In this document: positions 1 through 64,000 of the stretch, in pieces | Numbering within the stretch: position 1 is the stretch's first letter | Layout of the letters: the number at the start of each line of letters is the position of its first letter | Assembly (NCBI GenBank): GCA_022825855.1 | Contig: JAJDWB010000019.1 | Coordinates: forward strand, 124,001 to 188,000 | DNA length: 64,000 bases | DNA from: Dehalococcoidia bacterium | GTDB lineage: Bacteria; Chloroflexota; Dehalococcoidia; Bin125 | Direction of reading: 5' to 3' | The notes under the pieces: generated by a model | Told to the model about the DNA's origin: nothing | Database searches by the model: none | What the model saw: only the letters and a program-made list of their open reading frames with translations | Made by a program: the position numbers and the translations under genes

Positions 1-57
1 TTCCTGGAGCAATTCTTCGATTCATAACCAGATGCAAACGCGCAGGGAGGTGGCCAG

Positions 58-1992
58 GTGGAGGAGTCGGTTGATTTCACTCCTCTCCTGCTGGTCAGCA
101 TCCTGGCCGTCGCCGTCCCCTTCGTCGCCTGGAGACTGACCGGCGGACTGCTCCCCGCTGTGGTCGGCGAAGTCCTGGTCGGCATCCTCTTCGGCGAACC
201 GGTCCTCGGCATCATCACCAGCGAGAACGAGTGGCTGACCTTCCTCGGACTGTTCGGCTTCGCCTACCTGATGTTCCTCTCCGGTCTCGAAATCAACCTC
301 AGCCTGCTCGGACAGTCCCCCGGTCGCCGCTGGTACGTGCCCGGCATCGCCTTACGCCACCCCTTGATCTCCGGCGTCGTGCTGCTGGCCCTCGTGGTCG
401 TGTTCACCTACGTCGGCCTGCACCTGATGAGCGCCGTCAACCTGATCAACTCGAGCCAGATTCCCATGCTGCTCTTCATCCTGATCGCCACGGCGGTCGG
501 CGTCATCGTGCCCGTGCTCAAGGATCGTCCCGACCTCGGCCGGATGGGACAGTCGCTGCTGGTCGGCGGCTTCCTGCTCGAGTTCGTCGCCATCGTCGGC
601 GTCGGCGTCGTCGCCGCGCTCGAACGCGAGGGCATCAGTTGGAAGATCTTCCTCATCCTCGCGGTCCCCGCGGCGCTGATCGTGATGGTCTGGCTGTCCA
701 GGTTCGGCAGCGGCCGGTTCCCGATCATCCCCCGAACCATGCACGAACTCGCCCAGACATCCTCCCAGCTCAAGATCCGCGCCTCCCTCGCTCTGCTGGT
801 GATCTTCGTCGCGCTCTCCCAGGTCGCCGGCACCGAAATGGTGCTGGGCGCATTCGTCGCCGGACTGGCCGTCACCGTCGTCTCGCCCCGGCACGGCTCC
901 GCCCTGCGCGGCAAGCTCGACGCCCTGGGCTACGGATTCTTCGTACCGATCTTCTTCATCCACGCCGGCGCGACCCTGGACTTGGGCGCGGTCTTCGACT
1001 CGGCCGACTCGCTGATTCTGGTCCCGGCCCTGCTCCTGGTCGCATTCGGGGCCAAGATGCTGCCTTCGCTCCTGGGTCTGGTGCCGGCCTGGGGACTCAG
1101 GCCCGGACTGGCCGGCGGCTCGCTGCTCAGCGCCAACCTCTCGCTGGTCCTCGCGGCGGGCGCAATCGCCGCCGACCTCGGCGTGATCGACGAGGGCTTG
1201 CACGGCGCGTTGCTCTTGATGGCCCTGCTGACCACCGTGCTGGCGCCGATGATGTTCTCCTCGATCGCCGGTCGCGCGCCGACGCAGGAGGATGGCCACA
1301 CGCTGATCGTCGGCGGCGGCGACCTGGCCAGGACCCTGTCCGAGCGGCTCATGGCCGGAGGACGGCAGGTCATCGTGCTGGATCGCGATCCCGACGCCGC
1401 AACCAAGTGGCGGCCGCTGGGCGTGGAGAGCGTCGTCGGCGACCCGCTCGACGCGTTGACCCTGATCAGCGTGCGGCTGTTGCAGACCGACGTGGCGGTG
1501 ATCGTCGACTTCGACGAGCCCGACCAGGTCATCGACTACACGCGGTCGATGCGCCGGATCCATCCCACCCTGCGAGTCGTGACCTGGGTATCGGAACACG
1601 ACGTGCAGTTCGATCAACTCGATGTCGAGGCGCATTCGCTGTCGGATGTCACCGCGCTCGCTCTGGAAGAAGCGGTGCTGCGGCCGGGCCTGCACGCCGC
1701 TCGCAGCGACCCCGAGTCGGGACTGGTCGAAGTCGAAATGCTCAACCGCGAGTTCGATGGCCAGACCCTGCAGGAGATCGATTTCGAAGGCGATGTCCGC
1801 GTGTTGGTCGTGATGCGCGAGGGCGAGTCCTCGGTGGCAACCGGCGACACCTCGATCTTCATGCACGATCGGTTGACCCTGGCCGGAGAGCCGGCCTCAG
1901 TCGCGCTGATGAGCAGCCGCTTCCAGCAGCGCAACCGTCACCGATGGTTGATCGATGTGCGAGCCGGTCGGCGCTCGCAGGGGAAGGTCTAG
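58..1992 (+). CDS. CPA2-type monovalent cation:proton antiporter with TrkA-N domain
   Basis: Membrane antiporter of the KefB/CPA2 type, expected to exchange Na+ or K+ for H+ across the cytoplasmic membrane. The first ~400 residues are a run of about a dozen hydrophobic segments. From about residue 415 a Rossmann-like TrkA-N domain begins (IVGGGDLA nucleotide-binding turn), followed by a TrkA-C-like C-terminus. The GTG start at 58 is chosen because AGGGAGG lies at 44-50, seven bases upstream. The gene converges with the CcdA gene and their ends overlap by 4 bases. The ion specificity cannot be read from the sequence. The family assignment is firm. Confidence 0.9.
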   Translation: MEESVDFTPLLLVSILAVAVPFVAWRLTGGLLPAVVGEVLVGILFGEPVLGIITSENEWLTFLGLFGFAYLMFLSGLEINLSLLGQSPGRRWYVPGIALRHPLISGVVLLALVVVFTYVGLHLMSAVNLINSSQIPMLLFILIATAVGVIVPVLKDRPDLGRMGQSLLVGGFLLEFVAIVGVGVVAALEREGISWKIFLILAVPAALIVMVWLSRFGSGRFPIIPRTMHELAQTSSQLKIRASLALLVIFVALSQVAGTEMVLGAFVAGLAVTVVSPRHGSALRGKLDALGYGFFVPIFFIHAGATLDLGAVFDSADSLILVPALLLVAFGAKMLPSLLGLVPAWGLRPGLAGGSLLSANLSLVLAAGAIAADLGVIDEGLHGALLLMALLTTVLAPMMFSSIAGRAPTQEDGHTLIVGGGDLARTLSERLMAGGRQVIVLDRDPDAATKWRPLGVESVVGDPLDALTLISVRLLQTDVAVIVDFDEPDQVIDYTRSMRRIHPTLRVVTWVSEHDVQFDQLDVEAHSLSDVTALALEEAVLRPGLHAARSDPESGLVEVEMLNREFDGQTLQEIDFEGDVRVLVVMREGESSVATGDTSIFMHDRLTLAGEPASVALMSSRFQQRNRHRWLIDVRAGRRSQGKV

Positions 1993-2828
1993 GCGGAACG
2001 GATCGTGGTCTGCTCGGAGCCGATGCCCGCGAGGTGTCCCAGGTAGATCGGGACCAGCGGCAAGACGCAGGGGCTGATGAAACTCACGAACCCGCCGAGG
2101 AAGGCGAGCCCCGCAGAACCGAAGTTGAGGTCCAGCATCTCGGTCGACGAACCGTCCGAGCCGGCCACGATGTCCACCCCGAAGCTGCCCAACGCCTCAT
2201 TCAGCACGACGACCCGGTCCAGCGCGATCAGCATCCCGACGAAGACCAGCAGCACGCCCGAGACGACGCCGATCAGCGGCATCCAGCGGTTGAGCTTGCG
2301 CAGGAACTGGGTCGATGCCCCGAACGTCGCGCCGACCAGCAGGAACGGGATGCCCAGCCCGGCGGCGTAGCAGATCAGCAGAATCACCGCCTGGAAGAGC
2401 GAGGCCGAATCCAGCGCCAGGACCAGGATGCCCGCGAGAATCGGGCCCACGCACGGCGTCCAGCCGACCGAGAAGGCGACGCCGACCACGAGCGATCGAC
2501 CGTAATCGGCAACGGCACGAACACGCGTCGGTTGCCCTGTCGCCTCCACGCTCGACGGTCCTCCGGGACCGCCAACCTGAAAGCTGCGGTAGAGGAACGG
2601 AATCGTGATCACTTCGGCCAGGTGCAACCCCAGCACCACGAGCATCGCGCCCGCGACCCGCTGGAACCAGATCAGTTCGTTCTGGAAGGCGGAACCGAGC
2701 GCGCCCAGCAGCGCGCCCAGCGCCACGAAGACCACGCTGAACCCGAGCACAAACGCCGCGGCATGCAGGAACACGACCCGCCGAGCTGTGGTCCCTCCGT
2801 CTGCGACTGTGCCGGTTGCGACTGCCAT
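1989..2828 (-). CDS. ccdA: CcdA-family thiol-disulfide transporter, apparently circularly permuted
   Basis: Polytopic membrane protein of the CcdA/DsbD-beta family, which passes electrons from cytoplasmic thioredoxin to extracytoplasmic thiol proteins. The second-half cysteine motif GWTPCVGP is at about residues 122-128 (Cys126). The first-half motif, SPCVLPLVP with Cys254, is not near the N-terminus as usual; it is at residues 252-260, after all other helices. The N-terminus opens directly with what is normally helix 2 (FVLGFSVVFVALG). Helix order therefore reads 2-3-4-5-6-1. Only 57 bases separate the start from the upstream gene, too little to encode a missing helix 1. Both redox cysteines are retained, so the protein may be functional. 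No thioredoxin-like partner is adjacent. Confidence 0.85.
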   Translation of the reverse strand: MAVATGTVADGGTTARRVVFLHAAAFVLGFSVVFVALGALLGALGSAFQNELIWFQRVAGAMLVVLGLHLAEVITIPFLYRSFQVGGPGGPSSVEATGQPTRVRAVADYGRSLVVGVAFSVGWTPCVGPILAGILVLALDSASLFQAVILLICYAAGLGIPFLLVGATFGASTQFLRKLNRWMPLIGVVSGVLLVFVGMLIALDRVVVLNEALGSFGVDIVAGSDGSSTEMLDLNFGSAGLAFLGGFVSFISPCVLPLVPIYLGHLAGIGSEQTTIRSA

Positions 2829-2885
2829 GCGCCCAAGTGTACGTCAGTGTCGCGGAAAAGTGCGCCCCGATCGTCGCAAGCTGGG

Positions 2886-3764
2886 CTAATGCGAGACGCC
2901 CGCGTCTTCCTCCGCCGACAGCAGCGTCGCCATCGGCGATTTCATGCCCAGGCCCCGGTTCTTGGCCCGGTTGAGCATGTCGCTCGCCGCCGAGGCCATC
3001 GGAGACGGGATGCCCTGTTCTCTCGCGACTTGCACCGCGAGTGAGACATCCTTCGCCGCCCACTGCAGGAAGAATGGCGCGTCGTCGAAGTTGCGCTCCA
3101 GTAACGTCGAGGCATTGCGGACATAGTTCTGAGCCGACGCGACACTCATGACCTCGTACGCCTTCTCGGCGTCGAGCCCCGCCGCCTCGGCCATCACCAG
3201 CGCTTCAATCAGAAGCTGTCCGCTGCCGATCGAGACCATGTTGTTCGTGATCTTGGCCAGCGCCCCCATGCCCAGCTCGCCCATGTGGAAGACGTGCGCA
3301 CCGATGCACTCGAGCACGTGCCGGTAGGCGTCGAAGGCCGACTTGTCGCCCCCGACCATGACCGCGAGCGTCGCGTCGATCGCGCCCTGGACGCCGTTGG
3401 ATACTGGCGAATCGAGGAACAGCACGCCCTGCTCGGCGGCGCGCTCGGCCAGCAGCTTGACCGTCGAGGGCAGGTTGGTCGACAGATCGAAGCAGACCAG
3501 CCCCGGCTCGGCTCCGTCCAGGATGCCCTCCGCGCCGCGCAGCACCGACGTGACTTCGGGAGGCCCGGGCAGCGAGGTCAGCACGACCTCGGTCTGCGCA
3601 GCCACCGCAGCCGGTGACTCCGCCCAGGTCGCGCCTAGCTCGATCAGATTCTCGGCCTGCGACTCGACCAGGTCATGTACCACCACCCGGTGGCCGCCCT
3701 TGATCACGTTGGCGCACATTGGATTGCCAATGTTGCCGACCCCGATGAATCCCACGTCGGTCAT
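2886..3764 (-). CDS. NAD(P)-dependent beta-hydroxyacid dehydrogenase (3-hydroxyisobutyrate dehydrogenase-like)
   Basis: Soluble dehydrogenase of the 3-hydroxyisobutyrate / 2-hydroxy-3-oxopropionate reductase family, 292 residues as is usual. An N-terminal Rossmann fold has the dinucleotide turn IGVGNIG at residues 7-13. The substrate loop DSPVSNGVQGA is near 118-128, and the catalytic lysine is Lys171 in GALAKITNN. The C-terminal part is the all-helical NAD-binding-11 domain. The exact beta-hydroxy acid cannot be told from sequence. It is transcribed towards ccdA with a 57-base gap, so co-transcription is possible but there is no functional link. Confidence 0.9.
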   Translation of the reverse strand: MTDVGFIGVGNIGNPMCANVIKGGHRVVVHDLVESQAENLIELGATWAESPAAVAAQTEVVLTSLPGPPEVTSVLRGAEGILDGAEPGLVCFDLSTNLPSTVKLLAERAAEQGVLFLDSPVSNGVQGAIDATLAVMVGGDKSAFDAYRHVLECIGAHVFHMGELGMGALAKITNNMVSIGSGQLLIEALVMAEAAGLDAEKAYEVMSVASAQNYVRNASTLLERNFDDAPFFLQWAAKDVSLAVQVAREQGIPSPMASAASDMLNRAKNRGLGMKSPMATLLSAEEDAGVSH

Positions 3765-3827
3765 CGCAACTCTCCTGTGTATCGCGTCAGGGGGTGGAAT
3801 CGTTGAAGCAGAGTAGGTGGTCTCAAG

Positions 3828-4256
3828 TCACGGCAGGTCGTGACGCCGCCGGTAATGGCGATCACTTGGCATCGGCGAATCCGGCGGAAGCGTCGTGTGG
3901 GCTTGTTCGAGCAGGCTGACAAGTTCTCGTGTTGAGTCCAGACGCTCACTCAACGTCTCCAGCGAGTAACGATCTTCGTAGTAGTTCTGGTGCGTGTCAT
4001 TGGCGATGGCGAACTGGTCGGAGATTCGGCGATCGTCGGCCAGATTCCGTAGGTGCTGAATGATCGACCAACCATCGGCGTGGCTGTCGTTCGGCCAGCC
4101 GCGCTCGCTCGCGATCTGCTTGAGCTTGTGCGCGGCCGCGCCCCAGATCTTCTCCGAGGCCTGTAAGCGGTCGCCCTGCTCGATCGCGTTCGCCGCGTGT
4201 TCGAGCAACCGGTCACAGTGGACCTCGTGAGTCTCGATCGGCTCGGAGCTCACCAT
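3828..4256 (-). CDS. PaREP1-like helical protein
   Basis: 142-residue, mostly helical acidic protein. The segment QASEKIWGAAAHKLKQIA followed by ERGW resembles the PaREP1 family (HEPN-like four-helix proteins), whose function is largely unknown. The ATG at 4256 has AGGAG about seven bases upstream. The gene is divergent from the CoA-transferase gene starting at 4347, with about 90 bases between them to hold both promoters. HEPN-related proteins can act in toxin-antitoxin or nucleotidyltransferase pairs, but no partner gene is visible here, so that role is not claimed. Confidence 0.6.
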   Translation of the reverse strand: MVSSEPIETHEVHCDRLLEHAANAIEQGDRLQASEKIWGAAAHKLKQIASERGWPNDSHADGWSIIQHLRNLADDRRISDQFAIANDTHQNYYEDRYSLETLSERLDSTRELVSLLEQAHTTLPPDSPMPSDRHYRRRHDLP

Positions 4257-4346
4257 GGCCTGCTCCTCACTTCCCGTCGTCTCACGATACCGGAACCCGT
4301 ACCCACGGCCGGCAACGCTCCGACTGCGTCTATGATCTCGTCAGCC

Positions 4347-5546
4347 ATGAGCAATGATGCAGCATCCAGCCCGGGCCCTCTCGCCGACATCCGCGTGATT
4401 GAGATATCGGACACGCCGGCTGGCGCATACTGCGGCCGGCTGCTGGCCGGACTCGGCGCGGCTGTCACGATGATCGAACCTCCCGCCGGCTCCAGGCTCC
4501 GTCACCGGGGACCGTTCCGCGCGGACGCTCCCGACCTCGAGGGCGGCGCGTCCCACCTGCATCTCAACCGACGCAAGCAGTCGCTTCGTCTGGATCTCCG
4601 CACGGCAGCGGCAAGACGACTCCTTGACGCGGAGCTGGCCGACGCCGATATCGCAGTGATCGACGTGGAGCGACGACGCTGGGACGAATGGGGGATCGAC
4701 CCTGATTCGCTTCGCCGCCGACACCAACAACTCCACGTGTGCACGATCACGCCGTACGGCCTGGACGGTCGCAAGTCGGACTGGCGCGGCTCGGAGTTGA
4801 CCCTCTACGCGGCCGGCGGCTATCTGCGAATCGGTGGCGAACCGGATCGCGAGCCGGTCAAGGCCTGGGGCGAGCAGGGACACCTCCAGGCAGGACTCCA
4901 CGCCGCGCTGGGCGTCGTCGCGGCGCTGCACGCCGGCGGCGAGCCACAGCGGATCGACACCGCCGTCTGCGACGCCCTGGCCTTCCTGCTGGGCGGCGGC
5001 TACCAGCACGCCTGGTTCCACGATCTCGACCCCGTCCGCAACGGCGCCCGACTGGTCGGCTTCGGACCTGGTCACCTCTATCCGTCGACCATCCGACCCT
5101 GCGCCGACGGCTGGGTCCACGCCCATTGCAACAATCGATATCCCGAAGCCATGGCTGTGCTGTTCGACGAACCGCGCCTGGCCGAACCGGCTCTGCTGTC
5201 CGAGCTGATGGGCCGGGCTGACGAAGTCGACGAGCTGATGGCGCCGACCCTGGTGCAAACCTCGCGCCGGGAAATGGTGCAGCGCGCGCAGGAGATGCGG
5301 ATCCCCTTCACCGAAGTACTCGCCCCGTCGGAAGTAATGGCCGATGTCGACGGCCATCATGCTTCCCGAGATTTCTGGCAATCAACGCCGCATCCGCGTG
5401 GCGGCGACTACCAGGCGCCGGGCCCCGCGGTCCGCTTCGGCACGACCCGCTGGGCCGATGGCTCGGCGCCCAGACTCGGGCAGAACAACGGTCGCCTCGG
5501 AACCCCCGCCCAGCGGGCACGTTGGAGGCGCGCCGGTGTTGCCTGA
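4347..5546 (+). CDS. CaiB/BaiF-type (family III) CoA-transferase, first of a pair
   Basis: Family III CoA-transferase of 399 residues from the ATG at 4347; an in-frame ATG at 4332 is an alternative. The N-terminus has the family opening VIEISDTPAGAYCGRLLAGLGA, followed by the acidic-substrate-binding MIEPP strand. At the place of the family's catalytic aspartate this protein has Glu150 (in GSELTLYAAGGYL), so it may be a modified or non-catalytic subunit. It overlaps the next CoA-transferase gene by 11 bases, which suggests translational coupling and a heteromeric enzyme, as in BbsEF-like pairs. The substrate is unknown; the neighbouring beta-oxidation genes suggest an acyl-CoA pathway. Confidence 0.85.
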   Translation: MSNDAASSPGPLADIRVIEISDTPAGAYCGRLLAGLGAAVTMIEPPAGSRLRHRGPFRADAPDLEGGASHLHLNRRKQSLRLDLRTAAARRLLDAELADADIAVIDVERRRWDEWGIDPDSLRRRHQQLHVCTITPYGLDGRKSDWRGSELTLYAAGGYLRIGGEPDREPVKAWGEQGHLQAGLHAALGVVAALHAGGEPQRIDTAVCDALAFLLGGGYQHAWFHDLDPVRNGARLVGFGPGHLYPSTIRPCADGWVHAHCNNRYPEAMAVLFDEPRLAEPALLSELMGRADEVDELMAPTLVQTSRREMVQRAQEMRIPFTEVLAPSEVMADVDGHHASRDFWQSTPHPRGGDYQAPGPAVRFGTTRWADGSAPRLGQNNGRLGTPAQRARWRRAGVA

Positions 5547-6825
5547 GGCTCAGCTCGTCCCCTTCCCCGACTCGCCAAGTCGACCGCTCGACGGCGTACG
5601 CGTGCTCGACCTGACCTCGGCAGTGGCCGGTCCGGTCGCCACCCAGTTGCTCGGAGCGCTGGGCGCGGAAGTGATCCGGATCGAGACGCCCTGGGCAAAA
5701 CCGCGCAATCCCTCCTCGGCACTGCCGCACCGAACCGAAACGCCCGACGAGCCCTGGAATCGCGAGCCGCGCCAGAACGAGCTCGCCAACAGCAAGCGCT
5801 CGGTGGCGCTCAATCTGACCACGGAAGCAGGCCGCGAGACCTTCCTCGATCTCGTCGAGCACTCCGATGTGGTCCTGGAAAACTTCTCGCCCCGCGTGAT
5901 GGGCAACTTCGGGCTCGAGTGGGACACGCTGAGGGAGCGCAACTCGCAGATCGTCTACGTCTCCATGCCCGCCTTCGGCAAGTCGGGCCCGTGGCGCGAC
6001 CGCATCTCCTACGGTCCGGGCATCGACGCAATGAGCGGGCTGTCCTGGCTGACTGGCTACACCGACGGCTCCCCGCTCAAGCCCGGCAACTTCTACTGCG
6101 ATCAGAACGCCGGCCTGCTGGCCGCGCTCTCGACCGTCGCCGCGATCATGGCTCGCTGCCGGGTCGGCGGACAGACCGTCGAACTGGCCATGCTCGAAGG
6201 CGAACTCCAACTCATCGGCGACGCCATGGTCGGCCAGCAACTCTCCGGCCGCGAGCCCACCCGAATCGGCAACGAACACACGTCCGCCGCGCCGCACGGC
6301 GTCTATCCGGCGGCGCCGCTGCTGGGCAACCCCGACTCGTGGATCGCAATCGCGTGCCGGGACGATGTCGAGTGGCAGGCCTTGCTCCGCGTCTGGCGGG
6401 ACGACGCAGTCCGTGCAGATCGCCGCTTCGCCACCGGTCTGCGCCGTTGGAAGCATCGCGCGGAGTTGGATGCGCTGCTGCGAAACTGGACCGAATGCCA
6501 GGATCCGGAGACGCTGGCGGAGCGCTTGCAGCGTGCCGGCGTGCCCGCTTCGGCGGTAATGGGACCTCGGGCGCTGCTGCGAGACGAGCAGGTGCAGGCC
6601 CGTCAGTCGGTTGGCGGACTCGATCACCCGCAAGTCGGACTGTCGCCGGCGCCGCAGGCCGCGTTTCGGTTGTCACGTACGCCGGCGCCGCCCAGTAGCG
6701 CCGCGCCCCTGTTCGCGGCCGACACTGTGCCGGCGATGCGCGAAATCCTGGGATACTCCGAGAAGCGCATTGCCGAGCTGCTGCAGTCCGGCGCGGCCAG
6801 CGATCGATTGCGGGAACGCCCATGA
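5536..6825 (+). CDS. CaiB/BaiF-type (family III) CoA-transferase, second of a pair
   Basis: Family III CoA-transferase of about 429 residues. The GTG start at 5536 is set by GGAGG at 5524-5528 and by the onset of family similarity soon after (VRVLDLTSAVAGPVATQLLGALGA). The active-site region reads YGPGIDAMSGL; aligned by the family's ..D....AMSG pattern, the catalytic Asp position is Gly160, with an Asp four residues later. It overlaps the preceding transferase by 11 bases. Neither member of the pair shows the canonical Asp, so which subunit forms the CoA thioester is an open question. Confidence 0.87.
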   Translation: MLPEAQLVPFPDSPSRPLDGVRVLDLTSAVAGPVATQLLGALGAEVIRIETPWAKPRNPSSALPHRTETPDEPWNREPRQNELANSKRSVALNLTTEAGRETFLDLVEHSDVVLENFSPRVMGNFGLEWDTLRERNSQIVYVSMPAFGKSGPWRDRISYGPGIDAMSGLSWLTGYTDGSPLKPGNFYCDQNAGLLAALSTVAAIMARCRVGGQTVELAMLEGELQLIGDAMVGQQLSGREPTRIGNEHTSAAPHGVYPAAPLLGNPDSWIAIACRDDVEWQALLRVWRDDAVRADRRFATGLRRWKHRAELDALLRNWTECQDPETLAERLQRAGVPASAVMGPRALLRDEQVQARQSVGGLDHPQVGLSPAPQAAFRLSRTPAPPSSAAPLFAADTVPAMREILGYSEKRIAELLQSGAASDRLRERP

Positions 6826-6844
6826 TCCTGAGAGCGAGGTGACG

Positions 6845-7246
6845 ATGCCGATCCGAAAACCCTGGATTCAGCCGTCCGCCGAGACGATCCGGGCAATTCC
6901 GGCCGTCGTCGGCGTCTACGAAATCGCCGATCGCGAGGGCAACCTGCTCTACATCGGTCAGGCCGGGGGTCGAGAGCCGTTCGGTCTGCGCACGCGGATC
7001 GCGCTGCACTTCGGCCTCGACGCCGCCGGCGGCGACGATCCCAATCCGGTCTTGCGCGAACACGCGGCGCAGTTTCGCTGGGAAGCGAACCAGCAGTACA
7101 CGACCAAGCGCCTGGAGATGCTGATGCAGTTCCAGCGCGATCAAGGCGCCGAGTGGCCGCCCGCTCACACCGCGGGAGACTGGCGCGATACGCCGCAGTT
7201 GGGTCGCTTGCGCCGCTCCCAGCCCATCGAGCCGGCGAGCGGCTGA
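6845..7246 (+). CDS. Small GIY-YIG-like domain protein
   Basis: 133-residue protein from the ATG at 6845, preceded by a GAGG-type ribosome site. Near the N-terminus it shows VVGVYEIADREGNLLYIGQA, which fits the GVY...YIG core of the GIY-YIG fold; an arginine-rich helix follows (LRTRI). GIY-YIG proteins are usually nucleases or DNA-repair enzymes, but this short form stands alone between metabolic genes and its activity is unknown. It sits 20 bases after the CoA-transferase stop and 13 bases before the acyl-CoA dehydrogenase, so it is probably co-transcribed with them. Confidence 0.65.
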   Translation: MPIRKPWIQPSAETIRAIPAVVGVYEIADREGNLLYIGQAGGREPFGLRTRIALHFGLDAAGGDDPNPVLREHAAQFRWEANQQYTTKRLEMLMQFQRDQGAEWPPAHTAGDWRDTPQLGRLRRSQPIEPASG

Positions 7247-7258
7247 GGGAGGAACGCC

Positions 7259-8428
7259 ATGGAAGTCCTGATGTCCGAAGAGCAGCGCATGATCACGCAA
7301 GCCGTCAAGCGCTTCGTGCGAGAGGAAGTGCAGCCGCTCGAACGCGACCTCGATCCCGACGCCGTCGAACTGCCTCCCGGCGAACTCGATCGGCTCAAGG
7401 GCATCGTCCAGCAGATGGGCCTCTACCACATCGACGTGCCCGAGGACTACGGGGGACCGGGACTGCCGCTGCCGACCCGCGGCCTGGTCGCCGAAGAGAT
7501 GTCCCAGCACCGCGCCGGGCTCTACCTGCCCTGCTACGGCGCGTTTGGCTCGGCCGGCTTGGCCCAGCTCTACGCCGCCTCCGACGACCAGAAAGACCGC
7601 TACCTCTACCCCATGCTGCGCGGTGAGAAGAAGGCCTTCTTCGGACTGACCGAGCCGTCGGGCGGCTCCGACCCCGCGCGCGCCATTCAGACGCGGGCGG
7701 TCAAGGACGGCGACGACTGGATCCTCAACGGCTCCAAGCTGTTCAGCTCCGGCGCCGACCGCGCCGACTTCGGCCTCGTCTTCGCTCGCACAGACCCTGA
7801 GAAGGGACGCCGGGGCATCTCGGCCTTCCTCGTCGACACCGACTCGCCCGGCTTCGAGGTGCGTCGCGTCGTCCATACCTTGCGCTCGGCCAACTACGGC
7901 ACCGAACTCTCCTTCGACGACGTACGCGTGCCGGCCGCCAACCTCGTCGGCGAGGAAGGCGGCGGATTCGCCCTGGCCAACAACAACCTCACGCGGCAGC
8001 GGATTCCCTACTCGGCAACGTGCGTCGGAATCGCAGTGGCGGCGCAGGAGATGGCGATCTCCTACTCGCAGCAGCGCGAGACCTTCGGCGCGGCGCTCGC
8101 CTCGCGTCAGGCCATCCAGTGGATGATCGTCGACAACGAGATCGACATTCGCACCGGACGCATGATGTACCTCGCCGCGGCGGAGAAAGCCGAACAGGAC
8201 GAACCCTTCCGCTTCGAGGCCGCGATGGCCAAGCTGACCACCACCGAGGGCGCGAGCCGGGTCGTCGATCGCGCCATTCAGATTCACGGCGGCATCGGCG
8301 TAACCAAGGACTTACCGCTCGAACGCTGGTACCGGGAGATGCGCATCCGTCGCATCGGCGAGGGTCCCTCCGAGGTCCAGCGGATCATCATGGCCCGAGA
8401 CCTCCTCGGCCGCGGCAGCAGCGGCTGA
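7259..8428 (+). CDS. Acyl-CoA dehydrogenase
   Basis: FAD-dependent acyl-CoA dehydrogenase, 389 residues, the standard length. It would introduce the alpha-beta double bond in an acyl-CoA and hand electrons to an electron-transfer flavoprotein. The FAD-binding middle strand reads FFGLTEPSGGSDP. Near the C-terminus are QIHGGIGVTKD and RIGEGPSEVQR; Glu368 in the latter is at the catalytic-base position of MCAD-type enzymes. The ATG at 7259 follows GGGAGG. The enoyl-CoA hydratase downstream would perform the next beta-oxidation step. Chain length or branched substrate cannot be assigned. Confidence 0.93.
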   Translation: MEVLMSEEQRMITQAVKRFVREEVQPLERDLDPDAVELPPGELDRLKGIVQQMGLYHIDVPEDYGGPGLPLPTRGLVAEEMSQHRAGLYLPCYGAFGSAGLAQLYAASDDQKDRYLYPMLRGEKKAFFGLTEPSGGSDPARAIQTRAVKDGDDWILNGSKLFSSGADRADFGLVFARTDPEKGRRGISAFLVDTDSPGFEVRRVVHTLRSANYGTELSFDDVRVPAANLVGEEGGGFALANNNLTRQRIPYSATCVGIAVAAQEMAISYSQQRETFGAALASRQAIQWMIVDNEIDIRTGRMMYLAAAEKAEQDEPFRFEAAMAKLTTTEGASRVVDRAIQIHGGIGVTKDLPLERWYREMRIRRIGEGPSEVQRIIMARDLLGRGSSG

Positions 8429-8442
8429 CGTACCTCTCCGTC

Positions 8443-8466
8443 ATTGCCGCGCTCCGTCGCGGCAAT
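8443..8466 (+). terminator. Stem-loop after the acyl-CoA dehydrogenase gene
   Basis: A perfect 9-bp inverted repeat, ATTGCCGCG / CGCGGCAAT, with a 6-base loop, begins 14 bases after the dehydrogenase stop. No clear T-tract follows, so an intrinsic terminator is only possible; it could also be a processing or attenuating hairpin. Confidence 0.4.
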
Positions 8467-8544
8467 CTGGCTGAGTCCGGCACCGACGCCCGAACAAGCA
8501 GGGCATAGCCTGGACCAGTGGCCGACGACGAAATGGAGTCACCC

Positions 8545-9306
8545 ATGTCTGAGATCATCGAGGTAGTCGTGGACGGCCCGGTCCGCACCGTCACGCTGAA
8601 CCGTCCCGAGAAGCGCAATGCGCTGAACAGCGAGATGCTCACCGATCTGCACGCCGCGTTCGCCGGCGAGCCCTCGGCGGAGGAGCGGGTCGCCGTGATC
8701 CGCGCCAACGGACCCGTCTTCTGCGCGGGACTCGACCTGCGCGAGCGCGAAGAAGGCTTGCCCGGCGGCGATGTCTCGATCGAGCAGATGCTCGACGCGA
8801 TCCAGACTTGGCCGCTGCCGGTCGTCGCCGTCGTCCAGGGCGACGCCATTGCCGGTGGCAACGAGCTGGCGTTGCACTGCGACTTCGTCGTTGCCGATGT
8901 CGAGGCGAAATTCGGCATGTCGCTGGCCCAGATCGGACTCGCCCCCTCATGGTTCCTGGCCAAGAAGCTGATCGAAGTCGCCGGTCCGGTGGCGACCAAG
9001 GAGATCCTGCTGCTCGGCGATCGAATCCCCGCCTGGCGGATGCACGAGTGGGGCGTGATCGCCCGCGTCGCCAACGCCGAGGAACTCGAAGAAGCAGCCG
9101 AAGCCGTGATCGAGCGACTGAGCAAGAACGCTCCGCTCAGTCTGCGCGCGATGAAGGCGCTGATCACGCGAGAGATGGACTTCCGCGATCACATCCCGCA
9201 CGAAGATGTCGATGAGTTGGTAGCCGCCGCAAGAAGCTCCAACGACGCCAGAGAAGGCATCCGAGCCCTCTTCGAACGCCGCCCCCCAGCCTTCACCGGC
9301 GAATAG
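8545..9306 (+). CDS. Enoyl-CoA hydratase/isomerase (crotonase family)
   Basis: Crotonase-superfamily protein of 253 residues, expected to hydrate an enoyl-CoA. The start at 8545 is favoured because GGAG at 8535-8538 is correctly spaced; a GTG at 8518 and an ATG at 8533 are in frame but less well placed. Oxyanion-hole strands are visible: VFCAGLDLRE and AIAGGNELALHCDFVVAD. The C-terminal trimerisation helix follows. It is probably the partner of the upstream acyl-CoA dehydrogenase, although a stem-loop lies between them. Confidence 0.88.
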   Translation: MSEIIEVVVDGPVRTVTLNRPEKRNALNSEMLTDLHAAFAGEPSAEERVAVIRANGPVFCAGLDLREREEGLPGGDVSIEQMLDAIQTWPLPVVAVVQGDAIAGGNELALHCDFVVADVEAKFGMSLAQIGLAPSWFLAKKLIEVAGPVATKEILLLGDRIPAWRMHEWGVIARVANAEELEEAAEAVIERLSKNAPLSLRAMKALITREMDFRDHIPHEDVDELVAAARSSNDAREGIRALFERRPPAFTGE

Positions 9307-9318
9307 CCGGAGCGCTCG

Positions 9319-11211
9319 CTAGCGCGACATCGGCGCGTCAACCGGGCGGCGGAAAGCGAAGCCGCCGGACTCTCCGTTGAAGCCTCCTTCGACGGCCTGC
9401 GCCGTGGCGACCACCGACTCGTTGACGGTCGGCAGGATCAGCCTTGATGCCCGCTCGCCGCCGATGCTGATGCTTAGCGTCGCTTCGTCGCCCTGCGTCG
9501 GCACGACGAGGTTGTCCGCGTCGGCGGCGGCGACGGTCAGACGGATGCGCTGACCGGCCCGGACGATGGCCGAGACGGGATACATCTCGACCTGGACATC
9601 CATCGCTTCGCCGGGGTTGACCGGCGCGAGGTCGGCCTTGCTCCAGCTATGCCAGACCGGACCCTCGTGACCGCCGGGATCGTCGCCAGCTCGGCGATGG
9701 GCGAAGTTGAGGAAACCCTCGGAGAGATAGGCGGCCGAACCGTTCTCCGCGATCTGCTCCAGCGTCACCACGACCGCGCCGCGATCCGAGGAGGTCGCGA
9801 CCTCAAGCTGGACGGCCGGCCATCCGGTGATCTCGATGTCTTCCGCCAGCGGCTCGCTGGTGAAACTGAGGCAGCTCTGAGCGCGCGCGTTAAGGTCGAC
9901 CGTGTTGATGTACAGGTCCTGGCTGTAGTAGCTGTGCCGGCTCATCGTGCCCAGGCTCACCTCGTGGTCCACCTCGTAGGAGATCTCTGCGCGGTCGGCG
10001 GAGCGAGTGACGGTCAATCCGCCGTCGGCGCTCAGCCAATGTGTGTGGTTCTGGGCCTCGGGCAGCGGCAGGCGCGGGGCCGACTTCCACTGCGTCGCGC
10101 CCGAGGGCTCGCTTGCGCCGTAGTGGACTTGCGGATCGTCCATCACGCCGTTGTCGACGTCCTTGAGCCAGTAGTCAAACCAGCGCAACAGCTCCGGGTC
10201 GCCGCCCTGCCCGTGATTCCAGGGGCCGACAAGCAGCTTCTTGGGCACGTCCAGGCGATTGAACGCATCGATCAGGTATCCCGGGAAGGTCAGGTCCCAC
10301 CAGCCCGTGACGAGATACGTCGGCACGCCGCTCGCGTTAATCATGTCGGTGGAGTCGAACCAGCCGCTGGCGACCTCGCCCAGGCCGATGTCGGGCCTCG
10401 GCTGGCGGCGCATCAGGCCGTCGTACGACGACATCCGCGTGACATCGCGAGGGTCCATCTCCGAGAACACTTCGACCCAGCGATACCCGTCGGGCGAGTG
10501 CGAGTCCATCGCGTCTTGTTGCAGGGCGTCGCCGTCGGGACCGTCGACGGGGGCGGACGGCTCGTGTTCGGAGATGCCCTTGTGCAACTGTTCCCAGACG
10601 CGGGCGAAGCTGCTGATTGCGAGTCCGCCGTCGACATAACACTGCGGCAGTCCCGGGTACTGCGGAGCGATGCACTGGAGCCCCTCGGGCTGGTGCGCGG
10701 CGGTGAAGAACTGGATCATCCCCTCATAGGAAATGCCGACCATGCCGACGCGGCCGGTCGACCAATCCTGTGCGCAGATCCAGTCGATCACCTCGGCAAT
10801 GTCGTGGCCGGCCAGCCACGAGTCGTTGTACAGCTCGCCGAACGAAGCGCCCGTGCCGCGCAGATCGAGCGAAACAAAGCGATAGCCGTGGTGGATCAGG
10901 TCGCGCGCGATGGGGCGCTCCTCGTACTGCGTGACCAGCTCGCCCGGCTCAATCGCGCGCAGTTCTTCCTGGTAGCGCGCAGCCGATGTTCCTTCGCCGG
11001 TCAGGACGAACGAGCGGCGGTACGGCGTTGCATGCAGCACGGTCGGCGACGCAGACTTGAGCCGCTCACCGTCGAGCGCGGGATGCAGCACATCGACGGC
11101 GATCCGGCAGCCGTCCTGCATCGTCAGGTAGAACGACTCCCGCTCATACCCGTCTGCAACGACTTCCGTGTAGCCCTCGTAAACGCCAAGCATCGATCGC
11201 TTGTCCGGCAT
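9319..11211 (-). CDS. CocE/NonD-family hydrolase (X-Pro dipeptidyl-peptidase S15-like)
   Basis: Serine hydrolase of 630 residues with the three parts of the CocE family: an N-terminal alpha/beta-hydrolase with nucleophile Ser161 in GISYEG, the acid in TGWWDLTFPG and histidine in GPWNHGQ, then a C-terminal jelly-roll domain of the X-Pro dipeptidyl-peptidase C type. The ATG at 11211 follows AGGAG at a normal distance; an upstream ATG at 11289 has no such site. Members cleave esters or amides (cocaine esterase, acylaminoacyl substrates); the substrate here is unknown. It is divergent from the P450 gene. Confidence 0.88.
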   Translation of the reverse strand: MPDKRSMLGVYEGYTEVVADGYERESFYLTMQDGCRIAVDVLHPALDGERLKSASPTVLHATPYRRSFVLTGEGTSAARYQEELRAIEPGELVTQYEERPIARDLIHHGYRFVSLDLRGTGASFGELYNDSWLAGHDIAEVIDWICAQDWSTGRVGMVGISYEGMIQFFTAAHQPEGLQCIAPQYPGLPQCYVDGGLAISSFARVWEQLHKGISEHEPSAPVDGPDGDALQQDAMDSHSPDGYRWVEVFSEMDPRDVTRMSSYDGLMRRQPRPDIGLGEVASGWFDSTDMINASGVPTYLVTGWWDLTFPGYLIDAFNRLDVPKKLLVGPWNHGQGGDPELLRWFDYWLKDVDNGVMDDPQVHYGASEPSGATQWKSAPRLPLPEAQNHTHWLSADGGLTVTRSADRAEISYEVDHEVSLGTMSRHSYYSQDLYINTVDLNARAQSCLSFTSEPLAEDIEITGWPAVQLEVATSSDRGAVVVTLEQIAENGSAAYLSEGFLNFAHRRAGDDPGGHEGPVWHSWSKADLAPVNPGEAMDVQVEMYPVSAIVRAGQRIRLTVAAADADNLVVPTQGDEATLSISIGGERASRLILPTVNESVVATAQAVEGGFNGESGGFAFRRPVDAPMSR

Positions 11212-11306
11212 GGCATTGCTCCTCACTCGGCACGTATGGGCCAGTCCAGATTGATACGCTCGAACAGAGGATACCCGCGCCGCGAACATCAGGCGGGAGG
11301 CAGAAC

Positions 11307-12578
11307 ATGACGACGATGACCAGCGGCCTCGACCGGATCGACCTCGTCACGCCCGAGCGATACGGCGAGCGCGGCTATCCCTGGGACGACTGGAAGCTGC
11401 TGCGCCGTGAAGCGCCCGTCTACTGGTACGACCGGCCCGGCGTGACGCCCTTCTGGGCAATCACGAAGTACGACGACATCCAGCAGATTTCGCGGGACCC
11501 CGAAACCTTCATCAGCAGCCAGCGACTCGTAATCCGTTCCGCCGGATCGGGCGACGGCGGCGCCAACGATCCCTCGTTGACCGTGCCCAACCTGATCAAC
11601 ATGGACCCGCCCCAGCACGGCAAGTACCGCAACGCGACCAGCCGGCGTTTTTCCCCGCGCGGGATGCAGTTGTTGGAGCAGCGGATCGACCAGATCGCCG
11701 AAGACGTGATCGACGATGCGGCCGCTCACGTGGTCGATCAACTGACCGACCGTCGAGAGGCCGATTTCGTCCGCGATGTCGCCGCGCGCATGCCGCTGGC
11801 CGCGATCTGCGAGCTGCTGGCGGTCGATCGCGAGTCGTGGGAGGATCTGTTCCGCTGGACCAACGAGTTCCTCGGCTCGGAAGATCCCGAGTATCAGCAG
11901 GGCCGCACCCGCCGCGAGACCTGGCAGTCGGGCATGCGCGGACTACAGGGCTACTTCTCGGCCCACATCGAGCGCAAGCGGCGCCGGCCGGACAACAGCG
12001 TGATGACCACGCTGGTCCAGGCCGAAATCGACGGCGAACCCATGCCCGAGCACGAAATCCTCTCCTACGCAATCCTGCTCATCCTGGCCGGCAATGAGAC
12101 CACTCGAAACGCCACCTCGGGCGGCATGCAAGCCCTGATCGAGCATCCCGACCAGTTTGCGCTGCTGCGAAATCAGCCTGACCTCCTCGACAGCGCCGTC
12201 GAAGAGATGCTGCGCTGGACCTCCCCAGTGGTCCACTTCGCCCGGACCGTGACTCGGGACACCGAAATCCGCGGCGTGCCGATCAAGGCCGGCGAGACGC
12301 TGGCCATGTGGTATCCCTCGGCCAACCGCGACGAGGACGTGTTCCAAAATCCCGACGCCTTCGACATCACGAGGTCGCCCAACCATCACCTGGCCTTCGG
12401 CGGCTTCGGCGAGCACTTCTGCCTCGGAGCCAACCTCGCCCGCCTCGAAATGCGCTCCATCTTCCGCCACCTGATCCAGCGTCTCGACGACTTCCAGGTC
12501 CACGGAGAAATCGAGCGCCTCTCCTCCGGCCTGATCGGCGGCATCAAGCGCCTGCCGGTGTCTTATCGGGTGCGCTAG
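11307..12578 (+). CDS. Cytochrome P450
   Basis: Soluble bacterial-type P450 monooxygenase of 423 residues. The I-helix oxygen-activation motif is ILAGNETTRN, the K-helix ExxR is in EEMLRW, and the haem-binding loop FGGFGEHFCLGANLAR has the axial Cys372. There is no membrane anchor, so a ferredoxin/reductase partner is expected, but none is nearby. GGGAGG precedes the ATG. The sequence style (EHFCLGANLAR) is like CYP families that act on sterols, terpenes or fatty acids; the substrate is not assignable. The 95-base gap to the divergent hydrolase gene holds the promoters. Confidence 0.94.
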   Translation: MTTMTSGLDRIDLVTPERYGERGYPWDDWKLLRREAPVYWYDRPGVTPFWAITKYDDIQQISRDPETFISSQRLVIRSAGSGDGGANDPSLTVPNLINMDPPQHGKYRNATSRRFSPRGMQLLEQRIDQIAEDVIDDAAAHVVDQLTDRREADFVRDVAARMPLAAICELLAVDRESWEDLFRWTNEFLGSEDPEYQQGRTRRETWQSGMRGLQGYFSAHIERKRRRPDNSVMTTLVQAEIDGEPMPEHEILSYAILLILAGNETTRNATSGGMQALIEHPDQFALLRNQPDLLDSAVEEMLRWTSPVVHFARTVTRDTEIRGVPIKAGETLAMWYPSANRDEDVFQNPDAFDITRSPNHHLAFGGFGEHFCLGANLARLEMRSIFRHLIQRLDDFQVHGEIERLSSGLIGGIKRLPVSYRVR

Positions 12579-12590
12579 ACAGTCTCAGCA

Positions 12591-13352
12591 CTACAGCGTC
12601 GCGCCGCCGTCAACCGTGATCGTCTGACCAGTCACAAACACGTTCCGCTCGATCAGCGCCACGATCGCGTCGGCGCAGGACTCCGGCGTCGCCACGCCCC
12701 GCAGCGGCGCCGTCTCCCCCAGCCGCTTGCGCCCCGCCTCGTAGGTGTCCTCGCCCAGCCCGCCGCGCAGCCAGCGCCCCTCGATGAATCCCGGCGCAAT
12801 GGTGTTGATCCGGATCTCCGGGCCGAGCACCCGCGCCAGCGATTTCGTGATCACGTTCACGCCGGCCTTGCTCGCGGCATAGGGAATGCAGGAGCCCCCG
12901 CCGCCGGCTCCGGCGACGCTGCTCACATTGACCACCGCGCCCTCACCCGACGCGCGCATGTGCGCCGCCGCCGCCCGCGTGCAGTTGAACACCCCGCGCA
13001 GATTCGCGCCCAGGATGTCGTCCCACACATCGTCTGTGACCGATTCCAGGTCGTCGTGAGCGATGAAGTGAGTCATGCCCGCGTTGTTGACCAGGATCTC
13101 GAGGTGACCGAACTCGTCGACCGCCGCCTGGATCAGCCTGCGGCAGTCGGCGTCGGAGCGGGTGTCGGCCTGCACCGCGATGGCCGACCCGCCGGAGGCC
13201 TGAATCTCATCGACCACTCGTTGTCCGGCGTCCGCGCCGCGGAAGTAGTTGACGACGACCGAGGCGCCGAGCGATGCCAGCAGCTTCGCCGTCGCTTCCC
13301 CGACGCCCGAGGACGATCCGGTAACGACCGCCACCTTGCCGTTGATCTCCAT
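12591..13352 (-). CDS. Short-chain dehydrogenase/reductase (SDR)
   Basis: Classical SDR of 253 residues. It shows the cofactor turn TGSSSGVG (residues 11-18), NNAG at about 89-92, catalytic Tyr158 and Lys162 in YAASK, and the common C-terminal VTGQTITVDGG. The start at 13352 is preferred over the in-frame ATG at 13361 because the ribosome site AAGGGAG directly abuts the first ATG but is nine bases from the second. NAD(P) preference and substrate are not determined. It converges with the P450 gene with only 12 bases between the stops. Confidence 0.88.
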   Translation of the reverse strand: MEINGKVAVVTGSSSGVGEATAKLLASLGASVVVNYFRGADAGQRVVDEIQASGGSAIAVQADTRSDADCRRLIQAAVDEFGHLEILVNNAGMTHFIAHDDLESVTDDVWDDILGANLRGVFNCTRAAAAHMRASGEGAVVNVSSVAGAGGGGSCIPYAASKAGVNVITKSLARVLGPEIRINTIAPGFIEGRWLRGGLGEDTYEAGRKRLGETAPLRGVATPESCADAIVALIERNVFVTGQTITVDGGATL

Positions 13353-13376
13353 GAGTTTCATCTCCCTTAATCAACT

Positions 13377-13415
13377 CTCCCCCCGCTTTGCGGGGGGAGA
13401 TGTCCCGGAGGGACA
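13377..13415. repeat. Double palindromic intergenic element
   Basis: Two adjacent inverted repeats fill the gap between SDR and amidohydrolase genes: a 10-bp G/C-rich stem with a TTT loop at 13377-13399, then TGTCCC/GGGACA at 13401-13415. The paired-hairpin layout resembles REP-like intergenic repeats of GC-rich genomes. It may also terminate the amidohydrolase transcript. Only one copy is in this window. Confidence 0.6.
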
Positions 13416-13436
13416 GAGGGGGCAATGCCCAGTGGA

Positions 13437-14636
13437 CTATCCCCCGCCGCCGGCGGCGGCTGCTGCGGCGAGGCCTTCGGGCATCACCTCGGGGATGTTG
13501 ATGTTGTAGAGCTTGGCCGAATTCTCCCAGAGGATCTTGCGCTGCACGTCCTCCGGCTGACCGGCGAGCCCGGCCTCGATCGTCTCCTGCACATTGCCGT
13601 ACAGGCAGGTCGGGTGCGGGAAGTCGGTCTCGAAGAGGATGTTGTCCTCGCCGATGTCGCCAATCAGCTTCTGCGGCGCGATCTTCTCGAACCAGTAGCA
13701 GGCGTAGACCTGGCGGCGGAAGTAGTCCGAGGGCATCATCTCGAACTCGGGCCGCGCCTTGCGGATGTCGGCCGCGAGGAAGTGATAGTCGCAGCTCTCG
13801 AGGCAGAACGGCACCCAGCCGATCCCCGACTCGACCGAGATGAACTTCAGCTCGGGGAAGCGCGGCAGCACGCCGCACAGCAGCAGGTCGGTCATCTGCA
13901 GACCGTTGGCCATGAACAGCACCGTCGACGTGCGCGCGTAGGTGACCTCGGCCCCGTCAACCGCCAGACGGTCGGGCGTGAAGCCGTCGGTGAAGTCGCC
14001 CGAGCCGATGTGGAACGAGATCGGCAGGCCGGTGTCGGTAGCAATGTTCCACAGCGGGTCCCAGTGTCGGTCGCCGAGGAATGGCTGACCGTGCGACTGC
14101 GGGTCGCCGGTGAAGAGGATGCCGCGCATGCCCCTGGGAGCGACGCGCTCGATCTCCTTGACCGACGCCTCGACATCCCAGAACGGGATCGAGATGTTGG
14201 CCACGAAACGCTCCGGAGCGACCGAGATCCAGTCGAGCTGGAAGTCGTTCCAGGCGCGCACGCAGTCGAGCATCAGGTCCGGGTCTCCCAGTGAGAGGAA
14301 ACGCTGCGAGGCGAAGCCGGCCACGTTGGGATACAGCACCTGCGCGTAGACGCCGGTCTCGTCCATCAGCTTGAGCCGCTCATGAACGTCGAAAGAGGCT
14401 GGGTGCGCTTCCTCGTACGTCGGGGGAGAGCTGGGGAACTTCCCCTTCCAGCCGGCAAACACGCCCGAGGGCGCGTTGGCCACCTTTTCGTCGCCCACGA
14501 ACCAGGCGTTCGTGCCCTTGTCGTCCTGCTTGACATGGAGCACGCGGTCGCCCCACTTGGAGGAGACACGCGACGTCCAGAGATCGGCGGGTTCGGTGAT
14601 GTGGGTGTCGGCGTCGATGAAAGTCTGGAACGCCAT
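13437..14636 (-). CDS. Amidohydrolase-2 family metal-dependent hydrolase
   Basis: Metal-dependent hydrolase or decarboxylase of the amidohydrolase-2 (ACMSD-like) TIM-barrel family, 399 residues. The metal site begins with DADTHITEP near the N-terminus; later candidates are the histidine in ISFHIGSGD and the aspartate in ETDFPHP near the C-terminus. The C-terminal tail is rich in alanine and glycine. Known relatives decarboxylate aromatic or alpha-amino-muconate acids, so a role in aromatic breakdown is possible but unproven. It lies after the rseP gene on the same strand. Confidence 0.85.
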   Translation of the reverse strand: MAFQTFIDADTHITEPADLWTSRVSSKWGDRVLHVKQDDKGTNAWFVGDEKVANAPSGVFAGWKGKFPSSPPTYEEAHPASFDVHERLKLMDETGVYAQVLYPNVAGFASQRFLSLGDPDLMLDCVRAWNDFQLDWISVAPERFVANISIPFWDVEASVKEIERVAPRGMRGILFTGDPQSHGQPFLGDRHWDPLWNIATDTGLPISFHIGSGDFTDGFTPDRLAVDGAEVTYARTSTVLFMANGLQMTDLLLCGVLPRFPELKFISVESGIGWVPFCLESCDYHFLAADIRKARPEFEMMPSDYFRRQVYACYWFEKIAPQKLIGDIGEDNILFETDFPHPTCLYGNVQETIEAGLAGQPEDVQRKILWENSAKLYNINIPEVMPEGLAAAAAAGGGG

Positions 14637-14714
14637 GTGGTCTCCTTCAACTTGGATGGTTCAGGTTGGACCCAGTGTAACCGGCGCAACAGTGACGCGA
14701 GCGGGCGTCGGGAG

Positions 14715-16427
14715 CTATGGAAGCACAGACTCGCCCGAAATCGCCTTGATGATGTCGAAGTAGCTGATCACGACGATGAAGATCAGCAGCGCGGCGAAGC
14801 CGGCCATGTGCACGAGTCCTTCCCGCTCGGGGCTGATCTTCTTGCCCCGCCGGGCAATCTCGATCAGCACGAACATGATCCGTCCACCGTCCAGCATCGG
14901 CAGCGGCAGGATGTTGATGATCGCGAGGTTGAGCGAAATCAACGCCGCCAGCTCGATCAGCCGCGACCAGCCGGCGCGATCGACGACCTCGCCGGTCACG
15001 CGCGCGATCCCCACTGGGCCGGATAGCTCGATCGGCTCGCCGCCCGCGATCCAGGCGCGGATCCGGTTGCGAACGAGGATGAACGTGTCTCGCGTCTGGG
15101 TCCAGCCGGCAGCGATCGACTCGCCGACCGAGGGACTGCGCCGATCGACCAGGCGCGAGGCGTCTGCAATCGTGATCCCGGTCGCGCCCTGCGGCACTTC
15201 AATCCGGGTGCCGGCCGGTGGGTGCAGCGGATCGATGCCGAGCGCCGCATAGACGGACGCCATCCGCACCGACTGGTCAACCGCAATGCTGTGCATCGTG
15301 TCGTCCGCCGCGGTGACGTAGGTGAGTCCGCCCGGGAACTCCAGCTCCAGACCCTCGCGCAGTTCGTCGGTCTCGATGCCCCAGGCGCCGATCACGGCGG
15401 CAGCCGAGACGCCAAGGTTGTCCGCGATCTCGTGCACCGAATCGCCGACCTGGACGACATGCTCCAGCGGTTCCGGCGCCAGCCGCGCCAGGACGGTCAC
15501 CTCAAACCGCTCAGGCTCCTCGGACGCGCCTCCCGTCGCCAGCGCGTCGGTCTGCGGTCGCTCGACGGAGACCAGCAAGTGCTCGCCCAGATTGAGCTGA
15601 ATCGCCCGGGACAGGTCGAGCGCGTTGCGGATCTCTTCGCCGTTGACGGCCACGATCCGGTCTCCGGCGCGGATGCCGGCCTGGTGCGCCGGGGCGCTCT
15701 CTACGGTGCTGGTCACCATCGCCGGTCCAGCCGCCACGTTGTCCGGAATCAGTGCGCCCACGGCGAACAGAATCAATGGCAGGATCGCGTTGACCAGCGC
15801 GCCCGCCGCGAGAATCAGGATGCGGGTCAGTCTCGATTTGGCGCCCAGCGATCGCGGATCGATGCCCACGGTCAGGCCGACGATCTCGGCCTCTCCCTGG
15901 TCATTGATGAACTGCCGCCGAAGCTCGGGCGTCGACTTGATGTTGCGCCGCGGAGTCGGTTCCTCGCCCTCCTCCTCCTTCGAGCGCAGGGAGAGCTTCC
16001 AGGTCGTCTTGCGTCCGTCTTCTTCCGTGTGGTCGAAGGCGAACTCGCGCGTTTCCTCGCCCAGCGTGGCCAGGACTCGCTCGACAAACTGATCCGGTGA
16101 GACCACCCGCTTGCCGTTGACCTGCAGGATCCGGTCCCCGGGAACGAAGTGCTCTTTCATCTGCGTGTTTTGGTCGACGCCCGTGATCAGCAGACCCGAG
16201 GCCTCCTCCCCGGTCAGCCGGACGAAGCCGCCGATCGGCAGCCAGTTGAAGGAGTACAGCGTCTCGCCGAACTGCCAACCCTTGCCGATCCGCGGCGGCA
16301 GACCGACGCCGAACTCCTCGACGCGTACGCCCGCCAGCTTGGCCGCGACGAAGTGGCCAAGTTCGTGCAGCACGACGAGTCCGAGCAGAATCCCGACGAA
16401 CGGCAAAATCGTTTCGACAAAGACCAT
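14715..16427 (-). CDS. rseP: RseP-like site-2 zinc metalloprotease with two LysM-like repeats
   Basis: Membrane-embedded M50 protease that cleaves transmembrane substrates such as anti-sigma factors. HELGH (residues 21-25) lies in the first membrane helix, and the second zinc-site motif NILPLPMLDGG is at 505-515. PDZ-like regions are near 92-125 and 235-310. At 570 residues it is longer than the usual 350-450. The excess lies at about 322-413 and reads as two LysM-like repeats: HVVQVGDSVHEIADNLGVS, then VTAADDTMHSIAVDQSVRM ending in a RIEVPQG strand. Being next to PDZ2, these should be extracytoplasmic and could bind peptidoglycan. It is the last gene of the rpsB-dxr operon. Confidence 0.9.
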   Translation of the reverse strand: MVFVETILPFVGILLGLVVLHELGHFVAAKLAGVRVEEFGVGLPPRIGKGWQFGETLYSFNWLPIGGFVRLTGEEASGLLITGVDQNTQMKEHFVPGDRILQVNGKRVVSPDQFVERVLATLGEETREFAFDHTEEDGRKTTWKLSLRSKEEEGEEPTPRRNIKSTPELRRQFINDQGEAEIVGLTVGIDPRSLGAKSRLTRILILAAGALVNAILPLILFAVGALIPDNVAAGPAMVTSTVESAPAHQAGIRAGDRIVAVNGEEIRNALDLSRAIQLNLGEHLLVSVERPQTDALATGGASEEPERFEVTVLARLAPEPLEHVVQVGDSVHEIADNLGVSAAAVIGAWGIETDELREGLELEFPGGLTYVTAADDTMHSIAVDQSVRMASVYAALGIDPLHPPAGTRIEVPQGATGITIADASRLVDRRSPSVGESIAAGWTQTRDTFILVRNRIRAWIAGGEPIELSGPVGIARVTGEVVDRAGWSRLIELAALISLNLAIINILPLPMLDGGRIMFVLIEIARRGKKISPEREGLVHMAGFAALLIFIVVISYFDIIKAISGESVLP

Positions 16428-16511
16428 GAAGCTAGCGTACTAGCGCCCCAAGAGGCGTTGCGCGCCGCCGGACAGCCCGTCTTCGGGGATCGAGCGTTCG
16501 CGACTCGAACC

Positions 16512-17675
16512 CTAGACCGCGGCCGCGATCCGCCCGGTCGTGAAGCCCCGAGCCCAGGCGTCGGCCGCGTCGATCGCCTCGATGTCGGGAGCGCTCGTGT
16601 TGTGGTGAGCGTCCATGGCCTGGTGCACGTAGTCGGCGATCTCGGTGAACGCGATGCGGCGCTCCAGGAATGCCTCGACCGCCACCTCGTCGGCCGCGGC
16701 CATCACGGCGGGATAGGTGCCGCCGGCCCGGCCGGCTTGCTGGGCCAGCTTCAGGCAGGGATATCGGTCGAGGTCGGGACGCGAGAAGTTGAGCGTGCCC
16801 ACGGAAGCGAGATCGAGCGGTTCCACAGTCGGCTCGAGCCGCTGTGGATAGGACAGCGCGAGCTGGATCGGCAGCTTCATGTCGGGATAGCCGAGCTGGG
16901 CCTTGACCGAACCGTCGCCGAACTCCACCAGCGAATGTACGATCGACTCGGCGTGCTGAACGATCTCGACTCGTTCGTAGGGCACGTCGAAGAGCCACTT
17001 GGCCTCGATCGTTTCCATCCCCTTGTTCATCAGCGTGGCGCTGTCGATCGTGATCTTGTCGCCCATGTTCCAGGTCGGATGGTCGAGCGCCTGCTCCGGC
17101 GTGACATCGGCCAGCTCGCTCGCGGGAAGATGACGCAGCGCTCCGCCCGAGGCGGTCAGCAGGATGCGGCGAATCTCGTGCCCGTCCTCGCCCCACAGGC
17201 ATTGCCAGATGGCCGAGTGCTCGGAGTCGACCGGTCGCAGTTGCCCGCCGCCGCGATCGACGGCGTCGCGAACCAGTTGCCCGGCCATCACCACGACTTC
17301 CTTGTTGGCCAGCGCAACGGCGCCGCCACGTTCCAGCGAAGTCAGCGTCGGTTCCAGGCCGGCGCGCCCGGCCGTGCCGACGACCAGCACATCGCCGTCC
17401 GGATCGGCCGCCATCTCGTCCATCGGCGTCACCGACGCGCCCGAGTCCCGCCCGACTCGCCCCAAGCGCGACTCATCCTCCGACGCGGCCCAGATGTACC
17501 TGGGACGGAACTCCCGGGTCTGCGCCTCCAGCGCGTCGAGGTTGCGCCCGGCGGCCAGGCCGAGCACGTTGAATCGCTCCGGCATGGCGCGCACCACGTC
17601 AAGCGTCTGCCGGCCGATGCTGCCGGTCGATCCGAGCAGCACGAGATTGACGGGCGGTTGCGTCACGTTGTCCAT
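16512..17675 (-). CDS. dxr: 1-deoxy-D-xylulose 5-phosphate reductoisomerase
   Basis: First committed enzyme of the MEP isoprenoid pathway: converts DXP to 2-C-methyl-D-erythritol 4-phosphate with NADPH. The 388-residue protein has the NADPH turn GSTGSIGRQTLD, ALANKEVVV, the substrate loop TASGGALR and the metal/substrate region HPTWNMGDKITIDSATLMNKG. The ATG at 17675 overlaps the end of cdsA by 13 bases, so the two are translationally coupled. Its product feeds the undecaprenyl synthesis performed by uppS upstream in the same operon. Confidence 0.96.
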   Translation of the reverse strand: MDNVTQPPVNLVLLGSTGSIGRQTLDVVRAMPERFNVLGLAAGRNLDALEAQTREFRPRYIWAASEDESRLGRVGRDSGASVTPMDEMAADPDGDVLVVGTAGRAGLEPTLTSLERGGAVALANKEVVVMAGQLVRDAVDRGGGQLRPVDSEHSAIWQCLWGEDGHEIRRILLTASGGALRHLPASELADVTPEQALDHPTWNMGDKITIDSATLMNKGMETIEAKWLFDVPYERVEIVQHAESIVHSLVEFGDGSVKAQLGYPDMKLPIQLALSYPQRLEPTVEPLDLASVGTLNFSRPDLDRYPCLKLAQQAGRAGGTYPAVMAAADEVAVEAFLERRIAFTEIADYVHQAMDAHHNTSAPDIEAIDAADAWARGFTTGRIAAAV

Positions 17676-18523
17676 TGCACGAAGAAATATACGACGGGCA
17701 GCCCGAAGAGCAGGGAATCGAGTCGATCGAGCACCCCGCCGTGCCCGGGAATCAGGTTGGAGGAGTCCTTGACGTCCATCGCCCGCTTGAACAGCGACTC
17801 GACCAGGTCGCCCAACTGTGACAGCACCGGCAGCACAATCGCCAGCAGGACGAGCGGCCAGATCTCTACGTCGAGCCCGAAGATCTGATCGAGCGCAATC
17901 GTGGCCCCAAATCCGCCGAGCCAGCCGAACAGCGCACCCTCGACCGTCTTGTTGGGCGAGACGGACGGGGCGAGCTGATGCCGCCCCAGCAGTCGTCCGC
18001 CCGCATAAGCGGCCGCGTCCGTTGACATCACCGCCAACATCGCCAGCAGCACCCACTCGACTCCCTGCTCGAATCCTCGAACGAAGATGAACGCCGCGCC
18101 CGGCACGGCCAGGTAGAGAACTCCGCCGATCATCGCCAGCCCGCCGCTCACCACCCTGCGCAACTGCACGGGATCGGGCGTCGACACCCGTGCGACGGCT
18201 GAGATCGTGGTCACCCCGGCGATCGCCAGTGTGCCGATGATCAGCGGGGTCAGGACCGGCAACTTGGGGTGTACCGCAGCGGCAATGATCGCCGCGACCG
18301 TGGCGTCGGCGACAAGGAACAGGGCGCTGCGTGGATTGACGCCGACAATCACGGCGATCTCGCCCAGGGCGATCACGAGCGCCAGCGCGATCAGAGCGGC
18401 GAAGAGATTGGGACCAACCAGAATCGCGCCGATGATGATCGGCATGCCCACCGCTGCGCTTGCCAGCCTCAGCCCAAACCCGCCGGCCAGCAGCCGTTCG
18501 CGCCGAGACTCGCTAGTCGCCAT
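17663..18523 (-). CDS. cdsA: Phosphatidate cytidylyltransferase
   Basis: Integral membrane enzyme that makes CDP-diacylglycerol from phosphatidate and CTP. About 286 residues from the ATG at 18523; an upstream in-frame ATG at 18586 lies deep inside uppS and is less likely. About eight hydrophobic segments precede the family signature near the C-terminus, KDSSNLIPGHGGVLDRLDS. It overlaps uppS by 11 bases and dxr by 13, consistent with one tightly coupled operon. Confidence 0.94.
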   Translation of the reverse strand: MATSESRRERLLAGGFGLRLASAAVGMPIIIGAILVGPNLFAALIALALVIALGEIAVIVGVNPRSALFLVADATVAAIIAAAVHPKLPVLTPLIIGTLAIAGVTTISAVARVSTPDPVQLRRVVSGGLAMIGGVLYLAVPGAAFIFVRGFEQGVEWVLLAMLAVMSTDAAAYAGGRLLGRHQLAPSVSPNKTVEGALFGWLGGFGATIALDQIFGLDVEIWPLVLLAIVLPVLSQLGDLVESLFKRAMDVKDSSNLIPGHGGVLDRLDSLLFGLPVVYFFVQWTT

Positions 18524-19316
18524 TGGCGGGTCGTCCGCCGAAGTTACGGGTTCGCTGGGCAAAGGCGGCCAACGCCTCGTCGACATCGCGTTCGCCGAAA
18601 TCGGGCCAATACGTGTCGGAGAACAGGTACTCCGCGTACGCCGCCTGCCAGAGCAGGAAGTTGGAGACCCGCTGGTCTCCGCCGGTGCGGATGATCAGGT
18701 CGGGATCGGGTAACTCGCGTGTGTAGAGATACCTGGAGATGGTGCGCTCCGATATCTCATCGGGGCTGACGCCGTCGGCCACCATCCGGCGCATCGCGTC
18801 GACCAGCTCCGCTCGCGAGCCGTAGTTGAAGGCGACGCAGACGGTCATCCGATCATTGTGCCGCGTGAGCTGGATCGCCTCATCGATCTTGCGCCGCAGG
18901 CGCGCGTCCAGCGCGTCGATCCGGCCGATGTAACGCAGCTTGATCCCTGCCTCATGCAACGGCTTCACTTCTCGATCGATCGTGGACGAGAGAATCCGCA
19001 TCAGGCCGCGCACTTCGGGACCGGGCCGCTTCCAGTTCTCCGTGGAGAAGGCGAACAGGGTCAGGCAGCGAACACCGCGCTCGGCGAAGGCCTCGATCGC
19101 GGCGCGGATGTTCTCGGTGCCGGCACGGTGTCCGTCCGTGGGCCGCAAGCCTCGTTGTGCCGCCCAGCGACCGTTGCCGTCCATGATCACGGCGACGTGC
19201 CGCGGAATCGGCGTCGACTCCGGGGCGTGAACGCCGTTCATCGACGCGCGCCGACGCGCATCCGGGAGCGTGGGTGGGGCGGGCGTGACAACGCCGGAGG
19301 CAAGAGGGGTAGACAC
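18513..19316 (-). CDS. uppS: Isoprenyl transferase (undecaprenyl diphosphate synthase)
   Basis: cis-Prenyltransferase making the C55 lipid carrier for cell-wall synthesis. The motifs HVAVIMDGNGRWA with the catalytic Asp, FAFSTENWKRP, and DLIIRTGGDQRVSNFLLWQ are all present. Total length is 267 residues; a ~37-residue N-terminal extension precedes the conserved core, so an internal start (for example the Met at about residue 26) is possible. It starts 2 bases after the frr stop codon. Confidence 0.95.
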   Translation of the reverse strand: MSTPLASGVVTPAPPTLPDARRRASMNGVHAPESTPIPRHVAVIMDGNGRWAAQRGLRPTDGHRAGTENIRAAIEAFAERGVRCLTLFAFSTENWKRPGPEVRGLMRILSSTIDREVKPLHEAGIKLRYIGRIDALDARLRRKIDEAIQLTRHNDRMTVCVAFNYGSRAELVDAMRRMVADGVSPDEISERTISRYLYTRELPDPDLIIRTGGDQRVSNFLLWQAAYAEYLFSDTYWPDFGERDVDEALAAFAQRTRNFGGRPANGD

Positions 19317-19318
19317 AA

Positions 19319-19891
19319 CTAGACCTCGAGGAGCTCGCGCTCCTTCTGACTGCCCGCAGCATCAACTTTAGCGATGAATTCGCCGGTCAGCGTGTCGAGT
19401 TGCGTTTCCGCGCGGCGCTCTTCGTCCTGCGACAGGTCGCCGTCGCGCTGCATGTGACGCAGTTCGTCGTGGATGTGTCGGCGCACGTTGCGGATCGCCA
19501 CGCGGGCCGTCTCCGTCTTCTGATGCACGACCTTGACCAGGTCGCGGCGCCGTTCCTCGGTCAGTTCCGGAAGCGCCAGCCGGATCAGAATCCCGTCCGA
19601 CTGCGGATTGATTCCGATGTCCGATGTCTGGATCGCCTTGGTGATCGGATCGAACGCATTCTTGTCCCACGGCTGAATTGCAATCAATCGAGCCTCGGGC
19701 GTCGAGATCGTCGCCAACTGATTCAGCGCCATGGTCGTGCCGTAGTAATCGACTCGGAGCTGATCGACCAGCGAGGTGTGGGCGCGTCCGGTGCGCACGA
19801 CCATCAGATCGCGTTCGAGCGCGTGAACGGCGCCCTCCATTCGCGAATTGGCATCGTCGAAGGCCAGGTCGAGCAGCTCGTGTTCCGACAT
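19319..19891 (-). CDS. frr: Ribosome recycling factor
   Basis: Releases ribosomes from mRNA after termination, together with EF-G. The 190 residues from the ATG at 19891 match the family's ~185; the start has GGAG just upstream. The open frame extends further upstream but would overlap pyrH by dozens of bases. Conserved RRF text includes RTGRAHTSLVDQLRVDYYG, QPWDKN and the C-terminal LTEERRRDLVK helix. It is followed almost immediately by uppS. Confidence 0.96.
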   Translation of the reverse strand: MSEHELLDLAFDDANSRMEGAVHALERDLMVVRTGRAHTSLVDQLRVDYYGTTMALNQLATISTPEARLIAIQPWDKNAFDPITKAIQTSDIGINPQSDGILIRLALPELTEERRRDLVKVVHQKTETARVAIRNVRRHIHDELRHMQRDGDLSQDEERRAETQLDTLTGEFIAKVDAAGSQKERELLEV

Positions 19892-19928
19892 GTCGCGCTC
19901 CAGTCGCGCCCGGACCTCCGGACTGGCG

Positions 19929-20687
19929 TCAGTCGGCCAGCCGTGTGACTCCGTGATCGACGCGGGTGCCGGCGCGTTCCAGGTCGGGACCGTCAATCAC
20001 CGTCTTCACGATAGCGCCAGCCGACTCGATGTTGAACACGACGATCGGCAGCGAGTGCTCCTCGCACAGCGCCAGCGCCGAAGCGTCCATCAGCACGCCC
20101 AGACTTTGCTGGAGCGCGTCGCGGTAGTTCAGGTGCGCATAGCGTTTCGCTGTCGGGTCGAGCGCCGGATCGGCGGTGTAGACGCCGTCGGTGCCGTGCT
20201 TGCCCATCAGCAGCCGGTCTGCGTCGAGCTCGATTCCCCGCAGCGCGGCTGCCGTGTCGGTGGTCACATAGGGATTACCGGTGCCGCCAACGCAGAGCAC
20301 GATCCGCCCCTTCTCCAGGTGGCGGATCGCCCGGCGCCTGATGAAGATCTCGGATACCTGCCTGACCTGCAAGGCCGACATCGTCCGCACTTCGCAGCCG
20401 GCCGCCTCGATCGCGTCCTGCAGCGCCAGACCGTTGATCACGGTAGCCAGCATCCCGGCGTAGTGCGCCGTCGCTTCGGTCATACCCAGTTCCGCCGCCA
20501 GCCGTCCGCGAAACAGGTTGCCGCCGCCGACCACCACGCCAATCTCGACGCCGCGATTGCGGCACTCCACGATCTGGCGCGCGATGTCGTTCAGCGCCGT
20601 CGAGTCGATGCCTGAGTCTCGCTGACCCTGCAGCGACTCGCCTGAAACCTTAAGGACGACTCGTGAGTTGGCAGTCGTGGCGGTCAT
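19929..20687 (-). CDS. pyrH: UMP kinase
   Basis: Hexameric bacterial UMP kinase of the amino-acid kinase fold, phosphorylating UMP to UDP. The 252-residue protein has the N-terminal VVLKVSGESLQG, VVGGGNLFRG, the GMLATVINGLALQDAIE helix and CVGGTGNPYVTTDTAAALR. It lies between tsf and frr, its usual place in this operon. Confidence 0.96.
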   Translation of the reverse strand: MTATTANSRVVLKVSGESLQGQRDSGIDSTALNDIARQIVECRNRGVEIGVVVGGGNLFRGRLAAELGMTEATAHYAGMLATVINGLALQDAIEAAGCEVRTMSALQVRQVSEIFIRRRAIRHLEKGRIVLCVGGTGNPYVTTDTAAALRGIELDADRLLMGKHGTDGVYTADPALDPTAKRYAHLNYRDALQQSLGVLMDASALALCEEHSLPIVVFNIESAGAIVKTVIDGPDLERAGTRVDHGVTRLAD

Positions 20688-20747
20688 CGGAGGCGCTTAC
20701 CTGCCATTCGAGCCACTCGAGACTGCCGCGGCGGACGGGCCGAGACC

Positions 20748-21242
20748 TTACTCGCCCATTTCGTATCGAGTAAAACGGGCGACCTCGATCTTCTCGCCGA
20801 TCGACGCGATCACATCGTTGATCCGGTCGGCGATCGTCTGCGAACCGTCGCGGATGAACTCCTGGTCGAGCAGAGCCACCGCGTCCGGCTCGGCGTCCGA
20901 GGGAATGTCTTCGGAGCTCACGGCAGCCGGGTTCATCGAGGCGATCTGCATCGCGATGTCCTTGGCCAGGTCCTGGAACTGGTCGGTCTTGGCCACAAAG
21001 TCGGTCTCGCAACGCAGGTCCACGAGCACGCCGATCCGTCCGCCGTGGATGTAGCTGTGGATCAGTCCCTGGCTCGCGGCCTTGTCCGCTCGCTTGGCGG
21101 CAGTGGCAATGCCCTTCTCGCGCAACGCGAGCCGCGCCTGCTCCATGTCGCCGTTGGCCTCGGTCAGCGCTTGACGGCAATCCATGACGCCGGCGCCGGT
21201 TTCGGCCCGCAGGGCCTTGATCTGGTCAATCGTTACGGGCAC
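20748..21242 (-). CDS. tsf: Elongation factor Ts (short form)
   Basis: Guanine-nucleotide exchange factor for EF-Tu. At 164 residues it is a short form: N-terminal UBA-like domain with LRAETGAGVMDCRQAL, then RGLIHSY-like text (SQGLIHSYIH), and the core CETDFVAKTDQFQDLAKDIAMQIA. The long coiled-coil and second core subdomain of the E. coli protein are missing, as in Thermus-type EF-Ts. Its position after rpsB is standard. Confidence 0.95.
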   Translation of the reverse strand: MPVTIDQIKALRAETGAGVMDCRQALTEANGDMEQARLALREKGIATAAKRADKAASQGLIHSYIHGGRIGVLVDLRCETDFVAKTDQFQDLAKDIAMQIASMNPAAVSSEDIPSDAEPDAVALLDQEFIRDGSQTIADRINDVIASIGEKIEVARFTRYEMGE

Positions 21243-21315
21243 GTTGGTTGCTCCTCTGAACGTCGGTTGGGTTGTGACAGCTCGGGCTGCTCGGAATCGG
21301 AATCAGGCGAATCGG

Positions 21316-22065
21316 TTAGTCCGCCACGGCGGCCGCTTCGGCCTCCTCGTACGCTTCCTCGCCCTCGACGGCGCTCTGGCGCATCATGCCGCCCGACTGG
21401 GCGGCGTCGGCGATCTGCGCCGTCAGCAGCCGCACGGCGCGGATGGCATCGTCGTTGGAAGGAATCGGATAGTCGATCAGGTTCGGGTCGGAGTTGGTGT
21501 CGCAAACCGCGATGATCGGAATCTTCAACCGCCGTGCTTCCGCCACGGCGATGTGTTCGCGCGGCACGTCAACCACGAACAGTGCGCCGGGCGGCTCGTT
21601 CATGTCGCGCAGCCCGCGCAGATAGCGGTGCAGCCGGGTCAGCTTGTCGCGCAGCTTGAGCGCCTCTTTCTTGGGAAGCAGATCGAGCTGTCCGGCCTCT
21701 TCGCGCCGTTCCAGTTCAATCATGTAGTCGACCCGCTTGCGAATCGTAGGGAAGTTGGTCAGCGTACCGCCCAGCCAGCGAGTGACCACGTAGGGCATGT
21801 TGGCCCGGTCAGCCTCGTTGCGGATCACGTCTTGCGCCTGCCGCTTGGTGCCGACGAACAGAACCTGCTGACCACCGGCCGAAAGCTCGCGCACGAACTC
21901 GGTAGCCTCTTCCAGCCGGGTGACGGTCTGTGCGAGGTCGAGGATGTGGACCCCGTTGCGCGCGCCGTAGATGTAGGGCGCCATTTTCGGATTCCAGCGC
22001 CCGGTCTGGTGACCGAAGTGCACTCCGGCTTCCAGCAGGTCGCGCATTGAGATCGATGTCGTCAT
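21316..22065 (-). CDS. rpsB: 30S ribosomal protein S2
   Basis: Ribosomal protein of the small subunit, 249 residues. Family motifs: [57 protein letters not shown] and the C-terminal [20 protein letters not shown]. It is the first gene of the eight-gene minus-strand operon. GAGGAG precedes the ATG. Confidence 0.98.
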
Positions 22066-22132
22066 CCGGCTCCTCAGATGCTTCTCGCGTCAGGTCACGT
22101 CCGACCCGTCCCGCGGGCGGGCATGTGGATCG

Positions 22133-22138
22133 AGTATA
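22133..22138 (-). promoter_or_regulatory. Candidate -10 element of the rpsB operon
   Basis: TATACT on the minus strand, about 70 bases upstream of the rpsB start, is a good -10 hexamer. No convincing -35 hexamer is seen at 16-18 bases, so the promoter is tentative. The leader between here and rpsB contains G/C-rich inverted repeats that could serve S2 autoregulation; this is speculation. Confidence 0.4.
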
Positions 22139-22222
22139 CGCATGTGTCACGGACAAGCGCACCCAGCCCAGCTTCGTGATAGCTTACGCAATGTTGTCCC
22201 ATGTTCTTTGCGGAGGAAGTTC

Positions 22223-22540
22223 GTGCCCCGCTACGTGTACGAGTGTTTCGAGTGCGGTCACACGGTTGAGAAGCTTGAGGGCTGGAGCGCCCCGGCGCAG
22301 CAGCCCTGCACCGAGTGCGACCAGACATTGCAGCGCATCCCCAGCCCGCCTGCGATTGTCTTCAAGGGCTCCGGCTGGTACTCGACCGACAGCAAGAAGA
22401 GCAACTGGAAGTCGCGACGCGACGAGGATCGCGACGGCGGTCCCGAGTCCGGCGACGAGTCAGGCTCCGAGAGCGAATCCGCGTCGAGCGACGCCGCCGG
22501 ATCGCCCGAGCGCGAGCCGTCCACGGCAGCCACCGACTGA
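22223..22540 (+). CDS. FmdB-family zinc-ribbon protein
   Basis: 105-residue protein starting at GTG 22223, set by GGAGGA ending five bases upstream. The N-terminal zinc ribbon has Cys8, Cys11, Cys28 and Cys31 (ECFECG and CTEC), as in the FmdB/CxxC regulatory family. It continues with the family phrase KGSGWYSTD and ends in a charged, serine/aspartate-rich tail. The role is uncertain; members are annotated as putative regulators. It is divergent from rpsB and precedes dtd by 33 bases. Confidence 0.87.
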   Translation: MPRYVYECFECGHTVEKLEGWSAPAQQPCTECDQTLQRIPSPPAIVFKGSGWYSTDSKKSNWKSRRDEDRDGGPESGDESGSESESASSDAAGSPEREPSTAATD

Positions 22541-22573
22541 CCTCCGCGCCATCGCGCGTTCCCGGTCCTTCGT

Positions 22574-23038
22574 ATGAAAGTCGTCCTGCAACGCGTGAGC
22601 CGCGCCTCGGTCACCGTCGCCGATCGCACGGTCGGCGCCATCGATGCGGGACTCCTGATTCTCGTTGGGGTGGCCGTTGGCGACACTCAGGCGCAGGCGG
22701 AGTCGCTCGCGGCCAAGGTCTCTGGCCTGCGCATCTTCGCCGACGCCGAGGGCCGGTTCAACGAGAGCGTCCGCGACATCGGCGGTGCCGCCCTGGTCGT
22801 CAGTCAGTTCACGTTGCACGCCGATGTGCGCAAAGGCCGGCGTCCCGCATTCACCGCGGCCGCTCGCCCCGAAGTCGCCGAGCCCTTGGTCGACCACTTC
22901 GCGCAGGCGCTGCGCTCCCATGGGGTGCCAGTCGAGACCGGCGAGTTTGGAGCAATGATGTCCGTGGAGCTGGTCAACGACGGCCCCTTCACCATCGTGA
23001 TCGACTCGGCCGATCTCGAACGCCCGCGCCGGGGCTGA
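22574..23038 (+). CDS. dtd: D-aminoacyl-tRNA deacylase
   Basis: Removes D-amino acids (and glycine mischarged on tRNA-Ala) from tRNA. The 154-residue protein begins [15 protein letters not shown], has the oxyanion motif SQFTL in [17 protein letters not shown], and near the C-terminus [10 protein letters not shown] in place of the common NxGPVT. It probably shares a transcript with the FmdB-like gene upstream and converges with nadC. Confidence 0.94.
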
Positions 23039-23109
23039 AACCGTAGGCCCCAACTCGCCTTTCCGGCGGCAAGCGGGTGACTGACGCCCCGATGTCGGCA
23101 CAGCGCGGT

Positions 23110-23973
23110 TCAGTCGATGTCGATATCCAGCGCGATGTCCAGCGACGGCGCGGAGTGGGTCAGCGCGCCCAGCGAAATGAAGTCGACGCCCGCCCGGGCA
23201 ATCTCGGGAATCTGCTCAATCGTGATCCCGCCGCTGGCCTCCGTGCGGGCGTGGTACACACGCGCGACCTCGACTGCCGCCGGCAGATCGTCGACCGCGA
23301 AGTTGTCCAACAACAGCGAACTGGCTCCTGCGTCGAGCGCCTCTCGCGCTTCCTCCAGGTCGGTCACTTCGACCTCGACGCCGGTCGCCGGTCCGACGTG
23401 GGCAATCACCGCGCGGACAGCGTCGCCAAGCGTCCCTCCGGCCAACCTGACCGAGGCGATGTGATTGTCCTTGATCAACACGCCGGCGGCGAGCGAGTCA
23501 CGATGATTGAGCCCGCCGCCGCAGCGGACCGCGTAACGCTCGGCTGGTCGTAGTCCCGGCGTAGTCTTGCGCGTGTCGAGTATCTTCGTGCGCGTCCCGG
23601 CCGCCGCGACGGCTTGCGCGGTCAGGGTCGCCGTGCCGCTCAGCCGCTGCAGCCAGTTCAGCGCCGTGCGCTCGGCCCGCAGCAGCGGGTCGAGTTGTCC
23701 GCCGACGTCGGCAATCGGCTGCCCGGCCGAGACCGGATCGCCGTCGCTGACCTGGGGCAGAAAGCGCACGTCCGGATCCAGCCCCGCGAACGCCGCCAGC
23801 GCGAAATCAAGCCCGCAGATCACGCCCTCCGCCCGCGCCGTGAGTTGAGCGCTGCCTTGCCGCCAGTCGATCCACTTGCTCAGCGAGCCGGTCGTCAGAT
23901 CAAGGTCGGCCCGATCCTCGGCCAGCGATGCGTCGACCAGACGCTGAACCACGTTCAGGTCAAGCGCCGTCAT
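23110..23973 (-). CDS. nadC: Nicotinate-nucleotide pyrophosphorylase (carboxylating)
   Basis: Quinolinate phosphoribosyltransferase, converting quinolinate and PRPP to nicotinate mononucleotide, the third step of de novo NAD synthesis. The 287-residue protein has LNWLQRLSGTATLTA, the substrate loop LDTRKTTPGLR, and LIKDNHIASV; the C-terminal barrel has SGGITIEQI. The ATG at 23973 overlaps the nadB stop by 4 bases (ATGA), so the genes are coupled. Confidence 0.96.
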   Translation of the reverse strand: MTALDLNVVQRLVDASLAEDRADLDLTTGSLSKWIDWRQGSAQLTARAEGVICGLDFALAAFAGLDPDVRFLPQVSDGDPVSAGQPIADVGGQLDPLLRAERTALNWLQRLSGTATLTAQAVAAAGTRTKILDTRKTTPGLRPAERYAVRCGGGLNHRDSLAAGVLIKDNHIASVRLAGGTLGDAVRAVIAHVGPATGVEVEVTDLEEAREALDAGASSLLLDNFAVDDLPAAVEVARVYHARTEASGGITIEQIPEIARAGVDFISLGALTHSAPSLDIALDIDID

Positions 23974-25472
23974 TCTCGCGCCAGCTGCCAGAGACTGTGC
24001 CTCCGCCAGGCGGGGTCTTCCTCGGCAAAGTCCAGCCGCAAGTGCGACCCGCGTGACTCTGCGCGCTGCAGCGCCGCCTCGGTAATCAGCCGCGCCGTCA
24101 GCGTCGCCAGCGGCAACGACGGCTGGCTCGATGTCGTCGGCTCCGCCGACCACTCGCCAAATCGATCCAGCGCGCTCCGCAGACCAGCGCCGCTGCGTGT
24201 GATCCCGACCAGTTCGTTCATTGTCCCTTGCAGAGTCTCCATAGATGGCGCACTGCCCTCGAGTCGCCAGCGGAGGCTGCGCGCCTCGCCGTCCGGCGCT
24301 TGGGCCGGACCCGCCTCGCGGCGAATCGCTTCAATCGCCCGCGACGAGAAGACCGCAGCCTCCAGCAGCGAGTTTGACGCCACCCGGTTCGCCCCGTGCG
24401 CCCCGGTCGAAGCGCATTCGCCGGCCGCGTACAGTCCGGACACAGTCGTCCGTCCGTCAACGTCCGTGTAGACGCCGCCCATGTGATAGTGCGCCGCCGG
24501 CGCGACGGGAATCGGCCCCGCCGTAATGTCTTTTCCGCGATCCAGCGCGCCGCGGTAGACGCCGGGGAATCGCCCGCGCAGGTAGTCGGCATCCATGTGC
24601 GAGATGTCCAGCATCACGTGGTCGGCGCAGTCGCGACGCATGGTCTCGGTGATCGCGCGCGCAACGACCGACCGTGGCGCCAGTTCGGCGTCGGGATGGA
24701 CCCGAGTCATGAACCGATTCCCGGCCTCGTCGAGCAACACTGCGCCCTCGCCGCGCAGCGCCTCCGAAATCAGGAATGCGCCGTCTCCACCGACCAGCGC
24801 CGTCGGATGAAACTGGACGAACTCAGGGTCGCGCACCACGGCCCCGGCCCGGAAGGCGAGCGCGATCCCGTCGCCGGTCGCGCTCTCGGGATTGGTCGTC
24901 GTCCGATACAGCGCCCCCGCGCCGCCGGTCGCCAACAGCACAGCATCGGCGAGCAACGTCTCACGCCCATCTTCTTCGGTCGTCGCCCCAACGCAGCGTC
25001 CCGCCTCGACGATCAACTCGCCTACCGTCACATCGGTGCGGACGTCGACTCCCGACTCCGCCAGCCGATCGCCAAGGGCGGACTGAATGTGCACCCCGGT
25101 CTGGTCGCCGCCGGCGTGCAGGACGCGAGGAGTGCTGTGCGCACCCTCGGTCGCTAGCGCCAGCATCCCGCTTGGGTCGCGGTCGAACTCGACGCCGAGG
25201 CGCAGCAGCCGTTCGATCGCCTCGGGACCGTCGCTGGTGAGCGCGTGCACCGCGTCCGGATCGCACAGACCGGCGCCGGCGCGGATCGTGTCTTCGGCGT
25301 GCAGGCGAGGATCGTCCAGCGCCGCGATCGCTGCGGCGATCCCGCCCTGCGCCCGCTGGGTATTCGTCTGCTCCAGCGGACCCTTGCTCAGCAGCGTGAC
25401 ATCGGCAAACTCCGACGCCAGCAGGGCGGCATTGATGCCGGCCAGTCCGCTGCCGATGACGAGGATGCGCAT
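23970..25472 (-). CDS. nadB: L-aspartate oxidase
   Basis: FAD flavoprotein that oxidises aspartate to iminoaspartate, first step of NAD synthesis. The 500-residue protein begins with the FAD turn VIGSGLAGINAALLA; it has TQRAQGGIAAAI, the substrate region HPTAL, and HYHMGGVYTDVDGRTTVSGLYAAGECA. The family resembles fumarate reductase flavoproteins but lacks their partner subunits. It lies between nadA and nadC in one operon. Confidence 0.95.
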   Translation of the reverse strand: MRILVIGSGLAGINAALLASEFADVTLLSKGPLEQTNTQRAQGGIAAAIAALDDPRLHAEDTIRAGAGLCDPDAVHALTSDGPEAIERLLRLGVEFDRDPSGMLALATEGAHSTPRVLHAGGDQTGVHIQSALGDRLAESGVDVRTDVTVGELIVEAGRCVGATTEEDGRETLLADAVLLATGGAGALYRTTTNPESATGDGIALAFRAGAVVRDPEFVQFHPTALVGGDGAFLISEALRGEGAVLLDEAGNRFMTRVHPDAELAPRSVVARAITETMRRDCADHVMLDISHMDADYLRGRFPGVYRGALDRGKDITAGPIPVAPAAHYHMGGVYTDVDGRTTVSGLYAAGECASTGAHGANRVASNSLLEAAVFSSRAIEAIRREAGPAQAPDGEARSLRWRLEGSAPSMETLQGTMNELVGITRSGAGLRSALDRFGEWSAEPTTSSQPSLPLATLTARLITEAALQRAESRGSHLRLDFAEEDPAWRRHSLWQLARE

Positions 25473-25491
25473 CTGGCTCGACCGCGCGCGT

Positions 25492-26709
25492 CTAGGTGAT
25501 CGCCAGCATGCGGTCGAGCGCGACCCGGGCCCATTCCCGCGTGTCTTCGTCGACCGTGATCGGATTGACGACCCGGCCCTCGACCAGCGATTCGGTCACC
25601 CAGGCCAGGTAGGCCGGGTGGATTCGGTACATCGTCGCGCAGGGGCAGACGACCGGGTCTAGGCAGAAGGCGGTCTTGCCCTCCCCTGCGACCTCGTCGT
25701 TGAGCCGGTGCACGAGATTGATCTCGGTGCCCACCGCGTAGACGCCTGGCGGCCCGTTGCGCACGTAGTTGATGATGAACTCGGTCGAGCCGTCGGCGTC
25801 CGCCGCGTCGACCACCTGCTGTGTGCACTCGGGATGGACTACCACGCGCACGCCGGGATGCTCCTCGCGCGCCTGCTCGATCTGCTCGACGCGGAAGCGG
25901 ATGTGAACCGAGCAGTGTCCCTGCCAGAGCAGGATCTTGCTCTGCGCAATTCGATCCTCGGTCAGCCCGCCGTTGACCTTGCGCGGGCTCCAGACGGCAG
26001 TCTGGCTCTGCGGGTCGATGCCCAGCCGCTTGCCCGTGTTGCGTCCCAGGTGTTGATCGGGGAAGAACAGGACCTGATCGCCCTGCTCAAAGGCCCACTC
26101 CAGCACTGCCGTCGCGTTGGACGAGGTGCAGACCGCGCCGCCGTTCTTGCCGACGAACGCTTTCAGCGAGGCGGCGGAGTTCATGTAGGTAATCGGGATC
26201 ACGCGCTCGGTGTCGACCACCTCGCTCAGGTCGGCCCAGGCGTCGTAGACATCCTCCGGCTGAGCCATGTCGGCCATCGAGCAGCCTGCCGCTAGATTGG
26301 GCAGGATCACGGTTTGCTCAGGCGTAGTCAGGATGTCGGCGCTCTCGGCCATGAAATGGACGCCGCAGAAGACGATGTAGTCGGCCTCGGAGTTCTCCGC
26401 TGCCTGTTGCGCCAGCTTGAATGAGTCGCCGCGAAAGTCGGCGAACTCGATGATGTCATCGCGCTGGTAATGATGCCCGAGGATCAGCAGCCGTTCGCCC
26501 AGCTCCGCCCGCGCCGCCCGGATGCGCTCGCGCAACTCGTCGCCGGAGAGTCGCAGGTAATGATCGGGAATCTCGGGCTGCCAGTTCGGCAGATGCGGTT
26601 CCGATGCCAACGGCACGGTGGCGATGTCGGTCTCACAGGCCTCGTCGGGCAGGTTCGGCGGCAGAACCTCGGGCACGTAGCTGGTCTCGACGACGACGGC
26701 TTCGCTCAT
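25492..26709 (-). CDS. nadA: Quinolinate synthase
   Basis: [4Fe-4S] enzyme condensing iminoaspartate with dihydroxyacetone phosphate to quinolinate. Cluster cysteine candidates are in VFCGVHFMAESADIL, AVCTSSNA and PVVCPCATMY. LILGHHYQRDDIIEFADFRGDS is typical. The ATG at 26709 is preferred over the GTG/ATG near 26727 because the operator and promoter lie immediately upstream and the longer form would leave almost no leader. A ~60-residue N-terminal extension precedes the conserved core. First gene of nadABC, probably controlled by NrtR. Confidence 0.95.
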   Translation of the reverse strand: MSEAVVVETSYVPEVLPPNLPDEACETDIATVPLASEPHLPNWQPEIPDHYLRLSGDELRERIRAARAELGERLLILGHHYQRDDIIEFADFRGDSFKLAQQAAENSEADYIVFCGVHFMAESADILTTPEQTVILPNLAAGCSMADMAQPEDVYDAWADLSEVVDTERVIPITYMNSAASLKAFVGKNGGAVCTSSNATAVLEWAFEQGDQVLFFPDQHLGRNTGKRLGIDPQSQTAVWSPRKVNGGLTEDRIAQSKILLWQGHCSVHIRFRVEQIEQAREEHPGVRVVVHPECTQQVVDAADADGSTEFIINYVRNGPPGVYAVGTEINLVHRLNDEVAGEGKTAFCLDPVVCPCATMYRIHPAYLAWVTESLVEGRVVNPITVDEDTREWARVALDRMLAIT

Positions 26710-26728
26710 GACTATCAAACCCATCACT

Positions 26729-26747
26729 TAGTGTCAGTGTGACACTA
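26729..26747 (-). promoter_or_regulatory. Perfect inverted repeat, probable NrtR operator
   Basis: TAGTGTCA-3-TGACACTA is a perfect 8-bp inverted repeat with a 3-base spacer, placed between the nadA promoter and its start codon. The regulator gene next door encodes an NrtR-type protein, a family that binds palindromes near NAD-synthesis genes and is released by ADP-ribose or NAD derivatives. From its position just after the predicted transcription start, it should work as a repressor block. A half-site (AGTGTTA) overlaps the -10 region. Confidence 0.75.
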
Positions 26748-26760
26748 TCAATCCAGAACA

Positions 26761-26789
26761 GTGTTACAAATCCACATGGGAGTTGTCAA
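26761..26789 (-). promoter_or_regulatory. Predicted sigma70-type promoter of nadABC
   Basis: On the minus strand TTGACA (26789-26784) is followed by a 17-base spacer and TAACAC (26766-26761). The -35 hexamer and spacing are ideal. Transcription would start near 26754, just upstream of the inverted repeat and about 45 bases before the nadA ATG. Confidence 0.7.
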
Positions 26790-26851
26790 GAGCCGGTTGA
26801 TCGGATCGTGGATCAATCGACGCTCGACATAAGAGAAACGTCGCCCAGCGT

Positions 26852-27526
26852 TCAGCTTCGATTGGCGAAGCGATACAACCGCGCCGGACGATGCCGGCCC
26901 TCGCTGCGCATCTCCGACGTTGCCGCAATGAAGTCGGTCGCCAGCAGCCGCCGGCGGAAGTTGCGCTTGTCCAGCGTCCGACCCAGGATCGCCTCGTACA
27001 CCTCTTGCAGCTCCCGCATCGTGAACGTCGGCGGCAACAGCGAGTACGCGGCGTCTGTGTACTGCAGCTTGCTGATCAACCGGGTGCGCGCCACGTCGAT
27101 CACCTGCTCGTTGTTGAACGCGAGCGGCGGAATCTCGTCCAGGCTCCACCACTCAGGACGCCAGGCCGTGCGCTGGGCCAGCCGGACGCGAGCCGGATCG
27201 ACGAGCGCAAACCAGGCCACGCCGACGCTGCCTTCGTGCGGCGATGCGTCGAGATCTCCGAACGTGTAGAGCTGTTCCAAAAACACGTCCGTCACGCCCG
27301 TCTCCTCGGCCAGCTTGCGAACCGCGGCCTGCTCCAACGACTCCCCGTGTTGCAGAGCGCCGCCCGGGATCGCCCACCGCCCCTCCGCCGGAGCGGCCGA
27401 TCGCTCGATCAACAACACCTGCAACGCGCCGTCGACGACGGTGAAGATCACGACCAGCACCGCGACCGCAGGCCGGCGCGGCTGCCGCTGGCTGGCTTCT
27501 GCTGGTTGACTCGTCTGCGTCGTCAT
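26852..27526 (-). CDS. nrtR: NrtR-type Nudix-related transcriptional regulator of NAD metabolism
   Basis: 224 residues: an N-terminal Nudix domain followed by a winged-helix domain (LPPTFTMRELQEVYEAILG then KRNFRRRLL). The Nudix box spans residues 56-78, but Lys71 replaces the catalytic Glu of the REUxEE signature, fitting a ligand-sensing rather than hydrolysing domain, as known for NrtR. Adjacency to nadABC and the palindrome in front of nadA support the assignment. It starts 17 bases after the miaB stop and is probably co-transcribed with it. Confidence 0.88.
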   Translation of the reverse strand: MTTQTSQPAEASQRQPRRPAVAVLVVIFTVVDGALQVLLIERSAAPAEGRWAIPGGALQHGESLEQAAVRKLAEETGVTDVFLEQLYTFGDLDASPHEGSVGVAWFALVDPARVRLAQRTAWRPEWWSLDEIPPLAFNNEQVIDVARTRLISKLQYTDAAYSLLPPTFTMRELQEVYEAILGRTLDKRNFRRRLLATDFIAATSEMRSEGRHRPARLYRFANRS

Positions 27527-27542
27527 CTCACCGCCCCGGCGT

Positions 27543-28883
27543 TCAGGCGGGCTGACCCTGCAAGCTCCACGGTCCGACCCGCGTGACCGTCACGCTCAGC
27601 ATGTCGCCGGGCGCATACGCGCCGGCCGCGGCGTCGAAGTGGACCAGCTTCATCGTTCTCGTGCGTCCGGTGTGGCGTTCCATACCGTCCTGATCGGATG
27701 GCTTGGTCGACTCCAGCAGCGCCTCCACATCCGTCAGCAGATAGCGATTGTTGATCTGAAACGAGATCTCCCGCTGCAGATCCTCAACTCGGTGCAACCG
27801 CTCCATCTTCAACTCGTGCGGAACGTCGTCCGGCTGGTTCCGCTCGGCGTAGGTTCCCGTACGCGGGCTGTAGGCCGCCACGTGCACCTTGTCGAAGCGC
27901 ATCTCCTCCAGCAGGTCGTATGTCTCCTGGAAGTCGGATTCGGATTCGCCCGGGAAACCCACGATCACGTCGGTCGAAATACTGACTTCCGGCCAGAGCG
28001 AACGCACCTTCTCCACCCGATCCCGGAACTGCGCCACGCTGTAGCCGCGGCGCATGTTGGTCAGCACATCGTCCGACCCCGCCTGAACCGGCAGCGAGAA
28101 CGCCTCGCAAACCTTGGACAACTCAGCCATGCCCTCGAGGATGCGGTCGGTCATGTCGGGCGGATAGCTGGTCAATTGCCGGATCCTGCGCAGATTCGGC
28201 AAGTCGTGGATCGCGCGCATCAGGTCCGAGAGATCCGCGTGCTCGGTCTCCGGATCGACCGGCGGCTGGTCCTTCCCGTAGGCCTCAACCGTCTGCCCCA
28301 ACAGCGTGACCTCACGCACACCCCGCAGCGTGTGCGCCTCAATCTCGCGCGCAACCTCGTCGATCGGCCGCGAGCGCTCACGGCCTCGGCGCAGCGGCAC
28401 GATGCAGTAGGTGCAGAACTTGTCGCAGCCCTCGATCACCGGGACGAAGGCCGTCGGCCGCGTCTCATCTGGGAAGATATCGGGCCAGAATTCGCCGCCG
28501 TCGTCCTCCGCCGAGGGGATACCCGGCAGCTCAAGCAGGTCAACCACCTGGTCGAAGCGCTGCGGTTGCGCCCAGGTATCGACGAAGCCGAAACGCCTCG
28601 TGATCGGATCGTCGCCCCGAGCCGTGTGCGGACCGACCATGCAGCCCATCACCGCGATCTTCAGGTCGGGATTGGCGCGCTTCAAGTGCTTGAGCGAACC
28701 GAGCTTGGCCTGCGCCTTGTCCTCCGCGTGCTGTCGCACCGCACAGGTGTTGAGCACGATCAGGTCGGCGTCTCGCGCCTGGTCGGTCGGCTCCATGCCC
28801 AGGCGCCGCAGACCCGCCGCCAACTTGGCCGAATCGGCCGTGTTGACCTGGCAACCGACGGTCCAGATGTGGTACTGCGGCAT
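27543..28883 (-). CDS. miaB: tRNA-2-methylthio-N6-dimethylallyladenosine synthase
   Basis: Radical-SAM methylthiotransferase acting on i6A37 of tRNAs that read UNN codons. The 446-residue protein has the UPF0004 domain with cysteines in TVGCQVNTADS, LNTCAVRQ and VMGCMVG, the radical-SAM triad CDKFCTYC, and a C-terminal TRAM domain (GRTRTMKLVHFD). The tRNA-Ser gene lies 29 bases upstream on the same strand. Confidence 0.95.
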   Translation of the reverse strand: MPQYHIWTVGCQVNTADSAKLAAGLRRLGMEPTDQARDADLIVLNTCAVRQHAEDKAQAKLGSLKHLKRANPDLKIAVMGCMVGPHTARGDDPITRRFGFVDTWAQPQRFDQVVDLLELPGIPSAEDDGGEFWPDIFPDETRPTAFVPVIEGCDKFCTYCIVPLRRGRERSRPIDEVAREIEAHTLRGVREVTLLGQTVEAYGKDQPPVDPETEHADLSDLMRAIHDLPNLRRIRQLTSYPPDMTDRILEGMAELSKVCEAFSLPVQAGSDDVLTNMRRGYSVAQFRDRVEKVRSLWPEVSISTDVIVGFPGESESDFQETYDLLEEMRFDKVHVAAYSPRTGTYAERNQPDDVPHELKMERLHRVEDLQREISFQINNRYLLTDVEALLESTKPSDQDGMERHTGRTRTMKLVHFDAAAGAYAPGDMLSVTVTRVGPWSLQGQPA

Positions 28884-28912
28884 GACGTCTCGACTGGTGC
28901 TCGCTCGACTGG

Positions 28913-28999
28913 CGGAGGGTGAGGGATTCGAACCCTCGACGGAGTTTCCCCCGAACCCGCTTAGCAGGCGGGCGCACTAGGCCACTATGCGAACCCTCC
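28913..28999 (-). tRNA. tRNA-Ser (anticodon GCT)
   Basis: 87-nt cloverleaf on the minus strand. The acceptor stem is GGAGGGT/ACCCTCC with discriminator G. The anticodon stem CCCGC/GCGGG encloses loop CTGCTAA, anticodon GCT. A long variable arm (CGGGG/CTCCG) and the T-arm GAGGG-TTCGAAT-CCCTC are present, typical of serine tRNAs. No CCA is encoded; GCC follows the discriminator. Confidence 0.97.
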
Positions 29000-29101
29000 G
29001 GAGTCAGGGTAACAGCGCAGCGGGCATATCCTGCCCTGAGCGCCGCACACTGCGCGGACAACGAGGGCACACTCCACGGCGGTAGGATTGGCGGTTCGGC
29101 G

Positions 29102-30079
29102 ATGCGAGAACGAATCGGCGACATCCTGGCAACCGTGCGCGGAATCGCTTCGCTCCCGGACGCGGCAAGTCCACAGGCGCTGCTCTCCAATCACTGGATG
29201 CCGTTTCTGGGCGCGTTGGCTGCCCTTGCCGCGGGACTCGCGCTCGCCGTCTCGCTCTCGATCGCCACCAGCGTCGATTCCGAGGAGGCCTTCGTCCTCC
29301 AGTCATCCGACGGCGCCCGCTTCGTCGCCGAGGTCAACGGCGACGGCGATGTCTGGGTCCTGCTCGGACACATGTACCCGACCAAGAACACCAGGCCCAC
29401 CCATCGCGGCATCTGGGACAAGTTCGCCGAGCGCCTGGTCGACGAGGGCTACCGCGTCCTGCGCTGGGACTTCCGGTGCCACGGCGAATCGCCGTGCGTC
29501 TACAGCGACCGGCCGATCGAGGATGTCCCCGACATCTATCGCGAGTGGGAGGCGGCGATCGACTACGCCGTCGACCAGGGCGCCGAAGAGCTCTACGGCA
29601 TCGGCGTCAGCATGGGCGGCACCAGCCTGATGCAGGTCGCCGCCTATCGCGATGAATTCACCGCCGTCAGCGCCATCTCCAGCCCCAACCAGTTCCCTAA
29701 CAAGCCGCCCAAGGACTCGGATCGCGCGACCGAGGACGGCTTCGACAAGATCGAAGGACTCAGCACCGTCGCCGACATCCAGGTGCCCAAGCTGTTCATC
29801 GCCGGCGCTCGAAACCAGTGCGCCTTCTGGCAGTCGAATCGCTACTTCCGAGCCGCCGGCGAGCCCGTCCGCTTCGTGATCTACGAGACCGACCTGCACG
29901 GCACGGAAATCCTCGATGACGAAGAGATCGGCCCCGACGCGGTCGGCGAAGTGCTCGCCTTCCTCGACGATCCGGGAACCATCCTCGGCAAGCAAAAGCG
30001 CAACCTCGCCCCCGACACCGACCCTCACGAGGAATGCTGGCCGCCCGAAGATGACGAAGACGAGGACGACGCCACGTAG
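29102..30079 (+). CDS. Membrane-anchored alpha/beta hydrolase
   Basis: 325-residue protein from the ATG at 29102. A hydrophobic segment at about residues 33-57 (FLGALAALAAGLALAVSL) should anchor it in the membrane. The rest is an alpha/beta-hydrolase fold with LRWDFRCHGES, the nucleophile elbow GVSMGG, and a late histidine in DLHGTEIL. The C-terminus is an acidic tail. It resembles dienelactone-hydrolase or lysophospholipase-like proteins; the substrate is unknown. It starts about 100 bases after the divergent tRNA-Ser. Confidence 0.8.
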   Translation: MRERIGDILATVRGIASLPDAASPQALLSNHWMPFLGALAALAAGLALAVSLSIATSVDSEEAFVLQSSDGARFVAEVNGDGDVWVLLGHMYPTKNTRPTHRGIWDKFAERLVDEGYRVLRWDFRCHGESPCVYSDRPIEDVPDIYREWEAAIDYAVDQGAEELYGIGVSMGGTSLMQVAAYRDEFTAVSAISSPNQFPNKPPKDSDRATEDGFDKIEGLSTVADIQVPKLFIAGARNQCAFWQSNRYFRAAGEPVRFVIYETDLHGTEILDDEEIGPDAVGEVLAFLDDPGTILGKQKRNLAPDTDPHEECWPPEDDEDEDDAT

Positions 30080-30134
30080 GGGCGGCACGCAATGTCGCCC
30101 GGACCGTTAAGTCCCCGGGTTCGGCTGGAGGGAC

Positions 30135-30338
30135 TCAGGACTTCGCGCGCTTGCGAAGAACCCGCTGCGTGATCGGCACCAGCACGATCACCGCTAACGC
30201 GCCGACAACGATCCCCACGACCACATCCACCGTCAGGCTGAGGATCACCATCAGGGCAATGCCGACCAGGGGCGCCACAAACCCGGCCAGCGTCGCGATC
30301 TGACCTTGCTGCTTCGGACTCAGTGGACCCTCGCTCAT
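30135..30338 (-). CDS. Small two-helix membrane protein
   Basis: 67 residues with two hydrophobic helices (LAGFVAPLVGIALMVILSL and VVVGIVVGALAVIVLVPI) and a basic end (RKRAKS). Its ATG is 3 bases after the sucD stop, so it is very likely in the sucCD transcript. No known function; it may be unrelated to succinyl-CoA synthetase. Confidence 0.6.
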   Translation of the reverse strand: MSEGPLSPKQQGQIATLAGFVAPLVGIALMVILSLTVDVVVGIVVGALAVIVLVPITQRVLRKRAKS

Positions 30339-30341
30339 CGC

Positions 30342-31268
30342 TTACGCCTGCTCGACCGCCCCGGGCGCCTGATACTTGCCCGCTTCTTCCAGCACCCGAC
30401 GCATCGTCGAGCCGATCTCGGCGGGGCTGCGCGAGATCACAGCGCCCGCTTCTTCCAGCGCCTTGATCTTCGCTTCAGCGGTACCCGCTTCGCCCTCGAT
30501 GATCGCGCCTGCGTGGCCCATCCGGCGTCCTGGCGGAGCGGTCGCGCCCGCGATGAAGGCCACCACCGGCTTGGTCATGCTGCGCTTGATGTAGGCCGCC
30601 GCCGCCTGCTCCGCCAGTCCGCCAATCTCGCCGATCAGCACCACCGCGTCCGTGTCCGGATCGCTCTGGAAGCGGCGCAGGATCGCCTGCTGCTGCTCGC
30701 CGATGATCGGATCGCCGCCGACCCCGACGCAAGTAGATTGACCGATCCCCGCCCGCGTCAGCTGGTCGACCGCCTCGTAGACCAGCGTGCCTGAGCGCGA
30801 AACCACGCCCACGTTCCCGGCCATGAACACGTCCGGCGGATGGATCCCTACCCGGCATTGCGAGGCCGGCTGGATGATGCCCGGGCAGTTGGGACCAATC
30901 AGGCGGCTCTTCGATCCCTCCAGCGCGGTCCGCACTCGGATCATGTCGTGCACCGGCACGCCTTCAGTAATGCACACGATCAGCGGCACCTCGGCGGCGA
31001 TGTTCTCCAGGATCGCATCCGCCGCCCCCGGCGCGGGCACGTAGATGATGCTGCAGTTGGCCTGCGTCTTGGACACTGCCTCAACGACCGTCGGATACAC
31101 CGGAAACTCGTGCGCGCCGTGATTGAACGTGTCGCCGCCGCGGAAGCCCGGATGCACTCCGGCAACCACCCTGGTGCCATAGTCGAGCGAGCGGCGAATC
31201 TGATTCTGTCCCTCGTTGCCGAGTCCCTGGATCAGCAGTCGGGTGCGGTTGTTCAGCAGGATGCTCAT
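30342..31268 (-). CDS. sucD: Succinyl-CoA synthetase alpha subunit
   Basis: Subunit carrying the CoA site and active-site histidine of the TCA-cycle enzyme that couples succinyl-CoA cleavage to nucleotide triphosphate formation. The 308-residue protein begins MSILLNNRTRLLIQGLGNEGQ, has the CoA-binding GPNCPGIIQP and the phosphohistidine motif GHAGAIIEG. It follows sucC by 22 bases. Confidence 0.95.
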   Translation of the reverse strand: MSILLNNRTRLLIQGLGNEGQNQIRRSLDYGTRVVAGVHPGFRGGDTFNHGAHEFPVYPTVVEAVSKTQANCSIIYVPAPGAADAILENIAAEVPLIVCITEGVPVHDMIRVRTALEGSKSRLIGPNCPGIIQPASQCRVGIHPPDVFMAGNVGVVSRSGTLVYEAVDQLTRAGIGQSTCVGVGGDPIIGEQQQAILRRFQSDPDTDAVVLIGEIGGLAEQAAAAYIKRSMTKPVVAFIAGATAPPGRRMGHAGAIIEGEAGTAEAKIKALEEAGAVISRSPAEIGSTMRRVLEEAGKYQAPGAVEQA

Positions 31269-31290
31269 GCGCCGGTTCCTTACACCAGTT

Positions 31291-32580
31291 TCAGTTGTTC
31301 GAGCGCGAGCGGCGGCGCCCCGACTGGGCCGCCTCGACCGCCAGCGCGGCGGCGTCGCCCAGTTCGTCGGCCGTCTGCACCGCAATCCCCGAGTCGTGCA
31401 ACACCCGACGGCCCTCCTCGACGTTGGAGCCGTTCAGCCGGACGACCAGCGGCTGCTTGATCTTCAACTCGTTGACTGCGTCGACCACGCCCTCGGCGAC
31501 GATGTCGACCCGCGCCAGCCCGCCGAAGATGTTGATGAAAATCGTCTTCACGTCGGGATCGTTGACGATGATCCGCAGGGCCTCAACCACCCGATCCTTG
31601 CGGTTGACCGTGCCGATATCGAGGAAATTCGCCGGCTCCCCGCCGTGCAGCATCAGCGTGTCCATCGTCGCCATCGCCAGACCCGCGCCATTGACGACGC
31701 AGCCGATGTTGCCGTCCAGCTTGATGTACGAGCCGATGTTGGCTTCCTCCGCCTCGATCTCGACCGGATTCTCTTGCGACCGATCGCGCCACTCCTCGTA
31801 GCCGCCGTGGCGGAAGGCGGCGTTGTCGTCGACGCCCACCTTGCCGTCAATCGCCAGGATCGCGCCCTCCGAGGTCAGCACGAAGGGGTTGACCTCGACC
31901 AGCGAGGCGTCCATGTCGACAAACACGCGGTAGAGATTGGCGAACATGTCGCCCGCCGCGCGAATCGCCGACGTGGGAATCCCGAGCTGGTTCGCCAGTG
32001 AGCGGCCCCGGAACGCCGGGAATCCTTCGACCGGATCGACCGGCACCCGCAGTACGGCCCGCGGATTCGTCCGGTTGACCTCTTCGATCGACTGTCCGCC
32101 CTCGGCCGAGGCGATGATCAACGGCTGCCCGTTGGCGCCGTCCACCTGGACCGAGAAGTAGTACTCATGCGCGATCGACGACTGCTGCTCGATCAGCACG
32201 GCCGAGATCGGCACGCCCTCAGCCCCGGTCTGGATGCTGACCAGTCGGCTGTCCTTGTCCATCATCGGCCGCAATTCCTTCAGCGCCTCTTCGATCCCGC
32301 TGGCCAGCCGCACCCCGCCTCGCCGTCGGCCGACGATCTGGCCCTCGTGCCGCTCCCCATCCCCGATCAGGTCGTTGTAGACCCGGCCGGCGCGGTCGCG
32401 CTTGATCACGCGCCCCTTGCCTCGACCGCCGGCGTGGACCTGCGCCTTGACCACGACGTCCGGTCCAATCTCCTTGAGCAGGTCTCGGGCCTCGCGTTCG
32501 CTGGTCACCGGACCGCCCGCCGGCACGGGCACGCCGTGCGCCTTGAAAATCTGCTTCGCCTGGTACTCGTGGATGTTCAT
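31291..32580 (-). CDS. sucC: Succinyl-CoA synthetase beta subunit
   Basis: ATP-grasp subunit binding nucleotide and succinate. The ATG at 32580 opens MNIHEYQAKQIFKAHGVPVP; KAQVHAGGRGKG and the C-terminal IFINIFGGLARVD are canonical, as is NGAGLAMATMD. At 429 residues it is about 40 longer than the common form, the excess lying after the HAGGRGKG loop (residues ~75-105) and at a basic C-terminal tail. It is first in an operon with sucD and the small membrane protein. Confidence 0.94.
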   Translation of the reverse strand: MNIHEYQAKQIFKAHGVPVPAGGPVTSEREARDLLKEIGPDVVVKAQVHAGGRGKGRVIKRDRAGRVYNDLIGDGERHEGQIVGRRRGGVRLASGIEEALKELRPMMDKDSRLVSIQTGAEGVPISAVLIEQQSSIAHEYYFSVQVDGANGQPLIIASAEGGQSIEEVNRTNPRAVLRVPVDPVEGFPAFRGRSLANQLGIPTSAIRAAGDMFANLYRVFVDMDASLVEVNPFVLTSEGAILAIDGKVGVDDNAAFRHGGYEEWRDRSQENPVEIEAEEANIGSYIKLDGNIGCVVNGAGLAMATMDTLMLHGGEPANFLDIGTVNRKDRVVEALRIIVNDPDVKTIFINIFGGLARVDIVAEGVVDAVNELKIKQPLVVRLNGSNVEEGRRVLHDSGIAVQTADELGDAAALAVEAAQSGRRRSRSNN

Positions 32581-32672
32581 CGTCGCCCGCCAACCAGTCG
32601 TGTCTGTCAGAGTGCGTGTCGGATACCGTCGATCCCGAACATAGCTGCGCCTGAATCCTTGGGCAATTGCGC

Positions 32673-34277
32673 ATGACACTGACGCACAGACTCAGCCGCC
32701 CACTCGCCCGCCGAGACCTCATCAAGCGGCTCGGACTCGCCGCTGCCGGCCTCACCGCCGCGGCGCTCGTCGGTTGTGCCGGCGACGAACCGGACCAGCA
32801 AGTCCAGACGCCCGCCGAGCCCCAGCCGGAGCCTCAACCCGAGCCGCAATCGCAACAGACTCCCGCTGCTCCCCAACAGCAAACACAGACGCAGCGGGCG
32901 GCCGCGCAGCAAACTCAACCGGACTCTGAAGGCGATCCGCAACCACAGCAACAGCAAGCTCAGCCGCAGCAGGTTCAGACCCAGCCGCAACCTGCCCAGC
33001 CGGAATCCCCTCTCGAGCGGCGCCTGCTCGTACCGGATCTGCCGTCCGGCGATTACGACCTGCAGGACCCTGCCTTCGATCCGGTCGCCGGTGCTCGCGT
33101 TGACTTCGGCCAGATCGAGGGCGCCGGCTACCGCATCGAACTGCCCGAGCAGTGGAACGGCGAGCTCGTCCTCTGGGCGCACGGATTCCGCGGCCTCAAC
33201 GACGCTGGCACGGACTACAGCAACCGTCTGACGTTCGACGAGATACCCGCCCGCGACGTGATCATCGGGCAAGGGTACGGCTGGGCGACTTCGACCTACG
33301 GCGCCAACGGCTACGTGCCCGGCGTCGGCGTCGACGACCTGCTCCGGGTCAAGGACCGCGTCGCCGAGGTCGCCCGCCCGCCGACGCGTACCTACATCGC
33401 CGGTGGGTCGATGGGCGGCGCGACCGCGCAACTGATGGCCCAGGAGTTCCCCCAGGAGATCGCCGCCGCCCTCGCCTTCTGCCCCGCGATGGGCAACGTC
33501 TGGGTCGTCGACTACCTCGTCGCCTGGCACGCGCTCGCCCACTACCTGATCGGCGAATCGCCTCAGCAGTTCGACGTCGCCGGCATGATCGACTGGGCCG
33601 CGGCCCTGGGTACCGCCGACGAATCGGGACTCCAACTCACGCCGCTCGGCGAGCAGTTTGCCGCGCTGATCAAGACCTTCACCGGCGGCGACCGCTGGGG
33701 GTTCATGGACGGACTGCGCCAACAGTGGAACGTCTCGTTCGCGCTCGGCGCGGTCCTCTGGCCCGACATCAACGACGCAGGCGTCCTCGCTCCGGGCTCT
33801 GTGATCACCGTCTCCGATTCACAGCCGCCCGCCGACACCCGGGATCACGTCTACTCGGCGGACCCGGCCGCCGGCATCGACCTCGAGCGGCTCAACGCCG
33901 AAGTGATTCGCGTCGCCTCGGATCCCGCGCGCCGCCGCGACCCCGGCGTCGGACTGCCCACCGACCAACTCACGGTCCCCCTGCTCACCATGACCACCAC
34001 CGGCGACCTCTTCACGCCGATTCACTTGACCCGCGACTACCAGAGACTCCTCGCCGAAACGGGCCACGCCGCCAACCTGGTCGTCCAACCGGTTCGCCGC
34101 GCGGGCCATTGCAATTTCTCAGAGCGCGAGTCGCTCGGTGCGTTCACCAGCATCATCGCCTGGCTCGGCTTCGGCTTCGCACCACCCGGCGACGACCTGC
34201 AGGGCGACCTCGTCGCCGTCGGGACCAGGTTCACCGACCCCTTCGACGCCGACGACCCGCTCCGGCCGGCGACCTGA
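32673..34277 (+). CDS. Predicted Tat-exported lipoprotein, alpha/beta hydrolase
   Basis: 534-residue secreted hydrolase. The N-terminus has ARRDLIKRLGLAAAGLT and lipobox LVGC, suggesting a twin-arginine-type signal and a lipid-anchored cysteine. A proline/glutamine-rich linker (about residues 45-115) follows. The catalytic part has LVLWAHGFRG, nucleophile elbow GGSMGGAT, an aspartate in TTTGDLFTPIH, and histidine in RRAGHCNFS, fitting a tannase/feruloyl-esterase or X-prolyl-like hydrolase. The ATG at 32673 is chosen over a TTG six bases upstream. The gene is divergent from sucC. Confidence 0.8.
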   Translation: MTLTHRLSRPLARRDLIKRLGLAAAGLTAAALVGCAGDEPDQQVQTPAEPQPEPQPEPQSQQTPAAPQQQTQTQRAAAQQTQPDSEGDPQPQQQQAQPQQVQTQPQPAQPESPLERRLLVPDLPSGDYDLQDPAFDPVAGARVDFGQIEGAGYRIELPEQWNGELVLWAHGFRGLNDAGTDYSNRLTFDEIPARDVIIGQGYGWATSTYGANGYVPGVGVDDLLRVKDRVAEVARPPTRTYIAGGSMGGATAQLMAQEFPQEIAAALAFCPAMGNVWVVDYLVAWHALAHYLIGESPQQFDVAGMIDWAAALGTADESGLQLTPLGEQFAALIKTFTGGDRWGFMDGLRQQWNVSFALGAVLWPDINDAGVLAPGSVITVSDSQPPADTRDHVYSADPAAGIDLERLNAEVIRVASDPARRRDPGVGLPTDQLTVPLLTMTTTGDLFTPIHLTRDYQRLLAETGHAANLVVQPVRRAGHCNFSERESLGAFTSIIAWLGFGFAPPGDDLQGDLVAVGTRFTDPFDADDPLRPAT

Positions 34278-34297
34278 CCCGACAGGGTGAACCCGGT

Positions 34298-35533
34298 CTA
34301 GCGCGCCCGCGCGAACCCGGCCGGGATCATCCCGATCACCAAACCGGCGACCCGCCGATCCTCGCTCTCCCGCATCCGACCCACGATCTGGCGCAGCACC
34401 GTCCCCAGCAGGGTCTGGTTGAACAGCCAGTCGTTGAGGTCCGCGTCGGTCGGATAGTTCGCGCCCGGCTGCGCCGTCGCCGCCTCGTGGTAGAACGCAC
34501 GCAGGTCGTCCGAAGCGAACTTGAGCCGCACCGGCATCGGGTGATTCCAGTCAATCTCCCCGTCCGACGGCTCGGCGCCCGTGGCGAAGTCGGCCAGCAG
34601 CCGAGCCAGATCCTCGACCTGGCCCAGCGACGCCCCCGAGATCCCCACTGTCGACCGCCCGCGCCGCTTGACCGACTCCGCGTGCCAGGGCGCGAGCTGG
34701 CGGATTTCCTCAACCAGTTGATCGCGCAGCGCCTCGGTCTCGTCGGCCGGCTCCGGCGGAGCCAGCGCCACCGCGCAGGCCCACGGATCGTCGCCGCTCG
34801 TCGGCGCGTCGTTCGGGTAATCCACCAGCGCCGTCTCGGTCGCGCTCTCAAGCAGTCGCAGCGACGAGAGCAGCACATCGCGCTGGAAATCGGGCTGATC
34901 GGGCGACCCAAGCGGCCGCCCCAGCGGGAACGGCACCCAGAGCGATCGCGGCGGCTTCATCCCTTCCGCGTGCTCGCGAATCAGCGAGACGCCCGTCGTC
35001 GCCACGCGGCCCTCGCTGCCGCGTTCGATGTAATGGCTGAGCGCACACACGGAGCGCGTGCAGAACGGTCAAACCGGTGTCAGAAACGCCGCGTTCACCC
35101 CGTCCTCGGCCAGCAGCCGCCCGATCTCCTCGCCCGTCTTCTCCAGGCGCGTCGGATCCGGCTGCGCGCCCATGAACGAGTAGTGATAGCGGCTCACACC
35201 CGCGATCACGCCCTGCTCCGCCAGCTCGCGCAGACGCTCCAGCGGGAACACCGTGTTGATGTCCTGCTGGAATCCCGAGCGGTCGAAGTTCACCGACAGG
35301 TGCGACATCCGCAGATCCGCAAAGTCGATCTCGCCCGGGATCAACCGATACTCGACCGACCCCGGATTGAACGGGCGATCGTCCTCGGCGTGCATCCCCG
35401 CTGTCGTCACGATCGCGACCTTGGCCTCCGCCAGCGGACGCGGCGCAATCCACGGCTGCGGCTCAATCTCCGGCAACGGCAGACTGAGCAGGTTCTTGGC
35501 CATGTCGGGGTGCATATCGGATGTGCGAACCAT
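34298..35533 (-). CDS. Predicted selenoprotein: glycine/sarcosine/betaine/D-proline reductase component B (PrdB/GrdB-like), in-frame TGA at codon 155
   Basis: One continuous reading frame of 411 codons interrupted only by TGA at 35069-35071. The N-terminal part reads KVAIVTTAGMHAEDDRPFN, RLIPGEIDF, DINTVFPLERLRELAEQGVI and SFMGAQPDP, as in PrdB/GrdB proteins. Codons around the TGA read FLTPV-TGA-PFCTRSV, placing TGA where the family has the redox selenocysteine (or Cys) in a UxxC motif; Cys158 would be its partner. After the TGA the family text resumes: REHAEGMKPPRSLWVPFPLGRPLG. A SECIS-like stem-loop starts 7 bases after the TGA. The ATG at 35533 has GGAG upstream. The other reading is a nonsense mutation, but both halves look undamaged. 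Substrate unknown; no other reductase subunit is adjacent. Confidence 0.82.
35043..35061 (-). promoter_or_regulatory. SECIS-like stem-loop downstream of the in-frame TGA
   Basis: On the minus strand the bases right after the TGA fold as GCACGC / GUGUGC (6 bp, one G-U) with the 7-base loop GCUCCGU. Counting from the U of UGA, the loop begins at base 17, and its first base is G. Both points fit the general bacterial SECIS model (short hairpin 16-37 bases away, G in the first two loop positions). It lies inside the coding region, as bacterial SECIS elements do. This is a hand fold only. Confidence 0.5.
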
Positions 35534-35605
35534 GGGGCAGCTCCGGGATCTATAGAGGTCTCGAGGCACGATATCTCATCGCAGGGGCTCGCATCCGTTC
35601 TTGCT

Positions 35606-35640
35606 CCCTCTCCCTTGAGGGAGAGGGCTGGGGTGAGGGT
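35606..35640. repeat. Palindromic intergenic repeat, CCCTCTCCC type, copy 1
   Basis: CCCTCTCCC-TTGA-GGGAGAGGG forms a perfect 9-bp stem and is followed by CTGGGGTGAGGGT. The same element with small changes is at 46017-46050. It matches a very common kind of short palindromic intergenic repeat in GC-rich bacteria and may fold in RNA. Confidence 0.75.
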
Positions 35641-35689
35641 GAGCGTCACTGATAGTCTGACCTCACTCAGCAAATTCAGGAGTAGGGCG

Positions 35690-36031
35690 ATGCCGGAAGA
35701 CACGATTGAAGTGAGCGTGCGCATGGCCGATCGCGGGGAGGTCGGCTACCGGATGGTCTCCGCCTCGATCAGCAACCGCGAGGGCTCCCTCGCCGGCGCC
35801 CCTGTCGCCTTCACCATCGTCGACGGACCCGGCACCCTCGCCTCCGCCGGCGGACGCGAGCGCACCGTCGACTCCGACGAGTGGGGCATCGCCGAGGTCA
35901 ACTGGTACCCCGAGCAGCACGCCCGCTCCTCGCCCGAGGCCGACATCGTCCAGACCGTCACGATCAAGGCCGTCTGCGAATCCGCCGCCGACGTCTCCCT
36001 CAACGTCGCCTCACCCCTCTGGAAGCACTAA
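35690..36031 (+). CDS. Small Ig-like (Big-1-type) beta-sandwich protein
   Basis: 113-residue acidic protein. The ATG at 35690 has AGGAG at 35679-35683. Patterns such as VAFTIVDGPGTLAS, then TVDSDEWGIAEVNWYP, then VQTVTIKAV resemble bacterial Ig-like group 1 (invasin/intimin) repeats. There is no signal peptide, which is odd for such a domain. Function unknown. It ends four bases before the next gene and is probably co-transcribed with it. Confidence 0.6.
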   Translation: MPEDTIEVSVRMADRGEVGYRMVSASISNREGSLAGAPVAFTIVDGPGTLASAGGRERTVDSDEWGIAEVNWYPEQHARSSPEADIVQTVTIKAVCESAADVSLNVASPLWKH

Positions 36032-36035
36032 CCGC

Positions 36036-36755
36036 TTGACCTCACCCCCCGACCCGGACCTCCCCGCCTGGCTGCAGAAGGCCGACAGCATTCCCCAGGT
36101 CGACCCCGTCGCCGTCCTCGGCGCCGCCCCGACGCTCTCGTACCTGATCTTCAACGCCATCGCCGGCGTCCGACCCGCCATCGCCGCCGCCGTGATCGTC
36201 GGCGTCGCGGTCTACGCGATCCAGCGGCACTTCCGTCCCCAGATCACGATGGTCCGCTGGCTGATGGTCTTCAGCGTCGCCTTCAACGTCGGCTTCGGCG
36301 TCTGGGGCCTGATCGAGGGCGATGGCAAGGTCTACTGGGCCCGCGACTTCATCGACAACTTCGTCCTCGGCGGCGTCTTCCTGATCAGCGTCTTCCTGGG
36401 ACGCCCGATCGTCAGCGCCCTCGTGCGCGAGACATTTCCCGAACTGCGCGAACGCATGCCCGCCGACCACCGCGTCTGGATCCGGCTGACCATCGTCTGG
36501 GGACTCTACATCGCGCTCGCCGGCGTGCTGCGCTGGTGGATCCTCGACCAGGTCAGCGCCGGAACCTACGCCCTGATCCGCCTGCCCCTCGGCTGGGGAC
36601 TCGGCGTCGTGCTCATGCTCTGGACCTTCAGCAGCCTCCGACGAGCCATGCGCGAGGTCGCCCTGGAGCGCCTGCGCGCCGATCCGGCCGACTCAAGCTC
36701 CACCTCAGGCAATTCCGGCGAAGTGATCCCGGATCCCGAGATCGCCGAACGCTGA
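36036..36755 (+). CDS. Polytopic membrane protein, DUF3159/septation-protein-A-like
   Basis: 239 residues with about six hydrophobic segments (for example LIFNAIAGVRPAIAAAVIVG and VFSVAFNVGFGVWGLI). It resembles DUF3159 or intracellular-septation-like membrane proteins; function unknown. The predicted start is a TTG at 36036, four bases after the preceding stop, because no ATG precedes the first helices. Its last ~50 bases overlap the convergent dehydrogenase gene, so the C-terminus of one of them may need revision. Confidence 0.65.
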   Translation: MTSPPDPDLPAWLQKADSIPQVDPVAVLGAAPTLSYLIFNAIAGVRPAIAAAVIVGVAVYAIQRHFRPQITMVRWLMVFSVAFNVGFGVWGLIEGDGKVYWARDFIDNFVLGGVFLISVFLGRPIVSALVRETFPELRERMPADHRVWIRLTIVWGLYIALAGVLRWWILDQVSAGTYALIRLPLGWGLGVVLMLWTFSSLRRAMREVALERLRADPADSSSTSGNSGEVIPDPEIAER

Positions 36756-37790
36756 GCGGAACCACTCGATCACCTCCGGGTGATACGGAATCCCACGCTC
36801 CGACCGCTCGATCTCCTGCTCGTGCTCCTCCAGCCCCGCATAGATCACCCGCTCCTCGCCGGGCGCCGTCGGCGTCTCCCGCAACGCCCTCAGGTACTCG
36901 TCCATGTGGCCCTTGAACTCGTCCACGTCCGTGAACGACGCGATGTTGAACACCGTGAAGTGATGCCCCACCCCGTTGAAACGGAACAGCGCCGAGCCCG
37001 CGCCCGCCATGATCCCGCTCAGGATGTCGATCATCACCGCCAGCGAGTAGCCCTTGTGGGATCCAATCTCCCGAGTCCCGCCCAAGGGCAGCATCAGGAA
37101 CTCGTCCGGCGTCTGAGCAGACTCCATCATCGGCGTCCCGTCCGCCGTCGCCACCCAGCCCGGCAGCAAGTCCTCGCCCAGACGCTGCGCCAGCCGGATC
37201 TTGTTGCCCGCCACCGACGACATCGACGCGTCGAAGATGAACGGCGCTTCCTCGTTCGCCGGCGCCGCAATGCTCATCGGATTCAGACCCACCATCGCCT
37301 GCGCCCCGTGCGTCGGCGCGACCAGCAGACCGCCCACCGTCATCGACAGCCCGATCATGTCATGCTCGAGCGCCATCTGCGCGTGATACGCCGCCGCGCC
37401 GAAGTGCCGACCGTTGTTGCAGACCACCGTCGCCACGCCCTGGTTCCGCGCCTTCTCGATCGCCAGCTCCATCGCCTGCGGACCCACCGTCAGTCCCAGA
37501 CCCCGGTCGCAATCGATCGTCGCCGCCGCCGGCGCGTCCCGCTCGATCGTCCACTTCGGCGTCGGATTGATCTCCCCCGCCTCGATCCCCGACACGTACG
37601 CCCGCAGCATGTTCGACACCCCGTGTGAGTCGATCCCGCGCAGGTCCGCGTAGAGCAGCGTGTCCGTACTCCGCGTCGCGTCCGCCTCCGGCATCCCCAG
37701 CGTCGTGAAGATCTCGTGCACCGCGCCGCGCATCGCTTCTCCGGGCACGCGCACGGCGATCTCTTCGGGAACGGCAAACTGCTTCAACAT
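36705..37790 (-). CDS. Malate/L-lactate/ureidoglycolate-type dehydrogenase (LDH2 family)
   Basis: NAD(P)-dependent oxidoreductase of the Ldh_2 family, 361 residues. Family text includes DLRGIDSHGVSNMLRAYV near the N-terminus, with the catalytic-site histidine in DSHG, VVCNNGRHFGAAAYHA, LVAPTHGAQAMVGLNPMSIAAP, and TREIGSHKGYSLAVMIDILSG. Substrates in this family range from malate and sulfolactate to delta1-piperideine-2-carboxylate; the exact one is unknown. It converges with, and slightly overlaps, the membrane-protein gene. Confidence 0.9.
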   Translation of the reverse strand: MLKQFAVPEEIAVRVPGEAMRGAVHEIFTTLGMPEADATRSTDTLLYADLRGIDSHGVSNMLRAYVSGIEAGEINPTPKWTIERDAPAAATIDCDRGLGLTVGPQAMELAIEKARNQGVATVVCNNGRHFGAAAYHAQMALEHDMIGLSMTVGGLLVAPTHGAQAMVGLNPMSIAAPANEEAPFIFDASMSSVAGNKIRLAQRLGEDLLPGWVATADGTPMMESAQTPDEFLMLPLGGTREIGSHKGYSLAVMIDILSGIMAGAGSALFRFNGVGHHFTVFNIASFTDVDEFKGHMDEYLRALRETPTAPGEERVIYAGLEEHEQEIERSERGIPYHPEVIEWFRSAFGDLGIRDHFAGIA

Positions 37791-38001
37791 GATCCAACTC
37801 CTCGGTACTGATTCCTGCGCAGGCTACCGCCGATCTGAGACCTGCTTGTCAAGCCAAGTGTGCCCCCGGAGCGATTCACCCGCAGTTGACAATCCGCTCG
37901 CGCCAAACATCACAAAGCGACATAGCGTCGGAAATGAAGGCACTGGACAGACGGCGCTCGACCGTCCGCCGCCCTTCAGCCAAACGCGAGGAGCGTGCCC
38001 C

Positions 38002-38253
38002 ATGATTGCCCCGATCGACCCCAACCCGTTCGCTCCCAGCACGGCCGCCGAGCGGCAGGCGCGGGAATCGCACATGCGCGAGATGGCTCGCCGCCGCTGG
38101 GAGGCTCAGCAGGACCTGCGGCGCCGCCGCACGCGCCGGCTCGCGCTCGACCGCGTCCAGCAGATCCGCGAACTCCGCCCCGGCCGAGCCGTCGCCAGCT
38201 CCCTCTCCCCCGTCTACAACATGTTCAACGACCGCTTCCTCCGCCGCCGCTAA
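38002..38253 (+). CDS. Small arginine-rich protein of unknown function
   Basis: 83 residues, strongly basic, with a central helix RRRWEAQQDLRRRRTRRLAL and the tail SLSPVYNMFNDRFLRRR. The ATG at 38002 follows GAGGAG. I do not recognise the family. A TTGACA at 37886-37891 may be part of its promoter. A strong hairpin (38280-38306) follows the stop. The last ~50 codons, stop and hairpin are duplicated at 38954-39159. Confidence 0.65.
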   Translation: MIAPIDPNPFAPSTAAERQARESHMREMARRRWEAQQDLRRRRTRRLALDRVQQIRELRPGRAVASSLSPVYNMFNDRFLRRR

Positions 38254-38306
38254 CCCCGCCGCCAGCAGGAACCCACCCAAAGGGGCGACCCACCCGGTCG
38301 CCCCTT
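38098..38306. repeat. ~208 bp direct repeat, copy 1 (3' end of the arginine-rich gene plus terminator)
   Basis: Nearly identical to 38954-39159; I count only a few base changes and a 3-base indel. The copy covers the last ~52 codons of the small basic gene, its stop codon and the following hairpin. The two copies flank a 647-base segment with the DUF4160 and DUF2442 genes. Confidence 0.9.
38280..38306. terminator. Hairpin terminator, copy 1
   Basis: AAGGGGCGACC / GGTCGCCCCTT, a perfect 11-bp stem with a 5-base loop, 26 bases after the arginine-rich gene's stop. The flanking A and T runs are short, so it could work in both directions. Confidence 0.75.
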
Positions 38307-38385
38307 GTGCATTACAGCGTCAAACTTCCTGTTGGTTCTTCGCGCGGAACACATGCAGAGCTGGAACCCCGCGCCTCTCCGAAAC

Positions 38386-38628
38386 TCAGCCCTGGAGCGG
38401 CTTCCTTGTCTCGGCAGACCGCTGCCCGGCACGGAGTCCTGCCAGACTGATGTCCTCGTCAAGGTCAGGCCAATGAATGCCCTCGCCTGTTCCAATCAGG
38501 CGCCAGTTGTTCCGTTCCTGCTCAGTGGCCCGTTCCAACCTCGGAAACCACGCCAACGGCGCCGAAATGCGCTCGCCATCGGTCGAGCTGACCCTCAATT
38601 CCGTCCCCGAGAATGACACGCCCTGCAC
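38386..38628 (-). CDS. DUF2442 domain protein
   Basis: 80-residue protein starting at GTG 38628, one base after the DUF4160 stop. It has the DUF2442 pattern: VSFSGTELRVSSTDGERISAPLAWFPRL, then WRLIGTGEGIHWPDLDEDISLAGL. DUF2442 and DUF4160 genes often travel together as a pair that has been proposed to be toxin-antitoxin-like. The exact role is unknown. It is coupled to the upstream gene. Confidence 0.82.
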   Translation of the reverse strand: MQGVSFSGTELRVSSTDGERISAPLAWFPRLERATEQERNNWRLIGTGEGIHWPDLDEDISLAGLRAGQRSAETRKPLQG

Positions 38629-38629
38629 C

Positions 38630-38881
38630 TTAGGGTCCTTCTTGCGACGCGCCGAAATGCGCAACCCACTTCTGTTCCGCCACAGCCTTGTGCCTGTTGA
38701 CGAGATTCTCGATGTCACTGAGCTCATGCCTCTTGAAGCCCCCGTTCTTGACCAACCTTACCGGAGTGAGCCAGTACTTGGCCACACGTTCGTCGCGTTC
38801 GACATGCACGTGCATCGGTTCGGCGCCTTCGTTCGAGTAGAAGAATATGCGGTATGGACCTTCTCTGGCTACGGTTGGCAT
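38630..38881 (-). CDS. DUF4160 domain protein
   Basis: 83 residues with the DUF4160 signature: MPTVAREGPYRIFFYSNEG, PMHVHVERDERVAKYWL, PVRLVKNGGFKRHELSDIENLV. It is the first gene of the DUF4160-DUF2442 pair. The open frame continues upstream into the repeat, but similarity begins at the ATG at 38881. Base composition of this pair looks less GC-rich than the surrounding genes, suggesting acquisition. Confidence 0.85.
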   Translation of the reverse strand: MPTVAREGPYRIFFYSNEGAEPMHVHVERDERVAKYWLTPVRLVKNGGFKRHELSDIENLVNRHKAVAEQKWVAHFGASQEGP

Positions 38882-38953
38882 ATCCGCAAAGGGTACAAAC
38901 CGGACCTGATACGTGGGACCAGCGCGGCAGGCCTCGCAGGTCAGGGAAGAGTG

Positions 38954-39109
38954 TGGGAGGTTCAGCAGGACCTGCGGCGCCGCCGCACGCGCCGGCTCGC
39001 CCTCGACCGCGTCCAGCAGATCCGCCAACTCCGCCCCGGCCGAGCCGTCGCCAGCTCCCTCTCCCCCGTCTACAACATGTTCAACGACCGCTTCCTCCGC
39101 CGCCGCTAA
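38954..39109 (+). pseudogene. Truncated duplicate of the arginine-rich gene
   Basis: Encodes the same ~50-residue C-terminus (QQDLRRRRTRRLALDRVQQ onward) as the gene at 38002-38253, with one visible change (RQLRPG for RELRPG). It lacks the first ~32 residues and has no proper start, so it is a 3' fragment left by duplication or insertion. Confidence 0.8.
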
Positions 39110-39159
39110 CCCCGGCAGCAGGAACCCACCCAAAGGGGCGACCCACCCGGTCGCCCCTT
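38954..39159. repeat. ~208 bp direct repeat, copy 2
   Basis: Second copy of the repeat described at 38098-38306, in the same orientation. It begins at a shared TGGGAGG and ends with the terminator hairpin. Confidence 0.9.
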
Positions 39160-39160
39160 T
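39133..39160. terminator. Hairpin terminator, copy 2
   Basis: Same 11-bp stem and 5-base loop as copy 1, followed by TTT. It lies directly after the stop of the minus-strand lipoprotein gene and could terminate that transcript. Confidence 0.7.
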
Positions 39161-39167
39161 GTCGTGT

Positions 39168-41255
39168 CTACTCGCGGCCACTGACGGCGAACCACTTGCC
39201 ATTGGGTGACCATATCGCTTTGGGAATCACGCAGCCAGGCGGCCCAGGCCCCGTACAATCCGTTGAGGTATGTAGCGCCGCAACTGCGGCTCCAATCGAG
39301 TTCACAATCAAATGTTGAAACACGAGTGCGCCGAGGCCGTCCACGCGATCGAGGGCTACTGACGCGATATGGTACATCGTGCCATCAGGACTCCAGCCCT
39401 GGGACCTATGCCAGTCTGGATACCAGGTCGCCTCTCCGGGGTCTACAAAGTGGCCAATCTTCGACTCGGCGTCTATGACCAGAATGGCTCGAATGATATA
39501 ACTGTATACAATCACCGCGCCAACGTAGTGGTCTTGCCAGGACGACAACATGTAGAAGTGGCGCAGGTCGCGTTCTGTGTCTCTTGCCTCCCATAGTCGG
39601 GACGACTCGGGATCGTCTTCCAGGGCAGCAACAGCCAGCAATGCACGTTGATCGGCTTCATAGATCCACGCGGAGGCAGTCGCGTAGTCAACCACTAGTG
39701 CGTGCTCCTCTGCAGTCGACCACGTAGTCCCTATCTCTTCATTGAGTACGTCACCGTCTGTAGCCGACCGAACACGTTCGCCACCGTGATCCCAGAGGCG
39801 CCACGGTGAAGACTCCGTAATCTCGATGAACTCGCCGTCGAGCGTGTACTTCACCCAAACGTATTCACCTTCGCCGTCGCTTGTATCGCAAACGGCGTCG
39901 GTCGCAATGGTGTTGTCGTCACTTAGGTGCCACCAATCCCACCCGGCGTCAACGAGGCGGGACGGTGCCTTGCATACTTTGTTTGCGAGCACGGCTTCCC
40001 AGTTGTCGTCAAACCTTGCGAACCCGCCGTCTGTACGAAAAACGATCGACGTCCAGTCTTCGCGATCGTCCTCAAACCAGGCAACGAAGAACTTGACTGC
40101 ACGACTGTTCGCAGCCCACTCGAAGTTTGCATGCACGCTTGCATAAACCCACCAGAGAATCGGATCGAAGCCGCTGAGTCTAAGCTGTCGAGTGAGCGAT
40201 ATAGGCGTCGATCCATCCAGCGGGAGGATGGTTACGTCCCAGTCTTGAATACAGTTGTACCAAAGGGGGCACAGGTTGGCGATAGCTAGGAACCGGCCAT
40301 CCGGTGAGAATTCCGCGTATCCCGGCGGCCGACGAATAAACTCCAACTCGTCCGTCTCCGGACGCCACTGCCAGATGTACTCGTCGTTGTGCGCCAGCAA
40401 CCAACCCCACGGCAACCACATCCACTGGTCCGACCTCGGCAGAATCCGACCCTGCCCCACCCGAAAATCATCCCCCGGAAACACCACCGTCTCGTCCCCA
40501 ACCAATATCGGCAGATCCTCCAGCGTCACATCCTCAGCCAGCAATGTCACCTCGTCCTTCGGCGCGCCCAGGATCTCCGACCACTCGTCGTCGACCGCCA
40601 GCAGCCGCACCTCGGCCCCGTCCGCCGACTGACCCATCACCCCATACTCATCACCCCGCCACTCCGCCAGGATCGCCGGCGCCGCCTGTCGCAGCACCAA
40701 CCACTCGTCAATCCCGCTCAGGTCCACCGCAGTCGACCGGATCCAACCCGCAAGCCCGTCCCCATACGAGATCCGATACCACCCTCCCCCGCGATGCAAC
40801 ACCACCACCGGCTCCCCAGCCGCCACCCGATCAACCATCGGCCACGCCAACCCCGGCCGCACCCGCACATCCGCATCCGCCAACACCACCCCCGGCAAAT
40901 CCGTCAGATCTTCCGCCGGTTCGTCGTCCTCCTCAACCTCCGCCACCGCCGATCCCCCATCGCCCTCTGTCGCGCGAGACTCCGACTCCCGAGTCTCCTC
41001 CTGTGTAGGCGCAACCGCTGCAGCCGACTCTTCACTCTCCTCCACACCCGACGCCTGCTCAACAGCCTCCACCGCTGGCTCCAAAACCTCACCCCGCACC
41101 GCCGCCCGCTCTGCAACCTCTTGCTGCTCCACCGCCTCCACCTGCGCCCGCACCTGAGGCTCCGACACAGCCGCAGGCTCCTCGCCGCAGGCGGCCGAAA
41201 GCCCCGCTGCGAAGGCGGCCAGTAGCCACATGCGGGACAGAAATAGCTTCCACAT
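39168..41255 (-). CDS. SH3-domain lipoprotein with TolB/WD40-like C-terminal part, paralogue A
   Basis: 695-residue predicted lipoprotein. A signal peptide ends at lipobox LSAAC (Cys23). An acidic, glutamate/valine-rich linker follows to about residue 110, then a bacterial SH3 domain (VRVRPGLAWPMVDR, GGGWYRISYGDGLAGWIRS). The remaining ~450 residues contain blade-like phrases (FSPDGRFLAIANL, WSPDGTMYHIAS, WSPNGKWFAVSG) as in beta-propellers. It is probably exposed on the outer face of the membrane, perhaps sensing the cell wall. The start at 41255 is chosen because the signal peptide begins there. Its tandem paralogue lies 95 bases upstream. Confidence 0.78.
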   Translation of the reverse strand: MWKLFLSRMWLLAAFAAGLSAACGEEPAAVSEPQVRAQVEAVEQQEVAERAAVRGEVLEPAVEAVEQASGVEESEESAAAVAPTQEETRESESRATEGDGGSAVAEVEEDDEPAEDLTDLPGVVLADADVRVRPGLAWPMVDRVAAGEPVVVLHRGGGWYRISYGDGLAGWIRSTAVDLSGIDEWLVLRQAAPAILAEWRGDEYGVMGQSADGAEVRLLAVDDEWSEILGAPKDEVTLLAEDVTLEDLPILVGDETVVFPGDDFRVGQGRILPRSDQWMWLPWGWLLAHNDEYIWQWRPETDELEFIRRPPGYAEFSPDGRFLAIANLCPLWYNCIQDWDVTILPLDGSTPISLTRQLRLSGFDPILWWVYASVHANFEWAANSRAVKFFVAWFEDDREDWTSIVFRTDGGFARFDDNWEAVLANKVCKAPSRLVDAGWDWWHLSDDNTIATDAVCDTSDGEGEYVWVKYTLDGEFIEITESSPWRLWDHGGERVRSATDGDVLNEEIGTTWSTAEEHALVVDYATASAWIYEADQRALLAVAALEDDPESSRLWEARDTERDLRHFYMLSSWQDHYVGAVIVYSYIIRAILVIDAESKIGHFVDPGEATWYPDWHRSQGWSPDGTMYHIASVALDRVDGLGALVFQHLIVNSIGAAVAALHTSTDCTGPGPPGCVIPKAIWSPNGKWFAVSGRE

Positions 41256-41350
41256 GCCGCTAAAACGTACCGCGCGCTGAAAGAGTTCCTGACCGCGTAC
41301 GCGAGCTCGACAGGGAACGACCAACGAACTCGCATCTGCCATCGCAACAC

Positions 41351-43621
41351 TCACCACTCCCTGTCGGGACAAGGGAATCGCCCGTCGAGCGCTTCGCCAC
41401 CAACAGCGAACCACGCGCCGTTCGGAGACCATTCAGCGCGGTGGCGAGGCACTGTTTGATAGAACCCGCCATCCGCGCATGCCGTTGCCTCAACGATTTC
41501 ACTGCGGAAGCTGCCGTCACGTTCGAGAATTAACAGTTGGAACACGTATAGCCCTTCCATTGCGTCTGCCTGCGGCACGACAGTTGCGCTCGAGGTCATT
41601 TGCAGTAACTCTCCCGTATGATTCCAGGATGCTGCTCGCCGCCAGTGAGTCCACGGCCAACTGCCCAGATCAAGTTCTTGTCCGACCGCCGTTGACAGGT
41701 CGAGTACCATCGCGCCACGAACGTAGTGGACCCAATATCCATCCCATATCGCCACTGCCAGGGCCCGCTCTTCGTTGAACCAGTAGACAGCCCAACTGAA
41801 GTAGTGTGGGTCGGCATCCGGTTCGACTGGCGGCCAAGTCTGCATTCGCGTTGCCACTTGGCTGGATTCCACAACGATTGCCCGTAGGACATGCTGCTGT
41901 GCGCTGTACAACCAGGAACGGCCTGTCGCGTGTTCGTTCACGACTGCGTGCTGTCTCGTGGGAGACCACAAGACGCCAATCCGTTCCCCAAGCGCGTCGC
42001 CTCCCTGCGCAGACCTCAAACGAGCATCTTCTTCGACCGAAATGCCTTGATGCCAAGATGAATCGAGTCGAGCAAACTCGCCTTTCAGTGTGAAGACCAC
42101 TGCAGGGATCATCAGACGACCGTCGGCATCGATGCAGAATGCATCACTCGCAATCGTGTCGTCATCGCGAAACTCCCAGATGCCAATGACGGCGCTGCCA
42201 GGGTAGGGAGGCTCTACATAGCAGTAGTGCCCCTCTAACTCGCGCTCCCAGACCATCTCGAACCGGCTCATCTGGCCCTCGATGTGAAACAGCAGTGTTG
42301 TTGGAGATCTTGGGTCCCATTCTCCATCGAACAGGGCGACACTCAGTGATACAGCCTTGCTGTTACCGGACCAGGTTAAGTTGGGCACCCACTCGTTGAC
42401 CGTGAGTCCGAGCGTTCCCGCCACCTCCAGGTCGCTGACTTCTTCGTCGAACGTGATGCGTCGCGTTCCATCAAGCGAGTGGATCGCGACGCTGTTGTCC
42501 TGACTGCATTCGAGATCGCGAGGACACAACCTCGCAATGGCCATGTATCGACCATCCGGAGAGAACTTCGCAAATCCTGGCGCCCGAGAAGTGAATTCCA
42601 GCTCGTCGGTCTCCGGTTGCCAACGCCAGACGTGAGTCTCGTTGTGCGCGAGCAGGGAACCGTCGTCGAGCCAAAGCCACTGGTCCGACGTCGGCAAAAT
42701 CCGACCCTGCCCCACCCGGAAGTCATCCCCCGGAAACACCACCGTCTCGTACCCAATCAATATCGGCAGATCCTCCAGCGACACATCCTCAGCCAGCAAC
42801 GACACCTCGTCCTTCGGCGCGCCCAAGATTTCCGACCACTCGTCGTCGACCGCCAGCAGCCGAACCTCGGCCCCGTCCGCCGACTGACCCATCACCCCGT
42901 ACTCCACACCTCGCCACTCCGCCAGGATCGCCGGCGCCGCCTGACGCAGCACCGACCACTCGTCAATCCCGCCCAGGTCCACCGCAGTCGACCGAATCCA
43001 ACCCCCAAGCCCGTCCCCATACGAGATCCGGTACCAGCCGCCCCCGCCATGCAGCACCACCACCGGCTCACCCGCCGGCAACCGATCAACCATCGGCCAC
43101 GCCAACCCCGGCCGCACTCGCACATCAGCATCCACCAGCACCACCCCCGGCAAATCCGTCAGATCTTCCGCCGGTTCCTCCTCCACCTCCCTCTCCGCCA
43201 CCGCCGAATTCCCAGCCCCTTCCAAACCGCCCGATTCCGCTTCATGCGCATCCTCCTCCTGCGAAGAGTCCTCGACCATTTCCTCACCCGACGCTTGCTC
43301 GATTGGCTCCGCCACCGCCGATCCCGCCGCCCCCTCCGTCGAGCTCGGTTCCAGATCCTGTGCGGCCTCATCCCGCGGCGACCCCTCAACCTCCTCCACG
43401 CCCGACGCCTGCTCAACCGCCTCCACCGCCGGCTCCACAACCTCAGCCCTCACCGAACCTGCCGTCTGCTCTTGAGTGCCTTCCTCAGCCGCCGGCTCCG
43501 ACACCTGCACCGCCTGGACCGCCCGTGGCTGAGCCTCGGGCACTGCCGCAGGATCGTCCCCGCTGCAGGCCGCCAATACGGCCGCCAGCACCAGCACCGG
43601 CCAGACTCGCAACACGCTCAT
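41351..43621 (-). CDS. SH3-domain lipoprotein with TolB/WD40-like C-terminal part, paralogue B
   Basis: 756-residue tandem paralogue of the preceding entry. Signal peptide with lipobox LAAC (Cys19), a longer acidic linker with repeated VEQASG/EQASGEE phrases, then an SH3 domain nearly identical to that of paralogue A (VRVRPGLAWPMVDRLPAGE). The next ~100 residues, including LLAVDDEWSEILGAPKDEV and FPGDDFRVGQGRILP, are also nearly identical. The propeller-like C-terminal part (FSPDGRYMAIARL, WSPNGAWFAVGG) is much more divergent. Function unknown. Confidence 0.78.
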   Translation of the reverse strand: MSVLRVWPVLVLAAVLAACSGDDPAAVPEAQPRAVQAVQVSEPAAEEGTQEQTAGSVRAEVVEPAVEAVEQASGVEEVEGSPRDEAAQDLEPSSTEGAAGSAVAEPIEQASGEEMVEDSSQEEDAHEAESGGLEGAGNSAVAEREVEEEPAEDLTDLPGVVLVDADVRVRPGLAWPMVDRLPAGEPVVVLHGGGGWYRISYGDGLGGWIRSTAVDLGGIDEWSVLRQAAPAILAEWRGVEYGVMGQSADGAEVRLLAVDDEWSEILGAPKDEVSLLAEDVSLEDLPILIGYETVVFPGDDFRVGQGRILPTSDQWLWLDDGSLLAHNETHVWRWQPETDELEFTSRAPGFAKFSPDGRYMAIARLCPRDLECSQDNSVAIHSLDGTRRITFDEEVSDLEVAGTLGLTVNEWVPNLTWSGNSKAVSLSVALFDGEWDPRSPTTLLFHIEGQMSRFEMVWERELEGHYCYVEPPYPGSAVIGIWEFRDDDTIASDAFCIDADGRLMIPAVVFTLKGEFARLDSSWHQGISVEEDARLRSAQGGDALGERIGVLWSPTRQHAVVNEHATGRSWLYSAQQHVLRAIVVESSQVATRMQTWPPVEPDADPHYFSWAVYWFNEERALAVAIWDGYWVHYVRGAMVLDLSTAVGQELDLGSWPWTHWRRAASWNHTGELLQMTSSATVVPQADAMEGLYVFQLLILERDGSFRSEIVEATACADGGFYQTVPRHRAEWSPNGAWFAVGGEALDGRFPCPDREW

Positions 43622-43756
43622 GTCAACTGGAACGTAACGCCCCCGCCGGATGTTCCCAAATCCGAACGAACGTGTTACCATCAACACGTATGAGCGATCT
43701 TGCCCCCAAGGAGCCGCCAATGCCCAACTCCGTCATTCCCGCGCCCCATTCCGTCA

Positions 43757-43774
43757 TTCCCGCGAAGGCGGGAA
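43757..43774. repeat. TTCCCGC palindromic repeat
   Basis: TTCCCGC-GAAG-GCGGGAA, preceded by CCGTCA; a second partial copy of CCGTCATTCCCGCG lies about 22 bases upstream. This is a widespread type of bacterial intergenic palindrome. Confidence 0.7.
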
Positions 43775-43911
43775 CCACGATCCTCCCACCGTCGCAGCCG
43801 CTCCCAATCAAGGCCGTCACCCGGCGATCGAGCACGGTCTCCCCGTACACAAGCCGCACAGCCCCCGCCCAGGCCCGCTCAAGCGCATTCAGGACCGCAC
43901 AAAAGCCGTCC

Positions 43912-43996
43912 AAAATCGAACAGAATCGAACAAAACCGAACAAAATCCGTACAACCAAACCCGAAGAAACCTGAAAAAACCTGAAAAAACCTGAAA
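43912..43996. other. Phased A-tracts, predicted curved DNA
   Basis: Runs of three to six A occur at roughly 10-base steps (43912, 43932, 43942, 43957, 43967, 43974, 43984, 43994), including near-perfect 10-base repeats of ACCTGAAAAA. A-tracts in phase with the helical turn bend DNA. They lie about 270 bases upstream of the DUF35-thiolase genes. Confidence 0.5.
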
Positions 43997-44210
43997 GTCC
44001 AAGCGCGCGATTTCCAGTGTTTCACTGGACTTCGGCCCCCGGAGGCCCCTGAAAAAAAATTCCCCGAAAACCTGAAAGCCCCGCCCAGGGCTCAAGATCC
44101 CGCCGCCCGACCGAACACGCGCCGACCTCGCCCGCCGCCCACCCGGCGCCCGCCGGTGTCGCTGGTACACTGCGGGCTGCGTGAACGATGTCACGTGATC
44201 AAGCCATGTT

Positions 44211-44231
44211 CGCGCAGCACAACGCTGCGCG
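44211..44231 (+). promoter_or_regulatory. Hairpin in the leader of the DUF35 gene
   Basis: CGCGCAGC / GCTGCGCG, a perfect 8-bp stem with a 5-base loop, ends 33 bases before the GTG start. It could be a regulatory stem-loop or a transcription-factor site; no family is recognised. Confidence 0.35.
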
Positions 44232-44264
44232 GCCCATACACACGATTGTTGAGAGGGGAGCGCG

Positions 44265-44687
44265 GTGGCCGACTATACGAAACCGATTCCCAGCCCGGAT
44301 CCGGTCTCACAGCCTTTCTGGGACGGTGCCAAAGAGGGGAAGCTGATGCTCCCCCGCTGCGACGACTGCAACCGGGTCCACTGGTACCCGCGAGTCATCT
44401 GCCCCTTCTGCCACTCGATGAACATCGAGTGGGTCGAGGCCACCGGCCGAGGCACCATCCACACCTTCGCCGTCCAGCACAACAAGGGCCTCGTCGCCCG
44501 CGGCTGGGGCGATGAGGTGCCCTACGTCACGGCCTACATCGACCTCGCCGAGGGCGACCGGATGCTGACCGTGCTCAAGGGCGTCGACCCCAACGACCCC
44601 GAGTCGATCCAGATCGGCGGCGCGGTCCAGATCGAGTTCGAGGAAGCCTCCGACGACGTCCACATCCCCTTCTGGCGGCCTGTCTAA
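44265..44687 (+). CDS. DUF35 OB-fold/zinc-ribbon acyl-CoA-binding protein
   Basis: 140-residue protein of the ChsH2/DUF35 type. A rubredoxin-like zinc ribbon has Cys32, Cys35, Cys46 and Cys49, followed by an OB-fold (GTIHTFAVQHNKG, then VPYVTAYIDLAEGDRML). Such proteins form complexes with thiolases or hydratases on acyl-CoA substrates. GTG at 44265 follows GAGGGGAG. The thiolase gene comes 42 bases later, so the two should form a functional complex. Confidence 0.9.
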   Translation: MADYTKPIPSPDPVSQPFWDGAKEGKLMLPRCDDCNRVHWYPRVICPFCHSMNIEWVEATGRGTIHTFAVQHNKGLVARGWGDEVPYVTAYIDLAEGDRMLTVLKGVDPNDPESIQIGGAVQIEFEEASDDVHIPFWRPV

Positions 44688-44729
44688 CCGCGCCGAGCGA
44701 CATCACTCTGAAACACACAGGAGAATCAC

Positions 44730-45998
44730 ATGCCTGGTGAAGCATCAAAGGCCGCCGCAATCATCGGCGCCGCCGAAGCCAACGACATCGGCTACCCCCA
44801 GACCCCCAAGTCCTCGCTCACCCTCCACATCGAGGCAATCAACAACGTCTGCGAGATGACCGGCATCCCCATCGCCGCCATCGACGGCATCTTCTCCGCC
44901 GGCTGGTCGCCGCAGATCGCCGAGTATCTCGGCCTGCATCCCAAGTACATCGACACCACCGCCGTCGGCGGCTGCTCCTTCGAGATGCACGTCCATCACG
45001 CGCTCGCTGCCATCCACGCCGGCGTCATCAACGTCGCCCTCGTCACCCACGGCGAGATGGGCTTCAGCCAGCGCTTCACGCAGGGCAAGGGCACCGGCCG
45101 TCCGGGCGGCGCGGGCGACCCCTGGGACCCGGGCACGCAGCACACCATGGCCTACGGACTGGGCGGCGCGCCGACCTCCTACTCGCATGCGCTCAATCGT
45201 CACATGGCCCGCTACGGCACGACGCAGGAAGACTTCGCCGAGATCGCCGTGGTCACCCGCGAATGGGCGACCCTCAACCCCCGCGCGGTCATGTACCGCA
45301 AGGCCGGCGAGGGCGACCTGCCCCCGCTCGAGAAGGGCGAATGGGGCGGCGGCAAGCGCGGTCACACCTTCGGCGGCCCGATCACCGTCGACACCGTGAT
45401 GAACTCGCGCCCCATTTCCTGGCCGATCAAGCTGCTTGACGTCTGCCTCGTCACCGACCACGGCGGCGCGGTGCTGATCACCGGCCCCGAGCTGGCCAGG
45501 ACCTCCAAGACCCCGCCGGTCTGGATCGCCGGCGCGGGCGAGTCAATCTCGCACTGGAACATGCTCGAGATGGGCGAGTTCACCAAGACCTCGGCCGGCC
45601 GCTCGGCGGCCGCGGCCTACAAGATGGCCGGAATGGGTCCCGAAGACATGGAAATGGCCATGATCTACGACTCGTTCACGGTCACCGCCGGGATCACGGC
45701 TGAGATGCTCGGCCTCGCCCCCGAGGGCGAAGGCTTCCGGCTCTGGAAGGACCGCCACGCGGCTCCGGGCGGACGCCTGCCGATCAACACCAACGGCGGC
45801 GGACTCAGCTTCAACCACTCCGGCATGTACGGCATGCAGCTCCTGGTCGAGGCCTACCGCCAGCTGTCCGGCACCGCCGAGGACGGCGGCTTCTCCGGAG
45901 ACCCCGGCAAGCAGACCAGCGCCCGAAGCTGCGTCGTCAACGGCACCGGCGGCTCCCTCAGCACCACCGGCACCCTCGTCCTCGTCTCCGACGACTAA
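44730..45998 (+). CDS. Thiolase family protein (SCP-x/lipid-transfer type)
   Basis: Acetyl-CoA acetyltransferase-like protein of 422 residues, of the SCP-x thiolase group that pairs with DUF35 proteins. Candidate active-site residues: Cys82 in VGGCSFEMHVHHA and the histidine in NTNGGGLSFNHSGMYG. The usual second-cysteine region near the C-terminus reads VNGTGGSLSTTGT, without cysteine in the GG motif, as in non-degradative SCP-x thiolases. At about residues 189-217 there is an extra segment (DLPPLEKGEWGGGKRG) absent from typical relatives, whose DNA looks like an intergenic repeat. AGGAGA precedes the ATG. Confidence 0.88.
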   Translation: MPGEASKAAAIIGAAEANDIGYPQTPKSSLTLHIEAINNVCEMTGIPIAAIDGIFSAGWSPQIAEYLGLHPKYIDTTAVGGCSFEMHVHHALAAIHAGVINVALVTHGEMGFSQRFTQGKGTGRPGGAGDPWDPGTQHTMAYGLGGAPTSYSHALNRHMARYGTTQEDFAEIAVVTREWATLNPRAVMYRKAGEGDLPPLEKGEWGGGKRGHTFGGPITVDTVMNSRPISWPIKLLDVCLVTDHGGAVLITGPELARTSKTPPVWIAGAGESISHWNMLEMGEFTKTSAGRSAAAAYKMAGMGPEDMEMAMIYDSFTVTAGITAEMLGLAPEGEGFRLWKDRHAAPGGRLPINTNGGGLSFNHSGMYGMQLLVEAYRQLSGTAEDGGFSGDPGKQTSARSCVVNGTGGSLSTTGTLVLVSDD

Positions 45999-46016
45999 GC
46001 TCTTCCCCTCCCTGCT

Positions 46017-46050
46017 CCCTCTCCCCGAGGGAGAGGGCTGGGGTAAGGGC
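46017..46050. repeat. Palindromic intergenic repeat, CCCTCTCCC type, copy 2
   Basis: CCCTCTCCC-CGA-GGGAGAGGG followed by CTGGGGTAAGGG, a second copy of the element at 35606-35640. It lies between the thiolase stop and the TPP riboswitch and may serve as the thiolase terminator. Confidence 0.75.
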
Positions 46051-46086
46051 CTACTGCCGTCCCGCTGTGTTAACCTGACCCACAAC

Positions 46087-46178
46087 CAAGCCGGGGTGGT
46101 CCACCGTCGAGGCGACGGGCACAGGGCCTGAGAACACACCCGCCGAACCTGATCCGGGTAATGCCGGCGCAGGGAGCG
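46087..46178 (+). ncRNA. TPP riboswitch (THI element)
   Basis: Conserved THI-box segments appear in order: GGGGTG near 46093, GGGCCTGAGA at about 46124-46133, ACACCC, and then GAACCTGATCCGGGTAATG with GCGCAGGGA. These form the thiamin-pyrophosphate aptamer. It lies 58 bases upstream of thiD, the first gene of the thiamin operon. A small CCCC/GGGG pairing at 46216-46228 could hide the ribosome site, suggesting translational control, but no classic terminator hairpin is obvious. Confidence 0.93.
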
Positions 46179-46235
46179 CAGCACACTTCAGGCCCGCCCC
46201 ACCGTCCGACCACCGCCCCTCAGCGGGGACTCGAG

Positions 46236-47048
46236 ATGCGCGTCGTCTGCTCCATCGCCGGATCCGACTCCTCCGCCGGCGCCGGCATCCAGGCCGACCT
46301 CAAAGCTACGTCGCAGTTCTACGCCTGCTACTGCGCAACCGTGATCACCGCCGTCACGGCTCAGAACACGCTCGGCGTGCAGGACGCCTACCAACTCCCG
46401 ACCGCCATCGTGCGTGCCCAGATCGAGTCCGTCTTCTCCGATCTCAACGTCCACGTCGTCAAGACCGGCATGCTTGGCGACTCTGAGATGATCGACACCG
46501 TCGCCGACGAGCTTGAAGCTCGCCGCCCCCCCAAGATCGTGGTCGACCCCGTGATGATCTCCAAGACCGGCTTCCCCTTGCTCGCCGACGAAGCGGTCGA
46601 AACCTTCAAGGCGCGCGTCGTCCCGCTGGCCACCTTGATCACGCCCAACACCCACGAGGCCGAGCGGCTGACCGGCATCCCGGTCGAGACGATCGCCGAC
46701 GCGAAGCACGCCGGACAGGCATTGCTCGATCTGGGCGCGTCCGCCGCGTTGGTCAAGGGCGGGCATCTCGCCGAGTCGCCGGGCACGGACGTCCTGGTCA
46801 CGCCCGACGAAACGCAGCTCATCGAACGCGAGTGGATCGAGACCAAACACACGCACGGCACGGGCTGCACCTACGCCTCCGCGATCGCCGCGCGGATGGC
46901 CTACTCGCGGGAGTGGCCGCTCTACGACTGCGTGGAGAGCGCCAAGTACTGGCTCACCGAGGCAATCCGCTACGGCATCGATCTGGGACACGGCGTCGGT
47001 CCGACGCAGCCCTTCTGGAACGGCGAGTGGGGCGGATTCAATGACTGA
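46236..47048 (+). CDS. thiD: Hydroxymethylpyrimidine/phosphomethylpyrimidine kinase
   Basis: Phosphorylates HMP and HMP-phosphate to HMP-PP for thiamin synthesis. The 270-residue protein opens VVCSIAGSDSSAGAGIQADLK, with TVITAVTAQNTLGV, DPVMISKTGFPLL, ITPNTHEAERLTG and the anion-hole HTHGTGCTYASAIAA. The ATG at 46236 follows GGGGA. It is the first gene after the TPP riboswitch and overlaps thiE by 8 bases. Confidence 0.96.
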   Translation: MRVVCSIAGSDSSAGAGIQADLKATSQFYACYCATVITAVTAQNTLGVQDAYQLPTAIVRAQIESVFSDLNVHVVKTGMLGDSEMIDTVADELEARRPPKIVVDPVMISKTGFPLLADEAVETFKARVVPLATLITPNTHEAERLTGIPVETIADAKHAGQALLDLGASAALVKGGHLAESPGTDVLVTPDETQLIEREWIETKHTHGTGCTYASAIAARMAYSREWPLYDCVESAKYWLTEAIRYGIDLGHGVGPTQPFWNGEWGGFND

Positions 47049-47679
47049 CATCGGCCGCTTGCACGTGATCACCGACGAGGTGCTGCAATCCAGGTTCACC
47101 CACGTCGAACTCGCCGCTGCCGCCTCAGCAGGCGGCGCAGACGTGATCCAGTACCGCGAGAAGCGCCCCACATCGACCAGCGAGATGATCCGCGTCGGCG
47201 ACCTGATGGGCGTCGCCTGCCGCGAGTTTGGCGCGACCTTGCTGGTCGACGACCGCGTCGATGTCGCCGCCGCCGTCGGCGCCGCCGCCGTCCACCTCGG
47301 CCGCGACGATCTGCCCTCCGAAGTGGCCCGACGAATCCTCGGCCCCGACGCCGTCATCGGCGGCACCGCCAACTCCGTTGAGGAGGCCGTCAGGGTCGCT
47401 AAACAGCCAATTGACTACCTCGGCGTCGGACCCGTCTTCGGCACCACCTCCAAGGGCAACCGCGCCGCCCCGATGCTGGGGCTCGAGCGATTCGCCGATA
47501 TCTGCGCCGCCGTCGACAAGCCCGTGATCGCCATCGGCAGCATCACCGTAGATCGCGTCGCCGATGTCCTCGCCGCCGGAGCCCACGGCGTCGCCGTCCT
47601 CTCCGCCGTCGTCTGCCAGGACGATCCGCGGGCTGCAACGAGAGCCTTCGCCGACCGGATCGCGCGGGTGCTCCCATGA
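47041..47679 (+). CDS. thiE: Thiamine-phosphate synthase
   Basis: Joins HMP-PP and thiazole phosphate to thiamin phosphate. The 212-residue TIM-barrel has DVIQYREKRPTS, LLVDDRVDVAAAVGAAAVHLGRDD, YLGVGPVFGTTSKGN and VIAIGSITVDRVADVLAAGAHGV. It overlaps both neighbours, so expression should be tightly coupled. A second, TenI-type homologue lies further down the operon. Confidence 0.95.
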   Translation: MTDIGRLHVITDEVLQSRFTHVELAAAASAGGADVIQYREKRPTSTSEMIRVGDLMGVACREFGATLLVDDRVDVAAAVGAAAVHLGRDDLPSEVARRILGPDAVIGGTANSVEEAVRVAKQPIDYLGVGPVFGTTSKGNRAAPMLGLERFADICAAVDKPVIAIGSITVDRVADVLAAGAHGVAVLSAVVCQDDPRAATRAFADRIARVLP

Positions 47680-48811
47680 CCGACATCGCAATCGTCGGCG
47701 CTGGCGTAATCGGTCTCTCCTGCGCATTCGAGCTGGCGCGGCGCGGCAGGTCGGTCACCGTGATCGAACGCGAGCAGCCCGGCTTCGGCGCGTCGACCGT
47801 CGCCGCCGGCATGCTCACGCCCTCGTTCGAGGTCGAGCTGACGCCCCAGTCGCTGGTCGAGCTGCAACTCGACAGCCTGCGCCGCTACTCGCAGTTCGTC
47901 CGCGAGATCGAGTCCGCCGGCGGACAGCCCTGCGGCTACCGCGACGAGGGCTCGCTCTGGGTCTCGCGACATCTCGACGACGAACTCGAACTCGATCACA
48001 TCCTTAAGATTCAGCAGGAACGCGGACTCCCCGCCCGCCGCCTGACCGGACGCGAGGTCCGCCGGATCGAGCCGCACGTCTCCCCCCGCGCCGTCGGCGG
48101 GCTGCTGGTCGAGTCCGACCACCAAGTCGACAGCCGCAAGCTCGTCCCCGCGCTCGTTGCCGCCTGCCGGTCGGTCGGCGTCGAGCTGCAGACACAGACA
48201 GCCGTCAAATCGGTCGAGCGAGCCCGCGGATCGCTGGAACTCACGCTGGAACACGCGGCTTCCGCCTCCACGCTGCGCGCCGGACAGGTCCTGCTGGCCG
48301 CAGGCGTCTGGCTGGAAGACGGCCTGATCACCCCGCTGCCCAGGATCGGCATGCGCCCAATCAAGGGTCAGATCGTCCATCTCCAGGGCGAACCGTTGGC
48401 CCGCCACGTGCTCCGCAACAGCGATGTCTACCTGGTCCCCCGCGACGGCGGCAAGCTGTTGATCGGCGCGACCGAGGAGGAGCAGGGCTTCGACATGAAC
48501 CCCACCGCCGGCGGCACGCTCGATCTGCTGCGCTTCGGCTTCGAGATCTTGCCCGGAATCTACGATCTCGATGTCGCCGAGATCGACGTCGGCCTGCGCC
48601 CCACCTTCCACGATCACATGCCGGTCCTCGGCCCGACCACGACCGACGGCATCTACATGGCCTCGGGCCACTACCGAGGCGGCGTCCTGCTCGCCGCCGC
48701 GACCGCCCACTGGATGGCCGAAGTGATGATCACTGGCGATGTGCCCGAGCGCCTTCAGCCGTTCAGCTTTGATCGCTTCCTCAACGAGCGCGCGCAGCAG
48801 GAGGCGGCCGG

Positions 48812-48815
<4 letters not shown>
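47676..48815 (+). CDS. thiO: Glycine oxidase ThiO-type FAD oxidoreductase, first copy
   Basis: D-amino-acid-oxidase-fold flavoprotein of 379 residues. In aerobic thiamin synthesis ThiO oxidises glycine to the imine used by ThiG, with H2O2 released. FAD turn IVGAGVIGLSCAFELARRG at the N-terminus, AGMLTPSFE, and the C-terminal LRPTFHDHMPVLGP and SGHYRGGVLLAAATA are characteristic. Four-base overlaps (ATGA) with thiE and with the next copy. Confidence 0.93.
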
Positions 48816-51050
<2,235 letters not shown>

Positions 51051-51093
51051 ACCACCGTGTGAAGCAGAACCTGACTGGAACAGGAGTGTGACC

Positions 51094-51732
51094 GTGACGG
51101 AATCATCGTTTGCCCAACGTCTCTGGGACGACAACCGCGACCTCGCGGATGCCTGCCTCGAGCATCCCTTCCTCGTCGGACTCGCCGACGGCAGCCTCTC
51201 CGAATCGCGCTACGGACTGTTCGCGCAGCAGGACCACTTCTACCTCGACGCTTACGCCCGCTCATACGCTTGGGGCGCGGTCCGCGCGCACGACTGGGGC
51301 ACCCGCCGTCAGTTCGGCTCGCTGCTCGCCGGCATCCTCACCGAAGGCACCCTGCACGAGCAGACGGCGCCCGAGCTGGGCGTCTCGCTCGAAGACGTGC
51401 AACCGCTCCCGGCCGCCCGCGAGTACACGGACTTCCTCCTCGCCACCGCCGCCACCGGCACGATCGGCGAACACCTCGCCGCGATGGCGCCGTGTGCCAA
51501 GCTCTACGGCTGGCTCGGCACCCGCCTCGCCGATCAGCCCTACGACGAGCGCTACGGATTCTGGATCGACATGTACTCCGGTCCCGGCTACCTGGAGAAG
51601 GTCGAGATCATCATGGACATGCTCGACCAGCACGGCGAGGAGTCGGCCGCCGAAGCGATCAAGTTCCGCACCGCGATGGAGCTCGAGTACCACTTCTTCG
51701 ACTCGGCCTGGGTGAACGGAGACTCGCAGTGA
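51094..51732 (+). CDS. tenA: TenA-family aminopyrimidine aminohydrolase (thiaminase II)
   Basis: Salvage enzyme releasing HMP from thiamin breakdown products. The 212-residue helical protein has QDHFYLDAYARSYAWG, the active-site cysteine region AAMAPCAKLYGWLG and the C-terminal glutamate in MELEYHFFDSAW. The GTG at 51094 is preferred over the GTG at 51088 because AGGAG at 51082-51086 is properly spaced only to the former. It ends overlapping thiY (GTGA). Confidence 0.93.
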   Translation: MTESSFAQRLWDDNRDLADACLEHPFLVGLADGSLSESRYGLFAQQDHFYLDAYARSYAWGAVRAHDWGTRRQFGSLLAGILTEGTLHEQTAPELGVSLEDVQPLPAAREYTDFLLATAATGTIGEHLAAMAPCAKLYGWLGTRLADQPYDERYGFWIDMYSGPGYLEKVEIIMDMLDQHGEESAAEAIKFRTAMELEYHFFDSAWVNGDSQ

Positions 51733-52751
51733 GCCGCGCTCGTATCGCCGCCGTCCTGATGGGAGGCCTGTTGCTCCTGCTCGGTACGTTCGCTGCCGCG
51801 TGCGGCGAGGACGAGCCCGACGTAATCCGGGTCCAACTCGACTGGACTCCGAACACCAACCACACGGGCGTCTACGTCGCGCTCGCGCAGGGATGGTACG
51901 AAGAAGAGGGCGTCGAGGTCGAGATCCTGCCCTACAGCGGCGCGAACAGCGACCTGCTCGTCGCCGAGGGCGTCGCCGATGTCGCGTTCTCGTTCGCCAC
52001 GACCGTGCCCTTCTCCCGCGCCGTGGGACTGGACGTGGTCAGCATCGCGGCCGTCCTGCAAAAGAGCCCGACCGAGATCGCCGTACTCGAAGACGGGCCG
52101 ATCAAGCGCCTGCGCGACCTCGACGGCGGGCTCTACGCCGGCTGGGGATTGCCCTACGAGCTGCCCCAGTGGCGCACCGTGATCCAGGCCGACGGCGGCG
52201 AGGGCACCGCCGACTTGGTCGTGCTCGACACCGGCGCTTACGATGCGTTGCTCGCCGGTCGCGTCCACGCCGTCGAGATCTTCGTCACCTGGGAGGGGCT
52301 CGACTGGGACCGGCAGGGCATCGAGTACCGCACCTGGCGTCACGCCGATTTCGGCGTCCCCGACCGTCCGGCCGTCCTGCTCGTCACCTCCGGCGAGGCG
52401 CTCGATGAGAAAGAGGACGCCCTGGTCCGCTTCATGCGCGCCACCCTGCGCGGCTACGAGTTCGCCGTCAAAGACCCCGCCGAGGCGGGCCGCCTGTTGA
52501 TCGAGACGGCCGGCGAAGACGCTTTCCCCGACCCCGAGCTGGTCTACGCATCGGCGAGCCTGCTGGCCGACGAGTACTACGTCGCCGCCGACGGCCGCTG
52601 GGGTTCGCAGACCCTCGCCCAGTGGTCCGCCTATCCCGGCTGGCTCTACGAGAACGGCCTGCTCGAGGACGAGAACGGCGATCCGCTGTCGTCTGAACCC
52701 GACTGGTCAGCCCACTTCGACACCGCGATCATCGAGGCGGCGCGAAAGTAG
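51729..52751 (+). CDS. thiY: HMP/formylaminopyrimidine ABC transporter, substrate-binding lipoprotein
   Basis: 340-residue NMT1/THI5-like binding protein. The signal peptide has a lipobox ending at Cys25 (TFAAAC). The mature part has VQLDWTPNTNHTGVYVALAQGWYEEEGVEV and the ligand loop AGWGLPYE, typical of ThiY-type proteins that bind the pyrimidine precursor. GTG start at 51729, overlapping tenA by 4 bases; 18 bases before the ATPase gene. Confidence 0.92.
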   Translation: MSRARIAAVLMGGLLLLLGTFAAACGEDEPDVIRVQLDWTPNTNHTGVYVALAQGWYEEEGVEVEILPYSGANSDLLVAEGVADVAFSFATTVPFSRAVGLDVVSIAAVLQKSPTEIAVLEDGPIKRLRDLDGGLYAGWGLPYELPQWRTVIQADGGEGTADLVVLDTGAYDALLAGRVHAVEIFVTWEGLDWDRQGIEYRTWRHADFGVPDRPAVLLVTSGEALDEKEDALVRFMRATLRGYEFAVKDPAEAGRLLIETAGEDAFPDPELVYASASLLADEYYVAADGRWGSQTLAQWSAYPGWLYENGLLEDENGDPLSSEPDWSAHFDTAIIEAARK

Positions 52752-52769
52752 CAAGAGCGGCGGGGACTG

Positions 52770-53537
52770 ATGCTGGAGGTTGAGGGCGTCGGCAAGCGCT
52801 ACGGCTCGGAGGAACGCGCCGTCGTCGCGCTCGAAGATGTCTCCCTCACCGTCGCCGACGGCGAGTTCGCTGCGCTCGTCGGTCCCTCGGGTTGCGGCAA
52901 GACGACGCTGCTCAACCTGATCGCCGGACTCGACGATGCCGACCAGGGCCGCATCGTCGTGGACGGCCAAACGCCCGCGCCAGAGGATCGACTGATGCGC
53001 TTCGGCTACATGCCGCAGCAGGACATGCTCTTCCCCTGGCGGACGGTGCTGGAGAACGTCTCGCTCGGACTCGAAGTGCAGGGCGTCCCCAAGCGCGAGG
53101 CCCGCGACCGCGCGGCCGAGCTGTTTCCGCAGTTCGGTCTCGGCGGATTCGAGCAGCGCCGGCCGCACGAACTCTCCGGCGGCATGCGCCAGCGCGCCAG
53201 CTTCCTCCGCACCTACCTGCTCGGCCGTCCCTTCTTGCTCCTCGACGAGCCCTTCGGCGCGCTCGATGCGATCACCCGTGCACAACTCCAGGGCTGGTTC
53301 GCCGAGACCTGGAATCGGATCGGCGGCTCCGCTCTGCTCGTCACCCACGATCCGCACGAGGCGGTCGCCCTCTCCGACCGCGTCTACGTGATGTCGCCCC
53401 GCCCCGGTCGGATCACCAACGTGCTCGAGGTCGACCTGCCGCGTCCCCGAACGGCCCGCGCCGCCGAGACCGAGGCGGCTCACCGTCTGATCGACGCCCT
53501 CAGGCACGAGACCGAGTCGGCAGGAGTGTCGGCGTGA
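52770..53537 (+). CDS. thiZ: HMP-precursor ABC transporter ATPase
   Basis: 255-residue ABC ATPase of the nitrate/taurine/ThiZ group. Walker A GPSGCGKTT, the Q-loop MPQQDMLFPWRT, ABC signature LSGGMRQRASFLRTYL, Walker B FLLLDEPFGALD and switch histidine THDPHEAVALSDR. It powers uptake of the thiamin pyrimidine with ThiY and ThiX. Confidence 0.93.
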   Translation: MLEVEGVGKRYGSEERAVVALEDVSLTVADGEFAALVGPSGCGKTTLLNLIAGLDDADQGRIVVDGQTPAPEDRLMRFGYMPQQDMLFPWRTVLENVSLGLEVQGVPKREARDRAAELFPQFGLGGFEQRRPHELSGGMRQRASFLRTYLLGRPFLLLDEPFGALDAITRAQLQGWFAETWNRIGGSALLVTHDPHEAVALSDRVYVMSPRPGRITNVLEVDLPRPRTARAAETEAAHRLIDALRHETESAGVSA

Positions 53538-54316
53538 ACGGCAGGCCGCTGCAGCGCGAGCTGATCGTCAGCGTGGCCGCGCCGATCGGCCTGGTCCTCG
53601 TCGTCCTGTTCGGCTGGCAAGCCTACGTCTGGCTCTCTGGCATCCGACCGCAAACGCTGCCTGGACCGATCCGCATCGTGCGCGAGAGCGTCGAGTCGGC
53701 CGGCGCGATCTGGGAACACTCGCTGGTCACCATGTCCGAGGTCGCCGCCGGCTTTGCGATCAGCATCGTCTGCGCCCTGGCGCTGGGACTGCTCCTGGAC
53801 ATGTCGGCCACCGTGCGGCGGGCCGTCTACCCCCTGATCGTCGCGTCGCAGGCGGTCCCGATTCCCGTCGTCGCGCCGCTGATGATCGTCTGGTTCGGCT
53901 TCGGCGTGACGCCCAAGATCATCGTGATCGGACTCTTCACCTTCGTCCCGATCGTCCTCGGCTTCGCCGCCGGACTCGCCGCGACCGAGCGTCCCACCAC
54001 CGATCTGATGCGCACCTTCGGCGCATCGCGCTGGCAGATGTACCGCTACGTCAAGATTCCTGCAGCCCTGCCCGACCTCTTCACCGGCCTGCGCATTGCC
54101 GCCATCTACGCCGTCCTCGGCGCGATCTTCGGCGAACTGGCCGGCGCAACCGACGGGCTGGGCATCTTCCTGGAACAGTCGCGGCTCTCGTTTCGCACTG
54201 ACCTCGTCTTCGGCGCAATCTTCGTGGTCACGATCATGAGTTACGCGCTGTTCCTTGCCGTGGTCTTGCTGGAGCGGCGGGTCATCCCCTGGCGATTCCA
54301 GAGGCGCGAGCCATGA
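53534..54316 (+). CDS. thiX: HMP-precursor ABC transporter permease
   Basis: 260-residue BPD-type permease with about six membrane segments. The EAA-type coupling loop is GASRWQMYRYVKIPAALPDLFTGLR. The GTG at 53534 overlaps thiZ by 4 bases, with AGGAG at 53522-53526. Works with ThiY and ThiZ. Confidence 0.92.
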   Translation: MNGRPLQRELIVSVAAPIGLVLVVLFGWQAYVWLSGIRPQTLPGPIRIVRESVESAGAIWEHSLVTMSEVAAGFAISIVCALALGLLLDMSATVRRAVYPLIVASQAVPIPVVAPLMIVWFGFGVTPKIIVIGLFTFVPIVLGFAAGLAATERPTTDLMRTFGASRWQMYRYVKIPAALPDLFTGLRIAAIYAVLGAIFGELAGATDGLGIFLEQSRLSFRTDLVFGAIFVVTIMSYALFLAVVLLERRVIPWRFQRREP

Positions 54317-54915
54317 TCCTCCATCGCCTGATGTTGATCGCCGACCAGCAGGGCACGGGCGGACGCCCGCTCCCCGACGTGGTCGTGCGGGCCGCCAACG
54401 GCGTCGGCGGCCGCCTCGTCGTCCAGTTCCGAGAGCGCGACCTGCGCGACGCGGAGCTGATCGCGGTCATCCGAGCCGTCCAACGCCGGATGCCGCCCTT
54501 GACCACCCTGATCGTCAACGACCGACCGCATGTCGCAACCGCGCTCCAGGTCGGCCTTCACTTGCCCGCGTCGTCCGACTCTCCCGCTCATCCGTACCCA
54601 CTGCTCGGCCGCTCTGTACATCACGGGCAAGAAGCGCTTCGGGCTCTGGACGACGGAGTCGATTACGCCATCGTGGGCACGATCTTCGAAACGGAGTCCC
54701 ATCCGGGACGGGCTGGTGCGGGACTGGCGCACCTGACGAACATGCGCGGGATCCTGGGCAACATCCCCTCCTACGCCATCGGCGGCATCGACGCCGAGCG
54801 AGCGCCACAGGCCATTGACGCGGGCGCTTGGGGCGTCGCGGTGCGGACAGCCATCCTCGGCGCAGACGATCCGGCCGAAGCCGCCTATCGGCTGCACGGT
54901 AGTCTGCCCGCATGA
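54313..54915 (+). CDS. tenI: TenI/ThiE-like protein (probable thiazole tautomerase)
   Basis: 200-residue TIM-barrel homologue of ThiE: VVQFRERDLRDAELIAVIRAVQ, GRSVHHGQEALRALDDGVDYAIVGTIFETESHPG and YAIGGIDAERAPQAIDAGAWGVAV. TenI proteins usually aromatise the thiazole made by ThiG and do not synthesise thiamin phosphate. A full ThiE earlier in the operon supports this. Overlaps both neighbours by 4 bases. Confidence 0.87.
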   Translation: MILHRLMLIADQQGTGGRPLPDVVVRAANGVGGRLVVQFRERDLRDAELIAVIRAVQRRMPPLTTLIVNDRPHVATALQVGLHLPASSDSPAHPYPLLGRSVHHGQEALRALDDGVDYAIVGTIFETESHPGRAGAGLAHLTNMRGILGNIPSYAIGGIDAERAPQAIDAGAWGVAVRTAILGADDPAEAAYRLHGSLPA

Positions 54916-57875
54916 CCACCGACGCCCCGCTGCGGACCGTGATCGAGGGACGCTCCCTCTCGAGATTCGGCTCCGTCAGTCGCGCGCGGGCGATGCTGAA
55001 CAATGGCCAGAACGCCCTCGGTCCGCTCGCCGACGACCTTCGCAACGCGCTCCAGGACCCCTCCGATGTGCTCTTCGACCGGCCCTCGCGGCTGCTCTAC
55101 GCGACCGACGCGTCTCTCTACGAAATGGAGCCGGTCGCGGTCGTTTTCCCCCGCACTCCGGCAGACGCGGCTGCCGCGGTCGAGGTCGCTCGCTCGCACG
55201 GTGTGCCCGTGCTGCCCCGCGGCGGCGGCACCAGTCTGGCCGGACAGGGTGTCAATCACGCCGTCGTGCTCGACTTCACCCGGCACATGCATGCGATCCT
55301 CGACCTCGATCCCGACCGCCGCGTCGCCAGAGTCCAGCCGGGACTCGTTCTCTCCGAACTGAACAAGGCTGCCAGGCACTACGGACTGCACTACCCGATT
55401 GACCCCTCAACCGCCAACCGGGCCACGATCGGCGGCGGCATCGGCAACAACTCCTGCGGTACGCATAGCGGCCTCTACGGCAAGACCGTCGACGTCGTCG
55501 AGTCGGTCGACGTCATACTCTCCGACGGTGAGGAACTGCGCTTCGATCACACCGACGAACGCCGCCTGCGAGCGCTGATCGACGCCGGCGGTCGCGAGGG
55601 TCGGCTCTATCGAGACCTCCGCGATCTCGCCGAGCGCGAGCGCGACGAGATCGGCCTGCGCTTCCCCGACATCCCGCGCCGTGTGTCGGGCTACAACCTC
55701 GACGCGCTGCTCGATCCCGACGGCGTCAATCTCTCACAGATGGTGGTCGGCTCGGAAGGCACGCTCGCGGTCGTCACCGAGGCCACCGTCCAGCTCGCCG
55801 CGCTGCCGGCGAGACGAGGCATCCTGGCCGCGCACTTCGACACGCTGATCGACGCCGCCGAGGCGACGGTTGTCGCCAACGCGCGCTCGCCGGCCGCCAT
55901 CGAACTGGTTGACGACATCATCATTGAGCGCTGCCGTTCGAGCGTCGGCTATGCGCCGTTGGCCGACTTCGTCGTGGGCAATCCCGGCGCCATCCTGCTG
56001 ATCGAGTGCTTCGCCGACAACGACGCGCAGCTCGACGAGCAACTCCGCGCGATCGAGGCCGAACTGCAGTCGCGCGACATGGGCTACGCCTGCGTCACGG
56101 AGACCAATCCCGCCGCCCAGGCGCGGATGTGGCAGATGCGCCAGGCCGGCCTCGGACTGCTGATGTCGATGCACGGCGATCCCAAGCCGGGCGCGTTCGT
56201 CGAGGACACTGCCGTCCCGCCCGAGCGGTTACCCGAGTTCGTCGCCCGCTTCGACGCCGCCGTTCGGGCCAAGGGACTGCGGGCCGGCTACTACGGACAC
56301 GCTGCCGCGGGTTGCCTGCATATCCGCCCGGTTGTCAACGTCAAGGATCCGGCCGGACTGGAGCAGACGGAAGCGCTGGCTTCGGAGATCGCCGATCTCG
56401 TCGTCGAGTTCGGCGGCTCGCTGTCCGGCGAGCACGGCGACGGCATCGTCCGCGGCGCGTTCCTGGAGAAGATGTTCGGACCGCAACTCGTGGACGCCTT
56501 CCGCGAGACCAAGCGCATCTTCGATCCGGACGGACTGCTGAATCCGGGCAAGATCATCGATACCCCGCCCTTCCGCGACAACCTGCGGCTCAGCCCCGAC
56601 ACGGTCAACGCCGAACCGCAAGGCTGGCTCGACTTCAGCTCCGAGGGCGGACTCGCCCGGGCCGTGGAGATGTGCAACGGCCAGGGCGCCTGCCGCAAGT
56701 TCGACGGCGGCATGTGCCCCTCATTCATGGTCACCCAGGACGAGGAACACTCCACTCGCGGCCGGGCCAACCTGTTGCGCCAGATTCTCAACGGCGCGAT
56801 GCCCCTGGAAGAACTCTCGGGCGACCGCCTGCATGACGCGCTGGACCTCTGCGTGGAATGCAAGGCCTGCAAGGCCGAGTGCCCTTCGGGCGTCGATCTG
56901 GCCAAAATCAAGTACGAGGTGCTGGCCCACCGCCGCCGCACGCATCGAACGCCGCTGCGCGACCGCGCCTTCGCCAGCATCGCCTCGCTGCTTCGACTCG
57001 GCTCGCTCGCGCCGGGCGCGGCCAACGCAATCGCGGCGACCCTCCCCGCCCGTAAACTGCTCGCGCTGGCCGGCGTTCATCCCGCCCGCCCCGTGCCCCG
57101 GCTCGCCGGTCTGACCTTCGATCGCTGGTTTCGCGACCGGGCCGCGCCGCCACCGACGCGCGGCGACGTCGTTCTGTTCGACGACACGTTCACTAACTTC
57201 GTCCATCCCGAGGTCGGCGCATCGGCGGTGATGATTATCGAGGCGCTCGGCTATCGAGCCATCCGGGTCGAGCGGCGCACCTGTTGCGGCCGGCCCTCGA
57301 TCTCAAAGGGCTTGCTCGATCAGGCACGCTCGATGGCGCAACAGAACATTGACGCGCTGGTGAATCACGCCGAATCGGGCACCCCGATCATCGGCACCGA
57401 ACCGTCCTGCCTCCTGTCGCTGCGGGACGAGTACCCGCTGCTCTTGCCGGGCGCCCAGGCTGCCGTCGTCGCCCAACAGGCGTTCCTCTTCGACGAGTGG
57501 CTCGAACGCGAGCTGAAGCGGGACGATGCGCCCGAGATCTTCGCCGGCGAGCACGGTAAGTTGCTGCTCCACCCCCACTGTCACCAGAAGGCCCTGTCCG
57601 GCTACGACCAGACGCTCGGCGTGCTGCGCCGCGCCGGTTACGACCCAGAAGCGATTGACAGCGGATGCTGCGGCATGGCCGGCTCGTTCGGCTTCGAGGC
57701 CGAACACTACGACATCTCCCGGCGGATGGGAGAGCTGCGCCTGTTTCCGGCGATTCGCGCCTCGAGGAGTGTGCCCGTGGCCGTCACCGGCGTCTCATGC
57801 CGGCAGCAGATCGACCACTTCACCAGCGCCCAGCCGAGACACGTCATTGAGTACCTGGCGGAGGCGTTGAAGTAG
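54912..57875 (+). CDS. FAD-linked oxidase fused to Fe-S/CCG oxidoreductase (GlcD-GlcF type)
   Basis: 987-residue fusion. The FAD-binding type 4 domain (about 70-260) has VLPRGGGTSLAGQGVNHAVV and GGGIGNNSCGTHSG. The FAD-oxidase C domain runs to ~550 (GYYGHAAAGCLHIRPVVN, SGEHGDG). A ferredoxin-like part has a cysteine group CNGQGAC and CVECKACKAECPSGVD. Two CCG domains carry RRTCCGRPS and DSGCCGMAGSFGFE. Such enzymes oxidise D-lactate, glycolate or D-2-hydroxyglutarate and pass electrons to the membrane. It overlaps tenI by 4 bases, so it sits inside the thiamin operon; its role there is unknown. Confidence 0.9.
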   Translation: MTTDAPLRTVIEGRSLSRFGSVSRARAMLNNGQNALGPLADDLRNALQDPSDVLFDRPSRLLYATDASLYEMEPVAVVFPRTPADAAAAVEVARSHGVPVLPRGGGTSLAGQGVNHAVVLDFTRHMHAILDLDPDRRVARVQPGLVLSELNKAARHYGLHYPIDPSTANRATIGGGIGNNSCGTHSGLYGKTVDVVESVDVILSDGEELRFDHTDERRLRALIDAGGREGRLYRDLRDLAERERDEIGLRFPDIPRRVSGYNLDALLDPDGVNLSQMVVGSEGTLAVVTEATVQLAALPARRGILAAHFDTLIDAAEATVVANARSPAAIELVDDIIIERCRSSVGYAPLADFVVGNPGAILLIECFADNDAQLDEQLRAIEAELQSRDMGYACVTETNPAAQARMWQMRQAGLGLLMSMHGDPKPGAFVEDTAVPPERLPEFVARFDAAVRAKGLRAGYYGHAAAGCLHIRPVVNVKDPAGLEQTEALASEIADLVVEFGGSLSGEHGDGIVRGAFLEKMFGPQLVDAFRETKRIFDPDGLLNPGKIIDTPPFRDNLRLSPDTVNAEPQGWLDFSSEGGLARAVEMCNGQGACRKFDGGMCPSFMVTQDEEHSTRGRANLLRQILNGAMPLEELSGDRLHDALDLCVECKACKAECPSGVDLAKIKYEVLAHRRRTHRTPLRDRAFASIASLLRLGSLAPGAANAIAATLPARKLLALAGVHPARPVPRLAGLTFDRWFRDRAAPPPTRGDVVLFDDTFTNFVHPEVGASAVMIIEALGYRAIRVERRTCCGRPSISKGLLDQARSMAQQNIDALVNHAESGTPIIGTEPSCLLSLRDEYPLLLPGAQAAVVAQQAFLFDEWLERELKRDDAPEIFAGEHGKLLLHPHCHQKALSGYDQTLGVLRRAGYDPEAIDSGCCGMAGSFGFEAEHYDISRRMGELRLFPAIRASRSVPVAVTGVSCRQQIDHFTSAQPRHVIEYLAEALK

Positions 57876-57903
57876 AGAATGAACTCGGTCTGGGGGCAAT
57901 GTC

Positions 57904-57979
57904 TGGTGCCGAGGGGCAGAGTCGAACTGCCGACACCACGATTTTCAGTCGTGTGCTCTACCAACTGAGCTACCTCGGC
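57904..57979 (-). tRNA. tRNA-Phe (anticodon GAA)
   Basis: 76-nt cloverleaf on the minus strand, with acceptor GCCGAGG/CCTCGGC, D-arm AGCTCAGTTGGTAGAGC, anticodon loop CTGAAAA (GAA) and T-loop TTCGACT. The CCA end is encoded, unlike the tRNA-Ser in this window. A TATATG at 57997-58002 could be its -10 element. Confidence 0.97.
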
Positions 57980-58052
57980 CAGATAGCCAGATCAGCATAT
58001 ACCCTGCCCGCGCGAATCGACGTGTCCCGGGCACTCGCCGGAGTCGCCCGAC

Positions 58053-58748
58053 TCAAACCTGCGGCATCGCTTCGACCGTCGGCATCACCACTCGCCGCAC
58101 GTCCTCGAAGACCTGCTCGATCGTCCCGCGCGCGTCGATCACGTCCCAGCCGTAGCGCTCCGCCATTTCCGACATCTCGCGCAATTGCTCGCGCTGGTGC
58201 TGCATGAACCCGTCGTAGATGCTGCGGTCGTGCAGGTAGTCGCCGCCCGACTCCCAGAAGTCGAAGCCACGCTCCAGCACGCGCAGCACCAGATCCTCGG
58301 CGTCGATGTCCAGGTACACCACCTGGTCAGGTACCAGCGCGAAGCCGTAGATCTGCTCCAGCCACTCACGCGGCGCGCCGCGCACGATCGCCCGGGCCAT
58401 CAGCGAGAAGATGTAGCGATCGGCCAGCACGACCATGCCGGCCTGCAGCGCCGGCAGCATGATCCGCTCGAACCGATCCCAGAAATCGGTCGCATAGAAC
58501 AGGTTGAGCGTGATCGGGTCCAGCGTGTGGCCCTCCTTGGCCTGGTCGATCCCGGGACCGACCAGCGGCGAACGCCGCAGACCGCTGTCGACCACGCCCC
58601 AACCGCTCGCTTCGAGGTAGTCCTTGAGGATCGAGATGATCGTCGAGCGGCCGACACCGTCGGTGCCCTCGATCACGATCAGCCGCCCCGGCAGCCAGTC
58701 TTGCTCAATACCCGGCGGCGGTTCTCCGTAGAACTTGACTGCCGTCAT
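58053..58748 (-). CDS. Thymidylate-kinase-like protein with altered P-loop
   Basis: 231-residue protein of the thymidylate kinase fold, second of a tandem pair. The expected P-loop reads GTDGVGRST, with Arg34 replacing the phosphate-binding lysine seen in the partner. Other family features remain: VLADRYIFSLMARAIVRGAP (DR motif) and VVYLDIDAEDLVLRVLERG. The start overlaps the upstream kinase gene by 4 bases. It may be a regulatory or scaffold subunit, or an active enzyme with relaxed P-loop chemistry. Confidence 0.8.
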   Translation of the reverse strand: MTAVKFYGEPPPGIEQDWLPGRLIVIEGTDGVGRSTIISILKDYLEASGWGVVDSGLRRSPLVGPGIDQAKEGHTLDPITLNLFYATDFWDRFERIMLPALQAGMVVLADRYIFSLMARAIVRGAPREWLEQIYGFALVPDQVVYLDIDAEDLVLRVLERGFDFWESGGDYLHDRSIYDGFMQHQREQLREMSEMAERYGWDVIDARGTIEQVFEDVRRVVMPTVEAMPQV

Positions 58749-59485
58749 CGGGCACCGCCGGCGGCGAGCGAGGCGTAGCCGGCCTGGATGTGCGTGGGCA
58801 CCTTGGTGATCTCGCGGCGCGGCATGCCCTCGAGCAATGGCTCCACCAGCTCCCGAACCTGCACCTGCTGGCTGACCAGCGTCTGCGAGGCGTCAATCCT
58901 GGTGATGTCGTACTCGTCGCAGAGCTTGTCGTACTCCTCCAGGATGCGCCCCTGGAACAGGCGGAACGACTCTTGCAGGTCGTCGGAGAGCCCAAGATCC
59001 ATACCCGCCTCGTAGAATTTGATCTCCGCCCGCGCCGCGGCGATTCGGCGGATCGACTCATCCAGCGACACGTGGAAGTACAGCGCCAGGCTCGGCGGCG
59101 GCGCAAACGAGTACAGGTCGCGTACCCACTTGCGATTCACCCCGCGTGCCGCGTCGCGGGCAAACGCCGTGTAGACGTAGCGATCGGCCAGCACGATCAC
59201 GCCGGCCTGCAGCGCCGGAAGGATCTGCTCGTAGGTTCGGCTGGCGAAGTCGGCCGCGTGGACCAGGCTGAACGACATCGGCGTCAGGAGCTGCTTGCGC
59301 TTGCCTCGCTTGGTCGTGTCGCGCACGATCGGGGACGAGTTCCACTCGGTGAAGACGGTGACATAACCTTCGCTGCGCAGCCACTTGTGCAGCAAGTCGA
59401 GCTGCGTGCTCTTGCCCGAGCCGTCAATTCCCTCGACCACGATCAAACGACCGGGCAAGTGGGAGAAGTCCGTGGTGGTCGCCAC
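58745..59485 (-). CDS. tmk: Thymidylate kinase (dTMP kinase)
   Basis: Phosphorylates dTMP to dTDP. P-loop VEGIDGSGKSTQ is intact (Lys25), the DR motif is VLADRYVYTAFARDAARGV, and FHVSLDESIRRIAAARAE follows. The GTG at 59485 is preferred because AAAGGA is correctly spaced; in-frame ATGs at 59524 and 59530 would add a basic 13-15 residue extension. It overlaps the second kinase gene by 4 bases, so the two proteins are probably made together. Mature length ~246. Confidence 0.85.
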   Translation of the reverse strand: MATTTDFSHLPGRLIVVEGIDGSGKSTQLDLLHKWLRSEGYVTVFTEWNSSPIVRDTTKRGKRKQLLTPMSFSLVHAADFASRTYEQILPALQAGVIVLADRYVYTAFARDAARGVNRKWVRDLYSFAPPPSLALYFHVSLDESIRRIAAARAEIKFYEAGMDLGLSDDLQESFRLFQGRILEEYDKLCDEYDITRIDASQTLVSQQVQVRELVEPLLEGMPRREITKVPTHIQAGYASLAAGGAR

Positions 59486-59871
59486 CTGTTGTTCCTTTCG
59501 ATCACGCCGGGACCTGGTAGCCATCTGCATCACCCTAGAGCAACCGCCGTCCTCTGAGGTTAACAAATCGCACACTGCCCGGCGCCTGCGGAGTGAACGC
59601 GCCGCCGCCGCAGACCCCGGGTCGGGCTTGAGCAGTGGAGAGAGTTTGGGTGATGGTGGACCGTCGTGTACCGAACTGCGAACTTTCGCTTGGGAGGTGG
59701 TGCTTTGAGGCGACCGGCATTGGGCGGGGCGCGGCCGAACAGTTGGCACAGGCCCCGCTCCCGAAACAGTGATGCCCTTCCCTCTTGGGCGGCCGACTCT
59801 GCATCGATTGACAACGACCGCCGACTTGACGACTCGTCGCTGGGATTGCCGGGCACTGTCGGTCACCCGCA
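59486..59871. other. 386-base gene-free region
   Basis: No credible coding frame. It separates the thymidylate kinase pair from the helicase gene on the same strand, and must hold the kinase promoter and any terminator of the defence operon. I see no clear hairpin terminator or strong promoter pair. Confidence 0.5.
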
Positions 59872-61731
59872 TCAGACTTGAACACCCGCCTCCTGCAAGA
59901 ACTGCGACGGTTCCGCATTGCGTTCTCCGTACCGGGTGCGCCTCCGGCGCGGCCAGGTCAAGAGCAGTTCCCGTGATGCCCGTGTGACTGAGACGTAAAA
60001 GGCTCTACGCTCGCTGTCGATGGCTTCGTCGCTATCGAGTGATCGATAGTCCGGAAACGATCCCTGTGTAAGGCCAACCACTGCCACAGCTCGAAACTCA
60101 AGACCCTTGGACCGGTGGGTTGTCAAGAGCCTGATTCCAGGCTGATCCGGTCGGGTCTGCTGGACTCGCAGAAGAAATCGGAGCAGCCCCAAACCGCTCC
60201 TCTCTGGTGAGCGGGTGCTTGCGCGATACTCGGACCACCAACCAAGCAATCGTTCCAGATCAGGGCCAGAAAAGTACTTTCCGGTCGCGATACCGTTCCA
60301 TACTCGTTCAAGGCCTTCAGCGTCGAATCTACTTCGACTCATGAAGTCAACGACGGGGAGTACTGGGGTTCCGGAGACTGCCTCCCGGAGGCGAGCCAAG
60401 GTCCGGTGACGCTCGTTGACACCTGAGTAGCCATCCAACACGTTCACTAACTCATCATCTATGCGTCTCCATGCCGGCTGGTTCTGATCATTGACCCCTA
60501 CTTCAAGAAGTGCATGAAAGAGTCGAGCTTCGGTCGTCCCAAGCAAGCTCTCCGCATCGACCTGGATCGACAGCGCATAGTTTCGCTCCTCCAATACTCG
60601 TTGAACGTCGTCCAGCGCGTACCTCGTCCGAGCAATCACGGCAATGTCTTCGGGATCAAGCTGATTCCACTCGCCTGGAACCAGAGTAGAGGGATCGATG
60701 CCATTGTGGGTCAAGTCGTCGATCCAATCACCGACGATCCGAGCCTCTTCGGCTGAGTCTTCGGCTTCGTCTGAGTAGACCGACCCAGTAGGAGTCCCGG
60801 GAGGCGTGCTGGCGTCGGATCTAGGAGGATTGAAGTGAATCGCGACGGTACGAGCCAGCGTCAGTATTTCGGTCGCGCACCTGAAATTGTGCTGGAGTTC
60901 GAACTGGTGGCGATTTGGCCCCGCGAGCTTCTCGGCCCAGCGCATATCACCACCAGCCCAACCATTGATGGACTGTCGGTCATCAGCCACTACGAACAGC
61001 TCGACAGAGTCCGCGACGATCGTCCGCAAAAGGGTGGCTTGCGCCCGCGTCAGGTCCTGACCCTCGTCTACCAGCACTTGGCCATAAGTTCGTCTTATTC
61101 TCCTGAGGACTGAAGGATCCAACTCAAAAAGTTCCAGGAGCTTGGTCAGCATTCCAGCGAAATCGATCCCCCCGGCGTCGTCCAACGCTGTCAGATATGC
61201 GCCGTAGATCTCGGGGAGGCGGAAAGAGAGTTGGCCAATTGTCTCATCAGGAGCCTCATCCGGCGAGACGAGGTCGGTTCGCATTGAATCGATGCGGTTG
61301 AGAATGTCAGTCAGGACGCGCTGATCTGGATACGATTCCCCAACAGAGTCAAGAATTCGCCGCAACAGATCCACTCGATCTCGTTGGTCTGCGTACACAA
61401 CTGCGTCCGGAGCGACACCTACCGCACGACCGGCCCGTTGTAACCACTCGAAGGCGAATCCGTGGATGGTGTCTGCGTCAACTCTCCAAGCCTCTTCCCC
61501 GATGGATCGTGCCACTCGAGTCTTCAACTCGTCTGCGGCCTTGACGGTGAATGTGACAGCCAGCAGTCGAAAGGACTGCCCCCGACTCTCATTGAGCAAG
61601 CGTTCGATCCTGCGGATCAACACTTCAGTCTTTCCGCTTCCAGCCGGGGCAATCACGAGACATTCTCTCGCCGTGGAACTCACTACGGCCTGCTGATCTG
61701 GAGTTAGACGAGGTGGCGCGACCATGGTCAT
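59872..61731 (-). CDS. gajB: UvrD/Rep-family helicase (GajB-like)
   Basis: SF1A DNA helicase of 619 residues. Motifs in order: Q-motif LTPDQQAVVSS, Walker A PAGSGKT (about residues 29-35), Walker B VLVDEGQDLT, motif III VADDRQSINGWAGGD, HNFRCATEIL, motif V THRSKGLEFRAVAVVGL and motif VI RRAFYVSVTRASRELLL. Its start overlaps the OLD-nuclease gene by 4 bases. An OLD nuclease plus UvrD-like helicase is the Gabija layout, in which the helicase is proposed to sense DNA ends or termini produced by phage. At 619 residues it is longer than the ~490 of the reference GajB. Confidence 0.82.
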   Translation of the reverse strand: MTMVAPPRLTPDQQAVVSSTARECLVIAPAGSGKTEVLIRRIERLLNESRGQSFRLLAVTFTVKAADELKTRVARSIGEEAWRVDADTIHGFAFEWLQRAGRAVGVAPDAVVYADQRDRVDLLRRILDSVGESYPDQRVLTDILNRIDSMRTDLVSPDEAPDETIGQLSFRLPEIYGAYLTALDDAGGIDFAGMLTKLLELFELDPSVLRRIRRTYGQVLVDEGQDLTRAQATLLRTIVADSVELFVVADDRQSINGWAGGDMRWAEKLAGPNRHQFELQHNFRCATEILTLARTVAIHFNPPRSDASTPPGTPTGSVYSDEAEDSAEEARIVGDWIDDLTHNGIDPSTLVPGEWNQLDPEDIAVIARTRYALDDVQRVLEERNYALSIQVDAESLLGTTEARLFHALLEVGVNDQNQPAWRRIDDELVNVLDGYSGVNERHRTLARLREAVSGTPVLPVVDFMSRSRFDAEGLERVWNGIATGKYFSGPDLERLLGWWSEYRASTRSPERSGLGLLRFLLRVQQTRPDQPGIRLLTTHRSKGLEFRAVAVVGLTQGSFPDYRSLDSDEAIDSERRAFYVSVTRASRELLLTWPRRRRTRYGERNAEPSQFLQEAGVQV

Positions 61732-63533
61732 CCTTCCTCACCCGAATCGTTTGAGTCCATGCCAACGGGCTGGGAGAGATTTAGTGCGCCTTTGACCCGG
61801 TTTGCCAGCTCGACGATGGGAAGCGGAGCTTGCGCACGATTAGCCACCGCCGCCCGTGCGACGAGTTCGCCAGACCATCCTTTGGTATCGGCCAGGAACT
61901 TTAGGTACTCCGATTTGGCTTCAGGCGAGTACTTCGGTAGGCGAGGCTGGCCTGCCCTCGGATCGGGATGCTCCCAAGAAGCATGTTCGATCGCGACACT
62001 CTCGATCTCTTGGTGGTAGCCGGCATCGATGAGCATCTGCTCAAGCTGCTTCGTCCCGCTCATCACGACCTGCGGGTGAGTCTCCGATAGTTGAACGCCA
62101 TCCGAACCAACACAGGCCTTGATCGCGTTGAGGCCGTCTGAGTCATTATCCACGAATGCGATCCAGGGAATCTCGCCAAGATCTTCCAACGCCTCAAGGA
62201 CTTTTCTCAGCCACTCCTTGGACTGGCCTTGCATATCGAGGAGTGTCACTCCCAGGCCACTCACGTCACGGCCCAGTAGAGGATCGAGCAGAATCGGAAT
62301 CGTGGCCCGCTCGGCGGTGCCGTCTACGAGTATCACAAGTCTCGCGAAGAACAGCTCTCCTAAGGGGCGCGAGATATACCTCCTGAACACAGCGACCTTC
62401 CGGACCGTTTCGTGTGTCAAGGTGCCCACTGAGGTTCCTCCGCTGGCTGATCGGATCAACCGTATCGCGTGGAGATCAGCTTCACCAACCAGCACATTGG
62501 AGTGCGTGGCGACTAGTGCCTGCCCCGGCAGAGATTGGATCGATCGGTACACGGCCGCTTGTGCCTGTGGGTGCAGGTGGGCCTCTGGCTCCTCCAACAA
62601 GGTCACAAGATGCGGGCGGATGCCCTGTTCGACACCGATTCTCAGCTTGCACATCGCGAAGTAGACGCGCAGCGCTGCGAGGCTGCGGCTACCTGATCCT
62701 TGAAGGCGCATCGGGAGAGAGGCACTGTCAACCCCGCTTCCAATCACCACATCAACCGAGTGAATCAGGTCTTCCAATTGCTCAGGAAGCGGTCGAATCT
62801 CGACCTGCTCAACACTGGATTGGGCACCCCTCATCTCCAGCAGCTCTTCCTCTAGGGTGCTGAGGGTTGAACTCGCCTGCCGCAACGAGCTTCCCAACTC
62901 AGCAAGCTGCTCTTCTAGCGCCTCCCGATCCGATACAGAGATCCCAAGCTCGGCGAGAACTTCTCCCCAGTTCGAAGTGCGTCGAGCTAGGTCGGAGGAT
63001 AGATCGCGGGATGCTTCGACCAAGTGTGCCGCCACCAGCTCCATCACCTGCCGGGTCGGGACCAGATTAGATTCCTGCCACTCTCGACCTGCGTCGTCCC
63101 AAGTTAGATACTTCCGGCTCCAGGTAAGGAAAGCCGACTCTCGACTTGGCCGGAGGACCATTCGAATCGAAGTCCATTCGCCCCCGCCTGGGGCGTTCCA
63201 GTAGTTCCCTGCCAGTCGCTGGGCCACGACCTCAGAGAACTCCGTACCGGAAGAGCGGATCACTAGGTCAATAGTCGCCTCGTCGGCGACTGAATCGGAA
63301 GTGCGATGCAAGTCGTCCTGCATCGCCCTACGAAAGCCGCAAGCGGTCGCAACGGCTAGAAGGATGGAGGACTTGCCGGAGTTGTTCTCCCCTACGAGGA
63401 ACGTCGTGCCTCTCTCAAGGGGTATCTGCGCTTCGACGATGCTCCGAAAATTGGCAACTCGAACTTCCTCAATCCAAAGGTCTGCGACTGGCCCAGTCGA
63501 GGTCCCATGCTGCGTTGGCTCGTGGTTTGTCAT
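61728..63533 (-). CDS. gajA: OLD-family ATP-dependent endonuclease (GajA-like)
   Basis: 601-residue protein with an SMC/ABC-type ATPase split by a coiled coil, then a TOPRIM domain. Walker A GENNSGKSS is at residues 48-56, the coiled coil is near 205-245, and the ABC signature region is LQGSGSRSLAAL. Walker B is LVTLLEEPEAHLHPQAQ. TOPRIM starts near 400 with LVILVDGTAERATIP, where Asp stands for the usual first Glu, and has DNDSDG near 460. In Gabija, GajA nicks DNA when nucleotide levels fall. Overlaps the helicase gene by 4 bases. Base composition looks lower in GC than the surroundings. Confidence 0.82.
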   Translation of the reverse strand: MTNHEPTQHGTSTGPVADLWIEEVRVANFRSIVEAQIPLERGTTFLVGENNSGKSSILLAVATACGFRRAMQDDLHRTSDSVADEATIDLVIRSSGTEFSEVVAQRLAGNYWNAPGGGEWTSIRMVLRPSRESAFLTWSRKYLTWDDAGREWQESNLVPTRQVMELVAAHLVEASRDLSSDLARRTSNWGEVLAELGISVSDREALEEQLAELGSSLRQASSTLSTLEEELLEMRGAQSSVEQVEIRPLPEQLEDLIHSVDVVIGSGVDSASLPMRLQGSGSRSLAALRVYFAMCKLRIGVEQGIRPHLVTLLEEPEAHLHPQAQAAVYRSIQSLPGQALVATHSNVLVGEADLHAIRLIRSASGGTSVGTLTHETVRKVAVFRRYISRPLGELFFARLVILVDGTAERATIPILLDPLLGRDVSGLGVTLLDMQGQSKEWLRKVLEALEDLGEIPWIAFVDNDSDGLNAIKACVGSDGVQLSETHPQVVMSGTKQLEQMLIDAGYHQEIESVAIEHASWEHPDPRAGQPRLPKYSPEAKSEYLKFLADTKGWSGELVARAAVANRAQAPLPIVELANRVKGALNLSQPVGMDSNDSGEEG

Positions 63534-64000
63534 CGCGAGAACTCAACCCTTGGGTATTGCATCAGGCCTTCAAGCGACCTCGGATGCCCGTCAGCCTGTG
63601 GAGCATTTGACCTTCAGCCTACGCCGTTTTGCCGTAGGCACCGACATCAGCGCCAGCAAGCCCAACAGCCTCGTAAACTCCCTTGACTGTCCTGTGAGCA
63701 CGTCTTCTATGCGGACGCGCGACAGTCTTCACTGACGAGCCCTCGTTCTGAATGGCACATGTGAACCACCAACCGACCATCGCCGATTCCTCCGTCACGC
63801 GCGACGAGCGCCGGCTCCCCTGCCAGACTTGCTGGTGGTCAATCCAGTGCACGCCCCTCGATTGATTATCACTGCATGAATGAGGCCCGACGGCAACGAT
63901 CAGTCCTTGATGACTGAGAGCGGAGAACTCGGCGCTCTGACGACAGAACGCGGTGGCGGGGGAATTCGGTGGGCGTCGAGCCACTCCTGGCCTGTGATCG
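63534..64000. other. 467-base end region, no confident gene
   Basis: An open frame of 121 codons on the minus strand (63619-63984) shows no recognisable domain and no clear ribosome site, so I do not call it a gene. CCTACG/CGTAGG at 63616-63637 forms a short hairpin that might end a transcript. The window ends before anything else can be judged. Confidence 0.4.

Follow-up and report, generated by a model that had tools for sequence, protein, structure and literature searches.

The nadABC locus

The window, by which is meant the whole 64,000-nucleotide stretch of DNA that was analysed, comes from an uncultured Chloroflexota bacterium and carries a cluster of genes for NAD synthesis together with a regulatory gene, all on the minus strand. 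In the direction of transcription the order is miaB, nrtR, a promoter region, nadA, nadB and nadC:

27543–28883, minus strand: miaB (TIGR01574 above cut-off), 16 bp upstream of nrtR and in the same direction
26852–27526, minus strand: nrtR, a Nudix domain plus an NrtR winged-helix domain (Pfam NrtR_WHD 6.9e-27, NUDIX 5.8e-18), with a predicted structure like BtAraR and SoNrtR over both domains
25492–26712, minus strand: nadA, quinolinate synthase (Pfam NadA 1.6e-96; TIGR00550 above cut-off)
23970–25472, minus strand: nadB, L-aspartate oxidase (TIGR00551 above cut-off)
23110–23973, minus strand: nadC, quinolinate phosphoribosyltransferase (TIGR00078 above cut-off), overlapping the end of nadB

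The start of nadC was assigned by us as the ATG that overlaps the nadB stop codon. nrtR is probably read from the miaB transcript. In some relatives (loci L158, L159, L160 and L154), nrtR and nadA are separated by hundreds of bases to several kilobases, and there the operator described below remains with nadA, not with nrtR.

Operator and promoter

The region between nrtR and nadA contains an operator and a promoter, both on the minus strand:

26784–26789, minus strand: -35 element, TTGACA, present in 16 of 16 genomes of g1 and g2
26760–26768, minus strand: extended -10 element, TG-T-AACACT, its form kept in the same 16 genomes
26725–26751, minus strand: extended operator, 27 bp, defined by the alignment of nadA upstream regions
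26729–26747, minus strand: operator core, the palindrome TAGTGTCA-CAC-TGACACTA in the minus-strand reading, from searches of the window and the genome and from its conservation upstream of nadA

On the other reading, the core at 26729–26747 is TAGTGTCA-GTG-TGACACTA, and 16 nt separate it from the ATG of nadA (26712). In the alignment of nadA upstream regions, the nadA-proximal half of the operator reaches TGACACTAAGT in g1, the genus of the window, while both arms reach about 12–13 bp in g3 and g5. The palindrome is the sole match in the window at up to three mismatches, where shuffled sequences lead one to expect 0.04. The original prediction proposed that it be searched for throughout the genome; in the 2,817,722 bases it has one exact match, that at 26729–26747, and one match with three mismatches, while a looser core, GTGTCNNNNNGACAC, occurs three times. 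The three-mismatch match (L002) is taken as a chance occurrence, the best 27-mer at that locus scoring 4.4 bits against 32–39 for nadA operators. The two other GTGTCNNNNNGACAC matches (L168 and L169) were likewise rejected as operators, with best 27-mers of -1.7 and -0.3 bits against the same range. Since the genome offers no further convincing site, its regulon probably consists of nadABC alone.

On the minus strand, TTGACA (26789–26784) is followed by 17 nt, TAACAC (26766–26761), 13 nt and the operator (26747–26729). The promoter first proposed, TTGACA-17-TAACAC, is therefore present as read, but the conserved -10 element sits one base further on, as an extended -10 with an 18-nt spacer from the -35 element and 12 bp before the operator. 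The same arrangement recurs in all 16 genomes of g1 and g2, in the form TTGACA, 17–18 nt, an extended -10 (AACACT, AACAAT or close), 12–13 bp and the operator. The palindrome had been described as following the promoter at once; it does follow, but after this gap of 12–13 bp. The description of the promoter as strong does not hold: the -35 element matches the consensus at six of six positions, but the -10 at only three of six, and nothing in the region passed the threshold of a promoter scanner. Although conserved, the promoter does not qualify as strong on its match to the consensus. Its elements were not recognised in the nadA upstream regions of g3 and g5, and a terminator search found none. 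Assuming a transcription start some 7 nt past the -10 element, the recurring geometry of promoter and operator would place the operator at about +6 to +24.

Conservation of the operator

In a search of the 20 genomes of the family with the pattern WMGTGTCANNNTGACACKW, allowing up to one mismatch, the site is present in 19. G017, the remaining genome, is 79% complete and lacks both a match to this pattern and an identified nadA; wherever nadA is present in the family, in 19 genomes, the site lies upstream of it. By our count there are 26 distinct sites, 22 of them upstream of nadA, two upstream of nadE and two elsewhere, in the closely related genomes G005 and G007. As a control, the reversed pattern gave no match in any of the 20 genomes. 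A pattern search at the level of the order yielded these 20 genomes and no others.

nadE, encoding an NAD synthetase that carries NAD_synthase and CN_hydrolase domains, is a second predicted target in part of the family. When the nadE loci of the 20 genomes were scanned with a 27-bp matrix derived from the 19 nadA operators (g1 down-weighted), an operator appeared in all four genomes of g3, g4 and g5 (28.3 to 38.3 bits; loci L171, L172, L173 and L174, in G019, G018, G016 and G017, respectively) and in none of the 16 of g1 and g2, where the best score is 5.3 bits. To judge by these sites, the regulon has either lost or gained nadE within the family. Since a further family, f50, also has nadE sites, loss in g1 and g2 is the favoured direction. 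With nadE under the predicted operator in g3–g5 and f50, and not in the genus of the window or g2, the locus provides a small case of regulon change.

The site is also found outside the family. Of the 197 genomes of the class, 16 have the exact core, AGTGTCANNNTGACACT; eight of its nine sites outside the family lie directly before nadA or nadB, and the ninth (in G087) before riboflavin synthase. The two genomes of f50 have seven sites at up to one mismatch, two each at nadA, nadB and nadE and one at ribE. Of 78 distant loci that carry relatives of nrtR, 17 contain AGTGT-N7-ACACT, with 18 occurrences in all; four permuted patterns gave 0, 0, 3 and 0. The original prediction of an NrtR operator at nadABC is supported by the family profiles given below, by specificity in the whole genome and by this phylogenetic footprint.

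A palindrome past the transcription start would lie in the leader of the transcript, where it can form a hairpin of 8 bp around a 3-nt loop, and a class of NAD riboswitch upstream of nadA is known in other bacteria. It might therefore act as RNA, in a 5' leader hairpin serving as riboswitch, attenuator or ribosome-site block, and not as a DNA operator. Several features make this very improbable. Rfam gives no match at E up to 5 in 26400–27000, and the leader folds no better than its shuffles (z -0.34). Three of the 19 nadA operators (G005, G007 and G008) lose the innermost pair with no compensating change, and in G006 that pair becomes a G-U wobble. In g1 and g2 the operator stands anywhere from 16 to 48 nt before the start codon, and the distance is longer in g3 and g5, where the starts are not fixed. 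Finally, three genomes (G016, G018 and G019) have tandem nadA sites 52–53 bp apart, a distance that suits the helical spacing of DNA.

Fold and DNA recognition of the regulator

The protein encoded by nrtR has an N-terminal NUDIX domain, with a Pfam score of 65.6 bits (cut-off 21.1), and a C-terminal NrtR_WHD domain, with 93.8 bits (cut-off 27). These two profiles on 26852–27526 bear out the proposed position of nrtR next to nadABC. The NCBIfam equivalog NF050029 ('ADPR responsive transcriptional repressor NtrR') matches at 163.6 bits, below its cut-off of 400. The predicted structure (mean pLDDT 85.9, pTM 0.82) superimposes on BtAraR of Bacteroides thetaiotaomicron with a Z-score of 25.4 (rmsd 2.5 over 208 residues), on SoNrtR of Shewanella oneidensis with 22.9 (rmsd 2.3 over 199 residues) and on NadQ structures with 18.7. 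All other fold matches are to Nudix hydrolases or to proteins that contain a Nudix-like domain. BtAraR, which matches the sequence at 142 bits, as against 118 for SoNrtR, is the closest solved relative by both sequence and fold.

BtAraR (5bs6, 5dd4, 5ddg and 5deq) shares the fold of the window protein, has a nearly identical recognition helix and recognises a GTGT half-site (PMC4666351). As described in the excerpted text of that paper, three residues of the recognition helix (Lys179, Asn181 and Lys184) and two of the wing (Lys204 and Arg205) form hydrogen bonds with DNA bases, Arg180 intercalates, and the helix and wing contacts define the GTGT motif. The window protein retains K179, R180, N181, R183 and R205, as K187, R188, N189, R191 and R213, while K184 is replaced by R192 and K204 by H212; the helix motif, DKRNF, is the same in both proteins. 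These residues connect the protein with the GTGT half-site by a line of evidence that does not depend on gene order. Since the DKRNF helix and the GTGT half-site tie the solved BtAraR structure to this operator, binding is directly testable.

The closeness of BtAraR in sequence, fold and recognition helix would also fit an AraR-like or other sugar regulator whose place beside nadABC is incidental. This is scarcely credible, since R34 alone of the three arabinose contacts is kept (as R42, with R86 replaced by A94 and H131 by N139), so that the arabinose pocket is not conserved, and since the operators, across several families, stand at nadA, nadB and nadE; the targets in the window are NAD genes. 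There is a negligible chance that the palindrome is the site of a different NAD regulator, NadQ or NadR for example. The NadQ motif, ttATRCTCannntGAGYATaa, is laid out in the same way (PMC5343134), and the NadQ structures do align with the predicted structure; but a Nudix domain is present in the adjacent protein, NadQ has an N-terminal domain unlike that of NrtR in the account of the same source, and the half-site TAGTGTCA differs from the NadQ motif.

The Nudix signature and the effector

In the Nudix signature, GX5EX7REUXEEXGU, the segment RELxEE reads RKLAEE in the window protein (residues 70–75). The Nudix box is thus mutated, as had been noticed at the outset, with Lys in place of one Glu, while the other three signature glutamates are kept. 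All 20 aligned members of the family have this RK; in an alignment of 50 sequences, RK is found in 12, all of them family members, and RELxEE in 32. Since Lys replaces the first Glu of REUXEE in all 20 members, hydrolase activity has probably been lost in the family of the window, while many of the wider relatives may still be active hydrolases, since 32 of the 50 keep RELxEE. An impaired Nudix signature is described for NrtR proteins that regulate NAD genes (PMC4666351, in part), and the window protein has this feature.

SoNrtR (3gz5, 3gz6 and 3gz8) has the same two-domain fold and the same change from RE to RK, but its recognition helix reads GKSF where that of the window protein reads DKRNF. 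Of its four ADP-ribose contacts that were checked, R41, N43, K76 and R98 (taken from PMC4666351, in part), only R41 is kept, as R42; N43 is replaced by A44, K76 by E75 and R98 by H97. The loss of contacts of the SoNrtR type speaks to the type of ligand and not to membership of the NrtR family. Based on the content of the regulon, the effector is most likely a pyridine nucleotide or ADP-ribose. NdnR of Corynebacterium, according to the excerpted PMC4666351, responds to NAD. The original wording, a switch that is 'NAD-responsive', is a reasonable inference, with residues that do not separate NAD from ADP-ribose.

Proposed mechanism of regulation

The preferred reading, to which we give a probability of about 95% on the sequence data, is that an NrtR-type repressor binds the palindrome just past the transcription start of nadABC and blocks the promoter until a nucleotide ligand releases it. 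The repressor, encoded just upstream and probably within the miaB transcript, would bind the palindrome as a dimer at about +6 to +24. There it would prevent RNA polymerase from starting at, or leaving, the promoter formed by TTGACA and the extended -10 element, so that the mode of control would be repression rather than activation. Turnover of NAD would raise the concentration of a nucleotide ligand, ADP-ribose in the best-studied relatives, in the Nudix-like domain. On ligand binding the winged helices would swing out of register, the repressor would leave the DNA, and nadA, nadB and nadC would be made. What the sequences themselves show is the set of elements, with their placement and conservation, the family to which the protein belongs, and a site specific to NAD genes; the remaining steps belong to the model.

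A system of this kind is known. In Mycobacterium smegmatis, as here, nrtR lies beside nadABC with a palindrome between them, and MsNrtR, to which the window system can be likened, is a repressor with a less conserved Nudix motif, for which no hydrolase activity was found (PMC6800001). The MsNrtR operator, GTTTTCGA-N7-TCGAAAAC, differs from that of the window (PMC6800001). MsNrtR also represses itself, according to the same source, whereas in the window self-repression is not expected, because nrtR follows miaB and the site is downstream of nrtR. A literature search found no paper on NrtR in Dehalococcoidia, the founding papers (Rodionov 2008; Huang 2009) lying outside its reach; RegPrecise 3.0, in the part available, includes a Chloroflexi collection. 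The locus supplies, for the NAD-synthesis genes of uncultured Dehalococcoidia, a well-defined predicted operator and its regulon.

Sites away from NAD genes

Three genomes have sites that are not at NAD genes and count against the preferred reading: G005, G007 and, with one site at ribE, G087. Such sites would fit a broader role, in which the NrtR branch of Dehalococcoidia reads a pyridine-nucleotide signal other than ADP-ribose, as only one of the four known ADP-ribose contacts survives although the Nudix signature is largely intact. The regulon of some lineages would then extend past NAD synthesis, to flavin synthesis through ribE (G087) and to a gene linked to ADP-ribose, ARPP-1 (G005). This broader reading is unlikely; if true, one switch would balance redox cofactors.

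The site in G087 (L207:2268–2294) is a near-perfect 27-bp operator of 40.9 bits just before the riboflavin synthase gene, with ribD upstream, and suggests that in this one genome NAD and flavin synthesis may be connected. In G128, the sole family relative of G087 in the sample, all three sites are at NAD genes. In G005 and G007, the extra operator-like sites form a pair, 33–34 bp apart, at a non-NAD locus, with scores of 30.6 and 14.7 bits in G005 (L153:1402–1462) and 31.6 and 17.5 bits in G007 (L152:3100–3159). The pair is flanked by a dienelactone hydrolase gene and by an ARPP-1 gene in G005 or a VWA-like gene in G007. ARPP has been proposed to act on ribose derived from ADP-ribose (PMC9503650, in part), and ARPP-1 was found in one of the 20 genomes of the family.

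Follow-up and report, generated by a model that had tools for sequence, protein, structure and literature searches.

A predicted long-form PrdB-like selenoprotein in a Dehalococcoidia genome that carries a haem-copper oxidase

One reading frame across an in-frame TGA

The window, a 64,000-nucleotide stretch of a Dehalococcoidia bacterium contig, carries on its minus strand a gene that starts with ATG at 35533 and stops with TAG at 34298-34300. Its 412 codons, stop included, contain a sole internal stop, the TGA at 35071-35069, which is codon 155 and lies in the motif LTPV-U-PFC. Without read-through, standard ORF calling returns two pieces (35069-35569 and 34298-35050), exactly the split that the initial annotation had predicted when it described two same-phase frames as one gene interrupted by TGA. 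Joined at these coordinates, the two frames give a protein of 411 amino acids with U155. The ATG start, rather than the GTG at 35569, is backed by orthologues; the wider frame from that GTG (P0002; 423 amino acids, 12 residues more) served as the query in some searches. Genes of this kind are likely to be annotated as two fragments or as proline reductase. The features of the locus are as follows:

34298..35533, minus: predicted complete selenoprotein gene, 411 amino acids, with an ATG start, GGAG upstream and a TAG stop; genus orthologues share start and frame
35069..35071, minus: in-frame TGA, predicted Sec, U155 of LTPV-U-PF-C (UxxC); U in Sec homologues, TGC or TGT in Cys homologues
35060..35062, minus: codon for Cys158, the resolving-type Cys of UxxC, invariant in alignment A3
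35041..35057, minus: predicted SECIS hairpin, nucleotides 15-31 numbered from the T of TGA
34811..35476, minus: PrdB-like core (residues 20-241 or so), modelled as a Rossmann-like alpha/beta fold
34301..34810, minus: helical C-terminal extension, about 170 residues long, that includes the conserved segments RRGRT, DLRAFYxEA and WxFxxTxxG

The neighbouring genes encode an Ldh_2 dehydrogenase, a DUF3159 membrane protein, an alpha/beta hydrolase and succinyl-CoA synthetase (sucC/sucD). This gene order is kept at the genus loci inspected and broadly also in a neighbouring genus (L107). The steady neighbours at these loci lie on both strands, and neither an obvious operon nor a conserved operon partner that would reveal a substrate was found there. 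A link to proline through the adjacent Ldh_2 gene was dropped because an opposite-strand gene lies between the two. Elsewhere in the window, a DUF2442-DUF4160 pair on the minus strand (38386-38727 and 38630-39202, within the region 37876-39202) is flanked by 168-nucleotide direct repeats that are 96% identical (38098-38265 and 38954-39121). The region resembles an inserted cassette with a duplicated flank, and at L053 just one short ORF occupies the place.

Evidence for selenocysteine at codon 155

The genome that carries the gene (2.8 Mb, 96% complete) contains the machinery for selenocysteine that the initial annotation had proposed to look for. Specifically, a tRNA-Sec scores 70 bits, above the gathering score, and has a TCA anticodon according to ARAGORN, and SelB, SelA and SelD score 344, 513 and 352 bits, respectively. 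The SelD gene (G000:C13:217544-218485, L019) itself encodes a selenoprotein with an in-frame TGA in CGG-U-GSK, such that Sec synthesis in this genome depends on Sec.

Codon 155 is TGA in all 14 genus sequences (the window's own and 13 orthologues, from separate assemblies), is never TAA or TAG, and is the only internal stop. Among these sequences, differences at the three codon positions amount to 0.089/0.051/0.376 before the TGA, 0.094/0.042/0.371 directly after it and 0.100/0.049/0.409 in the extension. By this comparison of sequences, purifying selection is equal on either side of the TGA, and the conserved frame lies well outside what chance would yield. Homologues are present in 43 of the 100 relatives, own genome counted, and all class homologues that were fetched and aligned across the position have U there with C at +3. 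The same pattern holds for homologues as distant as about 28% identity, almost all of which come from the class. The TGA thus sits in a UxxC motif as in PrdB-type proteins, in agreement with what had been noted from the window alone. Alignment with Cys homologues was another of the proposed checks: ten homologues from elsewhere in the phylum have TGC or TGT at the U155 position, mostly within ILTAGCPLCHR, and their genes are unsplit. An in-frame UGA is therefore found where homologues carry Cys or Sec, in a genome with tRNA-Sec, SelA, SelB and SelD.

These data bear on the idea that the TGA is a pseudogene lesion or a sequencing error in a Cys codon. TGC differs from TGA by a single base and the assembly is a MAG, but the same TGA recurs in each of the 14 genus sequences and also in paralogues and remote relatives, purifying selection is undiminished downstream of it, and the Sec machinery is present. 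We assign this explanation a vanishingly small probability and, given the conservation of the TGA codon, consider it refuted for practical purposes.

The region directly downstream of the TGA also carries a predicted SECIS hairpin, with a stem formed by nucleotides 15-20 and 26-31 and an apical loop (21-25) with an invariant G22. Across 54 sequences, 89.8% of the stem cells are paired, vs 64.0% after shuffling, and the covariation score is 0.671, vs 0.190 after shuffling and at most 0.169 in slid registers. Three of the 57 distinct downstream sequences (L095, L102 and L104) were excluded from the pair count because their stem looks shifted, and were kept in the mutual-information table. The two mid-stem pairs 18-28 (100% paired, three pair types) and 19-27 (88% paired, four types) rank first in mutual information among all the column pairs that were compared, and RNAalifold finds the same six-pair stem unaided. 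Within the stem, the wobble positions 18 and 27 face the first codon positions 28 and 19, so that protein constraint alone would not easily account for the covariation. Of the six stem pairs, a mean of 5.3 is kept in 63 Sec sequences vs 2.8 in Cys homologues, which by this count have lost the downstream hairpin.

The window's own hairpin is a poorer example of its family. Its pair 19-27 is a U-U mismatch, a shifted hairpin (11-18/22-29) is more stable in this sequence (-11.6 vs about -6 kcal/mol), and the single-sequence fold is no better than that of shuffles (z -0.72). The U-U variant of the stem also occurs in several species of the genus with the frame kept. A search of Rfam yielded no match to a SECIS model. 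Folding and covariation, which had also been suggested as a check, thus reveal strong compensatory change across the family and a signal that is weak in the window's own sequence alone, whose stem has one mismatch.

The compensatory changes after the TGA likewise count against a reading of the locus as two separate proteins, or of UGA as recoded to another amino acid such as Trp. Automatic ORF calling does split the gene, and a GTG lies 18 bases past the TGA. Nevertheless, the genes of the Cys homologues run through without a break and encode Cys here, the conserved UxxC reaches across the TGA, and the adjacent 536-amino-acid ORF terminates in TGA, which marks this codon as a normal stop here. 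Such a reading is scarcely more credible than a sequencing error. Rather, homologues, machinery and covariation together identify codon 155 as Sec, as the initial annotation had claimed in calling the product a likely selenoprotein, and the gene almost certainly encodes a full-length Sec-containing enzyme.

A long form of the PrdB-like family

The best NCBIfam model for the protein is TIGR04483 (PrdB), with 111 bits (5e-32) over residues 36-246 of P0002, which does not reach the PrdB equivalog cut-off of 300 bits. PF07355 (GRDB) matches with 40 bits against a gathering cut-off of 22, covering only profile positions 214-345 of 347; the N-terminal 210 or so residues of the full GrdB architecture are absent. 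The UxxC redox motif of PrdB is present, identity to clostridial PrdB is 33-37% over the core, and both models recognise every one of the 17 sequences in a diverse alignment.

A phylogenetic tree of the core, with GrdB as its root, groups the 51 rows of long proteins into a single clade (support 100/98). GrdB is a separate branch, and two PrdB proteins from clostridial plasmids branch outside all others, with the motif UGTC vs UPFC. Members of the long clade continue for roughly 150-200 residues past the core, a region that PrdB lacks and in which the segments RRGRT, DLRAFYxEA and WxFxxTxxG are conserved. The extension belongs to no family in Pfam or NCBIfam. In an AlphaFold model, confidence is limited to the core (about residues 20-240), and the extension is rendered as helical with pLDDT mostly 25-58; in the same model, U155 lies at the N-terminus of the helix 156-172. 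Foldseek gave no match in the PDB at E <= 0.001, and a search by sequence found no solved structure of the family.

D-proline and glycine reductases require a pyruvoyl subunit, which derives from PrdA or GrdE (original papers referenced in PMC1088965 and PMC10838667). The model for these proteins, PF09338, has no match in the own genome and none above the cut-off in 12 genomes of the genus, where a single weak match (20.8 bits, G014) was observed. That the search works is evident from eight genomes elsewhere in the class or phylum, whose best matches score 246-463 bits. GrdA likewise has no match in the own genome, in a search that had no positive control. Neither a PrdA-type partner nor, with the same reservation for GrdA, a GrdE/GrdA partner was therefore found. 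The genome does encode the haem-copper oxidase subunit I (COX1, 510 bits), which is consistent with aerobic life. The remark in the initial annotation on an apparently aerobic genome with no other reductase subunits nearby is in this way upheld. Profile searches and the tree establish, at the level of sequence, a genome with no match to PrdA/GrdE or GrdA and a long form that is monophyletic. Those relatives that have a name are MAGs listed as Chloroflexi, Chloroflexota or Dehalococcoidia bacterium, and from isolate names we suspect a sponge-associated origin.

Could the protein nonetheless be PrdB proper, and thus contribute the Sec subunit to a D-proline reductase complex that yields 5-aminovalerate? 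PrdB is its best NCBIfam model (5e-32), and the identity to clostridial PrdB is appreciable at 33-37%. Against this, the score is 111 bits where 300 are required, PrdA/GrdE is not above the cut-off in the genus though found in other Chloroflexota by the same search, and the genome holds a gene for aerobic respiration. Moreover, clostridial PrdB falls outside the clade and has UGTC rather than UPFC, and prdB on a Terrisporobacter plasmid adjoins prdA, as the gene here does not. We regard a true PrdB as very improbable. The initial annotation had placed the protein in a PrdB/GrdB reductase family. The assignment to that fold family stands, and the reductase function is unsupported, in view of the score (111 vs 300 bits), the partners that were not found and the extra C-terminal region.

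A proposed stand-alone oxidoreductase and its relation to known systems

We consider it probable, from the sequence evidence, that the gene product acts on its own as a selenocysteine oxidoreductase and belongs to a long subfamily within the PrdB/GrdB fold family. In the mechanism that we propose, SelB and Sec-tRNA would decode the UGA, aided by the hairpin directly downstream, to insert Sec155. The selenolate of Sec155, located at a helix N-terminus, would attack a small substrate at a group that is oxidised or electrophilic, as the UxxC motif and the fold suggest. Resolution of the intermediate by Cys158 would leave a selenenylsulfide, which a thioredoxin or glutaredoxin of the cell could then reduce again. 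The C-terminal helical region probably replaces the pyruvoyl subunit in substrate binding, or serves dimerisation. The substrate is probably not an amino acid to be reduced as in the known complexes, because there is no pyruvoyl subunit to hold it.

Alternatively, the selenoprotein might serve mainly in non-redox binding or sensing, for example of peroxide, metal or an electrophile, with Sec as the reactive sensor. The presence of several paralogues per genome and of no clear operon fits sensor-like or sequestering roles, and the helical extension might function as a regulatory domain. Yet UxxC is a typical redox motif, uncharacterised UxxC selenoproteins are mostly considered redox enzymes (review PMC13188914), and a profile search found no DNA-binding or signalling family with support. 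A sensor is an unlikely reading, if the least unlikely of the alternatives, and we favor the oxidoreductase.

Genomes of the genus contain up to five PrdB-like matches each, some in tandem, and this multiplication is suggestive of several substrates. Across the genus, ClpS-like and RecQ helicase genes flank a second group of long paralogues, which consists of one to three selenoprotein genes in tandem (L071, L075, L077, L078 and L079; in the own genome at G000:C6:33128-34360, L067). In four genomes, the gene for a fused biotin-dependent acyl-CoA carboxylase is immediately followed by a member of a third group (389 amino acids, L081-L084), a group that the own genome lacks. The carboxylase domains were verified in L082, and the adjacency is a possible lead to acyl-CoA chemistry. 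Finally, a 77-amino-acid glutaredoxin gene (L105:1812-2045, minus) is found 53 bp from the gene for a distant, short PrdB-like selenoprotein. This glutaredoxin is a candidate electron donor of the short homologue, and the adjacency of the two genes fits a thiol/selenol redox role.

Among known systems, D-proline reductase PrdB (TIGR04483) belongs to the fold family of the present protein, has its Sec in UxxC at the corresponding position and is 33-37% identical to it over the core. It is distinguished by a length of about 240 amino acids, by its pyruvoyl partner PrdA and by its occurrence in anaerobic clostridia, whereas the protein here has 411 amino acids, no PrdA, UPFC instead of UGTC, and an aerobic genome. 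The prdB gene on the Peptoclostridium acidaminophilum plasmid (L140, NZ_CP007453.1 260271-260984) has no prdA among its listed neighbours in a gene table that is incomplete, and may be another stand-alone case.

Marine surveys have also yielded Sec UxxC PrdB-like proteins from sea water. Their published accounts describe Sec PrdB with UxxC as the third most abundant selenoprotein family of the Sargasso Sea, with 42 genes (PMC1088965), and 'PrdB' as abundant in the GOS survey, with 235 Sec and 110 Cys forms (PMC2398784). Judged from these descriptions rather than from sequences, the marine proteins are very probably the wider group that contains the present gene. The passages concerned list them under proline reductase, and there neither is a long form set apart nor a partner subunit tested for (PMC1088965, PMC2398784). 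Sec 'PrdB' as a kind is thus already known, its abundance in the sea having been on record since 2005. What is new is the variant seen here, a long subfamily that lacks the partner. Our literature search found no paper that separates the long form or questions its PrdB function. The name 'proline reductase' implies anaerobic amino-acid fermentation, which makes little sense in oxic water. The present case separates the pieces, in that a conserved and real Sec protein occurs in an oxygen-respiring lineage without the defining subunit of proline reductase, and a clade with an additional helical region is now defined. A broader proposal, for which we see the chances as evenly balanced, is that the long PrdB-like proteins represent a new type of aerobic selenoenzyme that works alone and whose substrate is unrelated to proline or glycine, and that this partnerless group makes up much of the 'proline reductase' of marine surveys.

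GrdB, GrdF and GrdH (PF07355, TIGR01918) are related through the C-terminal half of GrdB, which includes the Sec region, but differ by the N-terminal 210 or so residues that are absent here, by GrdE/GrdA, which were not found here, and by their separate branch in the tree. Another stand-alone protein with a similar core (30% identity) is the 'Glycine/sarcosine/betaine reductase selenoprotein B family protein' of aerobic Proteobacteria (Roseomonas, WP_207415257.1). No partner subunit lies beside its gene, and it differs in having Cys for Sec and a short form of about 300 amino acids. Much more distant is farB, a fluoroacetate reductase candidate of Synergistota, which has a GrdE-like partner and occurs in anaerobes (PMC10838667). 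Judging by this example, GrdB-like Sec proteins may be co-opted for the reduction of other electrophilic substrates (PMC10838667). The long-standing PrdB label thereby gives way to a question that experiments can address, namely the identity of the electrophile on which these enzymes act.
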